Shown: piece after piece, positions 1 to 64,000 of the stretch | How positions within the stretch are numbered: position 1 is the first letter of the stretch | Layout of the letters: every line of letters starts with the position of its first letter | Source of the DNA: a virus | Reading direction: 5' to 3' (one strand) | Virus record (IMG/VR): IMGVR_UViG_3300034158_000007 | Span: 62,001 to 126,000 of that record | DNA length: 64,000 nucleotides | Notes under the pieces: model-generated | What the model was told of the DNA's origin: nothing | Seen by the model: only the letters and a program-made list of their open reading frames with translations | The model's database searches: none | Made by a program: the position numbers and the translations under genes

Positions 1-135
1 TCGGAAACTATTTGCAGAGTATCGTTTGGCCTATATGGCCGTAGGGTGCATTGTGCAAGGCGCAACCCCCGCAGTAGAGCCATCGGGCATCTTACAAGGT
101 ATCGTGCTCCACACGATACCACAGTGGCCTCCTAA
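1..135. other. non-coding stretch with strong hairpins
   Basis: No convincing gene is visible before position 197. The stretch holds a perfect 9-bp inverted repeat (98-106 with 112-120, loop CTCCA) and a GGCC-TATAT-GGCC palindrome near position 29-41. There is no T-tract after the 9-bp stem, so it is not a classical intrinsic terminator. It may be a processed RNA end or the tail of an upstream transcript. Confidence 0.5.
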
Positions 136-142
136 GTAGTAT

Positions 143-168
143 TAGAAGCTATTTAAAGAGTATATTAC
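143..168 (+). promoter_or_regulatory. phiKZ-type early promoter candidate 1
   Basis: TAGAA at 143-147 is followed, after a 13-nt spacer containing TTTAAAG, by TATATTAC at 161-168. TATATTAC is the core I recall for phiKZ early promoters used by the virion RNA polymerase. The same TAGAA-N13-TATATTAC geometry occurs at three other places in the window. This copy lies 28 nt upstream of the first small gene (197). Confidence 0.75.
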
Positions 169-196
169 TTTAGTGAATTCACTGGAGTAGTACTAC

Positions 197-328
197 ATGT
201 CCGAACAGATGATTCAACAACGTAAAGCCGCCCATCGTGAAGCTCAAGACTCGTGGATCTCTCCTCGGGGCTTGGGGCTTTTATTCACTATCGGCCTTAC
301 ACTCACTGTAATCTTTAACGGGGTGTAA
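197..328 (+). CDS. 43 aa single-span membrane microprotein
   Basis: A short gene just downstream of the first early-promoter box. The product has a polar, basic N-terminus and one hydrophobic segment at about residues 25-41, ending N-G-V. It begins the early operon and is followed 6 nt later by another membrane microprotein. No family is recognised. The start ATG is preceded by a GGAG ribosome site (184-187), about 9 nt away. A host-envelope role in early infection is only inference. Confidence 0.6.
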   Translation: MSEQMIQQRKAAHREAQDSWISPRGLGLLFTIGLTLTVIFNGV

Positions 329-334
329 CCTATT

Positions 335-508
335 ATGTTCGCTAACTTCTATGATGAAGCAAAGACACGCGAAGAAAATCAGAAAGAGTTTGAGAAAGCT
401 CGACACAACAAAGAAGTAACCGCACACTACGTAACAGCCTTCGCTGTTGTCGCTGGTGCTGTGGGTGCAGTACTCGGTGTTAAAAAGCTTATCGACGAAT
501 TCACTTAA
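335..508 (+). CDS. 57 aa membrane microprotein with charged N-terminus
   Basis: The first 30 residues are rich in Lys, Glu and Arg and probably form a cytoplasmic helix. A small-residue hydrophobic span rich in Ala, Gly and Val follows at about residues 33-50, then a short basic/acidic tail. It sits 6 nt after the 43 aa microprotein in the same early transcript. The helical head plus Gly/Ala span resembles many tiny phage membrane proteins, but no family can be named. Confidence 0.6.
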   Translation: MFANFYDEAKTREENQKEFEKARHNKEVTAHYVTAFAVVAGAVGAVLGVKKLIDEFT

Positions 509-567
509 AGCCAACTGGGTGTTCAATTAGATGAGTCTAAACACATTCTTTTAATTGGAGACCTCCC

Positions 568-1062
568 ATGGTTGAATTCGTAATTGGAACAGATATATTT
601 CGTCAAGAAGGCGACCTGTATCTGATCACCGTCAACTGCGTTGGCGTTATGGGTAAAGGTCTGGCTAAGAGCTTTAAAGAGCTACATCCCGACCTCTACG
701 AACGTTATCGTCACGACTGCAAGATGAAGATCATCACGATCGGTAATCCCGCAATCTATCAGGCGGACAATGGTAAACGCTACATGATGTTCCCTACCAA
801 AGATCGTTGGCAAGATCCTTCGCTCCCTGACTACATCTCCGCTGGTTTACAGTGGATGGTCGATTCAGTGATAACGGAAGATGACGATGAAGGGGATATC
901 GACCCTAGTTGGCGGATAGTCATTCCCCCTCTAGGTTGTGCCAATGGTGGCCTTAGCTTCGCGACCGTAAAAGAAACGATCAAGCTATTCGCCTCTCACA
1001 TGCCAAACCCAATCGTGGTGGTCTATCCACCATGGATGGAACAAGACGATAAATGGGATTGA
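568..1062 (+). CDS. macrodomain protein, DarG/TARG1-like ADP-ribosyl hydrolase
   Basis: A 164 aa stand-alone macrodomain. Visible family signatures are N23-C-V-G-V-M-G-K-G (nucleotide-binding loop with the invariant Asn), F-P-T-K at 75-78 followed by W81, and P-P-L-G-C-A-N-G-G-L at 120-129. This combination is typical of the DarG/TARG1 class, which removes ADP-ribose from DNA bases or acidic residues; K78 aligns with the lysine important in that class. An acidic insert (104-112) is unusual. GGAG at 557-560 sets the start. In an early operon, reversal of host ADP-ribosylation such as DarT-type phage defence is plausible but is inference. Alternative: hydrolysis of ADP-ribose-1''-phosphate as in Poa1p-like proteins. 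Confidence 0.85.
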   Translation: MVEFVIGTDIFRQEGDLYLITVNCVGVMGKGLAKSFKELHPDLYERYRHDCKMKIITIGNPAIYQADNGKRYMMFPTKDRWQDPSLPDYISAGLQWMVDSVITEDDDEGDIDPSWRIVIPPLGCANGGLSFATVKETIKLFASHMPNPIVVVYPPWMEQDDKWD

Positions 1063-1070
1063 CCCCAAAC

Positions 1071-1099
1071 AAAGCCCCTACCAGACGGTGGGGGCTTTA
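1071..1099 (+). terminator. intrinsic terminator after macrodomain gene
   Basis: AAAGCCCC (1071-1078) pairs with GGGGCTTT (1091-1098) around an 11-12 nt loop. It uses the CATAAAGCCCC...GGGGCTTTATG style seen at the ends of many operons in this window. Confidence 0.7.
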
Positions 1100-1121
1100 T
1101 GCCGCTTTATAGGAGATATGA

Positions 1122-1475
1122 ATGTTGTATGCAAATCCGGTTACTAACATCCCAGCAATGATCAACGCCATCGGTCAAGTAGATCCAATCCGCCCAATCG
1201 AAATGATTGCCCCGGTTGAGAAAGTACTCTGGTCTGTAAAGAAGAAGCGTCAGCCCGGTGGCTACGTCGCTGTGGAGTACGGTGGTACCGTTTGCGTTGA
1301 GCGGGTAGGCGTTGGTCAGGCTATCCGTCAGGAACGCTTAGGCGCGCCCATAGACCGCTTTGAAGAACTCTTTCTGGCTGAGTCAGAAGATCATCTGGAT
1401 GGCGCCATCGAATATCTCGGTGGGGCATTCGGTATGTCATTCAACGATGTTGTGAATCAGGTCAATGTAGATTAG
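1122..1475 (+). CDS. hypothetical 117 aa early protein
   Basis: A soluble protein with no transmembrane segment. A hydrophobic/proline-rich N-terminus gives way to a basic V-K-K-K-R-Q patch near residue 41 and an acidic C-terminal half. A good AGGAG site at 1111-1115 supports the ATG. It is isolated between a terminator and the second early-promoter box, whose TAGAA element overlaps its stop codon. No family recognised. Confidence 0.6.
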   Translation: MLYANPVTNIPAMINAIGQVDPIRPIEMIAPVEKVLWSVKKKRQPGGYVAVEYGGTVCVERVGVGQAIRQERLGAPIDRFEELFLAESEDHLDGAIEYLGGAFGMSFNDVVNQVNVD

Positions 1476-1498
1476 AACCTATCACAGCGCTATATTAC
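1473..1498 (+). promoter_or_regulatory. phiKZ-type early promoter candidate 2
   Basis: TAGAA at 1473-1477, N13, then TATATTAC at 1491-1498. The TAG is the stop codon of the upstream gene. The spacer lacks the TTTAAAG seen in the other three copies. It precedes the microprotein cluster beginning at 1531. Confidence 0.72.
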
Positions 1499-1530
1499 TT
1501 TAGCGAATAAACTAACTAGAGGTTAGCGTC

Positions 1531-1614
1531 ATGCGTAATGTATTTGGTTTGGTCCTGCTGGTAGTTGTAGCAGCAATCGTCATCGACATTTTGGATGAGG
1601 GGATCAATGCTTAA
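1531..1614 (+). CDS. 27 aa membrane peptide
   Basis: A tiny gene encoding a short basic head, a hydrophobic Leu/Val/Ala/Ile span (about residues 5-19) and an acidic tail. A purine-rich AGAGG site (about 1518-1522) lies ahead. Its last codons overlap the start of the next gene, suggesting translational coupling. The small size makes it uncertain, but position after an early promoter and overlap favour a real gene. Confidence 0.5.
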   Translation: MRNVFGLVLLVVVAAIVIDILDEGINA

Positions 1615-1951
1615 ACAGATAGCATCAGTGGGTACGGCACTGCTAGTATCGGCTGTCGTAGTGACAACCGCTGTTGCAGTTTCGGCGGCTTACATTGTCG
1701 TAGATCTGGACAAAGACTTTAATCGTATTCGTGACGCTGTTCGTAAACCGATCTTCATGTTGATCTTCGGTCTCGAGCGCGATGACGTCTATGCCCGTAT
1801 GAATCCAGATGACAAGTTGGCTGTAGTAATGCCCTTCGTCGAACACGCTTTAAAAACAACTCTCACTCGCTTCGGTGAAACCCTTCGACCAATGCTGGAA
1901 GAAGACATCCGTAGCAGTGTCATTAACTACATCAAAGGTAACTACAAATGA
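1607..1951 (+). CDS. 114 aa single-pass membrane protein
   Basis: The start at 1607 is chosen because GAGGGG lies 4-5 nt upstream; an in-frame ATG at 1595 lacks a site. Residues 6-33 form a hydrophobic Val/Ala-rich segment. The rest is a soluble domain with mixed charge, R-I-R-D-A-V-R-K-P and two acidic helices, probably cytoplasmic or periplasmic. It overlaps both neighbours by a few bases, the compact layout of the early operon. Unknown function. Confidence 0.6.
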   Translation: MLKQIASVGTALLVSAVVVTTAVAVSAAYIVVDLDKDFNRIRDAVRKPIFMLIFGLERDDVYARMNPDDKLAVVMPFVEHALKTTLTRFGETLRPMLEEDIRSSVINYIKGNYK

Positions 1952-2088
1952 AATACGTAATCGGTGCAGCAGGCGTGGCAGCAGTTCTCGGTGGTGCAGC
2001 TTGGTACTACCTGACCCAGATGGATGCAGCTCCGGCTGAGTCCGTTGAAGAACCTGCTCCAGAAGCAACCCCAGAAACCAACATTTAA
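1948..2088 (+). CDS. 46 aa membrane microprotein with Glu/Pro tail
   Basis: It begins in an ATGA overlap with the previous stop codon. The N-terminal 22 residues are a Gly/Ala/Val span, and the remainder is a Pro- and Glu-rich tail (repeats of A-P-E/E-P). That design fits a membrane anchor with a disordered tail. Unknown family. Confidence 0.6.
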   Translation: MKYVIGAAGVAAVLGGAAWYYLTQMDAAPAESVEEPAPEATPETNI

Positions 2089-2098
2089 CGGGTGATCT

Positions 2099-2239
2099 AT
2101 GCTCTGGCAGTTTACCCGTTACAACGGTGAAGTCTGGGAAGCCAAAAGCCAGATGGACTTACTTGAAGCGTACGACTGTTTCATTAAAGAAACTGGTTGT
2201 ACGGCGTGGGACATCAAGTCCATCATCAACCTCCATTAA
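2099..2239 (+). CDS. 46 aa soluble microprotein
   Basis: An aromatic-rich small protein (two Trp in the first 14 residues, two Cys later) without a membrane span. It lies 10 nt after the previous gene in the early operon and ends 15 nt before the next one. No family recognised. Confidence 0.5.
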   Translation: MLWQFTRYNGEVWEAKSQMDLLEAYDCFIKETGCTAWDIKSIINLH

Positions 2240-2254
2240 TACAAAGGTATCTAT

Positions 2255-2530
2255 ATGCTCGGCACTATCGTTAAGTACTCTCTCGCAGCTGCTGTTGGCG
2301 CCATCGCTTTCGCAATCGCCATGCATCACACTGATGACTGCGCGTACGAAGACATCAAGGCCAAGATCGCTGCACACGAGGCACTGTTGCGTAAAACCAT
2401 CGGTGCGGAAGAAGACATCAAACCTTTGATGGCTGACTTCATCCGTGCCAACCGTGTGATCTGGGATAACACCTACATCACCAAAGACACTATGGTTCGT
2501 GTAAACGAATTGTACGCTGTCTGGCTCTAA
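2255..2530 (+). CDS. 91 aa single-pass membrane protein
   Basis: An N-terminal hydrophobic segment (about residues 4-23) is followed by H-H-T-D-D-C and a long helical domain with alternating charges. It is preceded by AAAGGT and followed directly by a strong terminator, so it closes the transcript starting at 1531. No family recognised. Confidence 0.6.
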   Translation: MLGTIVKYSLAAAVGAIAFAIAMHHTDDCAYEDIKAKIAAHEALLRKTIGAEEDIKPLMADFIRANRVIWDNTYITKDTMVRVNELYAVWL

Positions 2531-2537
2531 GCTTTAC

Positions 2538-2562
2538 GGGGTACTTCGGTACCCCTTTTATT
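2538..2562 (+). terminator. intrinsic terminator, UUCG tetraloop
   Basis: GGGGTAC (2538-2544) and GTACCCC (2549-2555) close a TTCG tetraloop and are followed by TTTTATTTT. A textbook rho-independent terminator. Confidence 0.9.
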
Positions 2563-2601
2563 TTCTGTTACCGATCCATTGGATCATTTGTTTTAAACAC
2601 T

Positions 2602-2618
2602 CAAACTTATCTAAAGGG
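2602..2618 (+). promoter_or_regulatory. repeated 5' leader motif, copy 1
   Basis: CAAACTTATCTAAAGGG precedes the gene at 2626. A copy differing at one base (CAAACTTATCTCAAGGG) is at 4714-4730 before the gene at 4738. Both end in the ribosome-binding AAGGG, so this may be a shared translation enhancer. Confidence 0.5.
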
Positions 2619-2625
2619 TACTACC

Positions 2626-2784
2626 ATGTCTAAAGTAATCGGTTTCATCGTTTGCGCAATCCTTGGCGGTCTGTTCATGAACGCTAAGTACGACACCCCA
2701 ACTGGCCTGGTTGCTAAGGCTGATGTTATCTACGGTCATCGGACTGGTCCTGATGGTCAAACCATGCTGCTCACTTCTAAGTAA
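2626..2784 (+). CDS. 52 aa membrane microprotein
   Basis: A hydrophobic N-terminal segment (residues 4-18, including one Cys) is followed by a polar tail with T-P-T-G-L and G-P-D-G-Q turns. It could be an anchored or a secreted peptide. AAAGGG lies 8 nt upstream of the ATG. It starts a new run of genes after the terminator at 2538. Confidence 0.55.
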   Translation: MSKVIGFIVCAILGGLFMNAKYDTPTGLVAKADVIYGHRTGPDGQTMLLTSK

Positions 2785-2795
2785 AGGAATTCACT

Positions 2796-3140
2796 ATGTG
2801 CCGTCGTCTTGGTAAGAAACACGTTGAATACGTTAACCGTCTGGACAACGCTTATGCGGTGGGTGAGGATGGTGTTAAGCGCATGCGTCGTATGCACAAC
2901 GGTGCTCGGGTTGTAGACCATCACGGGGCGAACGTCCTCAATGCTTACACCGATCTGCGTGATAAGTACTGGAGCTGGTTCCCTGACCAAACCTTCAAAA
3001 CGCAGTGCGCCACTAAGGCTAAAGCTAAAAAGCTGGCACGCCTGCAACAACTCACCAACCATGGCTGCCTTCGCCACGGTAAAGCCCGTCGTGCTCACCT
3101 TGCACGTAACCATGTCCGTGTTAACCCTCGGGTGAACTAA
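2796..3140 (+). CDS. 114 aa highly basic protein
   Basis: Very rich in Arg, Lys and His throughout, with clusters such as K-R-M-R-R and K-A-K-A-K-K; there are few acidic residues after position 55 and no membrane span. The charge suggests binding to nucleic acid, for example host DNA or ribosomal RNA, but no fold is recognised. AAAGGA precedes the ATG, and the stop codon overlaps the start of the next gene. Confidence 0.6.
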   Translation: MCRRLGKKHVEYVNRLDNAYAVGEDGVKRMRRMHNGARVVDHHGANVLNAYTDLRDKYWSWFPDQTFKTQCATKAKAKKLARLQQLTNHGCLRHGKARRAHLARNHVRVNPRVN

Positions 3141-3412
3141 TGGACTATGTGTTACTGGTGTTACCATTCTTTACCGCGTTCGCTGTTACGTTTTCAGAAG
3201 CATTCATTAAGTGTTTCCAATCCCGTAATATCGCTCAGGGTAAAGAATGGACTGCGGCTGCTACGTCGGTCCTAGTGACGTGTAGCATGTTCGCAACCTT
3301 CGGCCTGTTCGTGTATCAGGGTTACGCCATCCTCGTCCCCTGCGCTATTGGGGGAGCTGTAGGAACTATGCTCTCCATCCGTTTCCACAAACGTCTTTTT
3401 AAGGGTCATTGA
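3140..3412 (+). CDS. 90 aa inner-membrane protein with two to three spans
   Basis: Hydrophobic segments at about residues 3-22, 40-58 and 62-78 are separated by a basic loop (K-C-F-Q-S-R-N) and followed by a basic C-terminus. The topology resembles small phage or bacterial membrane proteins of unknown function. It begins at the last base of the preceding stop codon. Confidence 0.6.
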   Translation: MDYVLLVLPFFTAFAVTFSEAFIKCFQSRNIAQGKEWTAAATSVLVTCSMFATFGLFVYQGYAILVPCAIGGAVGTMLSIRFHKRLFKGH

Positions 3413-3413
3413 A

Positions 3414-4337
3414 ATGTTTAACGTAAAAGCACTGGGTGCCTTCGATCAACTGATCATCGATGGTACCGTGAAACTCATGCGTGACGCTGGTCTGCTCCCG
3501 CGTGCCAATGACACAAGTCGGCAAGCTATCGATTACGTGCCATGCGTGCAGAACACCAAACGGTTCCACAAGATCCGTTCTAACTGCCATCAACTGACCA
3601 TGGGTCGTCCGACCCCAGTAGCGGCATCTGTAGTGGCTGCTTATCTGGGGCTTTCCGGTACACCAGATAACCCCAATGATGTTAGCCTTGGTCAGTTCAT
3701 CGAGCAGATCGATACCGAGATCCTGGACGAACCTCTGTTCAAATCAGTTGGTACCCAAGAAGCCTGGCCTCCACTGCTCCTCGATAACATGCCGCAACTC
3801 AAGCTGGGGAAAGAAACCGAAGAGGATAAACTGACGCGGGTCGTTGGCTACCTCAGAGATTTCTTCATGACTCGTCACTATGACGTCAACCCACTTAAAC
3901 TCCTGCGGATCGCCCAGGCATACTTGGTTAACGGTATCACTACCTTTGATCAGGTTGATGCTCAACTCACGAAAGACCTGCGGGTTGATACCACCCTCAG
4001 ACATAGTCTGGGTATGGGTGTAGAGAAAAAGGTTGTCGCCAAAGGTGAGGATGAAGTCGTCACCACGTCAGCATTGTGCATCACCGCTGAGGAAATGGCC
4101 GCTTTGGACAAACCTAAACCAAAGGCGGTTGAGCTGCGTACCCACAACAAGCTGATCGGTTTCAGCTATGAAGTGGTGGACGATCTGTTCATGATCAACC
4201 GTGAGTATGGTATCTCTGAAGCGGGTAATCCGTATCAGGGTGCCTGGGTCTGCCGTAACTTCCACACAGGCGAATACATCGATCATGACCGTCATCGTCA
4301 CGATCTCTTTGAACGTCTCAATGTAAAGGTAGCGTAA
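3414..4337 (+). CDS. hypothetical 307 aa early-region protein
   Basis: The largest protein of the early block. It is soluble, with a central helical region (residues 110-190) and a C-terminal part rich in His, Tyr and Asp (I-D-H-D-R-H-R-H-D). That His/Asp cluster near residue 290 could bind metal but matches no enzyme motif I know. It starts 2 nt after the two-to-three-span membrane protein and is followed 2 nt later by a basic protein. Unknown function. Confidence 0.6.
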   Translation: MFNVKALGAFDQLIIDGTVKLMRDAGLLPRANDTSRQAIDYVPCVQNTKRFHKIRSNCHQLTMGRPTPVAASVVAAYLGLSGTPDNPNDVSLGQFIEQIDTEILDEPLFKSVGTQEAWPPLLLDNMPQLKLGKETEEDKLTRVVGYLRDFFMTRHYDVNPLKLLRIAQAYLVNGITTFDQVDAQLTKDLRVDTTLRHSLGMGVEKKVVAKGEDEVVTTSALCITAEEMAALDKPKPKAVELRTHNKLIGFSYEVVDDLFMINREYGISEAGNPYQGAWVCRNFHTGEYIDHDRHRHDLFERLNVKVA

Positions 4338-4338
4338 C

Positions 4339-4656
4339 ATGAAACTTACTAACCCTGAAGCTGTTGAAACTGGTCGTCAACTCAAGTTCTACAACGGTAA
4401 AGGTAAAGAGTACTACGCCGTGTACCTGGGTTATCGGGAAGATGCTTTCCTGAACTACGTCAGTGATCTGGTTAACGCTCTGATGCCACAACTGAAAGGG
4501 GGTCACTGGGTATCGATGCCAGGTGTGATCTTCAAGATGTTCGACATCAACGAAAAGGTATTCAGCCGTATCGGCGATACCATGTTCATCCACAAACGCC
4601 GGTTCCGTAAATACCTGCGCCGCTGTGTTACGCATGCGCGTGTAACCCGTTCGTAA
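4339..4656 (+). CDS. hypothetical 105 aa basic protein
   Basis: A soluble protein with an aromatic-rich middle and a strongly basic C-terminus (H-K-R-R-F-R-K-Y-L-R-R). It ends at TAATAG, whose TAG is part of the next early-promoter box. Possibly nucleic-acid binding on charge alone. Confidence 0.55.
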   Translation: MKLTNPEAVETGRQLKFYNGKGKEYYAVYLGYREDAFLNYVSDLVNALMPQLKGGHWVSMPGVIFKMFDINEKVFSRIGDTMFIHKRRFRKYLRRCVTHARVTRS

Positions 4657-4682
4657 TAGAAGTCGTTTAAAGGCTATATTAC
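4657..4682 (+). promoter_or_regulatory. phiKZ-type early promoter candidate 3
   Basis: TAGAA 4657-4661, a 13-nt spacer containing TTTAAAG, and TATATTAC 4675-4682. It lies 55 nt upstream of the GTG-initiated gene at 4738. Confidence 0.75.
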
Positions 4683-4737
4683 AAAGGTGATATTCATAAA
4701 GGGTATCACCTTCCAAACTTATCTCAAGGGATTCATC

Positions 4738-5073
4738 GTGCTCGACTTCTCCGACAAAATCGTTATTGGTGGTATCGCTGTGGCAGCCGTAGTAGTTGCT
4801 GGTAGCATCGCTGCATGGAAATGGCATCGTCGTGTGTCCTGGTCTCAAGAAGCTGCTGACGCGGCTTACGAAGACATGCTGGACGCGTACAACACCGCTA
4901 TCGCCGATTTCCCGGCCGATGTTAATCAAGCCACTCTGGCATACAAGACCGCTGTGATGATCATCCGTGATCTGTTCAAAGAAGTGTATGGCGAGTTCCC
5001 TGAGTTTGCTGAATGGGCTAAGCGTTTCGACGCTACCCATGAAAATCAAATCGTGGGTCTCCGCACCGTATAA
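4738..5073 (+). CDS. 111 aa single-pass membrane protein
   Basis: The GTG at 4738 is chosen as start because CAAGGG sits 7 nt upstream and because an earlier in-frame GTG (4687) would lie almost on the promoter. A span rich in Val, Ala and Gly (about residues 9-27) is followed by a basic W-K-W-H-R-R stop-transfer and an 80-residue helical domain. It is the first gene after early promoter 3. Unknown function. Confidence 0.6.
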   Translation: MLDFSDKIVIGGIAVAAVVVAGSIAAWKWHRRVSWSQEAADAAYEDMLDAYNTAIADFPADVNQATLAYKTAVMIIRDLFKEVYGEFPEFAEWAKRFDATHENQIVGLRTV

Positions 5074-5080
5074 CAGAAAG

Positions 5081-5119
5081 CCCACTTCCATGAACGGGGG
5101 TGGGTTATACCTTTTTTAT
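5081..5119 (+). terminator. weak hairpin before the gene at 5135
   Basis: CCCAC (5081-5085) pairs with GTGGG (5100-5104) around a long loop; a TTTTTTATTTT tract follows at 5112-5122. Possibly an attenuating terminator. Confidence 0.4.
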
Positions 5120-5134
5120 TTTAGGAGTTTTATC

Positions 5135-5563
5135 ATGTCGAAAGAAAACGCACTGTACTTCCAACAAACCACCGAAGCCCTGTTGCTGGACATCGGTAAG
5201 TGCTCTGATGCGCTGGAGTCTCTGCTTCGTAATCCCGATCTTGCTACACTGGTCGATGATTCGAATGCGCTGGGTGGCCGTGTTACCGTAATGGAGCCGA
5301 TGGTACTCCAAGTTGAACTCAAACGTCTGTTGAATAAGATCAAAGACATTGAGTTGATCTCCGAAGTACAACAACACGACCCTAAACGTGAACTGACCGG
5401 TGACTCTGGTCAGAACTGGTACGCCATGGTCAAAGGTCAGCGGCCCTCAGTCGCAGCAATCAAAGAACTCCGCAGCGCCGTCCGCAATAAAAATGGCCAT
5501 GCCGTTTTTGATGTGGCTGATGCAAAGCGTATCCTCGAACTCGTAGAAGAAGGATTCATCTAA
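5135..5563 (+). CDS. hypothetical 142 aa helical protein
   Basis: A soluble, predominantly helical protein with heptad-like Leu spacing over residues 10-80 and a conserved-looking V-K-G-Q-R-P-S turn. AGGAG supports the start at 5135, which is preferred over an upstream in-frame ATG lying before the hairpin. Its stop codon overlaps the next start (TAATG). No family recognised. Confidence 0.6.
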   Translation: MSKENALYFQQTTEALLLDIGKCSDALESLLRNPDLATLVDDSNALGGRVTVMEPMVLQVELKRLLNKIKDIELISEVQQHDPKRELTGDSGQNWYAMVKGQRPSVAAIKELRSAVRNKNGHAVFDVADAKRILELVEEGFI

Positions 5564-6147
5564 TGGACCGTACCCCTTTCAACCCAGTGATGGGCGCTAA
5601 TGGCCGTAAACTGATCTACTGTACACGCAATGCCAAGTTGGTACCAGTGGCTTTGCTGTATCCAAATAAGCTGGATGACACCAGCTTCATGTTGGATCTG
5701 GTTATGAAGGCTGAGAACTACGTTCATGATGGTTGGTTCGAAGGAACCACCTCGTTGGTATTTAATACCGAAGTTAATGTCGATGGCTCATTCGATGTTG
5801 AAACCCGTAACTCCATTTACAAAGTTGTAGATGACTCACTCAAGGCCGCTGATGTGATCCACGCCCGTATTGAAGCATTGTTCGAAGCTACCTACATCAA
5901 AGGTAGTCATGTTCACATGCCAGCTCACAGCGCGCTTGTAGAGTTGTTTGAAGCCCACGCTACTTACGACTATTTCAAGACCGATGAACCGCTGGTAACT
6001 ATGTTGCGCGACATCAAAGAAGAAAGTGATCTGACCAGTGACTGGCAAATCCGTCTTCTGTATCGTCAACCATTGCGCCGCTTCCTGACGCTGTGTGTCG
6101 AGAACGGTGTTGAAACCCAATGCAACTTGTCCTTCGAGCGTACCTAA
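5563..6147 (+). CDS. hypothetical 194 aa protein
   Basis: A soluble protein translated through a TAATG overlap with the previous gene, and coupled the same way to the next. The N-terminal 70 residues look beta-rich and the rest helical, with a basic R-Q-P-L-R-R segment near residue 169. No motif I can name. Confidence 0.6.
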   Translation: MDRTPFNPVMGANGRKLIYCTRNAKLVPVALLYPNKLDDTSFMLDLVMKAENYVHDGWFEGTTSLVFNTEVNVDGSFDVETRNSIYKVVDDSLKAADVIHARIEALFEATYIKGSHVHMPAHSALVELFEAHATYDYFKTDEPLVTMLRDIKEESDLTSDWQIRLLYRQPLRRFLTLCVENGVETQCNLSFERT

Positions 6148-6392
6148 TGTCTCAGTATGTCGTAGCTGTAACTGCGCAACACGATGCAGTCGATTACGCC
6201 CACTTTGTTAAGTTGGCTAAAGACTGTAACTACCAGTTGTTCATGTCACGTGACATTGAACTCAAGCGTCGCAACATGACGTTCAGTCCACGTAGCTACA
6301 CCAGCAATCTGGACCACCACGACCTGATCAAGAATCTGGAGTCTAACTCCCCGTTGTTGGTCACCTACGAAATTCAAACCGAGGTTGCTTAA
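6147..6392 (+). CDS. hypothetical 81 aa protein
   Basis: A small soluble protein with a central basic stretch (L-K-R-R-N). The start is set by the overlap with the previous stop. It ends one base before the probable oxygenase gene. Unknown. Confidence 0.55.
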   Translation: MSQYVVAVTAQHDAVDYAHFVKLAKDCNYQLFMSRDIELKRRNMTFSPRSYTSNLDHHDLIKNLESNSPLLVTYEIQTEVA

Positions 6393-6393
6393 C

Positions 6394-7011
6394 ATGCATT
6401 CCATCGCACGCCCGTTATCGGCTATTACGTTCCCTGAGTTTACCGGGGCGCAGTACTACATGGTTCGAGTTGAGGATGGCATCATCCCTGACGAGGTCTC
6501 CCCGGAGTATAAAGCTCTGGTAACCCAGATGCTGGCTGATGCCGGTATCGCTAAACCACAACCGTTCTTCATTACCGTGGATGAACGTGAAGTGGCTGAA
6601 GGTGAATCCCATCGTCGTGGTGGTGTTCACATCGATGGTAACTATCTGTTCTCCTGGAGTGGTGGCGGGGGTAACGGTTGGTTGAATGGTGTACCTGGCC
6701 GTGAACTGACCGAAGAAGAGCACACCAAGCAATACCGTTCCAGGCTGGGTGGTACGTTGATCGCTTCCAACTTCCCAGGCTGTGATGTCTGGACTGGTCG
6801 CTTCTTCAATACCCCAGGTCAAGGTGGTAGTTGTGAGCACATGCTCGGTGAACTACTGGGTATGAATCATTTCACCATGGAACCTAACCGGACCTACGTG
6901 ATGAACTCCACCTGCATCCACAAGTCCATGCCTTTGATGCAACGTGTTAAGCGTCAACTGATCCGGCTCACCCTGGGTCATGAAACTGACGTACTGCACG
7001 TCGGCGTTTAA
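6394..7011 (+). CDS. probable 2OG-Fe(II) oxygenase (cupin fold)
   Basis: A 205 aa protein with H79-I-D81, then H176 and R187/R191 about 95-110 residues later. This is the HxD...H...R arrangement used to bind iron and 2-oxoglutarate in the dioxygenase superfamily. Around it are beta-rich segments and a Gly-rich insertion after residue 89 (W-S-G-G-G-G-N-G-W). It closes the run of coupled genes from 5135 and is followed by a strong terminator. The substrate is unknown; it could be a protein, nucleic acid or small metabolite. The family call rests on metal-ligand spacing. Confidence 0.55.
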   Translation: MHSIARPLSAITFPEFTGAQYYMVRVEDGIIPDEVSPEYKALVTQMLADAGIAKPQPFFITVDEREVAEGESHRRGGVHIDGNYLFSWSGGGGNGWLNGVPGRELTEEEHTKQYRSRLGGTLIASNFPGCDVWTGRFFNTPGQGGSCEHMLGELLGMNHFTMEPNRTYVMNSTCIHKSMPLMQRVKRQLIRLTLGHETDVLHVGV

Positions 7012-7020
7012 CGCCATAAG

Positions 7021-7051
7021 CCCTCCCGTAACAGGGAGGGTATTTATTTTC
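7021..7051 (+). terminator. intrinsic terminator after oxygenase gene
   Basis: CCCTCCC (7021-7027) and GGGAGGG (7034-7040) form a 7-bp stem with loop GTAACA, followed by TATTTATTTT. Confidence 0.88.
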
Positions 7052-7096
7052 TTTACCGTTGTTCTTTTTATTTAATCGTACTACAGGAGTAATGCA

Positions 7097-7654
7097 ATGA
7101 AAGGTAATCTCAGTGAGCTGTTTAACCACGTGGTGATCTCCCGACGCCCGCAGGTCGAGATCGGTATCTGGGGTGATCGATGCTACTGGTGTGGCGGGGA
7201 TAACTGGAGTACTGATCCAATGAGTACCGATGTTATCGTCATGGGTGCCGGTGTCGTTCAGCAGTCGATTGACTATCTGGAAGAACTAGTGGGTTACGGT
7301 GATCTGGATATAACCCCGGTTAAAACGGTTATCAACTTGATCGAGTGGCCATGTGGCCAGTGGGTTGTTGCTAACCCGCAGAACCGTAAGTTACACCGCG
7401 TGAACTATGTCGGTACACACGACACTGGTCACTACTTCAAAGACGAAGGTACGACCGAGCGTGAGCTGGTTATCCAACGTAATCCTGAATGCTGGACTCA
7501 CGTGATTATTCGTGGTCAGCGTCTCATTAAAGCGACTAACCATCTGCTGGACGGTCAGGTCTTCCCATCAGGTACGCTGGTGATTCCTCACAGCACCAGC
7601 CTTCAATATCAATTCGAGTATGAACTCGAAGAATTCACAGAGTATTCGAAATGA
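7097..7654 (+). CDS. hypothetical 185 aa protein
   Basis: A soluble, beta-rich protein. It contains W-C-G-G near residue 31 and a second Cys/Trp-rich segment (W-P-C-G-Q-W) near residue 86. The C-terminus is acidic (E-L-E-E-F-T-E). GGAG lies upstream of the ATG. It heads a tight operon running to 9736 and overlaps the next gene by 4 nt. No family recognised. Confidence 0.6.
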   Translation: MKGNLSELFNHVVISRRPQVEIGIWGDRCYWCGGDNWSTDPMSTDVIVMGAGVVQQSIDYLEELVGYGDLDITPVKTVINLIEWPCGQWVVANPQNRKLHRVNYVGTHDTGHYFKDEGTTERELVIQRNPECWTHVIIRGQRLIKATNHLLDGQVFPSGTLVIPHSTSLQYQFEYELEEFTEYSK

Positions 7655-8154
7655 CCACCACTAACTTCCTTGTTAAGTTCAACTCAGAAATCACGGGTCT
7701 CACCAAAGACCCATTCCACATCAACCACTATCTGTCGCGTGAGGCTATTAACCAACAGGCCCGTGTGATCGAAGCTTGCACAGCGAAAGGTGAAGACTCT
7801 TCTCGGATCTTCCTTTTCATGGGCGGTGAGAACCTGCGCTACGAGTGGTCGACTGATCTGGACGTGGGTGTTCAGACCCTGACGGTATACCGCATCGGTT
7901 ATACCGTACCCGTCATCGTGCTGACCCAGTCCTTCCCATGGGTCAACCAACCCCAGCATGAGCAAATGAAACAATCGGTTGCATATTGCTTCAGCAAGGC
8001 CAATGCGAACCTTGATCTTCAAGCAGCTGTATGTGTCGTGAACATGTTGAACAACATGATCATCAAGTGGATGACTCACGACCTGAATAACATCCGCGAG
8101 TCTTACAACCCCGATACCTTCACTAACTTCGATATGGAGATTTACCGTGGCTGA
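7651..8154 (+). CDS. hypothetical 167 aa protein
   Basis: A soluble protein that begins in an ATGA overlap and itself overlaps the next gene. Mixed alpha/beta appearance, with a hydrophobic helix near residues 125-145. No recognisable catalytic motif. Confidence 0.6.
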   Translation: MTTTNFLVKFNSEITGLTKDPFHINHYLSREAINQQARVIEACTAKGEDSSRIFLFMGGENLRYEWSTDLDVGVQTLTVYRIGYTVPVIVLTQSFPWVNQPQHEQMKQSVAYCFSKANANLDLQAAVCVVNMLNNMIIKWMTHDLNNIRESYNPDTFTNFDMEIYRG

Positions 8155-8437
8155 TAGTCCGAGCTATCCAGAAAACGACAAAGATACCCTGTGGCTATGT
8201 AACGCATTGGATCGGCGTTCGTTCGGTGAACTGTTCTATGCCATCAAGGAGCACTTCGGTAGTGCCATTGGTCTGGCTGAAGTAGACATCGAGTACGAGC
8301 GCTGGACGTACGAATATAGCTGTAGCTGCTGTCGTGAGGACAATGGTCGTTATGGCGACTACTACAAAATCACACGCCGTGCGCAACCTGACCCAGATAC
8401 CGTCAACCACCTCATCGCTGATCTTCAACGGGACTAA
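8147..8437 (+). CDS. 96 aa Cys-rich small protein
   Basis: GTG start with GGAG upstream, inside the end of the previous gene. The centre carries a Y-S-C-S-C-C-R cluster followed by D/G/Y-rich residues. The three close Cys could bind metal, but a fourth ligand is not obvious. The rest is acidic and helical. Unknown function. Confidence 0.55.
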   Translation: MADSPSYPENDKDTLWLCNALDRRSFGELFYAIKEHFGSAIGLAEVDIEYERWTYEYSCSCCREDNGRYGDYYKITRRAQPDPDTVNHLIADLQRD

Positions 8438-8438
8438 C

Positions 8439-8669
8439 ATGACTATCTCTCTAACTCTACCTGCAATCCTCGGGATGGCATTGGGTTTCTTTTTGTTCAT
8501 GGCATGCATGATGATCGTGTCATGTGCTTACATTCAACATGAGATCGAGAAGGTCAAAGACAATAAGGTCTTCAAGATCTACTGGTCGCTAAACGTTGCA
8601 CTACAGATTGTCTTTGTATGTGTGGCATTGTTGGCGACTGTCTCACTTCATCTGTACCTCAAACCATGA
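8439..8669 (+). CDS. 76 aa two-span membrane protein
   Basis: Two hydrophobic segments (about residues 6-29 and 50-70) are separated by a charged loop (H-E-I-E-K-V-K-D-N-K). The start at 8439 comes 1 nt after the previous stop codon and is preferred over an upstream in-frame ATG. It is coupled to a 30 aa membrane peptide by a 4-nt overlap. Confidence 0.6.
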   Translation: MTISLTLPAILGMALGFFLFMACMMIVSCAYIQHEIEKVKDNKVFKIYWSLNVALQIVFVCVALLATVSLHLYLKP

Positions 8670-8758
8670 CACCCGCTGACCAGGTTCTCTATTGGGGATT
8701 AGTCATCGGCCTGGTCGGTGGTTTCATCTATAAATTTATAGCAGGAGCTTTAGTATGA
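8666..8758 (+). CDS. 30 aa membrane peptide
   Basis: A tiny gene with 4-nt overlaps on both sides (ATGA with both the previous and the next gene). The peptide is one hydrophobic span rich in Gly, Val and Ile. The double overlap is the main argument that it is translated. Confidence 0.5.
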   Translation: MTPADQVLYWGLVIGLVGGFIYKFIAGALV

Positions 8759-9111
8759 CCGAAGTATCTAAAACCGATTGCCAGTATGTCGCTAAGCGTT
8801 ACTTGGAAGCTATGCGTGAAGTAGGTGATGCTGCGATTGCCTTGATCGAAGCAGAGCTAGAACGTGAGTGCTACCTCGAGTTCGGTGGGTGGGGTGGCAT
8901 CGACGGTGATGGTCGAGTTGAACTGCGCTTTGACCTCACCCGCATGCTGAATCCTGAGGCGGCTGAAGAAACGCCTTACCGTCACATGCACAAACTGATC
9001 TACCAGTATGTGGAGGACCATTTCCACCAGAAGGGTTTTGGTACCTATTACACCGAGAACCTCGGTCTGTTCTATCTCACCTTCGGCAAAATCACTAAGG
9101 AACTCGTATGA
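8755..9111 (+). CDS. hypothetical 118 aa acidic protein
   Basis: A helical, Glu-rich N-terminal half and a Gly/Trp turn (G-G-W-G-G-I-D-G-D-G) near residue 42, then a His- and Tyr-rich segment. It overlaps both neighbours by 4 nt. Unknown function. Confidence 0.6.
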   Translation: MTEVSKTDCQYVAKRYLEAMREVGDAAIALIEAELERECYLEFGGWGGIDGDGRVELRFDLTRMLNPEAAEETPYRHMHKLIYQYVEDHFHQKGFGTYYTENLGLFYLTFGKITKELV

Positions 9112-9524
9112 ATCGTTGGTTGACATTTCTCAAGCGTCGTTGGCTGATCAACATCATCCACCATGCGATGCATTCACCTGAGTACGATCGTGCACAGTAT
9201 CTGTGTATCGCGATAAAGGCTACCCACAGTAAGTTTACTTACCGTTGGGCATGCAAGCACATCAAAAAGATCATTGGTGGTCAGGGCACACTCTGGGGTC
9301 ATTTCATTCAGGTGATTGAAGATGACTGGACGAACGAGCAACCCGATGCGGTGATCATAAAACTGGCTTACGCGTTCGGTGGTTGGAAAACCCGTAAAGA
9401 GTTCCACATGAAATACTGGCTTAAAGTCCAGGAGGAACTGGAGGCGGGTTCGTGGGATAAGGTTATCAAACCTGACCTCACTGAGATTCATGAACGTGCG
9501 CTTAGACTAGGGATCACAAAATGA
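9108..9524 (+). CDS. hypothetical 138 aa basic protein
   Basis: Very basic N-terminus (L-K-R-R-W near residue 9) and aromatic-rich throughout, with several Trp. It could associate with membrane or nucleic acid; no span is clear. Overlaps both neighbours by 4 nt. Confidence 0.6.
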   Translation: MNRWLTFLKRRWLINIIHHAMHSPEYDRAQYLCIAIKATHSKFTYRWACKHIKKIIGGQGTLWGHFIQVIEDDWTNEQPDAVIIKLAYAFGGWKTRKEFHMKYWLKVQEELEAGSWDKVIKPDLTEIHERALRLGITK

Positions 9525-9736
9525 AAACCTTTGACGGTCCATTCGGTAGTTATAAAGCTGGTTCCATGGGCGCGGTGTTAAACGCCATGTGTGAACAAGA
9601 AGGTCGTTCCTGTGGTATCGTGGGTAATTACACCCTCGGTAACGGAAAGGTCTTCAAAAACTCCAGCTGTAAAGAAGTAGTGTGCACCTACGTGTGGGAC
9701 GGTGATGAAATCGTTTTCACATGGAATGCGGCATAA
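9521..9736 (+). CDS. hypothetical 71 aa beta-rich protein
   Basis: The last gene of the coupled run from 7097. The small, beta-rich product has four Cys (two in C-E-Q-E-G-R-S-C and two in C-K-E-V-V-C), which could form disulfides or bind metal. Unknown family. Confidence 0.58.
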   Translation: MKTFDGPFGSYKAGSMGAVLNAMCEQEGRSCGIVGNYTLGNGKVFKNSSCKEVVCTYVWDGDEIVFTWNAA

Positions 9737-9746
9737 AGAAAAGGGT

Positions 9747-9854
9747 GACTCACCGGGGCACTACTCCCAGTGAGTCGACCATGGTTAGAGGTTAGTCGCC
9801 TCTTTCCATGGGTTGTTGTATTGAGTCTTGATTCCACCTAATCCCCTCGTGGGA
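9747..9854 (+). ncRNA. structured non-coding segment with three hairpins
   Basis: In the 200 nt between two genes, three stems are visible. GACTCAC/GTGAGTC (9747-9776) has an inner GGG/CCC. CCATGG/CCATGG (9779-9811) has an inner AGAGG/CCTCT. TCCC/GGGA lies at 9842-9854. The arrangement resembles a structured RNA or a processed terminator region. It has no tRNA T-arm and no known riboswitch core that I recognise. The RNA-gene label is tentative. Confidence 0.35.
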
Positions 9855-9938
9855 CTAAGTGTTCACTTAACTCTTTACAACGGTACGATACAAATCAACA
9901 TTCATTTCACATAACATTACAACCGGAGTATTCTTTTC

Positions 9939-10193
9939 TTGGACAATATGCAAACCCTTTTGGACAAACTAAACGTACGGATGCGAGCATCCTACACAAA
10001 AGCATTGGAGACCATCGAGGGCGCCATGCTTGAAGGTTCCAGTGAGTGCATTTTCAACAGAACGAATAGCCCGCACGTCGTATCGGACGACACCATCCAC
10101 TCGATCGTTGCGAACATGTTGATTGACAGTAACTTCACTGTTACATCAACGCTGGCGACCTATACAGTCAGTGGCTGGAACAAAGCGCTGTAA
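9939..10193 (+). CDS. hypothetical 84 aa protein, probable TTG start
   Basis: TTG at 9939 is the likely start because the only ribosome site (CCGGAG, ends 9928) is 10 nt upstream; the first ATG (9948) is further away. The product is a small mixed helical protein with no membrane span. It ends the plus-strand early region at a bidirectional terminator. Confidence 0.5.
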   Translation: MDNMQTLLDKLNVRMRASYTKALETIEGAMLEGSSECIFNRTNSPHVVSDDTIHSIVANMLIDSNFTVTSTLATYTVSGWNKAL

Positions 10194-10202
10194 CCGCATA
10201 AA

Positions 10203-10238
10203 GCCCCTACCTTACGGTAGGGGCAGTGTGCTTTATTT
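10203..10238. terminator. bidirectional terminator between convergent genes
   Basis: GCCCCTACC (10203-10211) and GGTAGGGGC (10216-10224) form a 9-bp stem with loop TTAC, with AT-rich runs on both sides. It sits between the plus gene ending at 10193 and the minus gene ending at 10240. Confidence 0.88.
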
Positions 10239-10239
10239 T

Positions 10240-11445
10240 TTAGCGGTTACGACGGTTGTCTTCGCGTTCTTGTTTGTCAGCACTGTTTTCAGCTTGGTCA
10301 AACAACTTCATCGCGCCGTAAGTAACTTCAGTTACGTGGCTGATGGTTTTAGCGGCCAGTTCCAGTACCGGGCTAGCTGCACGCTTCAGATCACCTTGAC
10401 GGTCAGCTTGAGCTTGGTTGCAAGCTGCTACGATTTCTTTGGCATCTTTCTCGATACCTTGAACGATCGGAGCCAGACGCTTCATTTCGCCAATCACTTG
10501 GTGGATGGCTTTCAGCGATTGTTCTTTCTTGGCTTGGTCAGTACCCGAACCACCTTTGATGATACGGTAGATCAAACCAGCCCAGCTGAACACGAGGACC
10601 CAGAACCAGTCGCCAGCGGTCCATTTACCTTCGTTGTTCTTAGGTGGTGGAACGTCTTCAGTAACCCACTTACCACGACCGTCTTTAACAGTCACATCAG
10701 TGTTGTTCATCAGTTGAACGAAGGTCTTACCTTCGATCGCGGTGCCAGCACTGTCTTCGCCTTTCGACCATTTCTGGATATTGTCTTTACCTTGCGATAC
10801 CAGGGCAGCCAGTTTCTTAACGCCATCTACTTCAAGACCAAAGTCTTTAGCGCTCATCAACTCGTCGTTCATGTGGAACAGTTTCCAGAACGCTTTGTAG
10901 TTAATGGTGATTTCACTTTCAGCAGCAAAGTCATCTTCACGAACTTGGTTGAGTTTACCCAACGCTTGTTTGTAGTTAGACATCGAGGTACCGATAGATT
11001 CTTCAACGCCTGTACCGAACTCTTCCAGAGCGATCGTTACACAACCACGGATCAGTTCAGCGTGACCACGTACGGACTTAGCGAACTTACGTACACCGCC
11101 TTTGGTAGCTGGGAAGTTTTCCAGGCTAGCAACAGGGTGACCAGAGAACTCAGTCAGTTGTTGGAAGATACGCTTGTACGATTCCATAGCGATAGCGGTA
11201 GTAACACCGTCGATATCACCTGCCAGTTCATCGAGGCTATCGGCAGCAGCTACCGAGTCAACGATTGGGTCCAGACTGGTTTCTGGAGTTTCAATTACTT
11301 CTGTGATGCTGTTGTTAGCAAAAAGTGCTGGATCACCTTCGCGGACTACTTCAGGCGGGATCGCATTGATGAAGTCTTCGATTGCTACCTGCTCTGCGGT
11401 GAGCTGAGGTTTAGCGTGTTTCATTACTGGGCTTACTTTGGCCAT
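10240..11445 (-). CDS. probable internal head protein, paralogue A
   Basis: A 401 aa mainly helical protein, with an acidic, probably removable N-terminal region and a Trp/hydrophobic stretch near residues 285-305. Several S/A-x-E sites in short hydrophobic contexts (S-L-E-N-F, A-L-E-E-F) resemble the cleavage sites used by phiKZ-type prohead proteases. It is paralogous to the gene immediately upstream (11458-12615): same order of L-E-S/N-F motif, helical core, S-x-x-N-Y and a Trp-containing segment. phiKZ relatives carry multiple such inner-body proteins. The start at 11445 is the ATG after AAGGTACC. Function is inferred from architecture, not a search. Confidence 0.5.
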   Translation of the reverse strand: MAKVSPVMKHAKPQLTAEQVAIEDFINAIPPEVVREGDPALFANNSITEVIETPETSLDPIVDSVAAADSLDELAGDIDGVTTAIAMESYKRIFQQLTEFSGHPVASLENFPATKGGVRKFAKSVRGHAELIRGCVTIALEEFGTGVEESIGTSMSNYKQALGKLNQVREDDFAAESEITINYKAFWKLFHMNDELMSAKDFGLEVDGVKKLAALVSQGKDNIQKWSKGEDSAGTAIEGKTFVQLMNNTDVTVKDGRGKWVTEDVPPPKNNEGKWTAGDWFWVLVFSWAGLIYRIIKGGSGTDQAKKEQSLKAIHQVIGEMKRLAPIVQGIEKDAKEIVAACNQAQADRQGDLKRAASPVLELAAKTISHVTEVTYGAMKLFDQAENSADKQEREDNRRNR

Positions 11446-11457
11446 TTTCAAGGTACC

Positions 11458-12615
11458 TTATTTGCTGTGTTTTCGTACGAGTCGGGTGAAAAGAGTATCG
11501 GTGCCTTTAGTGATATCGATAATCTGTTTCATGATAAAGTTTGCCAGTTCGATGATCGGAACGCTCCGGCGATTTAATGCTGATTCTTGATCCTCGGTGA
11601 CCTTCTTGAAAAGCTCGATCAGGTCTTGTACATGACCGGCGAGGTCGTCAACAATCTCATCCATTCCTTCGACATGTCGGATGAACTTATGGATATCAGT
11701 CAAACTATTGGTGACTTTTGCTTCTGAATCCTTTTTGTTGCTGTTAATAGACTTGGATAGCTCATAGCCCAACCGACCAAACATGATTGCACCAAAGGCA
11801 ATCCAGAAGTGTTGACCCCACGAATGAGTCTTCTTAGGTGCACGAGTTTTACGCGCATCGTTGTCGAATTGTCCATCGTTAACCTTCGCCTTACGGTTGA
11901 ACATCAGTTGCAATTGCGTGGCCGTATCAGGTAGGTCACGTGCAGTACGTTCAAGCTTGTCTTCATCGGTAAGACTGTGCACGTCTTTAGCCAGACGTTC
12001 AACACCTTTACCCACGATAGCTACAAGACGCTCAAGGTGTTGAGACTCCTGTCGGATACACGTGATAGGTTCCTTACCCTTGAAAACATCCTTAACCATG
12101 AACATGTCAAAGATACGTGTATGGTTAACATCGATCTTCTTGGAGTTTGTTTCTTCGATATCAGCGTCAGTAGCTTTAAGCTTACGGTGAGCTGCATCGT
12201 AGGTCTTACACACCATCAAGAAGTCTTCCTTGATGTCACGACCATAGTTCTCAATCGATACTGAAAGCTTTGTTGCTAGACGATCTGCTTCAGCACGTAT
12301 AGCTTTGGCCAATCCAGTTTTCTTAGTGAGCGTACCAGCACCAAAGGATTCCAATGCCACGGTCTTATGTTCGATAACACCACTGTTTCCTGTAAGGGCT
12401 TGGTAGCCCCAATGGTAGGCTTCTAGTGAAGGTTGGTCTCGTACAGTGTCTACGCGCTTTGCTAGCTCTAGTAGAGCACTGTGAGCACGCTCAGTGGCAT
12501 AGATCTCTAATGCGGCTTCATCATCAGGTAGACTCGTCCAATCGGACTCAGTATCTTCCATCGTTACTTGTGGAGTGTTCTTCACATCCATATCTGTTAA
12601 GCGGGTAGTGCTCAT
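11458..12615 (-). CDS. probable internal head protein, paralogue B
   Basis: A 385 aa helical protein, the tandem paralogue of the downstream gene. An acidic N-terminal 60 residues is followed by V-A-L-E-S-F-G-A-G, a typical S/A-x-E processing context, then S-I-E-N-Y-G and long charged helices. A Trp-rich hydrophobic segment (W-G-Q-H-F-W-I-A-F-G) lies near residue 267. No strong ribosome site is seen before the ATG. It probably becomes part of the proteinaceous core ejected or retained in the capsid; this is inference. Confidence 0.5.
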   Translation of the reverse strand: MSTTRLTDMDVKNTPQVTMEDTESDWTSLPDDEAALEIYATERAHSALLELAKRVDTVRDQPSLEAYHWGYQALTGNSGVIEHKTVALESFGAGTLTKKTGLAKAIRAEADRLATKLSVSIENYGRDIKEDFLMVCKTYDAAHRKLKATDADIEETNSKKIDVNHTRIFDMFMVKDVFKGKEPITCIRQESQHLERLVAIVGKGVERLAKDVHSLTDEDKLERTARDLPDTATQLQLMFNRKAKVNDGQFDNDARKTRAPKKTHSWGQHFWIAFGAIMFGRLGYELSKSINSNKKDSEAKVTNSLTDIHKFIRHVEGMDEIVDDLAGHVQDLIELFKKVTEDQESALNRRSVPIIELANFIMKQIIDITKGTDTLFTRLVRKHSK

Positions 12616-12871
12616 GGTTTATACCTGATCAGGGTTTATATTTTAACATACGATTGGATTATTTACTGTGGGTGCTTATCTAATACAGTACTAAGATCAA
12701 AGGACTCCCCGTAGGGGCTTTTATTTCTTAATATACAGCGTTACGATAGTAACCATCAATGCTGTTATAGACTCCTTAGTGCTCTACTAGCGTAGCACAG
12801 TAACACGGACATAAGCCATCCCCACAAGAGGGATGGCATTTATGACGTTAGAGGACTATTCTAAAACAAGC
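12616..12871. other. intergenic region with promoter space and hairpins
   Basis: A 256-nt gap upstream of the minus-strand internal head genes and downstream of the kelch gene. It holds CCCC-GTA-GGGG followed by CTTTTATTT (12707-12726) and the stronger hairpin listed separately at 12815-12837. No gene is seen. Transcription of the internal head genes probably starts here, but no TATATTAC box is present. Confidence 0.5.
12815..12840. terminator. terminator downstream of kelch gene
   Basis: GCCATCCC (12815-12822) pairs with GGGATGGC (12830-12837), flanked by CATAA and ATTTATG. It uses the same CATAA...TTTATG frame as other bidirectional terminators here. Confidence 0.75.
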
Positions 12872-14365
12872 TTACCAAGGGAAAGTCGCAGATAGAATCT
12901 TGATCATTGGACGAACACCGCCACGACCAGAGGTCTTATTGAGTGTGGTACCTTGGTTACCCGGCGCTGTACCACCACGTGCCCACTGATCGTACGCACC
13001 GTTTTCCTGAGTGGTCCATTCGGCGTTATATAGTGCACTTGCCCCAAAGCCAACCGCATTGTCTGACCACTGCGCCAACATTGTAGCTGTATTGTTAACG
13101 TAGCTCTTAGCAATACGGTTGTACATGTCGTACCAAACAGTGCCGACACCATCGTTGTTATTCCGAGGGCCGTACCACATCATTGGAACTCCAGCTACAG
13201 TCTTGGCCGCACCGTTCGGGTTATACACGTAAGAAGAACTCAAAGGTGCGTTTACCATTAGAGGTTTCAATGGCATCAGCCAGATCTGACCACTGAATCG
13301 CATTACCGCCCAACTCAAACCTTCAAACTTCACAGTACCGCCACTAATCGATGTCAAGGTGCAGAACTCAGTACCCGAGTAGTACTCTTGGAAAGGAATA
13401 ACCGAGATAGGTGGAGGACCAGTCTTGACGTACGGGTTATAAACCCACAGCTCAGTGCCAGTAGTCGAACCAAGACAGTAGAACTTATTCTTAGCTTTAA
13501 ATCCACGGGACTCAGAGCTATTCATTAGGTCAGGTACCACACCAACATCATCGGTGTAGATATTGGTACGAGGTACGTAACGGGACATGTTCTTATTAGC
13601 ACCACGTCCACCGTAATAGAAGATCTCGTCGCCCATTAACATAACCTTAGCACCACTACGTGTACCAAAGTTGGTAACCACATCCGCCATCTTAACTGTC
13701 CATGTGTTTAGCACCTGGTCATAAGCTGAGATAGGTAAGTTTGCTGTCGTACCGTTGTTATATACACCGAATGCGGTAAAGATCAGATCGTCTTGAACAA
13801 TAGCCGAACCGTTAACTACTGGGTTAGCCATGGCAGCACATTTAGTCCAGACGTTAGTTACCATGTTGTAACGCATTACGTTGGCAGTGCCATTAACTGG
13901 AGCGTCACCATTAGCGCCACCCAAGATAAAGATATCTGAGCCCACGTTGGTCATCATGGCCTGTGCCGAACCTGGACGGTCTGCAACGGTCGCTGGGAGC
14001 GTACCAGAAGCCCAGGTGTTGTTGGAGATGGTGTAGATATAGAAACGCGTCGTGTACCCCAGAGCAGTGCTATAGCCGCCCCAGACATAAAGTTTCCCGA
14101 TACCCATCACACATCGATGCTCACGCATCGCAGTAGGCATGTCAGCTAACTTAGTGAAGGTCTGGGACGTTTGGTTGTACTTGTAAAAAGCCGCTGTCTC
14201 AGTGGCTGCAATGTTGTCGAATCCTCCAACGAAATAAAGATCATCCTTATAGACGGATACAGCTTGACCGCTGATACCCACCGGACCGCCCGCTACATCT
14301 AGCTTGGTCCAAACTGTAGCAGGCTTGGCACCTGCCCCTGCAAAACTCAGTAATAATTCACGCAT
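12872..14365 (-). CDS. kelch beta-propeller protein, likely tail fibre or receptor binding
   Basis: A 497 aa protein with kelch repeats over about residues 35-310. Each has hydrophobic strands, a G-G doublet (L-Y-F-V-G-G, L-Y-V-W-G-G, I-F-I-L-G-G, I-F-Y-Y-G-G) and a spaced Tyr/Trp (Y-N...W). The C-terminal 190 residues are a separate Gly/Asn/Trp-rich domain ending M-I-K-I-L-S-A-T-F-P-W. The short M-R-E-L-L-L-S-F-A-G-A-G head looks like a virion-attachment segment. Phage kelch proteins are usually fibres or adhesins that contact surface glycans. It is a single-gene unit with its own terminator, placed apart from the main fibre cluster, which fits an exchangeable host-range gene. Confidence 0.75.
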   Translation of the reverse strand: MRELLLSFAGAGAKPATVWTKLDVAGGPVGISGQAVSVYKDDLYFVGGFDNIAATETAAFYKYNQTSQTFTKLADMPTAMREHRCVMGIGKLYVWGGYSTALGYTTRFYIYTISNNTWASGTLPATVADRPGSAQAMMTNVGSDIFILGGANGDAPVNGTANVMRYNMVTNVWTKCAAMANPVVNGSAIVQDDLIFTAFGVYNNGTTANLPISAYDQVLNTWTVKMADVVTNFGTRSGAKVMLMGDEIFYYGGRGANKNMSRYVPRTNIYTDDVGVVPDLMNSSESRGFKAKNKFYCLGSTTGTELWVYNPYVKTGPPPISVIPFQEYYSGTEFCTLTSISGGTVKFEGLSWAVMRFSGQIWLMPLKPLMVNAPLSSSYVYNPNGAAKTVAGVPMMWYGPRNNNDGVGTVWYDMYNRIAKSYVNNTATMLAQWSDNAVGFGASALYNAEWTTQENGAYDQWARGGTAPGNQGTTLNKTSGRGGVRPMIKILSATFPW

Positions 14366-14438
14366 CTTTAAAGACCTAGGTTAGATGATGTATATTATTA
14401 GTGCGTCATAAAGCCCCACCCGCAGGCAGGACTATGGT

Positions 14439-14873
14439 TTATGAACTTACGTCGTTGTAGTAATCCCGTTTGATCACATCGAAGTAAGGATCGGTAGCAT
14501 TGAGTTCCAAGTCGTAGTAGAACTTGTTGAACCCAGAGATATCTGGATCGGTAAAGGCGTAGTCAGGCGAGGACATTTCTTTCTGATCCTGACGAATGAA
14601 GATGTTGTATTTCAGGAACAACGTGGAGCACGCAACTTCAAAGCTACTGTAGCTATTTGGGTCTACGTGTTCCCACTTTTCCAGTTGTGCAACAAACTCG
14701 ATAATCTTCCCACGTACAATCGATACGTTCTGTTCAGCGAGTCGTAACAGGATAGCGGTGGTCTGGAAATGTTTGATACAGTGTGCAATATGAGCAACCA
14801 CCGAATCACCCAGTGCACGTGGTGCGCTGTATTGCGCCAAGCGGGCTTCACGAATGGCATTTAGATCTGTCAT
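14439..14873 (-). CDS. hypothetical 144 aa protein
   Basis: A soluble helical protein with an aromatic/acidic C-terminal third (many Tyr, Asp, Phe). It lies 3 nt after the small gene 14877-15194 on the same strand. No family recognised. Confidence 0.58.
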   Translation of the reverse strand: MTDLNAIREARLAQYSAPRALGDSVVAHIAHCIKHFQTTAILLRLAEQNVSIVRGKIIEFVAQLEKWEHVDPNSYSSFEVACSTLFLKYNIFIRQDQKEMSSPDYAFTDPDISGFNKFYYDLELNATDPYFDVIKRDYYNDVSS

Positions 14874-14876
14874 TGA

Positions 14877-15194
14877 TTAGTTCTCGTAGTCAAAGATGAT
14901 GGCGGTCAATCCGCCGACTGTTAAAGTTAGGAAATTTCGGTCATTAAAAGGTTCAGGCTTTTGCCAGACATCGATCTTGATCTGATAATGCTTCCACACG
15001 GCATCCACAAGCTCTTTACGCGACGTTACCTTCAAAGACAGATATACGCCAGCCTGTCTACATAACTCGTCTATAACGGGGTCTAGGTTCTTCCGCGCAA
15101 CATACACACCGATGTAGTGTTTATTGTCTTTCAATTGGTTAGCCAGCTTGATCTGACTGATAACGCTGTCAACCAGTTTAGTGATGTGTGACAT
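14877..15194 (-). CDS. hypothetical 105 aa protein
   Basis: The start at 15194 has GGGG 6 nt upstream; an alternative ATG four codons earlier (15206) is possible. The product has mixed alpha/beta character and a basic middle. It is separated from the helicase gene by a terminator, so it may have its own promoter. Unknown function. Confidence 0.55.
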   Translation of the reverse strand: MSHITKLVDSVISQIKLANQLKDNKHYIGVYVARKNLDPVIDELCRQAGVYLSLKVTSRKELVDAVWKHYQIKIDVWQKPEPFNDRNFLTLTVGGLTAIIFDYEN

Positions 15195-15219
15195 GCTTAA
15201 CCCCATTAGTAAATAAGTC

Positions 15220-15241
15220 GCCTCCCGGATGGGAGGCTTTA
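15220..15241. terminator. terminator downstream of helicase gene
   Basis: GCCTCCC (15220-15226) and GGGAGGC (15231-15237) form a 7-bp stem with loop GGAT; TTTATG follows on plus and AT-rich sequence on minus. Confidence 0.8.
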
Positions 15242-15254
15242 TGTTGTTTCTTTT

Positions 15255-16787
15255 TTAATCCCAAGCGTCACCGTCTTCGCCATTACCAATCACGGAACCC
15301 GGTACTACCTTCATGGAGTAGTCTTCTTCCTTATCGATGTCCCACAGCATCGTACCAATTTGCGACATAGGCAATAGAACGTATTGATCTTCAACTGCGG
15401 TAACGGTGTTACGGTGTTTACCACGTTGCAGAGCCAGATACGCACGACCCTTACGTCGGATGATGTGGTGGAAGATCTCAAGGTCAGGTTCTTGACCCAA
15501 TCGACGGCAACCATCGTAGTAACCTTTGTTGGCTACGGTCTGTACGAAGTCCTCTGTGTTCTCACGCTGGAGTTGCAGTGCATCAGATGACATCTGGTGA
15601 GGGGACAGGAATGTAATACCTCGTGGCGCAGTGTAGTTACGCATACGACGGAACAACAGTCGAATGTCATCACCCGCAATCTTAGCATCGAGTCCAGTCT
15701 TAGGTAACATGTTGAGATAGTCAACAGTCAGGTATTGAAGTTCAAAGCCTTGACCTTGGAGAGAATCAAGATACGTCACAAAACCAGCAACCGTAAATTC
15801 GGTTGGGTCAAAGCGAATCATCTTAACTTTAAAACCATTTTCCTCTAGACGACCACAGACATACTGAGCAGCTTCACGCGGATCAATATCACGGACTACA
15901 ATCTCTTCACCCGTTTCGTTCTCACGGATGTATTTGTACATGGTCAACAAGTTGTCGTTGATTTCGTTCTCGAGTGTTACGAAAAGAATCAAAGGTTTCT
16001 TAGTACGGTCACGTAGAAACGGTTTGTTGAACAGACATACGTGGCAGAACAAGAACATCGCTAGGAAGGATTTAAAGTTGTGTTGCAGTGCAGACGTAAT
16101 AATGAACTCTCCTCGACGGAAAGCACCTAGACTACCCAGCATTTTGTTGAAGCCTTTCCAACCTAACTTAAATGCACCGTCAGCAGACAGTGTATCTTTT
16201 GCAGCTTCGAAGAAACCAGCTACATCATCCGGGTTATCGAAATCGATAGCTCCCATCTCAGCAGGGTGCTTAGACTCAGCCCGAGCTTTGATGTATGGTT
16301 CCAGTTTGGTACCCATCTCGTTTACCATAGACGCGATGTCTAGGTTACCACGGTCGAACAAAGCCTTCTGAGAATACTCTTTCAGGATGGTCTTAATAGT
16401 GGTGTCATTGAGATAATAGTTTAGGGCTGCACGTCGACTATTAATAGCCTTCATGATTGCCATGCCATCTGGGAAGTTCTCAAGTACGCCTTGTTCTACT
16501 GAATCGTATAGGAAAGATTCCTCACGGCAACTTACACGAACCAACTGTAATACTTCTTGCGACCCCGGAAAAGCATTAGCCGGTTTCTGATTAAGTTCAT
16601 TAACCAGATTGCGCAGTTCCAGAAACGTCTGACGACCATGGTCATGATCGACTGTGGTTTCCTTAAGGTCCAGTGATGCTACAACCCTTTCGATCAATTC
16701 TGTAGACGGCGAAGCGGGTGAATCTTCACGGTGTTCCAGACATAACAGAGTGGCACACTGAACGAGTAATTGTTTGGGAGAAGCCAT
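15255..16787 (-). CDS. DnaB-like replicative helicase
   Basis: A 510 aa protein with the two-domain layout of DnaB/gp41-type hexameric helicases. The N-terminal helical domain (1-180) is followed by a RecA-like ATPase domain starting at K-L-G-W-K-G-F-N-K-M-L (about 207). The P-loop is degenerate: T-S-A-L-Q-H-N-F-K239-S240 in place of GxxxxGK[ST]. L-F-V-T-L-E-N (268-273) carries the expected glutamate, L-T-V-D-Y-L-N-M (353-360) is Walker B, and F-L-S-P-H-Q is the sensor segment. It unwinds DNA at the phage replication fork. Missing P-loop glycines are also known in other phage ATPases. The terminal D-G-E-D-G-D-A-W-D tail is acidic. No primase gene is seen here. Confidence 0.85.
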   Translation of the reverse strand: MASPKQLLVQCATLLCLEHREDSPASPSTELIERVVASLDLKETTVDHDHGRQTFLELRNLVNELNQKPANAFPGSQEVLQLVRVSCREESFLYDSVEQGVLENFPDGMAIMKAINSRRAALNYYLNDTTIKTILKEYSQKALFDRGNLDIASMVNEMGTKLEPYIKARAESKHPAEMGAIDFDNPDDVAGFFEAAKDTLSADGAFKLGWKGFNKMLGSLGAFRRGEFIITSALQHNFKSFLAMFLFCHVCLFNKPFLRDRTKKPLILFVTLENEINDNLLTMYKYIRENETGEEIVVRDIDPREAAQYVCGRLEENGFKVKMIRFDPTEFTVAGFVTYLDSLQGQGFELQYLTVDYLNMLPKTGLDAKIAGDDIRLLFRRMRNYTAPRGITFLSPHQMSSDALQLQRENTEDFVQTVANKGYYDGCRRLGQEPDLEIFHHIIRRKGRAYLALQRGKHRNTVTAVEDQYVLLPMSQIGTMLWDIDKEEDYSMKVVPGSVIGNGEDGDAWD

Positions 16788-16919
16788 TATGTTTCCTTAA
16801 AGTAAAAAGTAGTGGATGGTATCGTGTATCATTCTGTGTGTAGGTATTTAATTGTCATGTGAGTTTATCACAATGTTTATGTAGATATAACAACATGCCC
16901 AGACCAAAAGGTTAACTGT
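16788..16919. promoter_or_regulatory. divergent promoter region, helicase / capsid operon
   Basis: 132 nt between the divergent helicase (minus) and the 178 aa gene (plus). It is AT-rich, with several TATG/TTTATG elements (for example TTTATG at about 16874). TATG is what I recall for phiKZ late promoters, but it is too short to assign a start site. No early TATATTAC box is present. Confidence 0.4.
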
Positions 16920-17456
16920 ATGCCCCAGCTCTTAGTTGTTCCTGAAGCTGTTTACGATCAGTTTAAAACTGACGGTGTTCTATTCAATCGCTTGTTGGAC
17001 ACCAACTATATAGCTAGTGTCAGTTCGGTTAACGACCTGGCGCAAATCGATATAGCTATGAACAAATTCCCCTTCACGTTCGATCCGAGTAGCGGTGTAA
17101 GCCTCGCTCCAAGTCCACGTGCAGGTATTGCTATCGCTGCGTCTACTGAGAACCTTGAACGGTTTAAGATGCAAGATATGCATAATGCTTTAGAGGAGCG
17201 CATTGAGACCATTGCACTCCGTCACGCTAGTCAACTTCAAGTTGTTAGTGAATATTCGCTTTATCCTGTAGACGAAAATCTTTGGGTTGCGGTGCAGAAG
17301 AGTCTGCCTATCACCAATAGCGATCCTGAACGGTATGCTTTAGTTAGTAACCGTACGTTCTTCGATAGTATGATTAATGAGTTGCTGCGCACCTGCAAAT
17401 TGAGTCAGGTAGCCCCAACGAACCTCTTCAGCTATTATCTTATGTCCAAGGTCTAG
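16920..17456 (+). CDS. hypothetical 178 aa capsid-operon protein
   Basis: A soluble protein directly upstream of the major capsid gene. It has a beta-rich start, a Pro/Ser-rich stretch (P-S-S-G-V-S-L-A-P-S-P) at about residues 56-66 and a helical C-terminal half. Its position suggests a head-related role such as scaffold, chaperone or minor capsid protein, but no motif confirms this. Confidence 0.55.
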   Translation: MPQLLVVPEAVYDQFKTDGVLFNRLLDTNYIASVSSVNDLAQIDIAMNKFPFTFDPSSGVSLAPSPRAGIAIAASTENLERFKMQDMHNALEERIETIALRHASQLQVVSEYSLYPVDENLWVAVQKSLPITNSDPERYALVSNRTFFDSMINELLRTCKLSQVAPTNLFSYYLMSKV

Positions 17457-17530
17457 TTCCGGTGAAAAATAGCCTGGACAAAAAGATACTCGTTTAAAAC
17501 CAAAACCCCATCCTGCGTAGGAAAACTTAG

Positions 17531-19753
17531 ATGAAAAACTTGAAATCTGTATTGAAAGCTTCTGCTACCGATAAACCAGTCTTCTCCATGGAAGGCTTCG
17601 TTGCATCCCTGAAGCTGGAAAATGATCTGGCCGATGGCCTGTTCTCTGTAGCAACTGCCGGTCTGGCAAAGACCATTGGTCTGGAATCCTTCGGTGAAGG
17701 TGAAGACAAACACGCTGCTTCGTCTGTGTACAAGCAACTGACTGCCCTGGCTACCAAGCTTGGCTTCGAACACTACATCTCCGAGAACCCACGCATCGCT
17801 GAGAACCAGCTGACTGCCGCATTCCTCGGTACCGTAGCTGCTGCTAACCCAGACCAGTACATCAAAGCACTTCGCGGTGTTTCGAAACTGATGCCTTCGA
17901 CTGAAAGCATTAAGTCCGTAGAACACAGCTTCAGTGGTCCAGCCGGTTCCGTACAGGTATTTGACGCTGAAGGCGCCAAGTCCATGGGTCTGGAAAACTA
18001 CAACGAGAAATCGCAACGTGACTTCCGTGTTGTAACCGTTGGTTATAACCTGGCTGCTTCCCGTCAGGACGAATTCTCCGAGCGGATCTACCCTACTACC
18101 GTTATCAACCCTATCGAGGGTGGTGTGGTACAGGTTCTGCCTTACATCGCCGTAATGAAAGACGTGCATCACGCTGTTAACGGTGCTCGCTGGAAGAACG
18201 ACGAAGTGAACATGGTAGAAGCATACCGTGATCCGTCGATTCTCGACGACAACGCAACTGATCTGATTCCTGCAATCAGCCCAGACGGCGTTAACCTGCA
18301 CTTCTTCGCTGACCCGGCTCTGATCCCTGCTGAGACCATCGTCAACGAACAAAACCTGTCGATTGAAACTGCGCCTCTGAAGCCTGGTATCAAGATCGAC
18401 CTGATGGGTAACTCCAACGCTAACATGCTGATCTCGGCTGGTATGCTTGAAGTTTCCGACTCGATCGACCCTGCTGGTCGTTTGAAGGCTCTGTACGTTA
18501 AGTTCCAAGGTAAAGTTATCAAGTTCAAAGTTGACCGCATGCCACGTGCTGTGTTCCAACCTGACCTGATCGGCGACACCCGTGGCGCTCGTATCGACTT
18601 CTTCACCGATGACCTGAGCGTAAGCTCGATCTCCCGTACTATCGATGGTGTTCAAACTGCTGCGATGCAAGAGCTGGAATCCCGTGAGTGGGTAATGCGT
18701 GTAAGCGTTGACTTCTCCGGTAACATCTCGCTGTCCCGTGGTGACTCCCGCTTCAATCCAGGCTCTGCCGAAATTGCTGCGATCCTGAACTCCGACCGTC
18801 GTCCTGTTGACATCACCACTGGTGCCGGTAAGACTCTGGTAGATAGCATCACCGATCTGGAAATCGTTGGTTTCGAACTGCATACTCGTTTCACCAACAC
18901 TAACCGTCGTCAGCGCGGTCACCTGTTGCAAACACGTGCTCTGCAATTCCGTCACCCTATCCCAATGCACGCGCCAGTAACCCTGCCGCTGAGCACCATG
19001 GATGAAGAAGGTCCAGGCGAAGTTGTTAAAGCTCTGACTGTTAACACCAACATCCGTAACAGCAACAACGCTGTTAAGACCCTGCTGAACTATCTGGCAC
19101 AGCTGAAGGAATTGACTGGTAACGGCTTCAACCGTCCTACCATCAACGTATACGAGGGTGCTCTGGCCGCAGTAATGCGTCCTACCTACTACTACGATAC
19201 CATGCACCTGCCAGACATGATCGATACCCTGAAGTCGAAAGACCGTTGGGACGACGTGTGCAGCGCGATCCTGAACAAAGTTAAAGGTCGTCTGTTCCCT
19301 GCGTACCGTGACTCGAACATCGAGGCAACATTCCGTGTAATCTCGGGCAACCAAGATGAGCGTCCAATGTTCCTGTTCTGCTCGGACAAAGAGATCGCTA
19401 ACTACCTGATGACTAAAGGCGACGACCGTACCCTGGGTGCATACCTGGAATACGACATCGTTTCCACTAACAACGAACTGTTCGACGGTAAGTTGGTAGT
19501 AGTTCCGACCCGTAAGACTCCAGCCGAAAACGACATCCTGTCCTTCGGTCAGTTCTTCTACGTGTCGACCATCATCGCCGACCTGCCGATCTCCCGTGGT
19601 GGTCATCAGATCTCCCGTGAAATCGCAGCCATCCCATTCAACCTGCACATCAACAACATTCCATTCGCACTGGAATTCGATGTAACAGGCTTCGAAGAAG
19701 TGATGGGTCACTCGATGTGGAACAAGCCAGTTGTTGACGGTCTGAATGCCTGA
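17531..19753 (+). CDS. major capsid protein
   Basis: A 740 aa protein whose large size, highly regular codon use (typical of abundantly expressed phage genes) and place in the operon fit the phiKZ-type HK97-fold major capsid protein. The N-terminal ~155 residues look like a pro-domain with repeated F-S-M-E-G-F / L-E-S-F-G-E-G / G-L-E-N-Y segments. Cleavage after G-L-E155, just before the N-Y-N-E-K-S-Q-R-D-F segment, matches the S/A/G-x-E rule of phiKZ-type prohead proteases. The mature part is rich in beta-strands. It builds the icosahedral shell. AGGAAAAC lies 5' of the ATG, and a terminator array follows the stop. Assigned by remembered similarity to phiKZ gp120-like proteins. Confidence 0.82.
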   Translation: MKNLKSVLKASATDKPVFSMEGFVASLKLENDLADGLFSVATAGLAKTIGLESFGEGEDKHAASSVYKQLTALATKLGFEHYISENPRIAENQLTAAFLGTVAAANPDQYIKALRGVSKLMPSTESIKSVEHSFSGPAGSVQVFDAEGAKSMGLENYNEKSQRDFRVVTVGYNLAASRQDEFSERIYPTTVINPIEGGVVQVLPYIAVMKDVHHAVNGARWKNDEVNMVEAYRDPSILDDNATDLIPAISPDGVNLHFFADPALIPAETIVNEQNLSIETAPLKPGIKIDLMGNSNANMLISAGMLEVSDSIDPAGRLKALYVKFQGKVIKFKVDRMPRAVFQPDLIGDTRGARIDFFTDDLSVSSISRTIDGVQTAAMQELESREWVMRVSVDFSGNISLSRGDSRFNPGSAEIAAILNSDRRPVDITTGAGKTLVDSITDLEIVGFELHTRFTNTNRRQRGHLLQTRALQFRHPIPMHAPVTLPLSTMDEEGPGEVVKALTVNTNIRNSNNAVKTLLNYLAQLKELTGNGFNRPTINVYEGALAAVMRPTYYYDTMHLPDMIDTLKSKDRWDDVCSAILNKVKGRLFPAYRDSNIEATFRVISGNQDERPMFLFCSDKEIANYLMTKGDDRTLGAYLEYDIVSTNNELFDGKLVVVPTRKTPAENDILSFGQFFYVSTIIADLPISRGGHQISREIAAIPFNLHINNIPFALEFDVTGFEEVMGHSMWNKPVVDGLNA

Positions 19754-19783
19754 GACACTAAGGGCGGACTCCGTTACTACGAA

Positions 19784-19876
19784 GACGGCACAACCGTCAG
19801 GCTAGAAGAAAGCGGGCTCCCCCGCCGACTAGAGCGGTGACACTAGGTCATATTGCCAGCACTTAGGTGCTGGCTT
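19784..19876 (+). terminator. three-hairpin terminator array after capsid gene
   Basis: GACGG/CCGTC (19784-19798), GCGGG/CCCGC (19812-19825) and CCAGCAC/GTGCTGG (19856-19873) followed by CTTTATG. The last is a clear terminator. The first two may stabilise the 3' end of the very abundant capsid mRNA. Confidence 0.7.
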
Positions 19877-19961
19877 TATGTCGTCTTGGTCCAATAGAAA
19901 TAATCTCAAGTTTATATCATGCTAGTGTATCTACAATCAATGTTGACTAGAGGAAACTACA

Positions 19962-20400
19962 ATGAGCTTCTTTAAACGCTATGACGCTGCTGTAAAGCAG
20001 AAGCAAAACGACACCGGTATGACACACGGTGATTTCTATGTAACCCCAGAAGAGGTTATGCAAGATATTACTCCAGTTACTAATAGTGTACCAACCGTTG
20101 AATTGGTTGATATAGTCGAAGTAACCCAAACTCCAATGCATCCCATCGTGGATGACATTATGCCCTCTAACCTCCCCGAGCTTGAAGCTAAGTTCGAGAA
20201 AGCACATCGGAGGGCAGCTAGGCCAACACACCGTGAAAGCCAAGCGAGTGAAACCAAAGCTGGACGAGTTCGAAACCGTGATCATGCGCCGTCGAAACGA
20301 TCTCGGAGAATGGACGAAGGTGAAGGTCCGTCGTCGAAAAACTCAAAGCGTGCCTCCAAATATACGGTACGCCAACAGCGATGTGAAAAACGTGTTCTAG
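19962..20400 (+). CDS. ~145 aa protein apparently needing a +1 frameshift
   Basis: Reading starts at 19962 (AGAGGA site upstream) and is protein-like to about residue 83 (acidic, F-E-K-A-H-R). Downstream in the same frame the product becomes a Ser/Arg-rich, Arg-CGA-heavy tail ending at 20405. In the +1 frame from about 20212 to a TAG at 20400 the codons look like those of neighbouring genes, giving a plausible domain (E-F-E-T-V-I-M-R-R-R-N-D-L-G-E-W-T-K-V). The switch point lies near CAT-CGG-AGG-G (20205-20214), which contains rare AGG. Either a programmed shift, a true frameshift mutation or a sequence error. Unknown function; it sits between capsid and polymerase genes. Confidence 0.5.
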
Positions 20401-20429
20401 ATTAATCATCCCCAAGGAAACCAACCCAT

Positions 20430-21503
20430 ATGGAAAAAACCTTTTACGGGACTAAGCTGGAACCAGCGTATCACCTTGCAGAAAACCCTCTACCTCGAAC
20501 GCTGGCGTCCTTCCGTGATTTCAACGGAGTTCATCGTGGAGGGTTGACTACATCAACTGAGTTTGAAAACCAGTCCGGTAAGAACCTAACCATCCTAACT
20601 CCATTAGGGATGACGGTAACTTTACCGGCTAATACCCAATCCACTCGGAATACGTTGGTTATAACACACACGTTCTTAATAGGTCCCGAAGCTAAGTTTG
20701 ATTGGTCAACCATTATTACTAATGCACGGCCAGAAGACAAAGCTGTTCTTATTGAATTGTCGGAGAAGTTTAAAAGCCAAGAACCCTGTACAACGAGTCG
20801 TGAAGTAAAGCTATACAACATCGTAGAACTAACAGGTGTGGAGGGTTATAAGAACGGCATACTGATCGGCGAGTCTGGCTATCAAGTGGTGGCTACCGAA
20901 CATGCAGCTCTGGCTCAACCATTTGTGAAAGGCGTGATCGTTCCACAGCAGATCCTGTGCAGTACCTTAAATGAGCGATGTCATTCATCAATCACCACGG
21001 TGTACGAATATGTGGTCAACTATGCTGAGCGCGCAACACCTGTTTATATAGCTGGCCATAAGGGTACCTTCAATCAGCTTAAGCCTTGTGTTGATCCTCT
21101 ACGCGATGAGGGGATGTACATAACCACCTTTGACGACCAATCGGTTTCCTTAGGGCTCACTGCAACTGGTGAGTTGTTACAAGCACATCGTAACCGTGTG
21201 CACTATGTACCGCTTAAAGATTTCGTTGAATACGGTTTCTTAAAAAGCCCATCTGACATCCTTGAAGCATTCGGAGGTAAGACGCATGATAAGAAACGAA
21301 CTGACAAACTGTTAAAAGACTTCGAGGAATTTCTACGTTCTAAAACAGAGATACCTAATGACCGACGAAGACCATTCGCCGATCAAGTGTTTGATGCAGA
21401 TCTACATGGTTTTAACTTGAAAGACGTGGGGGAACTAGCTGTTAAGTTTGGTAAGTTGCTCAAAGATGTAAAAAGTGTGTTTAACGAAACGCGGAGCTTC
21501 TAA
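20430..21503 (+). CDS. hypothetical 357 aa protein
   Basis: A soluble protein with a beta-rich N-terminal two thirds and a charged helical C-terminus (D-K-K-R-T-D-K-L-L-K-D-F-E-E-F). It starts 29 nt after the frameshifted gene and is coupled to the polymerase-like gene by a TAATG overlap, suggesting joint expression. It may be a virion or transcription accessory protein; I recognise no domain. Confidence 0.6.
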   Translation: MEKTFYGTKLEPAYHLAENPLPRTLASFRDFNGVHRGGLTTSTEFENQSGKNLTILTPLGMTVTLPANTQSTRNTLVITHTFLIGPEAKFDWSTIITNARPEDKAVLIELSEKFKSQEPCTTSREVKLYNIVELTGVEGYKNGILIGESGYQVVATEHAALAQPFVKGVIVPQQILCSTLNERCHSSITTVYEYVVNYAERATPVYIAGHKGTFNQLKPCVDPLRDEGMYITTFDDQSVSLGLTATGELLQAHRNRVHYVPLKDFVEYGFLKSPSDILEAFGGKTHDKKRTDKLLKDFEEFLRSKTEIPNDRRRPFADQVFDADLHGFNLKDVGELAVKFGKLLKDVKSVFNETRSF

Positions 21504-23125
21504 TGGATAAATTTCTAATCAGCAAGATGTTGGATCATGTTAAACCATTTAACAAAACGCTTGCTGATGGTATTGCACTTGAACACCTGATGGGAGTTAA
21601 CTCGGCTGGCGTATGTAACCGTCGAGCGTATATCGATAAGCTGTGGGCAATCAACGCCTCTATGTTCCCTAAAGGGTTCAAGTATGAGGGTAGTGTTGTG
21701 ATGCGTCCAGAACGCATGTTCGATGAGATTACACGTGAGTATGGTTCGAAGCGCAATGCTAACATCGCCAAGACTAACTCTCGCATGATCGCACTGAAGT
21801 CAAGCCTTCACGGTGTACCACTGTTTGATCGCTATATCCTGATCCCGTTTGCAAGTCAGGGTGGTACCTGCCCTATTAACGGTGCAACGTATCAGATCTC
21901 TCCAGTTATGACCGACGTGGGTTACTCGGTACTCAACAACAGTATCTTTATTCCGTTCCAACGTGCCAAGCTTACATTCAAGCAGATCGATCATCACTAC
22001 GTGTGTAATGGTCAGCGTGAGATTAAGTATGTCATCTGGTCTCAGATTCACAACGAGATGGGTAAACGTACTAAGCGCGATCTCAACAACCGACCTTTCA
22101 TTGAATCATGCCTCGCGCATTACTTCTTCTGTGAATACGGTGTAAAGGAAACCTTTAAGCGTTGGGCTAATACCGACGTTGAGATTGGTTACCTCAAAGA
22201 CCTCGATCCAGTTAAGTTCCCTCGCGATGAATGGAACGTGTTCCAGTCGGCTACTCTGACTGGTAATCACCCAACTGGCGAAATGGCAATTGCTGTTCCT
22301 AAGTCTGCGAACTCCGAGTTTGTGAATCGTTTGATCGCAGGCTTCTGGTATGTGGTTGATGCTTTCCCTGCTCGCTTCGTAGAACCGCACTACATGGATT
22401 CTAAGGATCTGTGGCGCATCATCCTAGGTCTCATGATCTTCGGTGACTATGAGCACCAAGGTAAGCTGGCTGAGAACATCGATGCTCACCTGACCTCCTT
22501 CAATAACTATCTCGATGAGATGACCATTAAGGGTTTGGGTAGCGTGGGCATTAAAGTCAACACGATCTGGGAGCTACTGTACCTGATCATGACTGACATG
22601 GCACATCACCTCTACGATACAGACATCGATGAAACCAGTCTATGGTCTAAATCACTGAGCGTGCTTAAGTATGTATTCGATGACCTGAACTATGCTATCA
22701 CCATGTTCGGCTATTCGTTCCAGTCTCGACTGAACAAAGACTGGACGGCTCAAGAGATCAATGACGCTATGAAGCGTTCATTCAAACTGAACACGTGTAT
22801 GCGTAAGCTTACTAGTGAGCACGGCGAATTTGATACCGTGAGTTATCCAGGTGACAACAAAGCAATCAAGCTTACATCGATTGTAGTACCACAAGACAGA
22901 GCACGCACCAAGGGCGGACACAACAAGTCCTTGATCGGTGACTCCAGTCGATTGATTCACGTATCCCTTGCAGACGTGGGTCAGTTTAAGAACCAACCGA
23001 AGAACAACCCGGATGGCCGTGGTCGGATTAACCTGTATACGCCAATTGGTCATGATGGCCTGATTCACAGACGTGAAGAAGATCGTGAACAACTCGATGC
23101 AGTGCAAGCGCGTTTCAATCGATAA
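21503..23125 (+). CDS. probable RNA polymerase beta subunit, N-terminal half (non-virion RNAP)
   Basis: A 540 aa protein. Residues about 134-180 contain S-P-V-M-T-D-V-G-Y-S-V, resembling the P-L-M-T-x-x-G-T-F segment of bacterial beta subunits, and later N-G-Q-R-E-I-K-Y-V-I-W-S-Q-I-H, resembling N-G-x-E-R-V-x-V-S-Q-x-H. Near the end, R-K-L-T-S-E-H-G followed by V-V-P-Q-D-R-A parallels the R-R-L-S-A-L...C-P-I-E-T-P-E-G stretch that closes the beta N-half. phiKZ-type phages have beta and beta' split between separate genes, and I recall its beta-N gene (gp123) lying just after the capsid gene, as here. The polymerase would transcribe middle/late genes. Partner subunits should lie outside the window. 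Motif match is distant. Confidence 0.6.
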   Translation: MDKFLISKMLDHVKPFNKTLADGIALEHLMGVNSAGVCNRRAYIDKLWAINASMFPKGFKYEGSVVMRPERMFDEITREYGSKRNANIAKTNSRMIALKSSLHGVPLFDRYILIPFASQGGTCPINGATYQISPVMTDVGYSVLNNSIFIPFQRAKLTFKQIDHHYVCNGQREIKYVIWSQIHNEMGKRTKRDLNNRPFIESCLAHYFFCEYGVKETFKRWANTDVEIGYLKDLDPVKFPRDEWNVFQSATLTGNHPTGEMAIAVPKSANSEFVNRLIAGFWYVVDAFPARFVEPHYMDSKDLWRIILGLMIFGDYEHQGKLAENIDAHLTSFNNYLDEMTIKGLGSVGIKVNTIWELLYLIMTDMAHHLYDTDIDETSLWSKSLSVLKYVFDDLNYAITMFGYSFQSRLNKDWTAQEINDAMKRSFKLNTCMRKLTSEHGEFDTVSYPGDNKAIKLTSIVVPQDRARTKGGHNKSLIGDSSRLIHVSLADVGQFKNQPKNNPDGRGRINLYTPIGHDGLIHRREEDREQLDAVQARFNR

Positions 23126-23151
23126 TCAATTCAATCATTAAAGGGTCGCAT

Positions 23152-25269
23152 ATGTTCCAGAACAACTTCAACCAGCAAGTTCGTCTCCCAGTACCGTTCA
23201 ACGGTGTGGATCAGTCGACTCTCTCTAACAATCTGCCACAGGGTAACGATCGTCTCCCTAACGTACAGCTTTCTCCTTGGATGAATGCGAACCAGCAGAT
23301 TGGTTTGCTGGCTTTGGGGACACTTCGTCAACACGCGCAGAACTCGATCCAAAAGTCGGGTACTCACTGTGCAGCTTATAACCTGTTGGCGCAGGGCGGT
23401 TTCACCGGTAGCCAAATCTATGCCGAATATGGTCAGATGGTAATTGACTTCGTAGAGTTCCTCTGCGTGGTCAAACGCTATCAGCCACAAGAAGCAGTGA
23501 AGATGGCTGCTCAACGTGTGTATGAAGCTCTGCTGGCCGTTGTATTCGGTACCTACGCCGGTGAGTTGCAGAACGAACAAGTAACCCCTAGCGGTTACTG
23601 GGCTGGCTTGCAAACAGCAGCGCAGATCTTCCAGTCGGTTACTAATGACATCCGTCAGTATAAGTCGGGTGCCTATAACCAACAGCAACCACAGTTCCAA
23701 CAACCTACTGGTTTCCCAGGCGGTACTCAACTGCCTCCGATCGGTCACTACCAGCAAAACAATGGTGGGTATCACGTACCACCTGTGAACAATGGGATTA
23801 GCCAATTCCAGACTTCGGGCTATAAGCCTAATGGTGGTAATGGTGGCGGGTATCACATTCCTCAGGATGGTGGTACCGATGGTGTAGCTAGTTCGTTCTA
23901 TGACGAACCAGCTCCAACCAAGCCACTGATGCCGGTTGAAGAGATCAGCAGCGACAATGGTTACTATGCTCAATCCACCCATCAGGAAGCTCCTAAAATG
24001 CAAACCTTCAACCAAGTAGCACCTAACCAGTTCGTAGAACCGGAAGAAACCAACCTGCCTGTACCGATGAACGTCGATCAGGTTGTTGTAGATCCTACCT
24101 ACTACGCTCCACAAGGCGTTAAGCTGGATCTTAAGCGTCCATACGACACTGTGTATGCCCCAGGCGGTATCGTCGCACGTCCGGCTCACCAAGTGGACTG
24201 GGAAGTAACCTTCGGTGATGACATGCCGTGGCTGCAACTGGTTGACCCGTCTCGCTTCTGTGTCTTCCTCGTGAAGTTCCCGGATGGCGTGGTTAAAGAG
24301 AAATTCGTAGAATGGAACCCAAGCATGCAATACCTCCGTCATGAACTCGATGCGGACATGATCCGTAAAGCCTATCGTCCTAATGGCGAAGTGGTAGCTA
24401 ACGATGTACCAATGTCCACCATCGGTGGCGATGCTGCACCTGAAGCTGATGTAGCCATGCTGGTTAAAGATGGTCACCTGAAGCGTAGCATGGTTCCACC
24501 AGTGATCCTGGAACGTACCTTCACCGGTACTACCGATCTGGATATCGAAGCTCAAGTCTCTGAAGAACTCCAGAACCTGTTGGAAGTCAACTTCACCAAA
24601 GAGATCCCACAGCCTGCTGCGGAATATCGTTCGTCATACCTGCACCCACTGAACATCAGTGACGAAGCTTATGACCAACTGACCATGTTGGCTAAGCAAG
24701 AAGTTCTGGGTCAAGTTGCACTGGGTCTGCGTGAACTGGTTGCTCAAGGTATCCTGCCACTGCGTCACTATAACTTCCTCAACGCCCGTTACACTGCGGC
24801 TGTGAACGAAGTACTGCGTGACTCGCTGGCACTGACCATCGACATCAGTGACTTCTGTGAAGACTACGTACAACTGGAAGAATACCTCCAGGCTAAACGT
24901 GGTGAGCCAATGGTAGCAGTTCTGCGCTCGGCAGGCATCGCCATCAACAACAAAGCAATGTGCCTGATGGATCTGGTTGACGATGAGTCTTCCAACTACT
25001 GGGTTGCTGATAACTACCTGAACTTCCAACTGGGTTGGAGCCTGGCTGATCTGGCAGCTACCAACGTCCGTAAAGGTAAGGCTGTACTGATCTCTGCATC
25101 GGCACACCCAACCGTACTGGAAGTCCTGAAAGGGATGATCGGTCGTGCTAACAAGAGCGAAGAGTTCATTGTTGGTACTATGCGTTTGATCACCAGTGAT
25201 GGTCACTACCTCGAAGTGATTCGTGGTCGTCTGGTAGCGAAGGCAGTTCTGTTGAAGCTGGTTAGCTAA
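23152..25269 (+). CDS. hypothetical 705 aa protein with Q/N/G-rich linker
   Basis: Three zones are visible. A helical N-terminal domain (about 1-185) comes first. A low-complexity linker rich in Gln, Asn, Gly, Pro and Tyr follows (about 185-320, with N-G-G-N-G-G-G-Y). A folded C-terminal domain starts near K-R-P-Y-D-T. It starts 26 nt after the polymerase-like gene and ends at a strong terminator, so it shares that operon. The linker is unusual for this genome and could drive condensation or connect two binding domains. No enzyme motif is recognised; virion or nucleoid-like role unproven. Confidence 0.6.
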   Translation: MFQNNFNQQVRLPVPFNGVDQSTLSNNLPQGNDRLPNVQLSPWMNANQQIGLLALGTLRQHAQNSIQKSGTHCAAYNLLAQGGFTGSQIYAEYGQMVIDFVEFLCVVKRYQPQEAVKMAAQRVYEALLAVVFGTYAGELQNEQVTPSGYWAGLQTAAQIFQSVTNDIRQYKSGAYNQQQPQFQQPTGFPGGTQLPPIGHYQQNNGGYHVPPVNNGISQFQTSGYKPNGGNGGGYHIPQDGGTDGVASSFYDEPAPTKPLMPVEEISSDNGYYAQSTHQEAPKMQTFNQVAPNQFVEPEETNLPVPMNVDQVVVDPTYYAPQGVKLDLKRPYDTVYAPGGIVARPAHQVDWEVTFGDDMPWLQLVDPSRFCVFLVKFPDGVVKEKFVEWNPSMQYLRHELDADMIRKAYRPNGEVVANDVPMSTIGGDAAPEADVAMLVKDGHLKRSMVPPVILERTFTGTTDLDIEAQVSEELQNLLEVNFTKEIPQPAAEYRSSYLHPLNISDEAYDQLTMLAKQEVLGQVALGLRELVAQGILPLRHYNFLNARYTAAVNEVLRDSLALTIDISDFCEDYVQLEEYLQAKRGEPMVAVLRSAGIAINNKAMCLMDLVDDESSNYWVADNYLNFQLGWSLADLAATNVRKGKAVLISASAHPTVLEVLKGMIGRANKSEEFIVGTMRLITSDGHYLEVIRGRLVAKAVLLKLVS

Positions 25270-25280
25270 CGTCATAATGG

Positions 25281-25303
25281 CCCTACCTTCGGGTAGGGTC
25301 TAT
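25281..25303 (+). terminator. intrinsic terminator, TTCG loop
   Basis: CCCTACC (25281-25287) and GGTAGGG (25292-25298) with loop TTCG, followed by TCTATTT. Closes the capsid/polymerase operon. Confidence 0.85.
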
Positions 25304-25324
25304 TTCGTCTTAAGGGGTATAACA

Positions 25325-25591
25325 ATGAGTGCACGTCAAGCTAAGAAGTTCAATGACCATCAACACCGGCTGTACATGTACCAGTTCATTCTGAACATTA
25401 CCGCTGATGCTTTGCAAACAAGCATTGCTAAGAAAGACTGGCCACGTGTGGCGAGCGTTATCGAACGCACTAAGAGTGTCCTGAAAGGGATACGCACGAA
25501 CAAAGGGTTACGTAGTGGGATCTTTCCAATGACCCGCTTCACCCAATTCATTCACAATGCACTTGATCATGAGGTTGTTAAAAATGGCTAA
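25325..25591 (+). CDS. hypothetical 88 aa basic protein
   Basis: Start at 25325 with AAGGGG upstream. The product is helical and Arg/Lys/His rich (K-K-F-N-D-H-Q-H-R), without a span. It overlaps the next gene by 8 nt. Unknown function. Confidence 0.55.
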   Translation: MSARQAKKFNDHQHRLYMYQFILNITADALQTSIAKKDWPRVASVIERTKSVLKGIRTNKGLRSGIFPMTRFTQFIHNALDHEVVKNG

Positions 25592-25844
25592 GATTATTCA
25601 GGTAACAAACTATCCGATCCTGTCTGCTAATAGCGTACAGTTTCTGAAAGAGCTGGTAAAAGACACCGAAGGTGAATGGAAACTCATTACCGCTACTGAC
25701 CCATGTGATGCTAAGTTCTATGGCGATGAAGCCGAACTGTTGCTGACAGCACTCCAATACAAAACAATCTATCATGAAGATGCTATCTTCAGTGATGGGA
25801 CAACTCCGCTACGTCCGTCGTTGTCGATCATCGACTACGTCTAA
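25584..25844 (+). CDS. hypothetical 86 aa protein
   Basis: A small alpha/beta protein that starts inside the end of the previous gene, implying coupling. TAATAG ends it, and the TAG is the first element of the fourth early-promoter box. Unknown function. Confidence 0.55.
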   Translation: MAKIIQVTNYPILSANSVQFLKELVKDTEGEWKLITATDPCDAKFYGDEAELLLTALQYKTIYHEDAIFSDGTTPLRPSLSIIDYV

Positions 25845-25847
25845 TAG

Positions 25848-25873
25848 TAGAAACCATTTAAAGGGTATATTAC
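25848..25873 (+). promoter_or_regulatory. phiKZ-type early promoter candidate 4, abutting a start codon
   Basis: TAGAA 25848-25852, a 13-nt spacer with TTTAAAGGG, TATATTAC 25866-25873, and the ATG of the next gene begins at the very next base. The spacer also supplies AAAGGG, 8 nt from that ATG. If this is a promoter, its transcript would be leaderless or would start within the gene. Confidence 0.6.
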
Positions 25874-26308
25874 ATGCGTGTACCAATCATGAGAACCGCC
25901 GACGGTAAGTTCATTATTCAATTGAATTTTGATCAAACCCCAGATGGCTTCGAAGATGTTTTTGAGGACAGTATATTCTACCTACGGTATCAGCAGTCCC
26001 GTGCCCATGGTGAATATGGTTCTCCTGATGTAACCGCATTAACCGGTAATCCAACCGCACAGATCGTCCGTGAACGCAACATCGAAGAAAGACGGACGTG
26101 CCTCACCCTGATTCACCAGAACCAAATCGGACCGTATATTCAAATGGAAGTTCGTCCATATGGACCATACGGTAACCAGATGCGTGATTACATTGCGTTA
26201 ACTCATACCAACCCAGCCTATCTAACATTCCGCACTTATAGTGAACTGGACGAAGATGGCAAGATGGTCGTAACCCAAATCAATGGTGCCGACTTTACAA
26301 CCAATTAA
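25874..26308 (+). CDS. hypothetical 144 aa protein
   Basis: A soluble, beta-rich protein. The ATG at 25874 touches the TATATTAC box; an internal Met (25889, residue 6) could be the true start if transcription begins here. It contains paired Y-G-P-Y-G segments near residue 96. Unknown function. It is probably expressed early although it lies inside the late structural region. Confidence 0.55.
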   Translation: MRVPIMRTADGKFIIQLNFDQTPDGFEDVFEDSIFYLRYQQSRAHGEYGSPDVTALTGNPTAQIVRERNIEERRTCLTLIHQNQIGPYIQMEVRPYGPYGNQMRDYIALTHTNPAYLTFRTYSELDEDGKMVVTQINGADFTTN

Positions 26309-26319
26309 AGGAATTTACG

Positions 26320-27003
26320 ATGTTCGATATCAACCGCGTTAAAGCTTCTGTTGCTGAACTGATCCAATCTCTGAATGCCCGTCGTTTCCGACTGGAGGTA
26401 CAGGATGAGTTACCAACCGATACTGTATACGTTGCAACCACCGATAACCTTCCACTGGATGGTGAAGCGGATATCACCTACCACGTGGTAGCTGATGGTT
26501 CGGTATGGCGTTGGACCGATGGAGCGTATCATGAAGTCAATCCATATGTTTACGGCGTCGATCAGCAGTACCGTGACCACGCCCGAGTCATTCGTCCTAA
26601 GTCAACGATTGTTGACCCTACCGCAACGATGGCTTCACTGTCTCTGGAACAGGTCCGTGGTGGTAGTTCTGAAGTACTGGCCACACTCTACAACTTATAC
26701 GCTCTGCGCGCAGACCTTGGTATGTTTGAGCGCATCGTTGTAAACGGTCACAAGATGACTGTGATGGATCTGTTGGGTAAAGGGCGTCACCTCAAAGCAA
26801 TTGACAACGTCACCGAGTGGTTCCAACGTGAACACAAAGCGATGTGGACTCTGCTGAACTCGTGTATCCAACATCGTGATGGCCGTATCTGGGCACACAA
26901 CCCAGTGATCGATGCACTGTACAAACAGAAAGCTCTGTTGGTATGGGACGATGTAAAGAAACGTGCAATGCTGCGCCTTGAGAACTTCGAGGTCTATCTG
27001 TAA
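26320..27003 (+). CDS. hypothetical 227 aa protein
   Basis: The N-terminal helical segment is followed by a domain with V-W-R-W-T-D-G-A-Y, a Trp/Tyr-rich hairpin like those in fibre-associated domains, and a helical C-terminal half. It comes 11 nt after the previous gene and before a strong terminator. Structural or early role cannot be decided. Confidence 0.55.
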   Translation: MFDINRVKASVAELIQSLNARRFRLEVQDELPTDTVYVATTDNLPLDGEADITYHVVADGSVWRWTDGAYHEVNPYVYGVDQQYRDHARVIRPKSTIVDPTATMASLSLEQVRGGSSEVLATLYNLYALRADLGMFERIVVNGHKMTVMDLLGKGRHLKAIDNVTEWFQREHKAMWTLLNSCIQHRDGRIWAHNPVIDALYKQKALLVWDDVKKRAMLRLENFEVYL

Positions 27004-27012
27004 CGTCATAAA

Positions 27013-27050
27013 GCCCCTCCCTAGTGGAGGGGCAATATGCCTTATTTTTT
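27013..27050. terminator. bidirectional terminator between convergent genes
   Basis: GCCCCTCC (27013-27020) and GGAGGGGC (27026-27033), loop CTAGT, with a TTATTTTTTTT run downstream. Serves the plus gene ending at 27003 and the minus gene ending at 27054. Confidence 0.88.
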
Positions 27051-27053
27051 TTG

Positions 27054-27482
27054 TTATTCTTCGAACTCTAGCGTGACACTAGAACCCGGTAGGTAAGCCA
27101 TGCTGATGGTGGTGACATCCAACGTGAACACACTACCACTGAATGGACGATCCAGATACTCTTCGTTCTGTACCGGGATACCCAATTGCTCACGCATTAC
27201 GGTTAGGATCTGATAGGTACGGGTGTAGTCTGTGGCCTTACCTGGAATCTTAACGTGTTGGAGATCTTCGTTCACCTTACGGCGATTAAAGAACAACGTC
27301 TCTTGTCCACTGAACTCATTGGAATTGACCGAAGCTTTAATAGTCACCCGAGAGTTACACTGACCTTGCAGCCAGATCTCAGGAGACAACCAATCGATAT
27401 CTTCCATCATAACAGCCGGGACGATGTTGTTAGCCAAGTTAAACTGATTCAACAGACTCCGCTTTACATTAGTTACAATCAT
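27054..27482 (-). CDS. hypothetical 142 aa protein of the tail/baseplate-like operon
   Basis: Start at 27482 has GAGGT 5 nt upstream; the stop of the preceding gene lies 7 nt before it. The product is beta-rich, with no membrane span. It is the last gene of a three-gene minus operon (30539 to 27054). By neighbours a minor tail/baseplate component is plausible. Confidence 0.55.
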   Translation of the reverse strand: MIVTNVKRSLLNQFNLANNIVPAVMMEDIDWLSPEIWLQGQCNSRVTIKASVNSNEFSGQETLFFNRRKVNEDLQHVKIPGKATDYTRTYQILTVMREQLGIPVQNEEYLDRPFSGSVFTLDVTTISMAYLPGSSVTLEFEE

Positions 27483-27489
27483 GTTGACC

Positions 27490-28365
27490 TCAGTTATAGT
27501 GAAGGAGCAGATAACCTGCCACGTTGTTAGATACGATACCCAATTCCAATACCACAACATTCAAGATGTCCGTGCGTGGAGAATAACGGGGTAACACTCG
27601 GCCATTGTAAACCACCCGGATACGACCCTCGCCTTTATCGGCATCGAACGCAAGGTTCCAATCGACTAGGTCCTTACTGCACACCCATGGTGTACCAGTT
27701 ATGTCTTGCACGATAGCTGCCAGCTTACGACCTGTAGGCCACACTGAGGCACGCGTTAATACTTTTAGGTACTCACGCTCACTGGTGAAGTCATAACCTG
27801 CTGTAACGTACTGTGCGGAGATCTTAGCCCCATCTGGGTTACCAAGTGGCCAGGTATTAGCCAAAGGGAACTCAAACTGACTAGATACCTCGGACAATGC
27901 ACGGCGGGTAGTGTTGATCAAACGGAAATCAATTTTCCCTACGAATCGCAACGACTTGGGATTAGCAGTCAGCGTAAAGGTTTCGTTGTAGGTATTGTAT
28001 TCAACATGAACGAAGTCATTCAGGGTAAATACGATCTCATTAAACTCACCGATAGCAGCCAGTACCTCAGCAGTATTAGTTGGAAGTGTAAAGCCTGGAA
28101 GATCCTTAACTCCAAACGAACGGAAGAAAGTCTGTAGATCCAAACGGTCGTAGACATACTCCTTACGTTCGATCGGTGGGGCTGTGTTAAACTCATTCTC
28201 AACCTGATTAGGGATAATCACCACTTGCGTGCTGGTCGTCCCTAGTGGTACAAACGATTCGAGTTTAGTGGAGTACGGCTGTAGCTCAGTACCGTACTGT
28301 TCATTGATACGTGCGATAATCGCGTCCCAAGGGTCAGCCTTTAAATAGTCGCGGGTTAGAAACAT
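27490..28365 (-). CDS. hypothetical 291 aa probable virion protein
   Basis: An acidic N-terminus with L-E-S-F and a long beta-rich remainder, no enzyme motif. A strong GAGAGGT site precedes the ATG. It starts 2 nt after the large 723 aa gene. Its general look and operon are those of a tail or baseplate component; not demonstrable from sequence alone. Confidence 0.55.
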   Translation of the reverse strand: MFLTRDYLKADPWDAIIARINEQYGTELQPYSTKLESFVPLGTTSTQVVIIPNQVENEFNTAPPIERKEYVYDRLDLQTFFRSFGVKDLPGFTLPTNTAEVLAAIGEFNEIVFTLNDFVHVEYNTYNETFTLTANPKSLRFVGKIDFRLINTTRRALSEVSSQFEFPLANTWPLGNPDGAKISAQYVTAGYDFTSEREYLKVLTRASVWPTGRKLAAIVQDITGTPWVCSKDLVDWNLAFDADKGEGRIRVVYNGRVLPRYSPRTDILNVVVLELGIVSNNVAGYLLLHYN

Positions 28366-28367
28366 GA

Positions 28368-30539
28368 TTACCTCTCAAATTTAGGCCATTGTGGATCAGA
28401 TGATTCTTCGTAGAATTCGAGATCACCATCTGGATCGGTAGTGCGACTCTCAACAATACTCACTGCACCTACACCGATGTTACACACAGGCATTGGATAC
28501 GCATGTTCCTTGAAGCTAGTCTCGACGATGTTAACGCATGGGTCAATCCACCAAGTACCACTTTGTTTGTACGACCAACTAATGTTAGGTTCAATCAAAG
28601 CGTCAGGTAACCTGATCAAAGACATACCGCGCGCACCGATGTCACGCACATTGATGTTAACGATGGGTACAACTTGGGTTTCACCAGAATGGGCAGACAT
28701 GTCACCAAGACGTGGCATGACGATACCCAATACGTGGAACTTAGTGAACTCAACGTTACGTAGGTACTGTGCGATGTAGCTGGACATCCTCGACATCAGA
28801 CGAAGCAGTTCACGTTGTACTTCACCCAAGGTAATGATCTTAACCAAGTTAGCCCCAGTAGCGATGTTGATCGCATCCAAACACAGCTGCTCCATTTCTG
28901 GGTTAGACATGTCGGTGATCTTGAAACCTTGTTGACGGAAGTAGTCATCCCATGTGGTGTTATCTGGTACCAGTTGACATACCCGATTCATGTAGTGCAT
29001 TCGAACGACTTGCTCACAGTAAGCACGTGACACCATGTGCTCTTGGAAACTATAGAGTTCCCACTGCTTCAGGTAACGTGAGTGAACACCCACACAGTCC
29101 AGATAGAACTGCTCGGTCGAGATGTACTGACCCATCGGAGGGGTCAAGTCTTGAATAGCCGTGATCACTTCATTAGTAATCAAACGTGTAGGAGCAATCT
29201 TGCGAAGTTCCATAAACGTGGGCGACTTATTCAACAGTACATCGTAAGCAATAAACCTTGGGATCACATCTGTTAACACGCCACGGGATTTCATCCAGCA
29301 GTACATAGTTACCAGATAGGCATCCTTCACGGACATCGTCATGTTCTCGCCCGTCTTAGGGTTAGGGATCTGAACGAAAGCCCTGTAGCGATCACTGGAG
29401 GCAAGTTGCAACCATTCATTGAGTAGTACGTGCTCAAGGCTACGAACGTTGGATACAGAGCGGTCAATAACCTCGGAGTCGTATACCCGTGTAGGTAAGA
29501 TACTCGACTTACTGTAACCCATGTCCTGCATGATCTCCCGTTCGGTATCAAACTGAACCAATGGGTTATCACGTGCCAGCAGTTGTTCACGTTCCAGAAT
29601 GGTACTAACTGGAACTTGCGCCAACCCATCTTGAACCACATTGAAGTTAACGTCGTGTTTGACCATCTCAACATGAGCAAGGTTATCACGAAGCATATTC
29701 GTCGAGTTCTGATTCAAGGTGTACTTCAACAGAGGAATACCACGGTGAGTCAGAATGTTCTGAACCAATCGTTGGAAGGTATCCTTACTACCAGCGTGAC
29801 GTTGCAGGAAATTGATGTTCCGATACAACCACAGCATCTGGAAGGTGTCCAGATAGGGGATGAAGTCGTCTAGGTGCTCGTGTGAGGCCAAGTACTCACG
29901 AATGTGATACGAGTGGGCGTTGTTGGTCTTAGCCTTCGCCAGACGCATTGCAAGGATCGCAGGGACCATACGCGAATAAAGGTTACCGAGATAAGCTGCG
30001 TGAAAAAGATCATCCACGATGTTAAATTGATCGTTATACCACCGAATATAGAAAGCATTCACCCAATCCTGTAGATCGTAAATGAACGTATCTTCTTGCG
30101 CCTCAACGTATTTCGGATCGTGATAAAGAATCTTACCGTCCTCAGCATCGATAGCTGTTTGAATATCGATCGGATAAAGGATGCCTGTAATTAGGTCAGC
30201 CTGTGTCGGATACTGTCGCACCAAGCTCTTATAAAGGATGCTACCCGGATAGTACTCACGTGCTGTTGCCCGATGGATGGCTAAGTTAGCTTTGGTGAAT
30301 TCGATCATCTCGAGTGTATCGGCGGACTTAACGTACATCATGACATCAGTCGAGTGATACTCACCCGCCAAGTGCATGTAGTACTTCCATGTTGTTGGCT
30401 CGTTCTGGTCAACCTCGAGTCCATCAAATTGTAATAGACGGGCATTTATCTGGTCAGCGGTTTCGCTGTACTTAATAATAACTGACCGTACCAATTTGAT
30501 GATATCATCGCGATAAACGTCGAAATACACGTTGTTCAT
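28368..30539 (-). CDS. large 723 aa probable baseplate/tail protein
   Basis: Start at 30539 (ATG with GAGTATCTTAC ahead). A long, mostly helical protein rich in Tyr, Met and Arg in the central part, with a beta-rich end (about residues 600-700) and an acidic tail. It is divergent from the portal-like gene with only 35 nt between the start codons, so the two are presumably co-timed late genes. Size and placement match a baseplate wedge-like component of jumbo phages. No motif proves this. Confidence 0.5.
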   Translation of the reverse strand: MNNVYFDVYRDDIIKLVRSVIIKYSETADQINARLLQFDGLEVDQNEPTTWKYYMHLAGEYHSTDVMMYVKSADTLEMIEFTKANLAIHRATAREYYPGSILYKSLVRQYPTQADLITGILYPIDIQTAIDAEDGKILYHDPKYVEAQEDTFIYDLQDWVNAFYIRWYNDQFNIVDDLFHAAYLGNLYSRMVPAILAMRLAKAKTNNAHSYHIREYLASHEHLDDFIPYLDTFQMLWLYRNINFLQRHAGSKDTFQRLVQNILTHRGIPLLKYTLNQNSTNMLRDNLAHVEMVKHDVNFNVVQDGLAQVPVSTILEREQLLARDNPLVQFDTEREIMQDMGYSKSSILPTRVYDSEVIDRSVSNVRSLEHVLLNEWLQLASSDRYRAFVQIPNPKTGENMTMSVKDAYLVTMYCWMKSRGVLTDVIPRFIAYDVLLNKSPTFMELRKIAPTRLITNEVITAIQDLTPPMGQYISTEQFYLDCVGVHSRYLKQWELYSFQEHMVSRAYCEQVVRMHYMNRVCQLVPDNTTWDDYFRQQGFKITDMSNPEMEQLCLDAINIATGANLVKIITLGEVQRELLRLMSRMSSYIAQYLRNVEFTKFHVLGIVMPRLGDMSAHSGETQVVPIVNINVRDIGARGMSLIRLPDALIEPNISWSYKQSGTWWIDPCVNIVETSFKEHAYPMPVCNIGVGAVSIVESRTTDPDGDLEFYEESSDPQWPKFER

Positions 30540-30574
30540 TGTAAGATACTCACTTGTTAATTTGGGAGTTTCAA

Positions 30575-33349
30575 ATGCCTCAAAAGATACCCGCTGTCCC
30601 TTACCCGAAGTTAGCGGCTGTACGACTAGGTCACGCTGCAACGCCAACCAACGCGCTGCTTAACCTTCTACGTCGTGATATCCATGCTCCTACGGGAGAC
30701 TCGGCTAAGCCGACAGTGGATATCAACCGCTTTACTATGGATAAGGTATCCAGACAAACTACGCAAGATATCACGGACTCTAATGCCGTGATGCAATTGC
30801 TACCAGAACTTCAGTTGGTGAAGACGGTAGCGATCGGTACAACGCTAGATCCGAAGTCCATGTCGGAGGCGAATCTAACGTTTCAAATTGACCCCGCTGT
30901 ATTTGACAGCGAAATCAGTAAACTCTTGCTGGAGCCAATTGAGAATTTCTTTAAGAAAGACTATAAGATTGACGACCGGCTGGATTTGATCCTTGAAGAC
31001 TGTCTGTTTAACAAGGGTTCTTCGGTCCTCTGCGTCCTCCCTGAGAACGTTCTGGACAATCTGGTTAACGGTAATCGTGGCGTGTCTATGGAAGCCTTCG
31101 GGACTATCCGTGATCGTATTGCGAACACCACCAGTGATAACATGGGTTTCCTTGGTTCGGCTAAACAGTACAAGGACGGTGTAAAGATCTCCTTGGAAGG
31201 ACATAGTCAAAGCGCCACTGATAACGCTGCACAAGGCGAGTACCTAGGTAACCAATATCAGCTGGAACACATTAAGGTATCTGACAACTTCAACGTGTTG
31301 AAAGTACCGGGTATGTCACGGCGCGTTCGTGAACTGGGTATTGCGGCTAAGCTCCGTAAGAACAGTGTCTCGATGGAATCGGAAGTTCACCAGTTTAACA
31401 ACTCTGAGATCGAACGACTCTACGATAATTCCCGTCAAGGTTCTGAACAAACTCAGGTGATCAGCTCGCCTAAGTACATGGCCCGTCCTTCTGTTGGCCA
31501 CCCATTGATTCTACCTCTACCATCGGAAGCTGTTATTCCGGTATTCGTAGCAGGTCGACCATATGAACACATTGGTTACTTCTTGCTGGTAGACCATCAC
31601 GGTTATCCGGTATCGAAAGACTCCACACGTGACTTCTACGGCGAACTCCAATCGGGTTGGAAGTCTGGTGACGGCGGTGGTATGGGCGGTAGCGGTAACT
31701 CCGAGATCCTTCGGTTGACCCGTGAAGCGATGGGCGACAACGATAAGTCCGCTTATGAAGTAGACCATATCCAAACAGCCTTTAACGCTATCCTGACCAG
31801 TGACTTGAACAACCGTCTGCGTAACGGTCTGTATGACCAAGACGTAGAGCTGGGTGTTACTCAAGAGATCCAACGGATTATGCTGTACCGTAGTTGGAAA
31901 GCTAAAACTACCCAACTGATCTTTGTCCCTGAAGAACTGATGACTTACATCGCCTTCGACTACAACAAGAACGGTATCGGTGAAACCCTCATCGCCCGTA
32001 CTAAGATGTTGTCGACTATGCGTACCACTCTGTTGTTCGCTGAAACAATCGGCGGCATGCGTAACGCAATGGGTCGTAAGAAAGTTCTCGTTGATATTGA
32101 CCCGGACGATCCAGATCCAGAATCCACCATTCAGAACATCCAATCGGTCATCGTTGAACAAGGTCACCGGAGTTTCCCTCTGGCTGCACCTGATCCAGCT
32201 CAGACTATGGATGCCTTGATCCGCTCTGGTTATGACTTCCAGATTAACGCCAACGATTCTGCCTACGCTCAAACTAAAGTTGAGTTCGACGACTACAACA
32301 CTAACGTCAACGCTGGTAACCCAGAACTGCAAGACCGCCTGCGTCGTTATCACATCAGCTCCTTCGGTATCCCACCTGAGAAAGTTGACCCGATGTCCTC
32401 GCCTGACTTTGCAACCTCGATCGTGCATAACGACTTGGTAACATCACGTGTGGTTAAGGAACGTCAGAAAGCATTGTGCGCACACTTGTCTAAGTTCGTT
32501 CGTTGCTTCTCGATGCACAGTTCTATCATTCGAGCTGAGTTGTATAAGGCTATTGAAGCTAACGTACAAATGTTGGTATCGCCTGAACTTAAGTCGATGT
32601 CGGTAGCAGAAGTAGCTGATGAGTTTATCCTGGCTTTGAGTGTTAGTCTCCCAGCTCCTGATAACACCCAACACGAACGCCAACTGGAAACCATCGAAGC
32701 TTACGAGCGTCTGTTGGATAAAGGTTTGGAAGCCTATATCACACCTGACCTGTTCCCAGATGACGTAACTGAAATCTCTGGTTTGGCTGATGACGTACTG
32801 CTTAACATCAAAGCGTTGTTCATTCGTCAGTACATGGCGTCTAACAACATCTTGCCTGAGTTGAACATCCTAACTGAGATGGATGGTAACCGTCCTGCAT
32901 TCAGCTTGCTTGACCACATCAATATCTCCCGTGCTACACAAGTACAGGCGTTCATTGAATACGCGGCTGGTAAGAAGAAGTTCAGTGACCGCATCAAAGA
33001 GATCTACAAAGAAGTTATCGAGAACATTAACAACGGTGAAGACTCTGGTGGTTTCGGCGGTGCTGGTGATAGTGGTGACGGTGGTTTCGATGATGACGGT
33101 GGTGGGTTTGATGACGACAGTTTCGGTGACGACTCTGGAGGCGATGGTGGTGAACCATCATTGGACGACAGTAGTCAGCAAGAACTAGACCAAGAATTCA
33201 GTATGGATTCATCGGGTGATGATACCGGTGATGGCAATGCCGAAGAAGATGAATCTAGTTTCGAAACTGAAGGCTTAGATGACACAATGGGTAGCGCCGA
33301 GAAAGATGAACTCGGTGAGGAAGAAGAAGAGGAAGAAGATAAACCGTAA
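30575..33349 (+). CDS. probable portal vertex protein
   Basis: 924 aa from the ATG at 30575 (GGGAG upstream). The segment F-G-I-P-P-E-K-V-D-P (about residue 598) followed by a long amphipathic helix with V-K-E-R-Q-K-A-L is typical of phage portals near the wing-to-stem region. The C-terminal ~110 residues are extremely acidic with Gly/Asp runs, then Glu-only runs. The ring protein would seat at one capsid vertex and act as DNA channel and terminase dock. In this phage group the portal is similarly large. Its terminator is a 44-bp element repeated after the long fibre gene. Assignment is by helix pattern, size and neighbours. Confidence 0.65.
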   Translation: MPQKIPAVPYPKLAAVRLGHAATPTNALLNLLRRDIHAPTGDSAKPTVDINRFTMDKVSRQTTQDITDSNAVMQLLPELQLVKTVAIGTTLDPKSMSEANLTFQIDPAVFDSEISKLLLEPIENFFKKDYKIDDRLDLILEDCLFNKGSSVLCVLPENVLDNLVNGNRGVSMEAFGTIRDRIANTTSDNMGFLGSAKQYKDGVKISLEGHSQSATDNAAQGEYLGNQYQLEHIKVSDNFNVLKVPGMSRRVRELGIAAKLRKNSVSMESEVHQFNNSEIERLYDNSRQGSEQTQVISSPKYMARPSVGHPLILPLPSEAVIPVFVAGRPYEHIGYFLLVDHHGYPVSKDSTRDFYGELQSGWKSGDGGGMGGSGNSEILRLTREAMGDNDKSAYEVDHIQTAFNAILTSDLNNRLRNGLYDQDVELGVTQEIQRIMLYRSWKAKTTQLIFVPEELMTYIAFDYNKNGIGETLIARTKMLSTMRTTLLFAETIGGMRNAMGRKKVLVDIDPDDPDPESTIQNIQSVIVEQGHRSFPLAAPDPAQTMDALIRSGYDFQINANDSAYAQTKVEFDDYNTNVNAGNPELQDRLRRYHISSFGIPPEKVDPMSSPDFATSIVHNDLVTSRVVKERQKALCAHLSKFVRCFSMHSSIIRAELYKAIEANVQMLVSPELKSMSVAEVADEFILALSVSLPAPDNTQHERQLETIEAYERLLDKGLEAYITPDLFPDDVTEISGLADDVLLNIKALFIRQYMASNNILPELNILTEMDGNRPAFSLLDHINISRATQVQAFIEYAAGKKKFSDRIKEIYKEVIENINNGEDSGGFGGAGDSGDGGFDDDGGGFDDDSFGDDSGGDGGEPSLDDSSQQELDQEFSMDSSGDDTGDGNAEEDESSFETEGLDDTMGSAEKDELGEEEEEEEDKP

Positions 33350-33392
33350 GACAACATATTGCCCCTCCTCACGGAGGGGCTTTATGCCGTTA
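33349..33392. terminator. bidirectional terminator, copy 1 of a 44-bp identical repeat
   Basis: GCCCCTCC (33361-33368) and GGAGGGGC (33373-33380) with loop TCAC. The whole 44 bp from 33349 to 33392, including the stop codon of the convergent gene, is identical to 51751-51794. Confidence 0.9.
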
Positions 33393-34673
33393 ACCTTCGA
33401 CACCGATGATTCGGTAGTAGGCGGTCTCATGCACAAACGGTCGTGCTGGATAAGCACCATCGTTCACAGCAGTCTGACGTGGCCAAGGGCGGTGGTGTGC
33501 ATCGTAGTCGTAGCGTTTGTTCTCTGTTGCACAGTACACATACAGAACCTCAGGCTCAGGTACGATCGTACGGTGTATGTTAGGCTCATCGATGACGTGG
33601 TAATCAAGCATCCGACCATAAGCACCAACCAGTGGATACTGCTTACCTTCGGCGTTTACAAAACGACCCGGAAGTTGCAGATACTGAACAGGTTCAAATG
33701 TCTGGAACAGACTAGGTGAATCAACGATAACAAAGAAGCTCTGGCTCAACTGTAGATACGCATTAATGACACGATCACATTTAAGTTCCTGTACGTTAAA
33801 CAGGGATGGATCTTTTGGTGAGGTGCTCAGACCAAGACTCGATAGATCCATGTCTTTTACCGACTGCAAGTATCGGTTAAGGAACATCATCTTACCAAAG
33901 CTCAAACGCCATGTACGATCACCAGTACGCGTGTACACATCTGACAACACGTTAAGATAACCACCCGTTACCAACAGAACGGTTTTATCCTTAAGGTCAA
34001 CATCGTCAGGGAGTGTTAAGTAGGTGGCATCCCACAAGGGGGTATCAACTTCTTGAGGCTTGATCATGTCGGCTGTAATACGGTGGTAAGAAAGTTTACC
34101 AATCGTCTCGAACGAATACAATCCGATTTGGTTATCGTTACATCTAACTGCCGTGGTGTTACCATCGATCACTCGAACCCCATCCACAGTCCAGTCAGTC
34201 AAATGGAAGTAACCATTGACCGAGATCAAACAGTTATCCCTGATCCGCTCAGGAGTAAAGTCAGGGTGATTGATGATCAAGTCTTCCTTGTAGTAAGGTG
34301 ACGCCTCACTCTTAACTGTACCCAACCGTGCCCGCGCTTGGATGTCATAACCCACGTGCCAAGCTTGTGCATACTTAACTGTACGAATACGTTCGTTAGG
34401 CAACTTAGCTTCAAATGGTAGCGTCTGGTTACCGACCGCAGTTAACCAAGCCTGTACTGTAGTCTCTGGTGGGTAGTTGTTGATCAGGTTTAAAACATTA
34501 ACCCAGTGAAGGGCTTTCAATACAGGTTCCCCTGCACCCGGATATTCAATGTAAAGATAGATGTCGCCGTAGTTTGCAGTCAGGCTACCAATTGCAGCAG
34601 TAGCTAGGTTTGCTTCTTTCCAACGACCAGCTCGACGATCTTGACGAAACCGGGAACGCACTAGAGTGTACAT
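33390..34673 (-). CDS. 427 aa probable virion protein
   Basis: A beta-rich protein with many Tyr and Trp, no enzyme motif, basic head (R-S-R-F-R-Q-D-R-R). GGAGGT immediately upstream gives a strong start. It is a single-gene unit, divergent from the fibre cluster and convergent with the portal gene. A baseplate or tail-collar role is plausible by position only. Confidence 0.55.
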   Translation of the reverse strand: MYTLVRSRFRQDRRAGRWKEANLATAAIGSLTANYGDIYLYIEYPGAGEPVLKALHWVNVLNLINNYPPETTVQAWLTAVGNQTLPFEAKLPNERIRTVKYAQAWHVGYDIQARARLGTVKSEASPYYKEDLIINHPDFTPERIRDNCLISVNGYFHLTDWTVDGVRVIDGNTTAVRCNDNQIGLYSFETIGKLSYHRITADMIKPQEVDTPLWDATYLTLPDDVDLKDKTVLLVTGGYLNVLSDVYTRTGDRTWRLSFGKMMFLNRYLQSVKDMDLSSLGLSTSPKDPSLFNVQELKCDRVINAYLQLSQSFFVIVDSPSLFQTFEPVQYLQLPGRFVNAEGKQYPLVGAYGRMLDYHVIDEPNIHRTIVPEPEVLYVYCATENKRYDYDAHHRPWPRQTAVNDGAYPARPFVHETAYYRIIGVEG

Positions 34674-34764
34674 ATTTACCTCCGAAAGTAAGATTGGACA
34701 ATCCTATGTGAAATTCACATCATTAAGCTAACAATGGCGCACTAGCGCTTCTTAGGAGGGTGCG
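34674..34764. promoter_or_regulatory. divergent promoter region with palindrome
   Basis: Between the minus gene at 34673 and the fibre gene at 34765. It contains the palindrome TGTGAA-A-TTCACA (34707-34719) and GATTG/CAATC. The palindrome is operator-like and centred between divergent starts, so it may bind a dimeric regulator of both. Confidence 0.45.
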
Positions 34765-36975
34765 ATGGCTTACAGTACTACTTATCTGTATCCCGAAGAC
34801 CTAAATGGTAACCTACCTAGCAACCTGATCGTTAATGAACCTCAGACCTTGCAGGCACCAGGCCCAACAGACTACTACTTTATTATCCCCCATGCCGCAC
34901 CCTTCTTTGTAGACTCGCTTAAAGTGGTTCTAACATCGACTGGACTGCCATTGGTGGAGGGCGACGACTATCAGGTGGGTCACCTCTTCATTGAAGCAAT
35001 GGATTCCATCGGTCGACCTATCGCCGGTAGTATCCGCTTCATGAAACCCACGATTGTTGGTCAAGTTAAACTGACATACCGGACCATTGGTGGACCATGG
35101 GGCTTTAGTGACGCTGCGATTCTTCGTGAACTGTCTAATAAGCATCTCAACCCACTCATTCGTTCTTGGGGCGACATTGATGTTCTCCCTTATGCATTCC
35201 CCCCGCTGCCGCACGATCAAAGTATCGATACGCTGGTAGGTTCCAAAGAAATCAATATCACGTTGGAGAAGATTGCTGCGATTCTCGAAGCTTCGGCTGA
35301 GGGTACGTCTCTTTCTCACATCAACAACCATAACAACCCGCACGTTGTAACCAAGGAACAGGTTCAGCTGGGTAACGTACCAAACTTTGCGATGGCTACT
35401 GACCAGCAGATGCTGGATGCAGACCGGAACGATTTGTTTACGAACCCGCGTGGTGTATTGCTGTTGGTTAACAAGTACGCGGTAACCCCGCTGAACGCAC
35501 ACATCAACGCAACTGGTAACGTTCACCACATGGTTGCTGCTGATATTGACTTGGGTAATGTTCCGAACTGGAAGCCAGCTACACCAGCTCAAGCAATCGA
35601 CCCGACGAACACTAATACGTTCATGACGCCGTATACCACGTCGCTGTTGATTCAGAAGCTTCAGAACGATCCTCGTCTGGATCAACTGATCATCGATTTC
35701 AACCAGCACATTCTGGCAAACAACCCGCACCACATCACTCCACAGATGATCGGTACTTATACTTCGGTACAGATTGACCAGATGATTGCGGCTGTTAGTC
35801 AAGGTGGCGATGCGGTTACCTTTGGTGGTGAGTCGCCACAGCAATGGGTTGCTAAGTTTCCAGCCGTAGCAGATATCAACCAGATGTTGGATGAAGCTGC
35901 TGATGAATGGAACCTGGGTTATGTTGCTGTAAGTTCAGTTGATGTGACCGACCCTAATACACCTGAAGCGATTGCACTCAAAGAGTCCAAACGCGCCTCG
36001 TGGTGTTTCGGTCAGTACAATGCGTACGCTGTGTACAACTCCATCGGTGAAGGTATCATCATGGCAGACCGTTCGTTGCGTGGTAGCTACCCAACCGTTC
36101 CGCTTCCAGCCGCATCGGGTAAATGGGCTACTGCCGATCAGGCGGGTTATTACATTCGGCCAGACGGGTCTATCTCCACGTGGGGTGCACTCGCTATCAA
36201 TATCCCAGCCGTGTACCGTACTGGTACAATGACTGCGGGTAATGAATCGGATGCGATCTACGCCTCGAAGGATTACCTGTATTTGTACCTTAGAGCTGAG
36301 AAGCTCGTCCTTATCAAACGGGACGGTACAGTTAACGTAGGGCCAGTATTGGAAGACGTTGGTACAATTCATCCAAACATGGGTATTACCGATGCACGTG
36401 AATTTGCGATCATTGAGATCTCCCCTGCACCTGATGTACGTAGTTGGCAAGCACGTGGTGACACTGGCTTCGTTGCAGCTATCAATGCATTGAACGCTCG
36501 GGCTACGTCTGAAGGTTTCACTATCACGGACATGCGTCTCGGTACGAATAACGTATTGGTTCAGTACCTTAAAGGTGCGGATAGCAAGTTGCTGATGTAT
36601 CGTCTGAATTATGGGGCTACCGTGACCATGACCGACGTTACTGCCGGTACAACGCTGATGGACCACAGTACTGGGGTTGCAGTGGCCATAGGTTCTCTGG
36701 CTACGGTAAGTGCAATCGATGGTAGCTACACCCACTTCACCGTGCTGCAACCAGATGGTCCGGGTTCTACGAATACCGACCTGTTCAGCTTTGGTAGCAA
36801 TGCTGAAGGACAGCTCGAGATCACACCAATGGATGGTCCGTTCATTAGCTGTACTGCGGGCTACAACTTCACCGTAACTGTCAACAGCCACAACTATACT
36901 GAGTACTGGGGTAACTCACCAGATAACTCCTTGTACTGGCGTGACGGTGCTTACATTGACATCGGAGGGTTGTAA
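34765..36975 (+). CDS. 736 aa tail-fibre/baseplate paralogue 1 with RCC1-like end
   Basis: The N-terminal ~170 residues share a pattern with three later genes (D-x-x-G-x-x-x-x-N-L..., F-F-V-D-S-L-K-V, G-D-D-Y, F-x-x-P-T-I-V-G). Then come fibre modules H-x-N-x-x-N-P-H-x-V-T...L-G-N-V-x-N-W at about 185-208, 246-269 and a shorter one at 315-330. The final ~65 residues carry S-F-G-S-N-A-E-G-Q-L followed by G-Y-N-F-T-V-T-V, an RCC1-like beta-propeller blade signature. Likely a fibre or spike attached to the baseplate that contacts the host. AGGAGGG gives a strong start; phiKZ has a comparable paralogue set (gp131-135 as I recall). Confidence 0.68.
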   Translation: MAYSTTYLYPEDLNGNLPSNLIVNEPQTLQAPGPTDYYFIIPHAAPFFVDSLKVVLTSTGLPLVEGDDYQVGHLFIEAMDSIGRPIAGSIRFMKPTIVGQVKLTYRTIGGPWGFSDAAILRELSNKHLNPLIRSWGDIDVLPYAFPPLPHDQSIDTLVGSKEINITLEKIAAILEASAEGTSLSHINNHNNPHVVTKEQVQLGNVPNFAMATDQQMLDADRNDLFTNPRGVLLLVNKYAVTPLNAHINATGNVHHMVAADIDLGNVPNWKPATPAQAIDPTNTNTFMTPYTTSLLIQKLQNDPRLDQLIIDFNQHILANNPHHITPQMIGTYTSVQIDQMIAAVSQGGDAVTFGGESPQQWVAKFPAVADINQMLDEAADEWNLGYVAVSSVDVTDPNTPEAIALKESKRASWCFGQYNAYAVYNSIGEGIIMADRSLRGSYPTVPLPAASGKWATADQAGYYIRPDGSISTWGALAINIPAVYRTGTMTAGNESDAIYASKDYLYLYLRAEKLVLIKRDGTVNVGPVLEDVGTIHPNMGITDAREFAIIEISPAPDVRSWQARGDTGFVAAINALNARATSEGFTITDMRLGTNNVLVQYLKGADSKLLMYRLNYGATVTMTDVTAGTTLMDHSTGVAVAIGSLATVSAIDGSYTHFTVLQPDGPGSTNTDLFSFGSNAEGQLEITPMDGPFISCTAGYNFTVTVNSHNYTEYWGNSPDNSLYWRDGAYIDIGGL

Positions 36976-36977
36976 TC

Positions 36978-37301
36978 ATGGCAATGGCTGATTTCGTCGT
37001 AAAGTTTACAGAACTTAAATCGACAATGAAAACGTTCTTCGCAGTAACTGTGGATAAATTTACAGTTCTACGCAATCGTCTGAATGCGCATGTTGCCGCA
37101 ACTGGTAACGTGCACGATCTCGAACCTGTTGATATCGGACTGGGTAATGTACCAGACTGGTTACCGTCAACGCTTAAGCAGGCGGAGGACGGCATGAGTA
37201 ATAACTCATTCGTTACCCCCCGTCGAGTTGATAACTATACGGACAAGAATGTCTATAAAGTAATCGGCGATGCTTTTGCTGCTGCGGCTGCTGATCTGTA
37301 A
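36978..37301 (+). CDS. 107 aa single fibre-module protein
   Basis: It contains one complete module, H-V-A-A-T-G-N-V-H...G-L-G-N-V-P-D-W (about residues 38-61), very like the second module of the upstream 736 aa protein, after a helical N-terminus. It lacks attachment and tip domains. It could be a stand-alone trimeric fibre segment, a fibre chaperone or a duplicate. It starts 2 nt after the previous gene. Confidence 0.6.
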   Translation: MAMADFVVKFTELKSTMKTFFAVTVDKFTVLRNRLNAHVAATGNVHDLEPVDIGLGNVPDWLPSTLKQAEDGMSNNSFVTPRRVDNYTDKNVYKVIGDAFAAAAADL

Positions 37302-37306
37302 TTAAC

Positions 37307-37362
37307 CGAACAGCGGAGGGAGTACATCGGGTCCACCCGTTGTCTCCTTCTGCTGTTATTTA
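37307..37362 (+). terminator. hairpin between fibre genes
   Basis: AACAG-CGGAG... pairs with ...CTCC-TTCTG-CTGTT over 37309-37356 with an inner CGGGT/ACCCG hairpin, followed by ATTTATTT. It probably separates the expression of fibre genes 1 and 2. Confidence 0.6.
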
Positions 37363-37378
37363 TTTCCTTGGAGTTAAA

Positions 37379-38761
37379 ATGTCCAACATCAAAGTGCGGT
37401 TGCAGTATGACCCAACTGGACGTAACGCGGATAACCTAGTGGGTAGTGAGGCACATGACCTTAAAGCGGTTGCAGGTTTCCCCTACAAGATCATCACGCT
37501 TGATAACGGTGGGTTCTATACCCGCTCGCTACGCGTATACGATTCAGCTTACAACAAACTTTCCCCCGGTGTAGATTACATCTATACTTACCGTCATGCC
37601 GTACTGAGCCAAGAGCTTGGTCTCAACATCTGTAGTGCAATCGTTTTCCTCGATCCAACAAGGGTGGGTACAGTTTACTGCTCGGCTCAGATGGTCGGTG
37701 GCGATGCAGCATTCAGTTTGACCGTGATCACGGACTACGTCACTTGGTTCAATAGCCAGCCTGTTGGATATGTCCCACGTAACGATGACTTCAATGGTAA
37801 TGAACCCCAGTGGAAGCCAGGTGAGTTGGATAAAGAACGTTGGCACCTTGATACATACCAGCCGTTCAACAACGAGATCTACGACATGGCCCGCTCTATC
37901 AATGGCGCCACTGGTCCATATGAGCAAGACTTCCGTGATCACGTTTTAGCCGACTATGCCAACTTCCTACTGTTGTTCAATGATCGGTTACAACGACACA
38001 TCGACGATAAAGCTAACCCACACGTTGACGTAAAGGACGATGTTGGTCTTGGCCTGGTGGAGAACTATACGGTGGCGTCTGAGCAGATTGCACGGGCAGG
38101 TCAGTCTAACACGACTTACTTGACACCTGCATTGTCATGGGCGACCGTCGATGAGTTTGCCATCAAACCGATGAACAACCACATTAACCTAAGACCAGCT
38201 AACCCACACCGTACAACGCCAACAACTATTGACTCACCGACAAAGGCGGTGGTGGACGCTAAAGCGAATACCAAATACCTTCGGAATGAACAAGTAGTGA
38301 ATGCGGATTATTTCGCCAACAGTCGTAATCCAGACCCAGCTACTGAAGCCTATACGTACTACGATTACTACCAGTACGCTCGGTCAAAGATTGCGGCTTT
38401 GGAATTCTTAGCTGAAAGCGGTGGTGGCTACATCAGCCCTTACCGTATTGGTCGTGGTTCCCCTGCTGCTAACACGGCACTGAATGGCGATGGTCAGTGG
38501 GTTACATGGGATTCGATTATCGTACAGCAGGCTCCACCACCTTCCCCGGTGGTTATGATCTGTGGTGGATTTGGTGACCGTACCGTAGGACATAACTTCG
38601 TTATCACCCAACCTTGGGCACGTACTGTACCCGTTGGCTCGGTGGCGTTCTATTATTTGGATGCGGTGTATTGGTGGGGTACCGGTAACGGGGCCTGGCA
38701 ACTTGGTGGTCGGACTACCTGTGGTTCATTCAAAACCGCTAGTGGCTGGATTATGATTTGA
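37379..38761 (+). CDS. 460 aa tail-fibre/baseplate paralogue 2
   Basis: Start at 37379 (TTGGAG upstream). The N-terminal domain opens Y-D-P-T-G-R-N-A-D-N-L and runs through F-Y-T-R-S-L-R-V, G-V-D-Y, L-D-P-T-R-V-G. It is homologous to the same region of the three neighbours and probably the virion-attachment domain. A fibre module with N-P-H-V-D-V and D-V-G-L-G-L-V-E-N lies near residue 220. The C-terminal domain ends with W-W-G-T-G-N-G-A-W-Q-L-G-G, again RCC1- or propeller-like. Likely forms a fibre or spike. Confidence 0.65.
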   Translation: MSNIKVRLQYDPTGRNADNLVGSEAHDLKAVAGFPYKIITLDNGGFYTRSLRVYDSAYNKLSPGVDYIYTYRHAVLSQELGLNICSAIVFLDPTRVGTVYCSAQMVGGDAAFSLTVITDYVTWFNSQPVGYVPRNDDFNGNEPQWKPGELDKERWHLDTYQPFNNEIYDMARSINGATGPYEQDFRDHVLADYANFLLLFNDRLQRHIDDKANPHVDVKDDVGLGLVENYTVASEQIARAGQSNTTYLTPALSWATVDEFAIKPMNNHINLRPANPHRTTPTTIDSPTKAVVDAKANTKYLRNEQVVNADYFANSRNPDPATEAYTYYDYYQYARSKIAALEFLAESGGGYISPYRIGRGSPAANTALNGDGQWVTWDSIIVQQAPPPSPVVMICGGFGDRTVGHNFVITQPWARTVPVGSVAFYYLDAVYWWGTGNGAWQLGGRTTCGSFKTASGWIMI

Positions 38762-38770
38762 GGTGTTACT

Positions 38771-40138
38771 ATGATTCCAGTATTACAAGCGCTGCCGTAT
38801 GATCCAACCGGTGAGGCGCCCAACAACAGAACTAAAGGGGAAGTCCATGACATCTCCAACCAGTTCGATTTGCCGTACCGTATCGTCGTGATGGAGAAAG
38901 GGTATTTCTTTAAAGATAAACTCTACATCATGGACAACCGTGGCAAAGTTCTCAAAGAAGACATTGACTATCAGTGTCTGGTGATGGAACAAGATATCGC
39001 TAAGAAGCTGGGTAAAGCTGCATGTGGTGTACTGGTGGTCACAAACCCAGATGTGGGTAACTTCCTTTACGTCGAAGCTCAGATGGTCGGCGGGCGTTAT
39101 TGCTCGTTGAATCGGGCGATCTTGGAAATGGCCGCTAACGTTATCCGGTCTACTAACCGTAAGGTGTATTACAAGAACCTTACTGACAAACCAAGTTCCT
39201 TCCGTCCTAACGGTCACCTCCATGCATTGTGGGAACTCTTTGGCTTTACGCCACAGACTGCAATCATCCATCGGATGACTACCGCGATTATGAAGATGTC
39301 GAAGCGTGACTTTGAGTTACTCTACGCTGAGTTCAATATTCGGTTCCAGCTCATCAAAGACGGGTTGGCTGAAGTAGAAGCCCGACTGACTACGCACATC
39401 CAAGATCAATCCGATCCGCACGACGTAACTGCACTGCAAGTACAGCTTCAGTACGTTACCAATGCGAGCGTAGCAACCTTAGCCCAGGCACAGACAGCTT
39501 CTGGTAGTGTGATGAACGCGTATGCAACACCACTACGTGCCGCCCAGTCCATTGCTGTTAACTTCACCCCTGTACTACAGGCGCACATCGAAGATTACAA
39601 TAACCCACACCGTGACACCGCCGCTAAACTTGGCACGATGACCGTACTGGAGATGAATCTCCTGGCTGGTCAGTATTACGATCGTGGATCAACGGTTAAG
39701 TACACGACCGGTCTTGGTGGCCTGCCACTTTATGAGCACTACGTAAACGTCCGGCATGGTATCTTCGCATCTGAAATAACTACCGGTATGCTACCTTGGC
39801 AAACCTTCATGGGTTCGAATTACCCAGGTAGTCAGTTTGTTGCAGTGCCCACGAAAAATTCTGGTATGCAATGGCGAGCCATTGATTCTATCTTCACAGC
39901 CTACGCTAAGAAAGGGGCTGACGTACTTTACGGTGGTGAACATGGTGCTGGTACAGCTGCTGCCGTCTTCAACGGTATCTTAGGTACCAATCACGAAGAT
40001 GGCACACTGTGTATTTATCGTGAAACCGGCGGCTGGGGCATCGGTACTGGTAACGGTGCACTTACGACGTATGTATCGTCTCTAAACATGGCCGCTTTCT
40101 CAAAGGCCGCGAATACGTGGTATAACCCGCGTCAGTAA
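38771..40138 (+). CDS. 455 aa tail-fibre/baseplate paralogue 3
   Basis: Same architecture as its neighbours. The Y-D-P-T-G-E-A-P-N-N-R head is followed by F-F-K-D-K-L-Y-I, D-I-D-Y and T-N-P-D-V-G, then a conserved A-Q-M-V-G-G. The modules are H-I-Q-D-Q-S-D-P-H-D-V-T near residue 215 and H-I-E-D-Y-N-N-P-H near residue 275. The tip domain contains G-W-G-I-G-T-G-N-G-A-L. It lies 9 nt after paralogue 2 and is likely co-transcribed. Different tips on the same base suggest paralogous fibres of one baseplate. Confidence 0.65.
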   Translation: MIPVLQALPYDPTGEAPNNRTKGEVHDISNQFDLPYRIVVMEKGYFFKDKLYIMDNRGKVLKEDIDYQCLVMEQDIAKKLGKAACGVLVVTNPDVGNFLYVEAQMVGGRYCSLNRAILEMAANVIRSTNRKVYYKNLTDKPSSFRPNGHLHALWELFGFTPQTAIIHRMTTAIMKMSKRDFELLYAEFNIRFQLIKDGLAEVEARLTTHIQDQSDPHDVTALQVQLQYVTNASVATLAQAQTASGSVMNAYATPLRAAQSIAVNFTPVLQAHIEDYNNPHRDTAAKLGTMTVLEMNLLAGQYYDRGSTVKYTTGLGGLPLYEHYVNVRHGIFASEITTGMLPWQTFMGSNYPGSQFVAVPTKNSGMQWRAIDSIFTAYAKKGADVLYGGEHGAGTAAAVFNGILGTNHEDGTLCIYRETGGWGIGTGNGALTTYVSSLNMAAFSKAANTWYNPRQ

Positions 40139-40150
40139 GCAGAGGTCCAC

Positions 40151-41497
40151 ATGGCTACTATCACGAATCTTCCCGTTGACTTCAGCGGGAGGCTAGCTTC
40201 AAACCTGAGAACAAGTGAAGAACATGTATTGAACAAAGCCAATGGCCGAGTCAACCGCATGATCACACCTGAGTTCGGGGCTTTCTATACAGAGTCACTC
40301 GTGGTACGTACGACCACTGGTCTACTGCTTAAACGTGATACGGATTACGTCGTCACGTACTACTACGAAGATCTTGGTCTCCTCACATCTAAGGAGATCT
40401 GTGCCATCATTGTGGTAACCAACCCACTCGTACCAAATACCATTCGTATCACCTACCAAGCCTTTGGTGGTCCTTACGCATTGAGCCTTAAAGAACTCAA
40501 AGCGGTATTGGATGAAACTGAAGCTCCACAAGGTAAGATCAAATGGGACGAGATCATCAACAAACCGCTACAGTGGTTCCCTGCTGATCACGAACATGAG
40601 TACTGGCAGCTTTATGGTCTCGAGTCAACCAACGTCAACTTGGAACAACTCGGTAAGGCATGGGCCACTGGTCGAACGGGTATCATCGGTGATAACCGTA
40701 TCTACTACCAGAACTACATCATCAAAGCCCAGGCGGCAGTAGATGCATACCGCGCAGCTGTACAGGCACACGTCAGTGACCGCTCTAACCCACACTTAAC
40801 TGATAAGGTTAAGATCCAGTTGGGTAACGTTAACAACTGGCCTATGGCGAATACAGCTGAATCAACCGGCAACACAGCAACTGATCGTTACCAGCCTATT
40901 GGCGGTATTTACAATCAGACTGAGACGCACGTTAAGCCATTGCTGACATCACACATCACGAATCAGAACAACCCGCACCAAGTGCAGTTGACTGACCCGT
41001 TGTTGAACCTGTATAGCACACAGCAGATCCAAGAGATATTTGCACAGCATCTTAACATCAACCAGATGGCTGTGGACTCGACCAATCTGTCGGGCGTACC
41101 CGCTGCTGAGGTATGGCGTAACATTCGTACTGGGTTGGACGCATCTGCTGTTGATCCAGCAACTCGGTTTACTGTGACTTACTTCGGTTCACATCCAGCA
41201 GACTGGGTTCCAGAAGAATGGGTATTGAATGGTGCTAACGGCTATTCTAAAATCGCTGACATCATGAAACCCTATAACGAACGAAACGGTTCTATCTTCT
41301 ACGTCGGTAACATGACAGGTCGTTCTGATCAGGCTGGTGCAAATGAAGCTATCCGCGTTAAAACTCTGGATGCTAGCATTGGTAATGGTTCATGGTTAAT
41401 CGGTCAATTCCTTCGAGACTATAACGGTGGACGTGCGCTATGGAACCTCACGGTCGGTGTTAAAACCGGACCCGGTACTTTCAATATTGTTTTCTAA
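40151..41497 (+). CDS. 448 aa tail-fibre/baseplate paralogue 4
   Basis: N-terminal attachment domain (D-F-S-G-R-L-A-S-N-L, F-Y-T-E-S-L-V-V, D-T-D-Y, T-N-P-L-V-P-N), A-F-G-G in place of the M-V-G-G seen in paralogues 2 and 3. Modules follow: H-V-S-D-R-S-N-P-H...L-G-N-V-N-N-W near residue 210 and H-I-T-N-Q-N-N-P-H-Q-V near residue 270. The tip contains I-G-N-G-S-W-L-I-G. It completes the set of four and lies 12 nt after paralogue 3. Confidence 0.65.
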   Translation: MATITNLPVDFSGRLASNLRTSEEHVLNKANGRVNRMITPEFGAFYTESLVVRTTTGLLLKRDTDYVVTYYYEDLGLLTSKEICAIIVVTNPLVPNTIRITYQAFGGPYALSLKELKAVLDETEAPQGKIKWDEIINKPLQWFPADHEHEYWQLYGLESTNVNLEQLGKAWATGRTGIIGDNRIYYQNYIIKAQAAVDAYRAAVQAHVSDRSNPHLTDKVKIQLGNVNNWPMANTAESTGNTATDRYQPIGGIYNQTETHVKPLLTSHITNQNNPHQVQLTDPLLNLYSTQQIQEIFAQHLNINQMAVDSTNLSGVPAAEVWRNIRTGLDASAVDPATRFTVTYFGSHPADWVPEEWVLNGANGYSKIADIMKPYNERNGSIFYVGNMTGRSDQAGANEAIRVKTLDASIGNGSWLIGQFLRDYNGGRALWNLTVGVKTGPGTFNIVF

Positions 41498-41515
41498 TTT
41501 CTTGGAGTAACACAC

Positions 41516-42121
41516 ATGTTCTCACCTGATACCAATTACACCGGCGGTAAGCTTCCGGTAACAATCTTGTTCAACAAACAAAACGGCATGTACATTACTT
41601 ACGTAGTGGTACCGCTGGCAATGTCGCAACATGACGATACGCTCTACGAAGCCCGTGAAGCGATGTTTGACCATGCCCTTGACGTGATTCAGGGTCAACT
41701 CACCAAACTCCCCTCAGGGCTGTGGCAGGAGGACTGGAAGGTTATCCTACGCTCTGAACTACCTGAGGAAGTCTATGAACACGCTCTGAACTTGCAGGCC
41801 GAGCAAAAGATCACTAAACGCTATCCAATTGTTGATCAAATCAACCTGGTCGTAGCTGCTCTGCAACGACTGGCGAAAGAACATGACTTGAACGACCACC
41901 CTGAGTTCCAAGCATTGGCAGAGATGACCTCTTATACCGCCCAAGTACTTGAAACTAACGCAGCTAAGAAGGAGTTCTATCGTGACCACCCAGACGTTAT
42001 CTACATCTCCGACGAACAACGTGAGGCTGAAACTTCCGCTCGAATGGAAGGCGGTATCCATGAAGCACTTGGTCCAAGAGATGTTACCGGTGGTAGCGTT
42101 TTCGGCACACAGCGCCATTGA
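41516..42121 (+). CDS. hypothetical 201 aa protein, possible fibre chaperone
   Basis: Short beta-rich N-terminus and a long helical middle with charged residues, ending G-S-V-F-G-T-Q-R-H. It follows the fibre genes directly, where tail-fibre assembly chaperones often lie, but no chaperone motif is visible. Its end overlaps the start of the oxygenase gene by 41 nt. Confidence 0.5.
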   Translation: MFSPDTNYTGGKLPVTILFNKQNGMYITYVVVPLAMSQHDDTLYEAREAMFDHALDVIQGQLTKLPSGLWQEDWKVILRSELPEEVYEHALNLQAEQKITKRYPIVDQINLVVAALQRLAKEHDLNDHPEFQALAEMTSYTAQVLETNAAKKEFYRDHPDVIYISDEQREAETSARMEGGIHEALGPRDVTGGSVFGTQRH

Positions 42122-42542
42122 GTTAGTTCAGTACGTGGAGACACTACCAATCACGCAGTGGTACCATCGTTTAAAGATCAATAGTAAACCAACCAAGGGT
42201 GATCCAACAGCAGACTACTGGTTCATGGGGGATCGTCAGATGCCTAAAGAACTACGTGATCATCTGTTGGCACTGGCTCCGACTATTGACGGAGCTAAAC
42301 CTGAAGAGATCTGCCTTAACCGTTACGAAGTTGGTAACGGGATGCCGGAGCATGTTGACATTGCGATGTACCGTTACAACATGGTTATTCATCTGAGTGA
42401 CCATGGCGATGGATTGTTAGTAGGGGATGTGTTTTATGTGGATAAACCGGGACAAGGTGTCATCATGCCATTCAAGTCCCCACCTCATGAAGTACCTCCT
42501 GTAAAACACAGACGTTACACTTTGATCTATCTCTACGAATAG
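42081..42542 (+). CDS. 2OG-Fe(II) oxygenase, prolyl-hydroxylase-like
   Basis: A 153 aa protein with N-R-Y-x-x-G-x-x-M-P-E-H91-V-D93, then a Gly-rich jelly-roll strand pair, H136 and R144/R145. This is the complete HxD...H...R facial triad and 2OG-binding arginine of the P4H/AlkB-like superfamily, in compact form. The start is uncertain: 42081 was picked, but ATG 42060 is also in frame. It lies between fibre genes and another cupin-like gene. Possible targets are fibre residues (for example collagen-like repeats), host proteins or nucleic acid; unknown. Confidence 0.7.
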   Translation: MLPVVAFSAHSAIELVQYVETLPITQWYHRLKINSKPTKGDPTADYWFMGDRQMPKELRDHLLALAPTIDGAKPEEICLNRYEVGNGMPEHVDIAMYRYNMVIHLSDHGDGLLVGDVFYVDKPGQGVIMPFKSPPHEVPPVKHRRYTLIYLYE

Positions 42543-42550
42543 AGGCTATC

Positions 42551-43039
42551 ATGTACAAACAACTATTAGACAATACGAAAGAAGAAGTCGAAGCGCTGTT
42601 GGCGCTCAGTCGACAGGTCAAGTTCCATGCTGCCGAAGGTTACCGCCGTCGTGTTGGCGCTAACGGTCCTAATGCACTTAGTCGCTATAACGTGTCTAAG
42701 TGGTTTGACTGGACCCATGCACAACGTGAAGCTTTCCGCCCTAACTTCCCAGAGCCTCTACAGCGTAAAGCTATTCAAGGCTGGTTCTTGGACATCCCTA
42801 AAGGGACAGGCTTCCTCGACCTGATGGATTACTGGGTGGGTAAAGAACTGAGTGGTTCGGTTGTATGTACCGCACTGCGTAAACAGACGATCCTTCTGGA
42901 CCGCACACCACTGACTCTTGAGGTCGGTGAACAGATTACATTTAAGCTTGACGTACTCCATGAGATTAAACCATCCAAGCATGGACAACTCTGGGCATGC
43001 ATTATGTACCTCGGTGATCCGAAACAACAGACGGATTGA
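42551..43039 (+). CDS. cupin-like protein, possibly a degenerate oxygenase
   Basis: A 162 aa protein whose C-terminal half looks like a jelly-roll barrel, with L-H-E-I (about residue 137) and a following W-A-C-I-M-Y strand. The upstream HxD pair expected for an active iron dioxygenase is not evident. It may be a catalytically dead paralogue or an unrelated beta-barrel. Starts 8 nt after the active-looking oxygenase gene. Confidence 0.4.
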   Translation: MYKQLLDNTKEEVEALLALSRQVKFHAAEGYRRRVGANGPNALSRYNVSKWFDWTHAQREAFRPNFPEPLQRKAIQGWFLDIPKGTGFLDLMDYWVGKELSGSVVCTALRKQTILLDRTPLTLEVGEQITFKLDVLHEIKPSKHGQLWACIMYLGDPKQQTD

Positions 43040-43082
43040 TGTACAATCTTACATGGCATTTATAAACCCCTGAGGTCCAATC

Positions 43083-43982
43083 ATGGCAGATACAATCGCT
43101 AACCCAATTGATCAACAACTGATCAACGTAACACGTACGTGCTACGCAGCTTATCTACAAACCGTAAAGTATCTCGGTCTGTCTCCTTTCCGCGTTATCC
43201 CGCATACCACGCTCAACGAAAAGTATGGCATCGAGCCTACTACCGTACCGGCGGTGGGTGAGGTTCCTAACGTACGTTACATGGTTATCGGTAACATGGG
43301 TCACTACACCGTTAAAGGGCCAGATGGCGCTGACGAGGTAGCTAACCAAATCCACCGAGCCAATGATGCTGCTCTGTATAACGGTATTCCGTTTATCCTG
43401 CGTGAGACTGGTAATGACTTGCCAGCTGATCGTCGTGATCAATACTGCCTGCGCACTATCGAGCCTTACGGCGGTAAGAACTACATCGCTTACTACGCTC
43501 GTCGGATTAACACCACAGGCGTACAACCACAGTTGCTGGAACTGGAAGTAATTAACGGTATCATTACCGCTAAGCCTTACACTCCAACAGTTGATGACCT
43601 TAACCCAGTGCCTCCAGTTATCTCTAACTCGGGCACCGTGATCGGTTCTAATAAGACCGTGTCGGCTTCGGCCATCATTAAGGTTAACCTCACCGCTGAA
43701 GAGATCCGTGATATCACTGATGCTCACCGTATTCGTACGGGTAGTATTCGTTCTCCGATCATCTCTGAAATTGGTCTGTGCTCCGGTGTTGACAAACGTG
43801 TTACTGCTCCAGGTCAAGGCTTCCAGTATCTGGAAGTAATCGCCTGTCAGGTCAACGTCTTCATTTCTACCAACCATCCGATCGGTTATAACTCCAGTGG
43901 CCTGGATCTGACCTTCGACATTGGTGGTGTAGAACCAATGCTCGGTTCGAATGCTGTGAACCAAGCGAAGTTCGTTAACTAA
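43083..43982 (+). CDS. 299 aa probable virion protein
   Basis: A beta-rich protein of even composition, with a proline-rich hinge (P-V-P-P-V-I-S) near residue 176 and an acidic/hydrophobic remainder. It sits between the fibre/oxygenase group and the RuvC-like gene. AGGT lies upstream of the ATG. Its style suggests a tail or baseplate structural protein. No motif recognised. Confidence 0.55.
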
Positions 43983-43991
43983 GGATTGACT

Positions 43992-44555
43992 ATGTTAGTG
44001 ATGCCTGAGAGTAGAGAAGCTTTCAGAATCGCTGGATTTGACCCAGGTGCAAACTTGGGTCTTTCACTTATTGAGAACCGGTTAGATGGATCAAACCCGG
44101 TTGTGAAGTTAGCTGAGACAGCTAAGTTGAATCCAACTGAATTCTGCTATAAGGACATGGCTGAGTTACACGGGAATCGTGTAGCCCGCCTAATGATCCT
44201 TTATGACACTGTTACCCAGTTCCTTCGTACGCACAAGCCACACGGTGTAATCATCGAGGGTAACTATCTAGGTCGCTTTGCAAATGCCTTCGCAAGCCTT
44301 GTGGAGTGTGTGATCGTTATTCGCAACGCTGTGTATGCATACGACCCCTTCATGCCCTTGCAGATTGTTGACCCCACTACGGTGAAGACTAACATCGGTA
44401 TGATCAAGATTCGCGGTACGGATAAGGAAGATGTCCGTAAAGCTCTGAAAGCCCTTAAGGAACTAGAGTGGGATGGTGTAGACATTGACGACCTCGATGA
44501 ACACGCAGTCGACTCTGTTGCTATTGGTTATTACTACACGTCGCAACTACTTTAA
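43992..44555 (+). CDS. RuvC-like Holliday-junction resolvase
   Basis: A 187 aa RNase H-fold nuclease. F-D17-P-G-A-N-L-G-L-S-L opens strand 1 with the first acidic residue. V-I-I-E89-G-N-Y gives the second, and D-E-H171-A-V-D174-S-V-A-I-G-Y gives the final His/Asp pair. These match the D...E...(H)xxD pattern of RuvC. It would cut four-way junctions in recombined or branched phage DNA before packaging. AAGGA 6 nt upstream sets the start at 43992 rather than the in-frame TTG. It lies just ahead of the lysis genes. Confidence 0.82.
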   Translation: MLVMPESREAFRIAGFDPGANLGLSLIENRLDGSNPVVKLAETAKLNPTEFCYKDMAELHGNRVARLMILYDTVTQFLRTHKPHGVIIEGNYLGRFANAFASLVECVIVIRNAVYAYDPFMPLQIVDPTTVKTNIGMIKIRGTDKEDVRKALKALKELEWDGVDIDDLDEHAVDSVAIGYYYTSQLL

Positions 44556-44564
44556 GGTGCAGCT

Positions 44565-45002
44565 ATGTTAACGCTACTAAAAGGTATTAGCACGAAAGTG
44601 TATGTGGGTATCATTTTGGTGTTACTCGCAACGAGTTGGTTCCTCTACAAGTCCTATACAAACGGGCTAGTAGAGCAGGGGGCATTGCAGTCATCGAATG
44701 TTACCCTGCAAAACAACGTGGACTACGTTGAGAAATCAGCGAAGATAACGGACAAGGTCGTTAACGATTTTGTTACTGAATCTAGAGAGTCCAAACTAAA
44801 AAACGATGCTATACGCAAAGAGGCTCTGAATGAGTACATTAATAAGGTCGAGCCTAAGGTCTTGGTTAAGCCCATTGATCAAGCACCCAAAGTGCCTGAT
44901 GATGCTGATCGTATTGATGGCCTTGCTAAGCGCATGCTCGAGAACTACTGTCGTGCCCGACCAGAAGACGCACGATGCAATCCCGTCAACCCTGAAAAGT
45001 AG
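44565..45002 (+). CDS. inner-membrane spanin (Rz-like)
   Basis: 145 aa with one N-terminal transmembrane segment (about 11-28), followed by a charged helical ectodomain suited to a coiled coil and a Pro-rich end. This is the usual Rz layout. The outer-membrane partner gene is nested in another frame within its last third (44830 onward). The complex would fuse inner and outer membranes at the end of lysis. It forms a cassette with the following two genes. Confidence 0.72.
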   Translation: MLTLLKGISTKVYVGIILVLLATSWFLYKSYTNGLVEQGALQSSNVTLQNNVDYVEKSAKITDKVVNDFVTESRESKLKNDAIRKEALNEYINKVEPKVLVKPIDQAPKVPDDADRIDGLAKRMLENYCRARPEDARCNPVNPEK

Positions 45003-45225
45003 ATGCAACATCGCTCCGCCTCCAGCTACTGCCGAACTACTTAATGCTACTCAGCTAATGCCAGCGATCATCGATCCTTGGGAAGCTCGGTTCCTCCTTA
45101 TGTACGATGCGTATATGGTTCAGACGGGAAACCTCATCGACTGTGATCGACAGGTCGGTTATATCCGCGAATGGGATGACCAACACCTGGAGATGAAACA
45201 TGAACCTCGAAAAACTGCTAACTGA
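44830..45225 (+). CDS. outer-membrane spanin lipoprotein (Rz1-like), nested
   Basis: 131 aa in a different frame from the Rz-like gene, overlapping it over 44830-45002. AAAGAGG 6 nt upstream supports the ATG. A basic n-region is followed by a hydrophobic core and the lipobox L-L-S-A-C36. The mature part is Pro-containing and longer than typical Rz1 proteins. Embedding of Rz1 within Rz is classical. Its end overlaps the next gene by 26 nt. Confidence 0.72.
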   Translation: MSTLIRSSLRSWLSPLIKHPKCLMMLIVLMALLSACSRTTVVPDQKTHDAIPSTLKSRCNIAPPPATAELLNATQLMPAIIDPWEARFLLMYDAYMVQTGNLIDCDRQVGYIREWDDQHLEMKHEPRKTAN

Positions 45226-45601
45226 TCAAGGTAGTGATCCTCTATCTGACAAATTGAATGGACCCTCGTTGAGGGCTTTCATCAATGCCAACCTCAAAAG
45301 GGTTGGTGTAGAGGCAGTGAATGCGACTACACCCTGTGACGTAATACTGGAACGGATCTACTCGTTGGAAGATTCAGACGTTCAGAAGAAGTTGCTTGAA
45401 AGACAAGTAACCGAACTGAACAGTGACACTAACTATAAAAGGCTCAGCATGTACGGCTCGCTTATCCTAGCGGCCATTGTCATTGTGCTTGGACTAGATA
45501 GTGTAACAGGTGGTAACCTAAGTCCTGAGGCTATTGACGCTCTTAAGACTATCGGGTCGGGGATCTTGCAAATGATCTCTGGTAGTTTCACTACGGCATA
45601 A
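45200..45601 (+). CDS. putative holin-like membrane protein
   Basis: 133 aa with a charged N-terminal domain, one clear transmembrane segment (about 83-99) and a second weakly hydrophobic helix (111-130) ending near the C-terminus. GGAG supports the start. Its place between spanins and muramidase makes a holin or holin-like lysis regulator plausible, though N-terminal spans are more usual in holins. Confidence rests on context. Confidence 0.45.
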   Translation: MNLEKLLTDQGSDPLSDKLNGPSLRAFINANLKRVGVEAVNATTPCDVILERIYSLEDSDVQKKLLERQVTELNSDTNYKRLSMYGSLILAAIVIVLGLDSVTGGNLSPEAIDALKTIGSGILQMISGSFTTA

Positions 45602-45614
45602 AACAACATATTAG

Positions 45615-45640
45615 CCTCCCCTTTATAGGGGAGGTTTTAT
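45615..45640 (+). terminator. intrinsic terminator after holin-like gene
   Basis: CCTCCCC (45615-45621) and GGGGAGG (45628-45634) followed by TTTTATTATG. The preceding ACAACATATT is shared with the 44-bp repeated terminator. Confidence 0.85.
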
Positions 45641-45690
45641 TATGCTATGTAGTTCAAGTAGTTTTTTACACTGTTATAAGAGGGTTTCAC

Positions 45691-46242
45691 ATGAGTGATC
45701 GTTTTCCCTACAACTTGCCTTCGCGAGAAGCACTTGTAGAACTGGTTCGGCGATCTACCAATCGACCTGACTTGAAGGATGAATATGTAACCTTCGAGGA
45801 CCTGTTCTTTTCACCAACCATAGTAGAACCGGGTCGCACGTCGATTGAAATGATTGACCGCGTGACCAGTCAGAAAGAATGGTTTGAATTCAGACGACTG
45901 GAGCTGAGTAACAATCGTTGCCTCGGTCCATTGGTCAGTATTAAGATTATGGGTGATCCTACCCCAGCTAACATCGCAGCTGAGATTAACCGCTCCCGTA
46001 AAATGAAGTTCGGTCCTAGTGACGTATCTTTCTCTGACGAACTGATCCCAGTAATGGGTACAACCTTCGAGTACATCATGCCTGCATTGTCAGGTAGTTA
46101 TGTTTTCTACGGTAGCACTAAGGTACAGGTCGAGGTTCTTCCAATCTCACAATGGACACGTTATCTCGAGAACGGCGCTATCCGTTATACGCAAGAAGGC
46201 GTTGCCCGTGAACTCGAGCACCGCATTAACCGCTGGAGTTGA
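45691..46242 (+). CDS. hypothetical 183 aa protein
   Basis: Soluble, mixed composition, with a Pro-rich start and many Arg in the C-terminal quarter. It sits between the holin-like gene and the muramidase, with 2 nt to the latter. A structural or lysis-related role is possible, but nothing specific is visible. Confidence 0.55.
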   Translation: MSDRFPYNLPSREALVELVRRSTNRPDLKDEYVTFEDLFFSPTIVEPGRTSIEMIDRVTSQKEWFEFRRLELSNNRCLGPLVSIKIMGDPTPANIAAEINRSRKMKFGPSDVSFSDELIPVMGTTFEYIMPALSGSYVFYGSTKVQVEVLPISQWTRYLENGAIRYTQEGVARELEHRINRWS

Positions 46243-46244
46243 TC

Positions 46245-47039
46245 ATGGCTTTATTAAAGAATGGTTCCCGTGGGGAACAAGTAGCAGCTTTACAACGTCA
46301 ACTTAAGAGTCTCGGCTATACTCTTAAGGACGATGGTGTTTTTGGAGACACCACGGAACGTTATGTAAAGGAAGTCCAACGCCGGTTCAAATTGACCGAT
46401 GACGGAGTGGTCGGAGATAAAACTTGGGCGGTACTGAATACCCCTAACTCCACCCTGAAGACATTGACCGAAGCGGACTACGCTTGGGCAGCAGATTTCC
46501 TTGCTGACGATGTGGCATCTGTTAAAGCAGTCCGTGAAGTAGAGGCACCCCAAGGTGGTTTCTTGCCTGACGGGCGAGTTACTATTCTTTATGAACGTCA
46601 CGTGATGTATCGTCAACTGTTCGCTAACGGCTTTGACCCCGATAAGTACGCTGCCAGTAATCCAGATATAGTTAATAAGAAGACTGGTGGATACCTCGGC
46701 AAAGCTGCTGAATATAAACGTTTGGCTGCCGCCGAACTGATTGATCAGAAGTCTGCACTGGAATCCTGTTCTTGGGGTGCTTACCAGATCATGGGGTATC
46801 ACTGGAAAATCTTGGGGTTCGATAGCGTGTATAGCTTCGTTGCCAAGATGAAAGAATCTGAACGTGGTCAACTGGAATGTTTCGTACGCTTCATTAAATC
46901 ACAACCTGCGCTACTGAAAGCAATCCGTAGTGATGATTGGGTAACCTTCGCACGCTACTACAATGGGTCGAATTACCGGGCAAACAAGTACGACGATAAA
47001 CTCCAAGCCGCTTTTATTAAATATGGCGGATTGAAATAA
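46245..47039 (+). CDS. endolysin: PG-binding domain plus N-acetylmuramidase
   Basis: 264 aa, modular. Residues 3-64 form a PG_binding_1 domain (G-S-R-G-E-Q-V-A-A-L-Q-x-x-L...D-G-V-F-G-D...V-G-D-K-T-W). From about residue 75 comes a muramidase domain of the DUF3380 type (V-R-E-V-E-A-P-Q-G-G-F and I-L-Y-E-R-H), with G-A-Y-Q-I-M-G and a Y-Y-N-G-S end as in that family. No signal peptide is present, so it needs the holin-like protein for access. GGAG 6 nt upstream fixes the start at 46245. It cleaves peptidoglycan glycan strands at lysis. Confidence 0.85.
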   Translation: MALLKNGSRGEQVAALQRQLKSLGYTLKDDGVFGDTTERYVKEVQRRFKLTDDGVVGDKTWAVLNTPNSTLKTLTEADYAWAADFLADDVASVKAVREVEAPQGGFLPDGRVTILYERHVMYRQLFANGFDPDKYAASNPDIVNKKTGGYLGKAAEYKRLAAAELIDQKSALESCSWGAYQIMGYHWKILGFDSVYSFVAKMKESERGQLECFVRFIKSQPALLKAIRSDDWVTFARYYNGSNYRANKYDDKLQAAFIKYGGLK

Positions 47040-47042
47040 TTA

Positions 47043-47081
47043 CCCAACAGTATAGGTCTTATTTTAAATAAGCCGGTTGGG
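47043..47081 (+). terminator. hairpin after endolysin gene
   Basis: CCCAAC (47043-47048) pairs with GTTGGG (47076-47081), enclosing an inner CTTAT/ATAAG stem. There is no long T-tract, so termination is probably partial. Confidence 0.5.
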
Positions 47082-47106
47082 CAGATAACTTTTAAAGGAT
47101 AACATA

Positions 47107-50100
47107 ATGGCTGATCAAAAGCAAGCAGGTATGATCTCTGGTATGTCGCCACTGGCGGTCATCACCGGCGACGAACTGATGGAAGTATCCAGCCGTCAGG
47201 TTGACGGTACCTGGAAAACATTTTCGATCTTGATCAACAAGATCCGTACTAACCAAGGTCTTTCTGCGTATGAAGTAGCGGTGGTTAACGGCTTCACCGG
47301 CACCCAAGCAGAATGGTTGGAATCTCTCGTAGGTAAATCAGCGTATGAAATCGCTGTTGACCTAGGCTTCGTAGGTACTGAAGCTGAATTCATTGCATCA
47401 CTCGTCGGTCCCTCCGCTTATGATGAAGCTGTTAAAGCTGGCTACAACGGTACTGAAGCTGAATGGCTAAAGTCGCTGGAAGGTAAGTCCGCTTATCAGC
47501 TCGCAGTCATCAATGGCTTCGTAGGCGATGTAACCGCATGGCTGAAGTCTTTGGAAGGTAAGAACGCCTACCAGATCGCTAAGGAACTCGATCCAACGAT
47601 CGGTACTGAAGCTGAATGGATTGAATCCTTGGCTGGTGCATCTGCATACGACGTGGCCGTAGAAAACGGTTTTGTTGGTACCCAAGAAGCCTGGCTGACC
47701 TCCCTCCAGGGTAAGTCCGCTTACCAAGTATGGGTTGCACAAGGTAACACCGGTACTGAGGCAGATTACCTTCTGTCCCTGAAAGGCCAAGACGGTACTA
47801 ATGGTACCAATGGTAAGTCTGCTTATCAGATCTGGGTTGACGAAGGTCACGTAGGTGATGAGGCTGCATTCCTGCTGTCTCTGAAAGGGACTGATGGCGT
47901 TAATGGTCTTAGCGCATACCAAGTCTGGGAAGCCCAGCCCGCCAACACCGGTAAAACTGAAGCACAGTTTATCACTGCCATCACTGGTAAAAACGGTACT
48001 GACGGTGAGTCTGCTTATGAGATCTGGGAATCTCAACCGGGTAACACCGGTAAAACAGAACTGGAGTTTCTGGAGGCTATCACCGGTAAAGACGGTAAGT
48101 CTGCATATGACCTGTGGGTAGCGGTACCAGCAAACGCTGGTAAGTCCGAAGCCGAGTTCTTGGAGTCCTTGAAAGGTAAGGATGGTACCAACGGTACTAA
48201 TGGCCAATCGGCATATGAACTGTGGGAATCTCAACCAGCTAACTCCGGTAAATCGGAAGCTGAATTCCTGACTTCTTTGGAAGGTGATTCGGCTTACCAA
48301 GTGTGGCTGAATGAAGGTAACGTTGGTGATGTAGCCGCCTACCTGCTGTCGCTTAAAGGTCAGATCGGTGCAGACGGTAAGTCCGCTTATCAGGTATGGC
48401 TTGATGCTGGTAACGTAGGTACTGCCGATGCATTCCTTCTGAGCCTCAAGGGTGAGAAAGGTAAAGACGGCACCAATGGTACTAACGGTACCAATGGTCA
48501 GGCTATTAATATCATCGCAACGATCGATCAGGAACAATTTGATCAAATCGTAGCTGACAACCAATCTGTTGTTGGTGACGGTTACATCGTCGGTGATATC
48601 TTCCAGCTGTTGGGCGAAGATGGTTGGGTTCCTTCCAATCCTATCGTCGGTCCTGCTGGTAAGGGTCTGAACTATCTGGGTACCTGGCCAACTGGTGGTG
48701 CTCTGCCACTGGGTCCTACCTTCGTAGCTGGTGACACTTACATCTGGGGTGCTACTGAAGATAAGAAGTCCCTGTGGACTCTGATCGAAGCTGATCCTGA
48801 TAAAGGTATCGTACAGCACTGGGTTGACATTGGTGTACCGGGTCCTCGTGGCGCTTCGGCATACGAAACTTGGCTCGCTCTACCGGGTAATGCTGGTAAG
48901 CCTGAGGCCGACTTCATCGCCGCCATCAAAGGTGGTAAGGGTGATACCGGTCTGACTGGTCCTGATGGTAAGTCTGCCTTCGTGGTGTGGCAAGAAGAAG
49001 CGGGTAATGCCGGTAAGACGGAAGAAGAGTTCTTTGCCTTCCTGACTGGTAAGTCTGCTTATCAAGCCGCCGTTGATGGTGGTTTCACTGGTACCCAACC
49101 TGAGTGGCTTGAATCGCTGAAAGGCGAATCTGCATACCAACTCGCGGTTGAAGGTGGTTACACCGGTACACAGGTTGAGTGGATCGCATCCCTCCACGGT
49201 AAGTCTGCTTATGAGATCGCTGTAGCTGGCGGTTACGTAGGTACTGAAGTACAGTGGGTCGCCTCGCTGAAAGGTGAGAAAGGCGAAGCTGCTATCGCTT
49301 TCGAAATCATCGCTAAGCTGACCGATGTTAGCGAACTCCCGAAACCGGGTGACCCTACTCGTGCGTATTACGTTGGTAAAGATCTGTACGTTTGGATCGA
49401 TGCTGAAAACGACTACGAGAACATGGGTGCCTTGGATGGCCAATCAGCTTACGAGCTGTGGGTAGCACAACCGGGTAATGCTGGTAAAACTGAAGCACAA
49501 TTCCTGCAATCTCTGCACGGTAAGAATCTTCAGGTTCTGGGTACCAAAGCTAACGAAGCTGCTATTAAGGCTATCGTTGATCCAGTTGAGCAAGATGCAT
49601 GGCTCGCTGCTGACACTGATCACCTGTGGATCTTTGCTGGTGGTACGTGGATCGATGCTGGTAAGTTTGGTGGTGACAACGGTAAGTCTGCTTACGAACT
49701 CTGGGAAGAGCAAGCTGGTAACGTAGGTAAGACTGAGCAAGAGTTCTTGGACTCCCTGAAAGGGACTAACGGCACCAATGGTACTAACGGTACCAATGGC
49801 GAGTCCGCCTACGAGTTGTGGGAATCTCAACCAGCTAACACTGGTAAGTCTGAGACCGAGTTCCTCCAGTCGTTGAAAGGTACTGACGGCACTGACGGTA
49901 AATCAGCTTACGAGCTGTACGTTGATGGCGGCGGTCTCCTGACTGAACCTGAGTGGCTCCTGTCGCTTAAAGGTAAGGATGGCGTTAACGGTACCACCAC
50001 TAGCTATAAAGGCGCTCTGCCGACTGTAGCTGACCTGACTCCATACGTTGCAACTGCACAACTGAACGATGCGTACTCCATCACTGCTACTGGTGATCTG

Positions 50101-51750
50101 CACGTGTTCAACGGTACCGCATTTGTGAACATGGGTCGCTGGCGTGGTCTGGATGGCACCAACGGTACTAATGGTACCAATGGTCAATCTGCTTACCAAG
50201 TGTGGCAGACCATCCCAGGTAACGAAGATAAGACGGTTACGGAATACATCGCTTCGCTGAAAGGCGCAAACGGTCTGAGCATCAATCCGAAAGGTAATGT
50301 TGCTAACGTAGCTGCTCTTGACGCTATCAACCCTAAAGTAACCAATGACGCTTACACCGTTAACGATACAGGTCACCTGTTCGTTTACAACGGTACCGCG
50401 TGGATTGACTTCGGTTACATGCGTGGTGCTGATGGTCTCCAAGGTTCGGTAGGTCAGGGTCTGAACATCGTAGCTCAGTACGAGCTGTTGAGTGAACGTC
50501 CTGCCGCTGACACACTGGCAATCGGTGACGCAGTGTTTGTGGTTGAAACCCACATGCTGTATCAAGTAAACGATGCTGGCGTTTGGGGTCCAGGTATCCT
50601 GATCCAAGGTCCTGAGGGTGAAGAAGGTCCAGAAGGTAAGCAAGGTCCGATGGGTCCAGCGGTTAACATCGTTGGTACTTACCCTGACTTGGCTGCCCTG
50701 CAAGCCGCACACCCAACAGGTGTGGTTGGTGATGGTTACCTGATCGTTGGTGATCTGTGGCTGTGGAACGAAACTGATGCAGTGTACTACAACGCTGGTA
50801 ACATCAAAGGTCCTAAAGGTGACGACGGTCCTATCGGTAAGACAGGTCTGAAGGGTAACATTGGTCTGACTGGTCCACGTGGCTCCGTATGGATCTACCT
50901 GCCAGCTGGTCAACAAGCTCCGACTGCCATTAACGGTAAAGACGGTGACTGGGCTATCGCTGACGGCTTCGTGGTGTTCTACCGTTCTGGTGACATCTGG
51001 ACTCGCTTCGGTGTACTGGCTCCAGGCGGCGTAGAGTCTCCTGACGTTGCACTGGGTCGTGTAGTCCGTCTGGGTAACCAGTGGGTTGCTGAATCGGTAC
51101 CGGCTGTTACAACTCCAGTAGTTGATAAACAGTACGTCATGGTTGGTATCGCTGGCGGTAAAACAGAATGGAAAGAAATTACCATTCCTGCATCGGGCGT
51201 GCCTGATGTACCTGCTAACACCACCATTCCACAAGCCCGTACTTCCGCTGGCTGGGTTGCCACCGTTCCGACCATCACTGGTTTGACCGCTGGTAAACGC
51301 TTCGAGTTGAAAGATGGTGCGTGGGTCGAGTCGGTTATCCAAGTTGCAGTTGGTGCAAGCACTAAACCACAGGCTTACAAAGTTACTGGTGGTGTAGGCT
51401 CATGGGTAGATGTATCGATCGACACCTACAGTCTGGTGATCAACACCACTGCGTCGACTGGTACCTTCACACCAGACTTCACTGCACAGCAAACCTTCCG
51501 TGTTGGTACTGGTACTAAACCTACCATCAACCTGACTGCATTTACCACCGGGCGTTCCATGCTGGCGGTATTCGTATTGGAAGGCGCCACTAACAAAGCA
51601 GATTTCATTGCTTCGGGTGCTGGTTCCGCTGTTGCGTTCAACGCTGGCGTAGCCGCCGCTGACATTGAGTACGGTGCTAGTCAGACCGTGATCACTGCCT
51701 TCTGGAACGGCTTCGGTACTTGGATCATCTCTAAGGGTCCTTCGTACTAA
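47107..51750 (+). CDS. 1547 aa repeat-containing long tail fibre
   Basis: The longest gene in the window. It carries about 24 copies of a 24-36-residue unit with the core x-S-A-Y-x-x-(A/W)-V...G-T-E-A-E-W-L-x-S-L-x-G, spread over about residues 45-1050. Many are followed by short collagen-like runs (G-T-N-G-T-N-G, G-P-K-G-D-D-G-P-I-G). The unit is familiar from phage fibre shafts. Several N-D-A-Y-x-V/I...G-x-L-x-V-F/Y-N-G-T-A domains interrupt it. The last ~200 residues are a unique Thr/Val-rich beta domain, probably the receptor-binding tip. The N-terminal ~40 residues should attach to the virion. Repeats at DNA level make the gene prone to recombination and misassembly. Confidence 0.85.
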   Translation: MADQKQAGMISGMSPLAVITGDELMEVSSRQVDGTWKTFSILINKIRTNQGLSAYEVAVVNGFTGTQAEWLESLVGKSAYEIAVDLGFVGTEAEFIASLVGPSAYDEAVKAGYNGTEAEWLKSLEGKSAYQLAVINGFVGDVTAWLKSLEGKNAYQIAKELDPTIGTEAEWIESLAGASAYDVAVENGFVGTQEAWLTSLQGKSAYQVWVAQGNTGTEADYLLSLKGQDGTNGTNGKSAYQIWVDEGHVGDEAAFLLSLKGTDGVNGLSAYQVWEAQPANTGKTEAQFITAITGKNGTDGESAYEIWESQPGNTGKTELEFLEAITGKDGKSAYDLWVAVPANAGKSEAEFLESLKGKDGTNGTNGQSAYELWESQPANSGKSEAEFLTSLEGDSAYQVWLNEGNVGDVAAYLLSLKGQIGADGKSAYQVWLDAGNVGTADAFLLSLKGEKGKDGTNGTNGTNGQAINIIATIDQEQFDQIVADNQSVVGDGYIVGDIFQLLGEDGWVPSNPIVGPAGKGLNYLGTWPTGGALPLGPTFVAGDTYIWGATEDKKSLWTLIEADPDKGIVQHWVDIGVPGPRGASAYETWLALPGNAGKPEADFIAAIKGGKGDTGLTGPDGKSAFVVWQEEAGNAGKTEEEFFAFLTGKSAYQAAVDGGFTGTQPEWLESLKGESAYQLAVEGGYTGTQVEWIASLHGKSAYEIAVAGGYVGTEVQWVASLKGEKGEAAIAFEIIAKLTDVSELPKPGDPTRAYYVGKDLYVWIDAENDYENMGALDGQSAYELWVAQPGNAGKTEAQFLQSLHGKNLQVLGTKANEAAIKAIVDPVEQDAWLAADTDHLWIFAGGTWIDAGKFGGDNGKSAYELWEEQAGNVGKTEQEFLDSLKGTNGTNGTNGTNGESAYELWESQPANTGKSETEFLQSLKGTDGTDGKSAYELYVDGGGLLTEPEWLLSLKGKDGVNGTTTSYKGALPTVADLTPYVATAQLNDAYSITATGDLHVFNGTAFVNMGRWRGLDGTNGTNGTNGQSAYQVWQTIPGNEDKTVTEYIASLKGANGLSINPKGNVANVAALDAINPKVTNDAYTVNDTGHLFVYNGTAWIDFGYMRGADGLQGSVGQGLNIVAQYELLSERPAADTLAIGDAVFVVETHMLYQVNDAGVWGPGILIQGPEGEEGPEGKQGPMGPAVNIVGTYPDLAALQAAHPTGVVGDGYLIVGDLWLWNETDAVYYNAGNIKGPKGDDGPIGKTGLKGNIGLTGPRGSVWIYLPAGQQAPTAINGKDGDWAIADGFVVFYRSGDIWTRFGVLAPGGVESPDVALGRVVRLGNQWVAESVPAVTTPVVDKQYVMVGIAGGKTEWKEITIPASGVPDVPANTTIPQARTSAGWVATVPTITGLTAGKRFELKDGAWVESVIQVAVGASTKPQAYKVTGGVGSWVDVSIDTYSLVINTTASTGTFTPDFTAQQTFRVGTGTKPTINLTAFTTGRSMLAVFVLEGATNKADFIASGAGSAVAFNAGVAAADIEYGASQTVITAFWNGFGTWIISKGPSY
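47260..50250 (+). repeat. tandem imperfect repeat array inside fibre gene
   Basis: DNA-level repeats underlying the S-A-Y units, in which phrases like GGTAAGTCTGCTTA and ACTAACGGTACCAATGG recur many times. The GTACCAATGGTAC-type stretches encode the N-G-T runs. Two sub-types are visible: a shorter one with A-V-x-x-G-F-V-G-T and a longer one with W-E-S-Q-P-x-N-x-G-K. Confidence 0.8.
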
Positions 51751-51794
51751 AGACAACATATTGCCCCTCCTCACGGAGGGGCTTTATGCCGTTA
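51751..51794. terminator. bidirectional terminator, copy 2 of a 44-bp identical repeat
   Basis: Identical over 44 bp to 33349-33392, with stem GCCCCTCC/GGAGGGGC and loop TCAC. It again lies between convergent genes, including the downstream minus gene's stop codon. Confidence 0.9.
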
Positions 51795-52595
51795 CTCAGG
51801 AATCAGTTCAGACTCTTCTGGAGTTAAGTCAGCTACTTCCTCGTCCTTAGTGCTTGGGAAAGCTGGACGATCAGCGCCATGAACGTTAATCACGCTGAAG
51901 TAACTAGCGTCGATCCATTCAAAGTCCATGTGGATAAGTTTCTCAAAACGGAAAGCATCCAAGATGTATTGCTTCGCTTGTGGCGTCATCTTACTAACGT
52001 CAGCTTCAAAGATCGTAGGACCAATGAAGTTAAAGCAGTTCATCCGTGCTTTACCTAAACCCACAGCATGAGTCTTAGTCCACTCCCCGAATTCGTACAT
52101 AATGCATGCAGCGAAGTTCTCGTTCATGAAGTCAGGCGTAAGCTCCACCAACGGTACAGAGATCATTTCAACCTCTGTCATCGAACCGTAGAAGTAATGC
52201 ATGATTGCCCGTACAGATTCGATACCATCTGGGGTAAGTTCGTATGGCCAATAGTTAACCACCAAACTAACGGCGTCGTCTGGTTCAGACATTTGGTTCA
52301 TCTTGTTAACTTGGTCATCCGTCAGGAGTCGCATGATGAATGGCGTTATGTTAGTACGGACCGAATGTTGTAAGGTATCGTTAGTGTTACTACCCCCACG
52401 TTCTTTATAAGCCGTGTTGAACTCCTCGGTCGTGATCTTACCATGGGTCAATACATCCCAGTTATCATTCTCACGCGTCCAGTAGTCATTAGTCTCTAGG
52501 AGCTTCTTAGCGACGTCCGGATCTAATCTGGCAATGGTGCCAAGGCGCGTGTCTAAATGAATGTCTAGGGGTGTCAGGATTCGTTTAAGCCCCAT
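51792..52595 (-). CDS. hypothetical 267 aa protein
   Basis: An acidic protein with a helical N-terminus and a longer mixed domain containing several Trp, Met and Tyr, then an acidic Glu/Pro tail (E-E-V-A-D-L-T-P-E-E-S-E). It is the last gene of the operon reading leftward from the RecA-like gene. It overlaps the preceding gene by 11 nt. Unknown function. Confidence 0.58.
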   Translation of the reverse strand: MGLKRILTPLDIHLDTRLGTIARLDPDVAKKLLETNDYWTRENDNWDVLTHGKITTEEFNTAYKERGGSNTNDTLQHSVRTNITPFIMRLLTDDQVNKMNQMSEPDDAVSLVVNYWPYELTPDGIESVRAIMHYFYGSMTEVEMISVPLVELTPDFMNENFAACIMYEFGEWTKTHAVGLGKARMNCFNFIGPTIFEADVSKMTPQAKQYILDAFRFEKLIHMDFEWIDASYFSVINVHGADRPAFPSTKDEEVADLTPEESELIPE

Positions 52596-53073
52596 CTTTA
52601 GCCCCCCTGCCTTTACCCTTAGGTATTAATGTCGATAGATACGCATTAACTACCCGCATATTGGTAGCCGCGTACATCAAGAAGAACAGCCAGTAGTTAT
52701 TCAACAGGACTTGTTCAAGCTCTGTATGCTCTACTGCTTTCTTAAGCGTCTCGTTATCCACAATGGCAGTCTTGTTAGTGAATGGAACGAAAGCACCCAC
52801 GAACTTCTTAATAGCCACATCAATGTCGTCGATTGCTTGTACAAAGGTTGCGGTCGTAGTCATCAACGTTTGGATATTAGAGGTTACATTACGTAACTTA
52901 TCCCACACGTGTTTCTCAGCATAGTCGTCAGTCATCATAATGAGATTCAGGTCACCCCGAATCTCAGTAATGGTGTCAATCAGTTTATGCGAGTGCGCTA
53001 CGTCCTCAGCGTTGAACAGTTCATCCAAGGCTTCAACCAAAGCTTCTTTAAGCTGGTTGTTGAGGTCTGACAT
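52585..53073 (-). CDS. hypothetical 162 aa helical protein
   Basis: Almost entirely helical, with Leu/Ile heptads and an acidic first half, then a hydrophobic segment (Y-W-L-F-F-L-M-Y-A-A) near residue 130 and a basic tail (K-G-K-G-R). A membrane association is possible. It follows the 224 aa gene by 2 nt. Confidence 0.55.
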   Translation of the reverse strand: MSDLNNQLKEALVEALDELFNAEDVAHSHKLIDTITEIRGDLNLIMMTDDYAEKHVWDKLRNVTSNIQTLMTTTATFVQAIDDIDVAIKKFVGAFVPFTNKTAIVDNETLKKAVEHTELEQVLLNNYWLFFLMYAATNMRVVNAYLSTLIPKGKGRGAKDGA

Positions 53074-53075
53074 AG

Positions 53076-53750
53076 TTACACCAAGTTGTTATTCAAGTGC
53101 TGAGCTTTGAGATATACCGAAAGGGTCTTGTTAGACTTAACAGTACTATCGAACTCAGTCATGATGGAGTTAATTGAAGCTTCACCAGTTTCAATGATGG
53201 AGCGGTTCATAGCGAGGTAAGCTTGTTCATCACCACCACGACATTTGATCATCTCACGGATCATGTCATGCAAACCTTTCGATGCGTTCACCTGAAGCTC
53301 AGGAGCCGACAGACGAGCACCTTTCGAGTCACCGGTAGGTTGGCCTGTACGTTGGTCTACAACGTGGTTAGACGAGGGGATAGAAGCCTTCTTGACCAAC
53401 ATCTGTACCTGACGGCGGAAAGGAACGATACCCACAAGGTGTTTGTTCGCAGTACGGTACGTTTGGCCGGTTTGTTGGTCGGTGAGAATCACGTGCTGGA
53501 ATAGATCGTATTCCAGTTCATCCGCAATCGCGTAGATGGTATTCATCTGAAGCGTTTGCTCTTGGAGGTTCGGCGCGAAGAGAGCCATGATTTCAGAATC
53601 ATCCTCCAGTCGCTCGATCCATTCCAAAAAGTCTTTATCTGTCATGGATGCAAACATCTCCTCATACACCTGAGGGTTTGCAGAGCCTGGAAGGAATTTA
53701 CTAATCCAATAGATGGCTTCCTTCTCAGCCAGTTTTCTGTCATTAGCCAT
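53076..53750 (-). CDS. 224 aa protein resembling the RNA polymerase beta C-terminal region
   Basis: Helical N-terminal ~90 residues are followed by a stretch with the order of the bacterial beta-subunit C-terminus: D-Q-Q-T-G-Q, V-G-I-V, Q-R-T-G-Q-P-T-G, G-A-R-L-S-A-P-E-L-Q-V (compare G-G-Q-R-F-G-E-M-E-V), then a helix like L-Q-E-M-L and C-R-G-G-D (compare K-S-D-D). The similarity is by eye and distant, so it is a hypothesis. If right, it would be a short extra RNAP subunit or a beta-clamp mimic. A GGAGG site precedes the ATG. Otherwise unknown. Confidence 0.35.
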   Translation of the reverse strand: MANDRKLAEKEAIYWISKFLPGSANPQVYEEMFASMTDKDFLEWIERLEDDSEIMALFAPNLQEQTLQMNTIYAIADELEYDLFQHVILTDQQTGQTYRTANKHLVGIVPFRRQVQMLVKKASIPSSNHVVDQRTGQPTGDSKGARLSAPELQVNASKGLHDMIREMIKCRGGDEQAYLAMNRSIIETGEASINSIMTEFDSTVKSNKTLSVYLKAQHLNNNLV

Positions 53751-53776
53751 GATAGCCTCCGGTTAAAGTCATACGA

Positions 53777-54082
53777 TTACTTAACTAGAGCACCATAGAT
53801 CGGGGCTACGTTTGTATCGGTGCAGCTTGGTAGACGCTTCTTAACGAGGTACGGAAATACCTTAGCTACGAAGGTGGTATGCCATTGGTCGAAATCCTCT
53901 GTAACCAACAGCGCAGCTCGAAGATCCATGGTATTACCCGGATACTGAGCCAACAACCCATGGAAGTAACTATTCAACTGGGCTACATCCTGACACTGAC
54001 CCATACGTCGGTAAAGGTCTTCGGTTAACTCTACATCTTTCCCTCTCAGGGAACACAACAGTTTCATTTTCAGGTCGGTCAT
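53777..54082 (-). CDS. hypothetical 101 aa protein
   Basis: Small helical protein with basic N-terminus, member of the operon below the RecA-like gene (9 nt after the 115 aa gene, 26 nt before the next). No motif recognised. Confidence 0.55.
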   Translation of the reverse strand: MTDLKMKLLCSLRGKDVELTEDLYRRMGQCQDVAQLNSYFHGLLAQYPGNTMDLRAALLVTEDFDQWHTTFVAKVFPYLVKKRLPSCTDTNVAPIYGALVK

Positions 54083-54091
54083 AAAAAATAC

Positions 54092-54439
54092 CTATTTTAT
54101 CTCACCACGGTAAATAGCCTCCGTGTGCTTAATAAGGAATTGGACAAGTAGATGGCGATGGCAGAATTTGCCGGGTGGACAATAACAGCCAACAGCCAAG
54201 AGTTCTATATTGAATAAGTCTCGGAAGTATTCTGGGTATTCCAGTAATCGAGACTCAAGGAGTTTGTTATACTCGATGGCGTAGTCTTCGTCGGAAAGTC
54301 CATGGTACTTATATGCTGACAGTAACTCCCATGTGGGAGCGAGCATCCAGTCACCAGACTTAATGCTCGTATCCATGTAGGGTACGCCCCGATCCTTTAC
54401 TTTGTGGACACGGGATAATTGGTACGTATGGACTTGCAT
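54092..54439 (-). CDS. DUF488-like protein
   Basis: 115 aa ending with V-G-C-Y-C-P-P-G-K-F-C-H-R-H-L-L, the cysteine-rich C-x-C-x-P-G-x-x-C-H-R signature of DUF488/DUF4326-type phage and bacterial proteins. The first part has Trp/Tyr-rich strands. The family's biochemical role is unknown; the conserved Cys/His cluster suggests metal or thiol chemistry. It sits 3 nt from the upstream gene in the RecA operon. Confidence 0.6.
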   Translation of the reverse strand: MQVHTYQLSRVHKVKDRGVPYMDTSIKSGDWMLAPTWELLSAYKYHGLSDEDYAIEYNKLLESRLLEYPEYFRDLFNIELLAVGCYCPPGKFCHRHLLVQFLIKHTEAIYRGEIK

Positions 54440-54442
54440 CGA

Positions 54443-55018
54443 TTATAAACTCGCAGTTACCATCGTTGGATCGAGTGGTTCCCCACCTGCTACGCGACGC
54501 ATCTTCTCTTCCGCGACTTTCCGAAAGACTACGTCAAATTTCTCAGGGGACAAGTAAGCAATGGCGTCAACCAAGATCTTCTGCTCATCCACAGGTTTTT
54601 CTTTGATACGAAATTCGATCTCATCGCCACAACCGTTAGGGAAACCCTTTCTACGACCGTGGTAGATGTAGTCAACTGTCGATGGAATGATAATGGGTTG
54701 ACCATTATCGTCCAATACCCGATCACCCTTACGATGATCGTAAATGACGTTACCGTTACAGTCGAATGTCACCCGACCGTGTTCATCAGGCCGAGGCACA
54801 TCTTCCGGGTAGGTAGCGTAGTGAGTAATGCTACCACCCGGTATTCCACCAATAGCCCGCTCAAAGGCACTGCTGTCACTTCCGCGACTACGATGGTGTT
54901 GAGCCATCGTGTAACCACCTATTCTTTCTGACATGGGGATACCTACCAAGTCTGCTTCTTTGGGACGTTCACGGCGAACGGTGTATATCCCGTGGCCGTG
55001 ATCTATCAGTTGGTCCAT
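54443..55018 (-). CDS. hypothetical 191 aa protein
   Basis: Gly/Asp/His-rich first half with repeated H-G/H-H motifs and a central D-x-N-G-N-V-I-Y-D-H segment, then a helical C-terminal third. The first gene after the RecA-like gene's terminator. No family recognised. Confidence 0.55.
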   Translation of the reverse strand: MDQLIDHGHGIYTVRRERPKEADLVGIPMSERIGGYTMAQHHRSRGSDSSAFERAIGGIPGGSITHYATYPEDVPRPDEHGRVTFDCNGNVIYDHRKGDRVLDDNGQPIIIPSTVDYIYHGRRKGFPNGCGDEIEFRIKEKPVDEQKILVDAIAYLSPEKFDVVFRKVAEEKMRRVAGGEPLDPTMVTASL

Positions 55019-55037
55019 ATTACTTATCCTTTAAATG

Positions 55038-55056
55038 CCCCGCACCTAAGCGCGGG
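55038..55056. terminator. hairpin downstream of recombinase gene
   Basis: CCCGC (55038-55042) and GCGGG (55051-55055) with an 8-nt loop; reading minus it is followed by GCATTT. Modest strength, so partial read-through into 55018 is likely. Confidence 0.55.
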
Positions 55057-55077
55057 TCTATATCGGTATTGTCTGGA

Positions 55078-56526
55078 TTACTTGGTTTGGGTAGCAGCGC
55101 CTTTAGCAAGGGCGAGAGGAATGATCTTAGCTTTATCTGCATCGGACATCCAGTAAGGTTTGTAATCGCCTGTGCGCATGCGCAGGAGATCGTAGGTGGA
55201 CAGGAAGTTCTTCTCGCTCAAGTGTGCGTCTTCTTCGAACATCCAATAACCGCGAGTTTTAGTCAGGATAACATCCCAATCATAACCCATTGCTTTCAGG
55301 TCTTCGTACAGTTCTTTTGGAGTACACACTTGTTCGGCGGTCCAACGTTGGAACATGATCAACTGAAGCATTTCCGATTGGATCTCTACGGCACGACGCA
55401 GTGCAGGAGTTTCATCAAGTTTCTTACGCACTACGGTACGACCCAACTTAACATCAGGGCACAGCTCAACGTAGTAGTTGATGTTGTTACCACCGATACC
55501 CCAACCTGCTTCTTTGCAGTAGTCGAACTCAGACAGCGATGGCAGCAAGCCTTCAGTTTGAGAAACGATCAGGTTGAATGGTAGACCAGTGATACCACCT
55601 TTACCACGCAGGTTCTTAATCTCCAATACACGGAGGTCAGAGTCACCTTGAATAGCGGTAGAGTTGTCCAGTGGGTAGACAGGCATCTTCTCTTTGTTCA
55701 GCATAACCTTGTTGGACATGATGTCCCACACGTTGTTAGGCAGTGAATAGAAGCCAGACGATACACCTTTCAATACGGTGTCACGTTTCATCTCACTGAG
55801 GTTACGCTTATCAGTTGGATACATCTCCATCTGAATGATGTCACCAACGTGAGCGGTCAGGATCATGTAAGTACCAGTCTTGGCACATACCTGAGGCAGT
55901 TGGTTGAACAACTGGTTCTTAGCCTTACCGTTGGTCATTGCGTCAGTGTTGTTACCAGAAGCGCCGATGGCGTTCTTCTCGTACATATCAGCAACAGCGG
56001 TAACGATGAACTTAGAGAAGCTATCGATGAAGCCGGTAGTTGGATACAAGCACTTCTTGTTATTACCGTTGATATCCAAGAAAGGAGTAGAACGGATATG
56101 CGTCTTAGCATCCTTCTCTTTCTCAGTCAATGCGGTACGGAACAGTTTAAAGAACTCATCACCGGTATAACGGGACAAGTCGGTAAATACGAACTGCTCA
56201 TCGTTTTCCCAATCGATACTACCCAGTTCCTCAATGGCTTTAGCCAAAGACGAGAAACGCTGTACAGGGTTCAGTGTACCCTCTGTATCGTAGATGAGTG
56301 AGTAACTGCCTGGGTGGGCTCGACGAGCCATAGCGATCATGTAGACGCCCAGAGCGGTCTTAAAGTTGTTTGGTCGGGAAGCGATACCAGTCAGCGAACC
56401 GAGGCCGCCGTTCATGATCATCTCACCGTGCTTTCCCTGCTCGTACTTACCGGTGGGAATATCCATCATACAGCCGATGTTCAGTGCTGGCCGGAAAGCA
56501 GGTTTCTCAAAATGGTTTGCGAACAT
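55078..56526 (-). CDS. RecA/UvsX-like recombinase
   Basis: 482 aa with a RecA-type ATPase core. A P-loop-like G47-I-A-S-R-P-N-N-F-K56-T57 lacks the second glycine. Y-S-L-I-Y-D-T-E-G-T (residues 74-83) supplies the catalytic Glu region, and Y-M-I-L-T-A-H is Walker B-like. A long C-terminal domain extends to A-A-T-Q-T-K. In phiKZ relatives the equivalent RecA-like protein (gp152) sits next to a virion protein gene, as here (56634). It would load on single-stranded DNA and drive strand exchange in recombination-dependent replication and repair. Starts 107 nt from the divergent plus gene. Confidence 0.78.
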   Translation of the reverse strand: MFANHFEKPAFRPALNIGCMMDIPTGKYEQGKHGEMIMNGGLGSLTGIASRPNNFKTALGVYMIAMARRAHPGSYSLIYDTEGTLNPVQRFSSLAKAIEELGSIDWENDEQFVFTDLSRYTGDEFFKLFRTALTEKEKDAKTHIRSTPFLDINGNNKKCLYPTTGFIDSFSKFIVTAVADMYEKNAIGASGNNTDAMTNGKAKNQLFNQLPQVCAKTGTYMILTAHVGDIIQMEMYPTDKRNLSEMKRDTVLKGVSSGFYSLPNNVWDIMSNKVMLNKEKMPVYPLDNSTAIQGDSDLRVLEIKNLRGKGGITGLPFNLIVSQTEGLLPSLSEFDYCKEAGWGIGGNNINYYVELCPDVKLGRTVVRKKLDETPALRRAVEIQSEMLQLIMFQRWTAEQVCTPKELYEDLKAMGYDWDVILTKTRGYWMFEEDAHLSEKNFLSTYDLLRMRTGDYKPYWMSDADKAKIIPLALAKGAATQTK

Positions 56527-56633
56527 TGTTTATTCCTGTGGGTGGGTTGTGGATTACATTTGATTGGTATTAAGCGTAATTTTATGTTAACAGTGTCGCG
56601 ACTGTAATTAATAACTTTATAAGGTGCCTTAAA
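56527..56633. promoter_or_regulatory. divergent promoter region
   Basis: 107 nt, AT-rich, between RecA-like (minus) and the 303 aa gene (plus). It includes TTTTATG, TTATAAGG and a run TAATTAATAAC. No TATATTAC box is present. Confidence 0.4.
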
Positions 56634-57545
56634 ATGAATTTCGGAATTTTTGCTACACCAGCTCCAAGCAAGCCAGCCGTTGAAGAATTCGATGTATCTG
56701 AACTTGAGCCCAACGTGGAACCGCTTGGTATTGACGACGGTCCGTCCAATGCCCTGTTTGAACAACTGGGTACTATCTCTACCGAAGCTATGATGATGGG
56801 TAACATCTCTAAGTACTTTGGTCGTAAGGTTGATTCGCTCAGCGTATCTATTCAGGAAGGCTTCAAGTACCTGACTACTTACAACTACGATCCGATGGAA
56901 ACCCTACACCCTAACCAACTGCAATCGTGTGTTAATGGTCTGGACTACTTTGAAGTTGAGTCTTTGAAGATCTCCCAACCCAATGGCCTCAAAGGTGAGA
57001 TCCTACCACTGACCGCAATGTTGGTTGACCACGCTAAGGTAATGACGTTGGTATTGGATGAAGTGATTCGCCCAGCCACCTCACGGTTTGGTCACTACTT
57101 GTCGTTGAACTTCGATCGCGCTGACCGTCGTGACTTTGAATTCGGTATCTCTATCGGCGCTGACCGCATGAAGCTCTTAGAAGACGAGTCAAAGCTCTAC
57201 ACGGGTACTCGCCAGGCCCAGACCACCTTCGGTAAAGCATTCAACTCTTTTGCTGACTTCGTATCGGCTGAACGTAACATGCAAACCGTAAGTCAATTGG
57301 TTCATGGCGGTGCAACTGATGAGATCAAGAAAGCTGTTCAAGCTTTGGTACAGACCTCCGGTGCATTGATCCGTCGCATCAGTGAAGAACGTAGTGTCAC
57401 CACCAGTAACGAGTTTGCTAAGATGATCAGTGATCAATTGGCAGAAGCTGGTCGTTGGGTAGAATGGTACTCGGCTCAGATGACCCGCATCATCGAAACC
57501 AACAACGTACTGTACGAAATCGAGAAAGACCTGCTGGCTCTGTAA
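56634..57545 (+). CDS. 303 aa probable virion protein
   Basis: An acidic N-terminal tail (E-E-F-D-V-S-E-L-E-P-N) that could be removed by the prohead protease leads into a long helical domain with regular Leu/Val. Divergent from RecA-like, convergent with the 135 aa gene. In phiKZ, I recall gp153 (virion protein) beside gp152 (RecA-like); this gene is in the same place. Strong terminator after the stop. Confidence 0.55.
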   Translation: MNFGIFATPAPSKPAVEEFDVSELEPNVEPLGIDDGPSNALFEQLGTISTEAMMMGNISKYFGRKVDSLSVSIQEGFKYLTTYNYDPMETLHPNQLQSCVNGLDYFEVESLKISQPNGLKGEILPLTAMLVDHAKVMTLVLDEVIRPATSRFGHYLSLNFDRADRRDFEFGISIGADRMKLLEDESKLYTGTRQAQTTFGKAFNSFADFVSAERNMQTVSQLVHGGATDEIKKAVQALVQTSGALIRRISEERSVTTSNEFAKMISDQLAEAGRWVEWYSAQMTRIIETNNVLYEIEKDLLAL

Positions 57546-57554
57546 CGACATAAG

Positions 57555-57583
57555 TGCCCCTTCCTTACGGGAGGGGCATTATG
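57555..57583. terminator. bidirectional terminator between convergent genes
   Basis: TGCCCCTTCC and GGGAGGGGCA (57555-57578) form a 10-bp stem (one G-T pair) with loop TTAC, then TTATG. Confidence 0.85.
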
Positions 57584-57587
57584 ACGG

Positions 57588-57995
57588 TTATGTAGGTACA
57601 CACGTCCGTTGGCAGAACCCAAGAAGGTCCTTAATATCAGACTCGTAACCTTGTTCGGATGTATAATACAACCAGCATGGGGTTTGACGAACAATCCGAG
57701 TAACCAAGTTCTTATTATCAGTATCCAGACGTTCAATGGCAGGTAGGTTCTTCCAGATCAGTCCAGCAAATAGAGTAGGAAGTCGCATTGCATTGAAATC
57801 GTTCACCAGACCCATGTGTTGATTTAACAGCGTGATGGCGTCGTCATCATCGGTAGAACACTTCGCCAACTGTGCGTGCAATGAAGCCATTACACACATC
57901 CTCCGAAACTTCACATCAGATTTGAGCCACATCCAATTCCAGAACATCGCTCCAATCCGATAGTAGCTTGCTCGGAACCTATTAATTAGATTCAT
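57588..57995 (-). CDS. hypothetical 135 aa protein
   Basis: Basic, aromatic N-terminus (R-F-R-A-S-Y-Y-R-I-G-A-M-F-W-N-W-M-W), then a helical region and several Cys. It follows the RNase H gene by 10 nt. Unknown function. Confidence 0.55.
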   Translation of the reverse strand: MNLINRFRASYYRIGAMFWNWMWLKSDVKFRRMCVMASLHAQLAKCSTDDDDAITLLNQHMGLVNDFNAMRLPTLFAGLIWKNLPAIERLDTDNKNLVTRIVRQTPCWLYYTSEQGYESDIKDLLGFCQRTCVPT

Positions 57996-58005
57996 GAGTT
58001 ACCCA

Positions 58006-59451
58006 CTATTTTTTAAACAGGAACTGTGCGTAAGGCGCGCTGAATATGGAAGCTCCATCGTCAGCTACAAACACAGTTGAATACGAATAGGCACACGGAC
58101 CCAACGGAGAAATCAATAGCTCGATCTTCACACCCTCACAGGCGATTCGATTAAGCTGGTTACGACCGGGAATATCAATAGCCAGACAAAGCCTGATGTT
58201 GATCTTCTTTCCTTTGTATGTTACTGGTACATCCACGTGTGTCGTAGCTTGTGTAATCGATTTCTTTAGTTGCGTTACCGTCTTCTTACCCACGATCACT
58301 TCATAAAAGTGCGAGGTAATGTCAAATACTTCTACCGACGCTCCCAACTTCCCATCCAGATAAGCATCTAATCGGGTTTCAAGGTTGTTGAATTCCATGA
58401 CCCCGTCGTTAGCCATTCTTGGTGGATTAAGCGTCCGACTAATCAACCCCATTTCGGGAGTAGCCAAAAGGTAGATGTCATCAAACTTGAGTAGACCCGC
58501 ATCACCAAGCAATTCAATGTTATTGCGCTGCTTAGCATTACAAGCATTAGTCAGGTTGACGATAGCCAGTTCTGGGTTCTCCGTCCCATACACTTTCGCA
58601 TGGAGTTGTTGTAGGTGCTCAAGGTACTCGTCGAGTTCCTTGGCTTTGTAGACACAGTAAGTAGCCTCAGAGATGCGACGACCGAATAGCAAGTCAGACT
58701 TAGCCAACTTATCTTTAGCGGTGTCACGTGGTTTATGACCGGCGTTATGCATCCGTCCCAAATTGTAGGTGTAGTAGTAGCCCTGAGGTTCTTTACCCGA
58801 GTTGATACCAAAGATCATACGCGTCTCTAAGAGCAACGGTGATACTGGTTTCTTCTTGAGCTTGTTAACCTTAGCGCCGTCCTGTTTAACCTCCATAGGA
58901 GCGTTAGATGCACAACCACCGCCACGAGCGGCGTTAACGTCTGCCTTATCGTTGCCAATGTCATTGCTATGACCCTTGACCCAGATGGCCTGATACTTGT
59001 AACCACGGTCTTTCCACTGCTTCTCAAGAGAGACTAGTTCTAACCAGATCTCTTTGTTCTCGCGGGGCGTTCCATCTGCCTTAACCCAATTGTCTTTGAT
59101 CCATTTGTGAACCCATTGAGTCATGCCCTTACGCACATACTCGGAGTCCATACGGAAGATTAGGTTAGTCGCTCCCGACTTTAGAGCAACCTTAAATCCC
59201 TCAATAGCCGCTGTTAACTCAGCGGTGTTATTGGTGGCACGTCCTTCTACTTTGCCGAACGCATCGATGTAGTCGATAACTGTACAGGTATCGTCAAGCG
59301 GTACGTCGTTGTAACCTGTGCTGGTTGGCTGCTGTTTAGTAACAGCCTTGGTCTTCATGGGTTCATCCTTGAATGTGTATCCATGGACCCCCCAACCAGC
59401 TACGTTGTGACGGAATGACCCGTCGGTATATAACACAATACCATCACACAT
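58006..59451 (-). CDS. ribonuclease H with ~300 aa C-terminal extension
   Basis: 481 aa. The first ~180 residues are a type I RNase H: L-Y-T-D10-G-S, N-N-T-A-E78-L-T-A, F-R-M-D102-S-E-Y, V-K-G-H161 and N-D168-K-A-D, giving the D-E-D-D metal site plus the usual His. Extra insertions lie around 28-55. A linker rich in Lys (K-V-N-K-L-K-K-K) then leads to a long domain of unknown fold (200-481), much larger than ordinary RNase H. It removes RNA from RNA:DNA hybrids, for example primers. The extension could tether it to the replisome or the viral compartment. GAGGT lies upstream of the ATG. Confidence 0.8.
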   Translation of the reverse strand: MCDGIVLYTDGSFRHNVAGWGVHGYTFKDEPMKTKAVTKQQPTSTGYNDVPLDDTCTVIDYIDAFGKVEGRATNNTAELTAAIEGFKVALKSGATNLIFRMDSEYVRKGMTQWVHKWIKDNWVKADGTPRENKEIWLELVSLEKQWKDRGYKYQAIWVKGHSNDIGNDKADVNAARGGGCASNAPMEVKQDGAKVNKLKKKPVSPLLLETRMIFGINSGKEPQGYYYTYNLGRMHNAGHKPRDTAKDKLAKSDLLFGRRISEATYCVYKAKELDEYLEHLQQLHAKVYGTENPELAIVNLTNACNAKQRNNIELLGDAGLLKFDDIYLLATPEMGLISRTLNPPRMANDGVMEFNNLETRLDAYLDGKLGASVEVFDITSHFYEVIVGKKTVTQLKKSITQATTHVDVPVTYKGKKINIRLCLAIDIPGRNQLNRIACEGVKIELLISPLGPCAYSYSTVFVADDGASIFSAPYAQFLFKK

Positions 59452-59490
59452 CGAATATACCTCGTCAATTAGATTCTACTAGAACATTAA

Positions 59491-59919
59491 CTAGTCAAGT
59501 AGTTTCTTTTGACAGGATTCCAACCACTTAACGTGGGCTTGCTCAATCTTGGAATGCATGCTGTCGATGTATGTTTGAAGCTCGATTACCCGCAGTCCTA
59601 ACAGTTGGTCTAAAGCGGTCGCACTAGTGGCGGCCTCCAGTTCGAGCAGTGTCAGGTTTTTGGGTGCGGCTTCACGGGGGAGGGTAAAGGTACCACAGTC
59701 GGCTAACTTTCGCTGAGTAGTGGCTTGTACCTTAGGGACCACCCGTTTCGATACCTCAATCGTTTTTTGTTTCACATTCGAGTTACTGGCACTCGATGTG
59801 GAGGTAGCTTCATAATGAACCACCGTTGTACTAGGTTGTGAAACGTATGTTGGTGCATAAATTACGCACGCTGAGAGAGCTAGACATACGGGGGCAAGCG
59901 TTAATAACTTTTTAAACAT
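59491..59919 (-). CDS. outer-membrane lipoprotein, possible second Rz1-like protein
   Basis: About 142 aa. The start MFKKLL was chosen; ATGs 9 and 15 nt earlier are in frame. Signal peptide with L-A-L-S-A-C lipobox, then a Ser/Thr-rich linker, basic stretch and a helical, coiled-coil-prone end (Q-T-Y-I-D-S-M-H-S-K-I-E). It follows the gene of a 94 aa inner-membrane protein by 22 nt, suggesting a partner. Alternatively a superinfection-exclusion or surface lipoprotein. Confidence 0.55.
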   Translation of the reverse strand: MFKKLLTLAPVCLALSACVIYAPTYVSQPSTTVVHYEATSTSSASNSNVKQKTIEVSKRVVPKVQATTQRKLADCGTFTLPREAAPKNLTLLELEAATSATALDQLLGLRVIELQTYIDSMHSKIEQAHVKWLESCQKKLLD

Positions 59920-59941
59920 GTGGTTCATTCCCATATCGGTT

Positions 59942-60226
59942 TTATTTCAGAATGTCGCCCAAAAGCTTACGACGTTCTTGAAGCGTTGCAGCCTCAGGAA
60001 TTACGCAGACTTGAGCCAGTCGAGCTTCCAACTGTTTCTTCTCTGACTTAACTACGCTCAATTCAATCACAGCGTTCATGAATGCAATGAATGCGATAAA
60101 CATGCATACGTTCACAACGGTAATATGTTTGTTAGCCAGCACAACTTCTTTAATAGTCCGATCACCAAAGACCGCACGTTTCAAGAAGGGCCAAAAAAGG
60201 AGCAAGGCTCTAATAGTCAAACTCAC
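59942..60226 (-). CDS. 94 aa inner-membrane protein with coiled-coil tail
   Basis: GTG start (AGGAT upstream). An amphipathic N-terminus precedes a transmembrane span at about residues 36-56 and a charged helix (K-S-E-K-K-Q-L-E-A-R-L). This resembles an i-spanin layout, with a lipoprotein gene immediately downstream. Because a clear nested spanin pair is already at 44565-45225, the function of this pair is uncertain. Confidence 0.5.
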   Translation of the reverse strand: MSLTIRALLLFWPFLKRAVFGDRTIKEVVLANKHITVVNVCMFIAFIAFMNAVIELSVVKSEKKQLEARLAQVCVIPEAATLQERRKLLGDILK

Positions 60227-60405
60227 CGGATTATCCTCAGGTCAGTAATAAACTAAGCCTACCCATGGTACCTTAAAGGCAGAAGTATAGACTCATTGAC
60301 AGTGACCCTGTAGGATACAGAAGTCCACCCGACGATTTTATATCGCTATATACCAGATCCTATAGATGGTTACCCATCCTAAAGGTCTAGACGCGAGGAC
60401 AGTAC
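60227..60405. promoter_or_regulatory. divergent promoter region
   Basis: 179 nt between the 94 aa gene (minus) and the 436 aa gene (plus). It contains TTGACA, TTTATATCGCTATATAC and a GCGAGGA ribosome site. No TATATTAC box. Nothing else is recognised. Confidence 0.4.
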
Positions 60406-61716
60406 ATGTACGAATTAAAAGGTTTTTATGAGATCCCGAGTTATATCAATAACTCTGCGGATCAAGTGGCTCTACTCGGTGAGATCTCCGACGATAGCCT
60501 AACCTATGCAAAAGACAAGACCATCCACACAGGGTCGTCCGCCCCAAACGTTGGTTTAATCTCATTTCATAGTGTAAGGGATGATTTGGTGGTTCCCGTT
60601 GAAGGGAACTACTTGGATCAGGTCCTTAAAATTGGCCAGTACCTTTATACACAGGCTCAGGCTGGGGTTATTAACTCCAATCCGAATACCCTGCGTCAAT
60701 TGGTAATGGCGGAGTTTGCTGGTGTTCTCAACTCGTTCAGCTCTGGACAAATGTTGAACAATGGCTTTGTATGGTTACCCGAATTCATCGAGATCTCACT
60801 GATCGGTTCTGGTGAAGCTAACCGTGTTATCATCTGGATTGCGGACAATTCCTTCCGGGCACAATACGACGGTTACGTCATTGAAATCGTTCAGCCTCTG
60901 ATCCCAGTGGATGACTTCTTCAAAGACCCATTGATTGTACGTGAGTTGCTGAAGAATTACAACATCACCGAGAAGCTGGAAGAAGCACAAGCCACACGGG
61001 CACAGTATCCGTACACGTACCTGAAAGCTTTTGACTTCGACTACGTCAACCCGGCTAACACTACACTGCGATACAAAGCTACGTGGTTGGTGATCATCTA
61101 CGGTGAAGCAGGTAACAACGCTGACATTATTAAAGATGCCATCGTTAAGGATATCTTGGACAAGTCGACTCACCCACGTGAGGACTGGGAAGTCATTCTC
61201 CCTGACCTGTTCCTGACTACCGAGTTCATCATCACCCCGCTCTGGAATCGTTACAGCGTACCTAACGCTCAGTTCCAAGCTGGTCTTCACAGTCCTGTGT
61301 TTGACCCAAGTACTGATCTACCGTTGATTAAGCGTACTGCTCGTGGTCCAGCGTATTCGGATATCTTCGTAGGGAACAACTATCAGTCGTCGGTTAACAT
61401 CTACAAGTCGTTGGCCTTCGGTTCGATCGGTAACCCACAAAACCGTAATGGCGTTATCAAGCTTACCCAACAGTATCCACAGTACGTGGTAGCTGAAACA
61501 GGTAGCGGTGATGCTAACCGGATTGACCCTGAGACCCTTGAATGGATGATCCTGTTCTCGACGCTTATTAAAGCTGCTGAGACCATGACTCTCTATACTT
61601 CGGTTCCTCGTGGTGTTTCCCGTATGAAGCGTGACGATATTGTCTACGCCTCTGCGTTCTTCAAGAACGTCAACTATCTGGTTGTAACGAAGTTTTCGGT
61701 TAACGCTGTTGCATAA
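60406..61716 (+). CDS. 436 aa probable virion structural protein
   Basis: Even composition, beta-rich, with paired aromatic segments and no enzyme motif. It heads a late-looking operon of virion-type genes. GAGGA lies upstream of the start, and a strong terminator follows. Probably a tail or head protein by neighbours. Confidence 0.58.
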   Translation: MYELKGFYEIPSYINNSADQVALLGEISDDSLTYAKDKTIHTGSSAPNVGLISFHSVRDDLVVPVEGNYLDQVLKIGQYLYTQAQAGVINSNPNTLRQLVMAEFAGVLNSFSSGQMLNNGFVWLPEFIEISLIGSGEANRVIIWIADNSFRAQYDGYVIEIVQPLIPVDDFFKDPLIVRELLKNYNITEKLEEAQATRAQYPYTYLKAFDFDYVNPANTTLRYKATWLVIIYGEAGNNADIIKDAIVKDILDKSTHPREDWEVILPDLFLTTEFIITPLWNRYSVPNAQFQAGLHSPVFDPSTDLPLIKRTARGPAYSDIFVGNNYQSSVNIYKSLAFGSIGNPQNRNGVIKLTQQYPQYVVAETGSGDANRIDPETLEWMILFSTLIKAAETMTLYTSVPRGVSRMKRDDIVYASAFFKNVNYLVVTKFSVNAVA

Positions 61717-61722
61717 ATGAAT

Positions 61723-61749
61723 GGGGGTACTTCGGTACTCCCTTTTATA
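61723..61749 (+). terminator. intrinsic terminator, UUCG loop
   Basis: GGGGGTAC and GTACTCCC (61723-61742) around TTCG, followed by TTTTATAA; one G-T pair. Confidence 0.88.
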
Positions 61750-61760
61750 ACGAGGTAGAC

Positions 61761-62246
61761 ATGAAACGTATCACCATCGACTCAACACTTACGGTTAAGG
61801 GAGCAGATCCTTTGACTGTGTACTTCGCTCGCTTGAATGCGTATTACCCTGAGCTTGAGCTTAATAAGGATAACTCGATCATTCGACTGGTACAAAGTTT
61901 CGGCAATCCGAATGCTCCAGAAGAAACCATTGTGCGTATTTCTCCTGACCACATGCCGTGGATCACCCACGACATTATCCATAACCGATTCAACTTGGCC
62001 ACCATCATCCCAACACCTACGTTCACAGCCGCAGAGCTACCAACAGTTACTGCGCTTACCAACTCTGTGCAACTTGTAGACTACATGGCCACTAAGTTCA
62101 ATCGTGCTTTCACAGCTGATTCCATCTGGACTGAAATCCATTCGATCGAACCGGCGGGTGGTACGAGTGGTATGAACTGGTGGATGAAAGCTCAGTTCAA
62201 CTCGATGTTCTGGTTCGGCGAAAAGCTAGTCAGGCTGCATCCTTGA
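61761..62246 (+). CDS. hypothetical 161 aa protein
   Basis: Soluble, with a Pro-rich middle (T-P-T-F-T-A-A-E-L-P) and several Trp near the end (W-T-E...M-N-W-W-M-K). GAGG supports the start. Possible minor virion protein in this operon. Confidence 0.55.
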   Translation: MKRITIDSTLTVKGADPLTVYFARLNAYYPELELNKDNSIIRLVQSFGNPNAPEETIVRISPDHMPWITHDIIHNRFNLATIIPTPTFTAAELPTVTALTNSVQLVDYMATKFNRAFTADSIWTEIHSIEPAGGTSGMNWWMKAQFNSMFWFGEKLVRLHP

Positions 62247-62279
62247 TCCAATGTTATAACTGATTGAAAGGGCCTTACA

Positions 62280-62900
62280 ATGGCAAACACTATTATCCCT
62301 GCGGTGGGTACGCGTGGTCGGTTCATTCTGGCTCCCCCGTTTGAAGCTGCAATGACACCCAACACGATCTATCACTTGGCCGCTACTCGTGAATATGAAG
62401 ACATCGAAGCCCTAGGGCAGAACATCTTTGAGTTGTTCTATAAACCGTTCAACTTGCTAGAGTCTGATCTACAAGCTGACCGATCTGCCGGTGCCGTGCT
62501 GGTAACACTGATGACGGCTAATTCCCGTCCTTTATATGTTCCCTCCACCTACGTAACATTCCCGGACCTGAACTTCAAACCGTATAACCAGTTCGTTGCG
62601 TGTCTGTCGTTTGGCCCTCTTCCCAATTCAACCATCTTCGATTCTGTGATACAGGCTCTGAAGAACACGACTAGTGACTTTCTAGGGGTTGAACCTGAAA
62701 TCAATATCGCTTTCATGCCATTGACTGATCTGATCACTCCTGCTGAACACGATACACTCGAGGCGGTTCGTCAAGCGGCGATCGCTGACCGCACCACAGA
62801 CTATGCACGGCTGGCCGAAGCTAACGCTAAGATCGCTTTGCTGTCTCAACGAAACGCAATTCTCGAAAAGATCATTATCGACAATGGTCTACTCCCGTGA
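62280..62900 (+). CDS. hypothetical 206 aa protein
   Basis: A beta-rich N-terminal two thirds and a C-terminal coiled coil (about 165-200, A-E-A-N-A-K-I-A-L-L-S-Q-R). The coil suggests oligomerisation. Probable virion component by neighbours; no motif. Confidence 0.55.
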   Translation: MANTIIPAVGTRGRFILAPPFEAAMTPNTIYHLAATREYEDIEALGQNIFELFYKPFNLLESDLQADRSAGAVLVTLMTANSRPLYVPSTYVTFPDLNFKPYNQFVACLSFGPLPNSTIFDSVIQALKNTTSDFLGVEPEINIAFMPLTDLITPAEHDTLEAVRQAAIADRTTDYARLAEANAKIALLSQRNAILEKIIIDNGLLP

Positions 62901-62941
62901 CTATTTTATGTAGAACAACCTTTCCCTTATCGGAGTAAGTT

Positions 62942-64000
62942 ATGACCCGTGTAAACATTTTTGCGATGACCAAATCCATCGCCTCCCAAGAAAGCATCAG
63001 CCACCCAGATGTGAAAACCGTAGACGTCAACGTAACGAAGGAACTCCCTAAGGATTCCATCGCTGAGCCAGATCACGTTGAAGCGGATGATCTGACGAAT
63101 GCTGCCGTTAGTAATACCCAAACTTCTGAACCCGGTCCTAAAGACGGTGGTGGTGATGGTACGGCTCACACCGTTAACGTTAAGGAAGTAACCACTAAGG
63201 TTGACGTGACTGACGTTAGTGCCAATCTGGTTCGTGATCAGAATGGTGGTCGTCATATCGATACCCTACCTGATCAAGTACACGCTAAAGATGGCCTGAG
63301 CGCATCTGACGTACGTACCTCGGTTGAAGAACACGATGAGTCCGGTGCTGAAACTACTGATCTGAAAACGATTGACTCGGCTGGCGCTGAGCCCATTGAA
63401 ACTGCTGATAGCATGGTTATGGACTTGGACGGTGAAGACCTCGCTGTTACCGGCATGACTGATGTCACCGAAGGCAAGCTGGCTGAGTGTGATTCCGTAG
63501 CTGCTAAAGCTGAATCGCTGAGCAAGGCAACCGCTACTGTTGAGAAGTACCATGGTCTGATGCAACGCATGCATAAAGAAGGTCGCTATATGTCGGATGA
63601 ACTCCGTCAGTCGATCTCGTGGGCCTTGGAAGATATCGATGGCCAGCTGTTCCAACCTGAGCGCGCTGCTCTGGAATCCTTTAACCCTAAATCCCGTGTA
63701 TCGCTGGAAGCTAATGAAGTGGCTACCACTGGCGACTCGAGTGGTCCTAAGCCTAAAGAAGGTACTATCGATGATGGCGCTGATCCAGGTGAAGTAGGTA
63801 AAGGTCTGGGCGCTAAGTTCAAACAACTGTTCCAAGCCGGTGTTAAGATCTTCTGGCGTTTTGTAAACATGGTTGCTGACCTGATCGTTAGCTTTGCTCA
63901 AGATGCCGGTAAGATCAAGAACCACTTGGCTGACTTGCGTAAGCGTGTGAACGTTCTGGAAGGTGGTGCTGAGTTCACCATGAAAGGCGCTGGCCGTCTA
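62942..64000 (+). CDS. probable internal head protein, cut by window end
   Basis: 353 codons with no stop before the window end. The N-terminal ~230 residues are disordered-looking, rich in Asp, Glu, Thr, Val and Gly. Sites A-A-L-E-S-F and V-S-L-E-A-N (about 241-254) match the S/A-x-E cleavage pattern of phiKZ-type prohead proteases. A helical core follows (F-K-Q-L-F-Q-A-G-V-K-I-F-W-R-F, then L-A-D-L-R-K-R). The layout recalls the two proteins at 10240-12615, suggesting a third inner-head family member. CGGAG precedes the ATG. Its end is not seen. Confidence 0.5.
   Translation, partial: MTRVNIFAMTKSIASQESISHPDVKTVDVNVTKELPKDSIAEPDHVEADDLTNAAVSNTQTSEPGPKDGGGDGTAHTVNVKEVTTKVDVTDVSANLVRDQNGGRHIDTLPDQVHAKDGLSASDVRTSVEEHDESGAETTDLKTIDSAGAEPIETADSMVMDLDGEDLAVTGMTDVTEGKLAECDSVAAKAESLSKATATVEKYHGLMQRMHKEGRYMSDELRQSISWALEDIDGQLFQPERAALESFNPKSRVSLEANEVATTGDSSGPKPKEGTIDDGADPGEVGKGLGAKFKQLFQAGVKIFWRFVNMVADLIVSFAQDAGKIKNHLADLRKRVNVLEGGAEFTMKGAGRL

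Follow-up and report, generated by a model that had tools for sequence, protein, structure and literature searches.

An ortholog of phiKZ gp149 as the separately encoded C-terminal piece of virion RNA polymerase beta in a jumbo phage related to 201phi2-1

Phage phiKZ has a virion RNA polymerase (vRNAP) that contains gp178, gp149, gp180 and gp80, and a non-virion polymerase (nvRNAP) made up of gp55, gp68, gp71-73, gp74 and gp123, in which gp149 is not included (PMC8287921). From infected cells, phiKZ gp149 was pulled down with Gp180, Gp178 and Gp80 (PMC10612078), and the host RNAP is not used in infections of this type (PMC7598289). The SPN3US ortholog, gp218, was named beta-C, is packaged in the head and was found to be essential by means of an amber mutant; in its absence the prohead takes up none of the vRNAP subunits (PMC5105663, PMC5694885). 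Orthologs have been found in virions and co-purify with other vRNAP subunits (PMC10612078, PMC5694885). The C-terminal extension of beta is described as a separate protein in vRNAPs (PMC7824862), a scheme of N-beta and C-beta has been drawn and an HD fusion reported in Bacillus phages (PMC7598289), and the split of vRNAP beta is already in print (PMC5105663, PMC7824862, PMC7598289). A rearrangement for ejection has also been proposed for SPN3US (PMC5694885).

The window analysed here spans 64,000 bases (62001-126000) in a viral record of 134,615 bases, which is probably a fragment of a genome. Its source is a jumbo phage of the phiKZ type, with 201phi2-1 and Viktualia among its relatives. The major capsid protein in the window is of the phiKZ type (PF25620, E = 1.6e-218), and the gene order tracks that of 201phi2-1 gene by gene, as with the DnaB-like helicase, the capsid and the nvRNAP beta-N genes. 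Over a 12.3-kb stretch tested, the top nucleotide similarity was to Pseudomonas phage Viktualia (74% over 38% of the stretch), with Pseudomonas phage 201phi2-1 at 72.5% over 29% of it. Two other genes of the window are recorded here for their own sake. A 497-aa Kelch-repeat protein (12872-14365, minus strand; Pfam Kelch_KLHDC2, E = 1.4e-19) is encoded between the positions of gp193 and DnaB, and 201phi2-1 has nothing comparable annotated there; a Kelch propeller seems unusual in a phage. Where 201phi2-1 has its gp230 tail fibre, the window encodes a 1547-aa protein (47107-51750, plus strand) made of numerous degenerate 'KSAYELWVAQPGNAGKTEAEFLESLKG'-type repeats, some of them followed by collagen-like GTNGTNG stretches.

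The gene under study is a minus-strand ORF at 53076..53750 with an ATG start and a product of 224 aa. By PHROG assignment, sequence identity and a profile match to RpoB we annotate it as the vRNAP beta-C gene, ortholog of phiKZ gp149, 201phi2-1 gp233 and SPN3US gp218. PHROG 3233, 'RNA polymerase beta subunit', matches the protein end to end (residues 1-223, E = 2.9e-92). A tblastn search of 50,697 phage records found relatives in 274, of which 272 match along 80% or more of the query, and the hosts of these phages include Pseudomonas, Erwinia, Salmonella, Vibrio, Serratia, Aeromonas and Klebsiella; the best-ranked annotated relatives are 201phi2-1 gp233, phiKZ gp149 and PhiPA3 gp172. The frame stands alone in 63 loci from viral contigs (median 225 codons, longest open frame 292), among which no fusion of beta-C to beta-N was seen. 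The longest frame belongs to a relative on a viral contig (6001-6666), and its 292 codons, set against the family median, may reflect an N-terminal extension or a start-site artefact. One record, Pseudomonas phage MIZ-Pa99 (PV472050.1), is filed under Straboviridae yet encodes a phiKZ-type vRNAP beta, annotated as separate ORFs; its taxonomy line looks wrong.

The neighbourhood of the gene is conserved. Downstream on the same strand lie homologs of phiKZ gp148 (52585..53073; PHROG 16245, E = 6e-52), in the same gene order as in phiKZ and 201phi2-1, and of gp147 (51792..52595; PHROG 3328, E = 3e-64), also supported by synteny. Upstream, again on the minus strand, are a gp150 homolog by position (53777..54082; PHROG 6181, E = 4.5e-23, with synteny), a small gp151 homolog two genes away from beta-C (54092-54439; Pfam DUF488-N3a, E = 1e-7, above the curated cut-off) and, in the same-strand cluster, a UvsX-like recombinase homologous to phiKZ gp152 (55078..56526; PHROG 97, E = 6e-56, with synteny). 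The order gp147-gp148-gp149-gp150-gp151 ... UvsX ... gp153-gp155 is identical in phiKZ, 201phi2-1 and the window, the counterpart of this block (phiKZ gp147-gp155) in 201phi2-1 being gp231-gp240, and an RNase H gene also belongs to the set of neighbours whose order is conserved.

A sequence-only reading of the window had noticed a likeness of this small protein to the extreme C-terminus of RNAP beta and had proposed a profile comparison with that part of RpoB. Searched as a single sequence, the 224-aa protein gave no match in the PDB and none in Pfam (up to E = 1) or NCBIfam. A profile of 17 diverse family members (A2) was then compared with 177,635 distinct PDB sequences, and RpoB C-termini were its only significant matches, the best being E. 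coli beta (E = 2e-5), with profile positions 34-193 colinear with E. coli 1162-1315; Thermus beta was matched at 968-1072 (E = 0.006). Adding one more distant member gave an 18-member profile that matched RpoB at E = 5e-5. A broader profile of 53 mostly metagenomic members (A3) did not reach RpoB in the PDB at E <= 10, its only matches being designed repeat proteins (E >= 0.12). The similarity of the family to RpoB is thus real but, because A3 missed it, faint.

All motifs named in the sequence-only reading fall in register with E. coli beta, and the likeness was borne out. T94-G95 aligns with E. coli T1217-G1218, and G107, of the VG motif, with G1228. QPTG aligns with QPLG (Q137/Q1257, G140/G1260) and GARLSAPE with GQRFGEME (R146/R1269, E151/E1274), E151 being invariant in the family. 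IREM aligns with LQEM (E166/E1289, E166 likewise family-invariant) and GGD with SDD (D174/D1297). Further positions in register are the family-invariant K121 (K1242), G159 (G1282) and the invariant G189 (G1311), while Q116, family-invariant, occupies the position of E. coli H1237. The idea that the protein is an unrelated virion protein with a chance resemblance to beta could draw on the empty single-sequence searches of PDB and Pfam and on the failure of A3, but for two profiles the only significant matches are RpoB C-termini, colinear over 150 residues, and independently published HHpred and biochemical work agrees with them (PMC5105663, PMC10612078), so that we regard coincidence as exceedingly improbable. 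An AF2 model of the isolated protein had moderate confidence (pLDDT 76.7, pTM 0.47). In a Foldseek search of the PDB with this model, RNAP beta chains took ranks 1-14 with weak scores (best E = 0.013, none <= 0.001), as would be expected when a segment folds against beta' and the remainder of beta; the predicted fold is supportive rather than decisive.

The point at which beta is divided can be read from the partner chain in related phages. A profile of the C-terminal part of vRNAP beta-N from eight phages maps to E. coli beta 659-836 and 1032-1130, two blocks that a further comparison also recovered, and the lysines in its GDK and (N)QMK motifs line up with K1065 and K1073. In the beta-C family, E. 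coli 1162 falls at profile position 34, which places the first residue at about 1129. Neither a large gap nor a large overlap is thus left between beta-N, ending near 1130, and beta-C, starting near 1129; as judged from the beta-N sequences of related phages, the two appear together to rebuild beta. The first 33 residues have the right length for beta 1130-1161, yet no sequence alignment was obtained there. The suggestion that the protein carries a helical N-terminus of its own ahead of a segment starting near 1240 finds no backing here: homology to beta already begins at about 1162, and the 33 residues ahead of it fit a start at 1130 by length, if not by alignment.

This junction bears on another proposal of the sequence-only reading, that the protein acts on its own, imitating the clamp anchor of beta to control host or phage polymerase, and is not a structural subunit. 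Such a role would suit a small, separately encoded protein, and the beta-C genes are not adjacent to other polymerase genes. In the relatives, however, beta-N stops where beta-C starts, and a core polymerase without beta-C would miss this region. Orthologs are found in virions and co-purify with vRNAP, loss of the SPN3US ortholog strips the particle of all vRNAP subunits (PMC5694885, PMC10612078), and phiKZ-type infection is independent of host RNAP (PMC7598289). The mimic finds no support in these observations, and we consider it hardly credible.

It was also conceivable that the protein is the C-terminal piece of nvRNAP and not of vRNAP, as the 540-aa nvRNAP beta-N is encoded within the same window (21503..23125, plus strand). 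This protein is a homolog of phiKZ gp123 and 201phi2-1 gp203: its tblastn relatives are annotated as polymerase or non-virion RNAP subunit, its position and size are those of gp203, and gp203 itself is annotated 'similar to phiKZ gp123'. The same contig, however, encodes an nvRNAP beta-C of 703 aa (17638-19740 of the full contig record; 80% identical to 201phi2-1 gp129), whose RpoB homology extends over its residues 384-580 and is followed by 120 more residues, so that the catalytic block and a C-terminus of its own are in one chain. In the phiKZ type, nvRNAP beta-C (gp71-73) has the catalytic DPBB lysines and the C-terminus in a single chain, whereas the 224-aa protein is confined to the part of beta beyond E. 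coli ~1130. Because nvRNAP has its own complete beta-C in the contig, the 224-aa protein is not the missing end of that enzyme, and gp149 is absent from the published phiKZ nvRNAP (PMC8287921); we rate membership of nvRNAP as very unlikely. An hhalign comparison of the beta-C family with a five-member nvRNAP beta-C alignment gave an insignificant match (E = 0.1, 33 columns) in the expected register, probably because the nvRNAP alignment was too narrow. The structure prediction together with the 540-aa protein that had been suggested would accordingly pair subunits of different enzymes. A full beta-C encoded elsewhere, which had been named as grounds for abandoning the RpoB reading, does exist in the 703-aa protein, but it belongs to nvRNAP and leaves that reading standing.

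Among the genes for other vRNAP subunits, that for beta'-M was found at 28250-29587 of the full contig record (78% to 201phi2-1 gp139). A search for the beta'-N gene in the 134.6-kb contig was negative; the 201phi2-1 genes for beta-N, beta'-N and beta'-C are located at 193-203 kb, past the stretch covered by the contig, and the missing beta'-N is expected of a fragment.

We conclude, with a probability of about 0.96, that the 224-aa protein is the separately translated beta-C (about E. coli 1130-1342) of vRNAP, which would assemble into the packaged and injected early-gene polymerase. The orthology, the RpoB C-terminal homology, the split point in relatives, the gene order and the presence of a beta'-M gene in the contig were computed here. 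The literature on orthologs establishes virion location, complex membership and essentiality, with presence in virions and in the active complex published for those of phiKZ, 201phi2-1 and SPN3US, and these properties presumably extend to the window phage. In the proposed scheme, beta-C would assemble with a long beta-N (ortholog of 201phi2-1 gp273/274), which has both catalytic lysines and stops near E. coli 1130, and the complex would be completed by beta' in three pieces, beta'-N, beta'-M and beta'-C. The assembled vRNAP would be packaged in the head, then injected with the DNA, and would transcribe the early genes without host RNAP. By analogy with cellular RNAP, beta-C may take the place of the bacterial beta region that anchors the clamp, gives it its shape and touches the hybrid at its active-site end. 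A more speculative idea, which we think improbable, is that beta-C is kept separate on purpose as the last piece to dock, so that vRNAP could be dismantled or unfolded to get through the tail tube and then reassemble inside the cell; if this were true, gp149-type proteins would act as a switch for assembly and be more than a passive fragment. The locus in this way touches on how a multisubunit polymerase is packaged and injected, a question already posed in the literature.

Compared with the bacterial RpoB C-terminus (E. coli 1130-1342), the phage version has colinear motifs over 1162-1315 but is a separate chain. In the Bacillus jumbo phages AR9, PBS1 and BpSp an HD domain is fused ahead of beta-C (PMC7598289), whereas the window protein has no HD domain. 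The beta-C of BpSp is the same segment, aligning to family positions 3-133 and then, downstream, to 137-222. As a separate observation, the HD/beta-C gene of BpSp is interrupted (KT895374.1, extracted locus 109300-113600, with pieces at 59-1174 and about 2366-2713 of that locus): positions 3-133 end the ORF gp148, and 137-222 resume ~1.2 kb downstream in another ORF. Between the pieces lies a 305-aa ORF with CapR, DUF4379 and DUF2726 domains, and no Rfam family was matched; the interruption looks like an intron or other mobile insertion.

SPN3US gp218 is of the same family, more divergent and with an N-terminal part slightly shorter than that of the window protein; full-length homologs in its close relatives, the Salmonella phages SPAsTU and SPFM2, are ~32% identical to the window protein. 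The product of 201phi2-1 gp233, recorded as 'identified as virion protein by mass spectrometry', is 86% identical end to end in the same gene order, with no substantive difference. phiKZ gp149 (PHIKZ149), whose record carries the label 'structural head protein', also has 224 aa, shares 60% identity over residues 5-224 and has the same neighbours; apart from ordinary ortholog divergence it does not differ substantively. The sequence-only reading had taken a separate piece of this size to be a finer split of beta than in phiKZ, a premise that needs correcting: phiKZ gp149 is this very protein, with an identical position in the gene order, and its split is published. That a C-terminal piece of RNAP beta is separately encoded here holds, on the 224-aa ORF, PHROG 3233 and the match to RpoB 1162-1315; as a vRNAP beta-C it is a real but ordinary instance of an arrangement already known in phiKZ and hundreds of its relatives.
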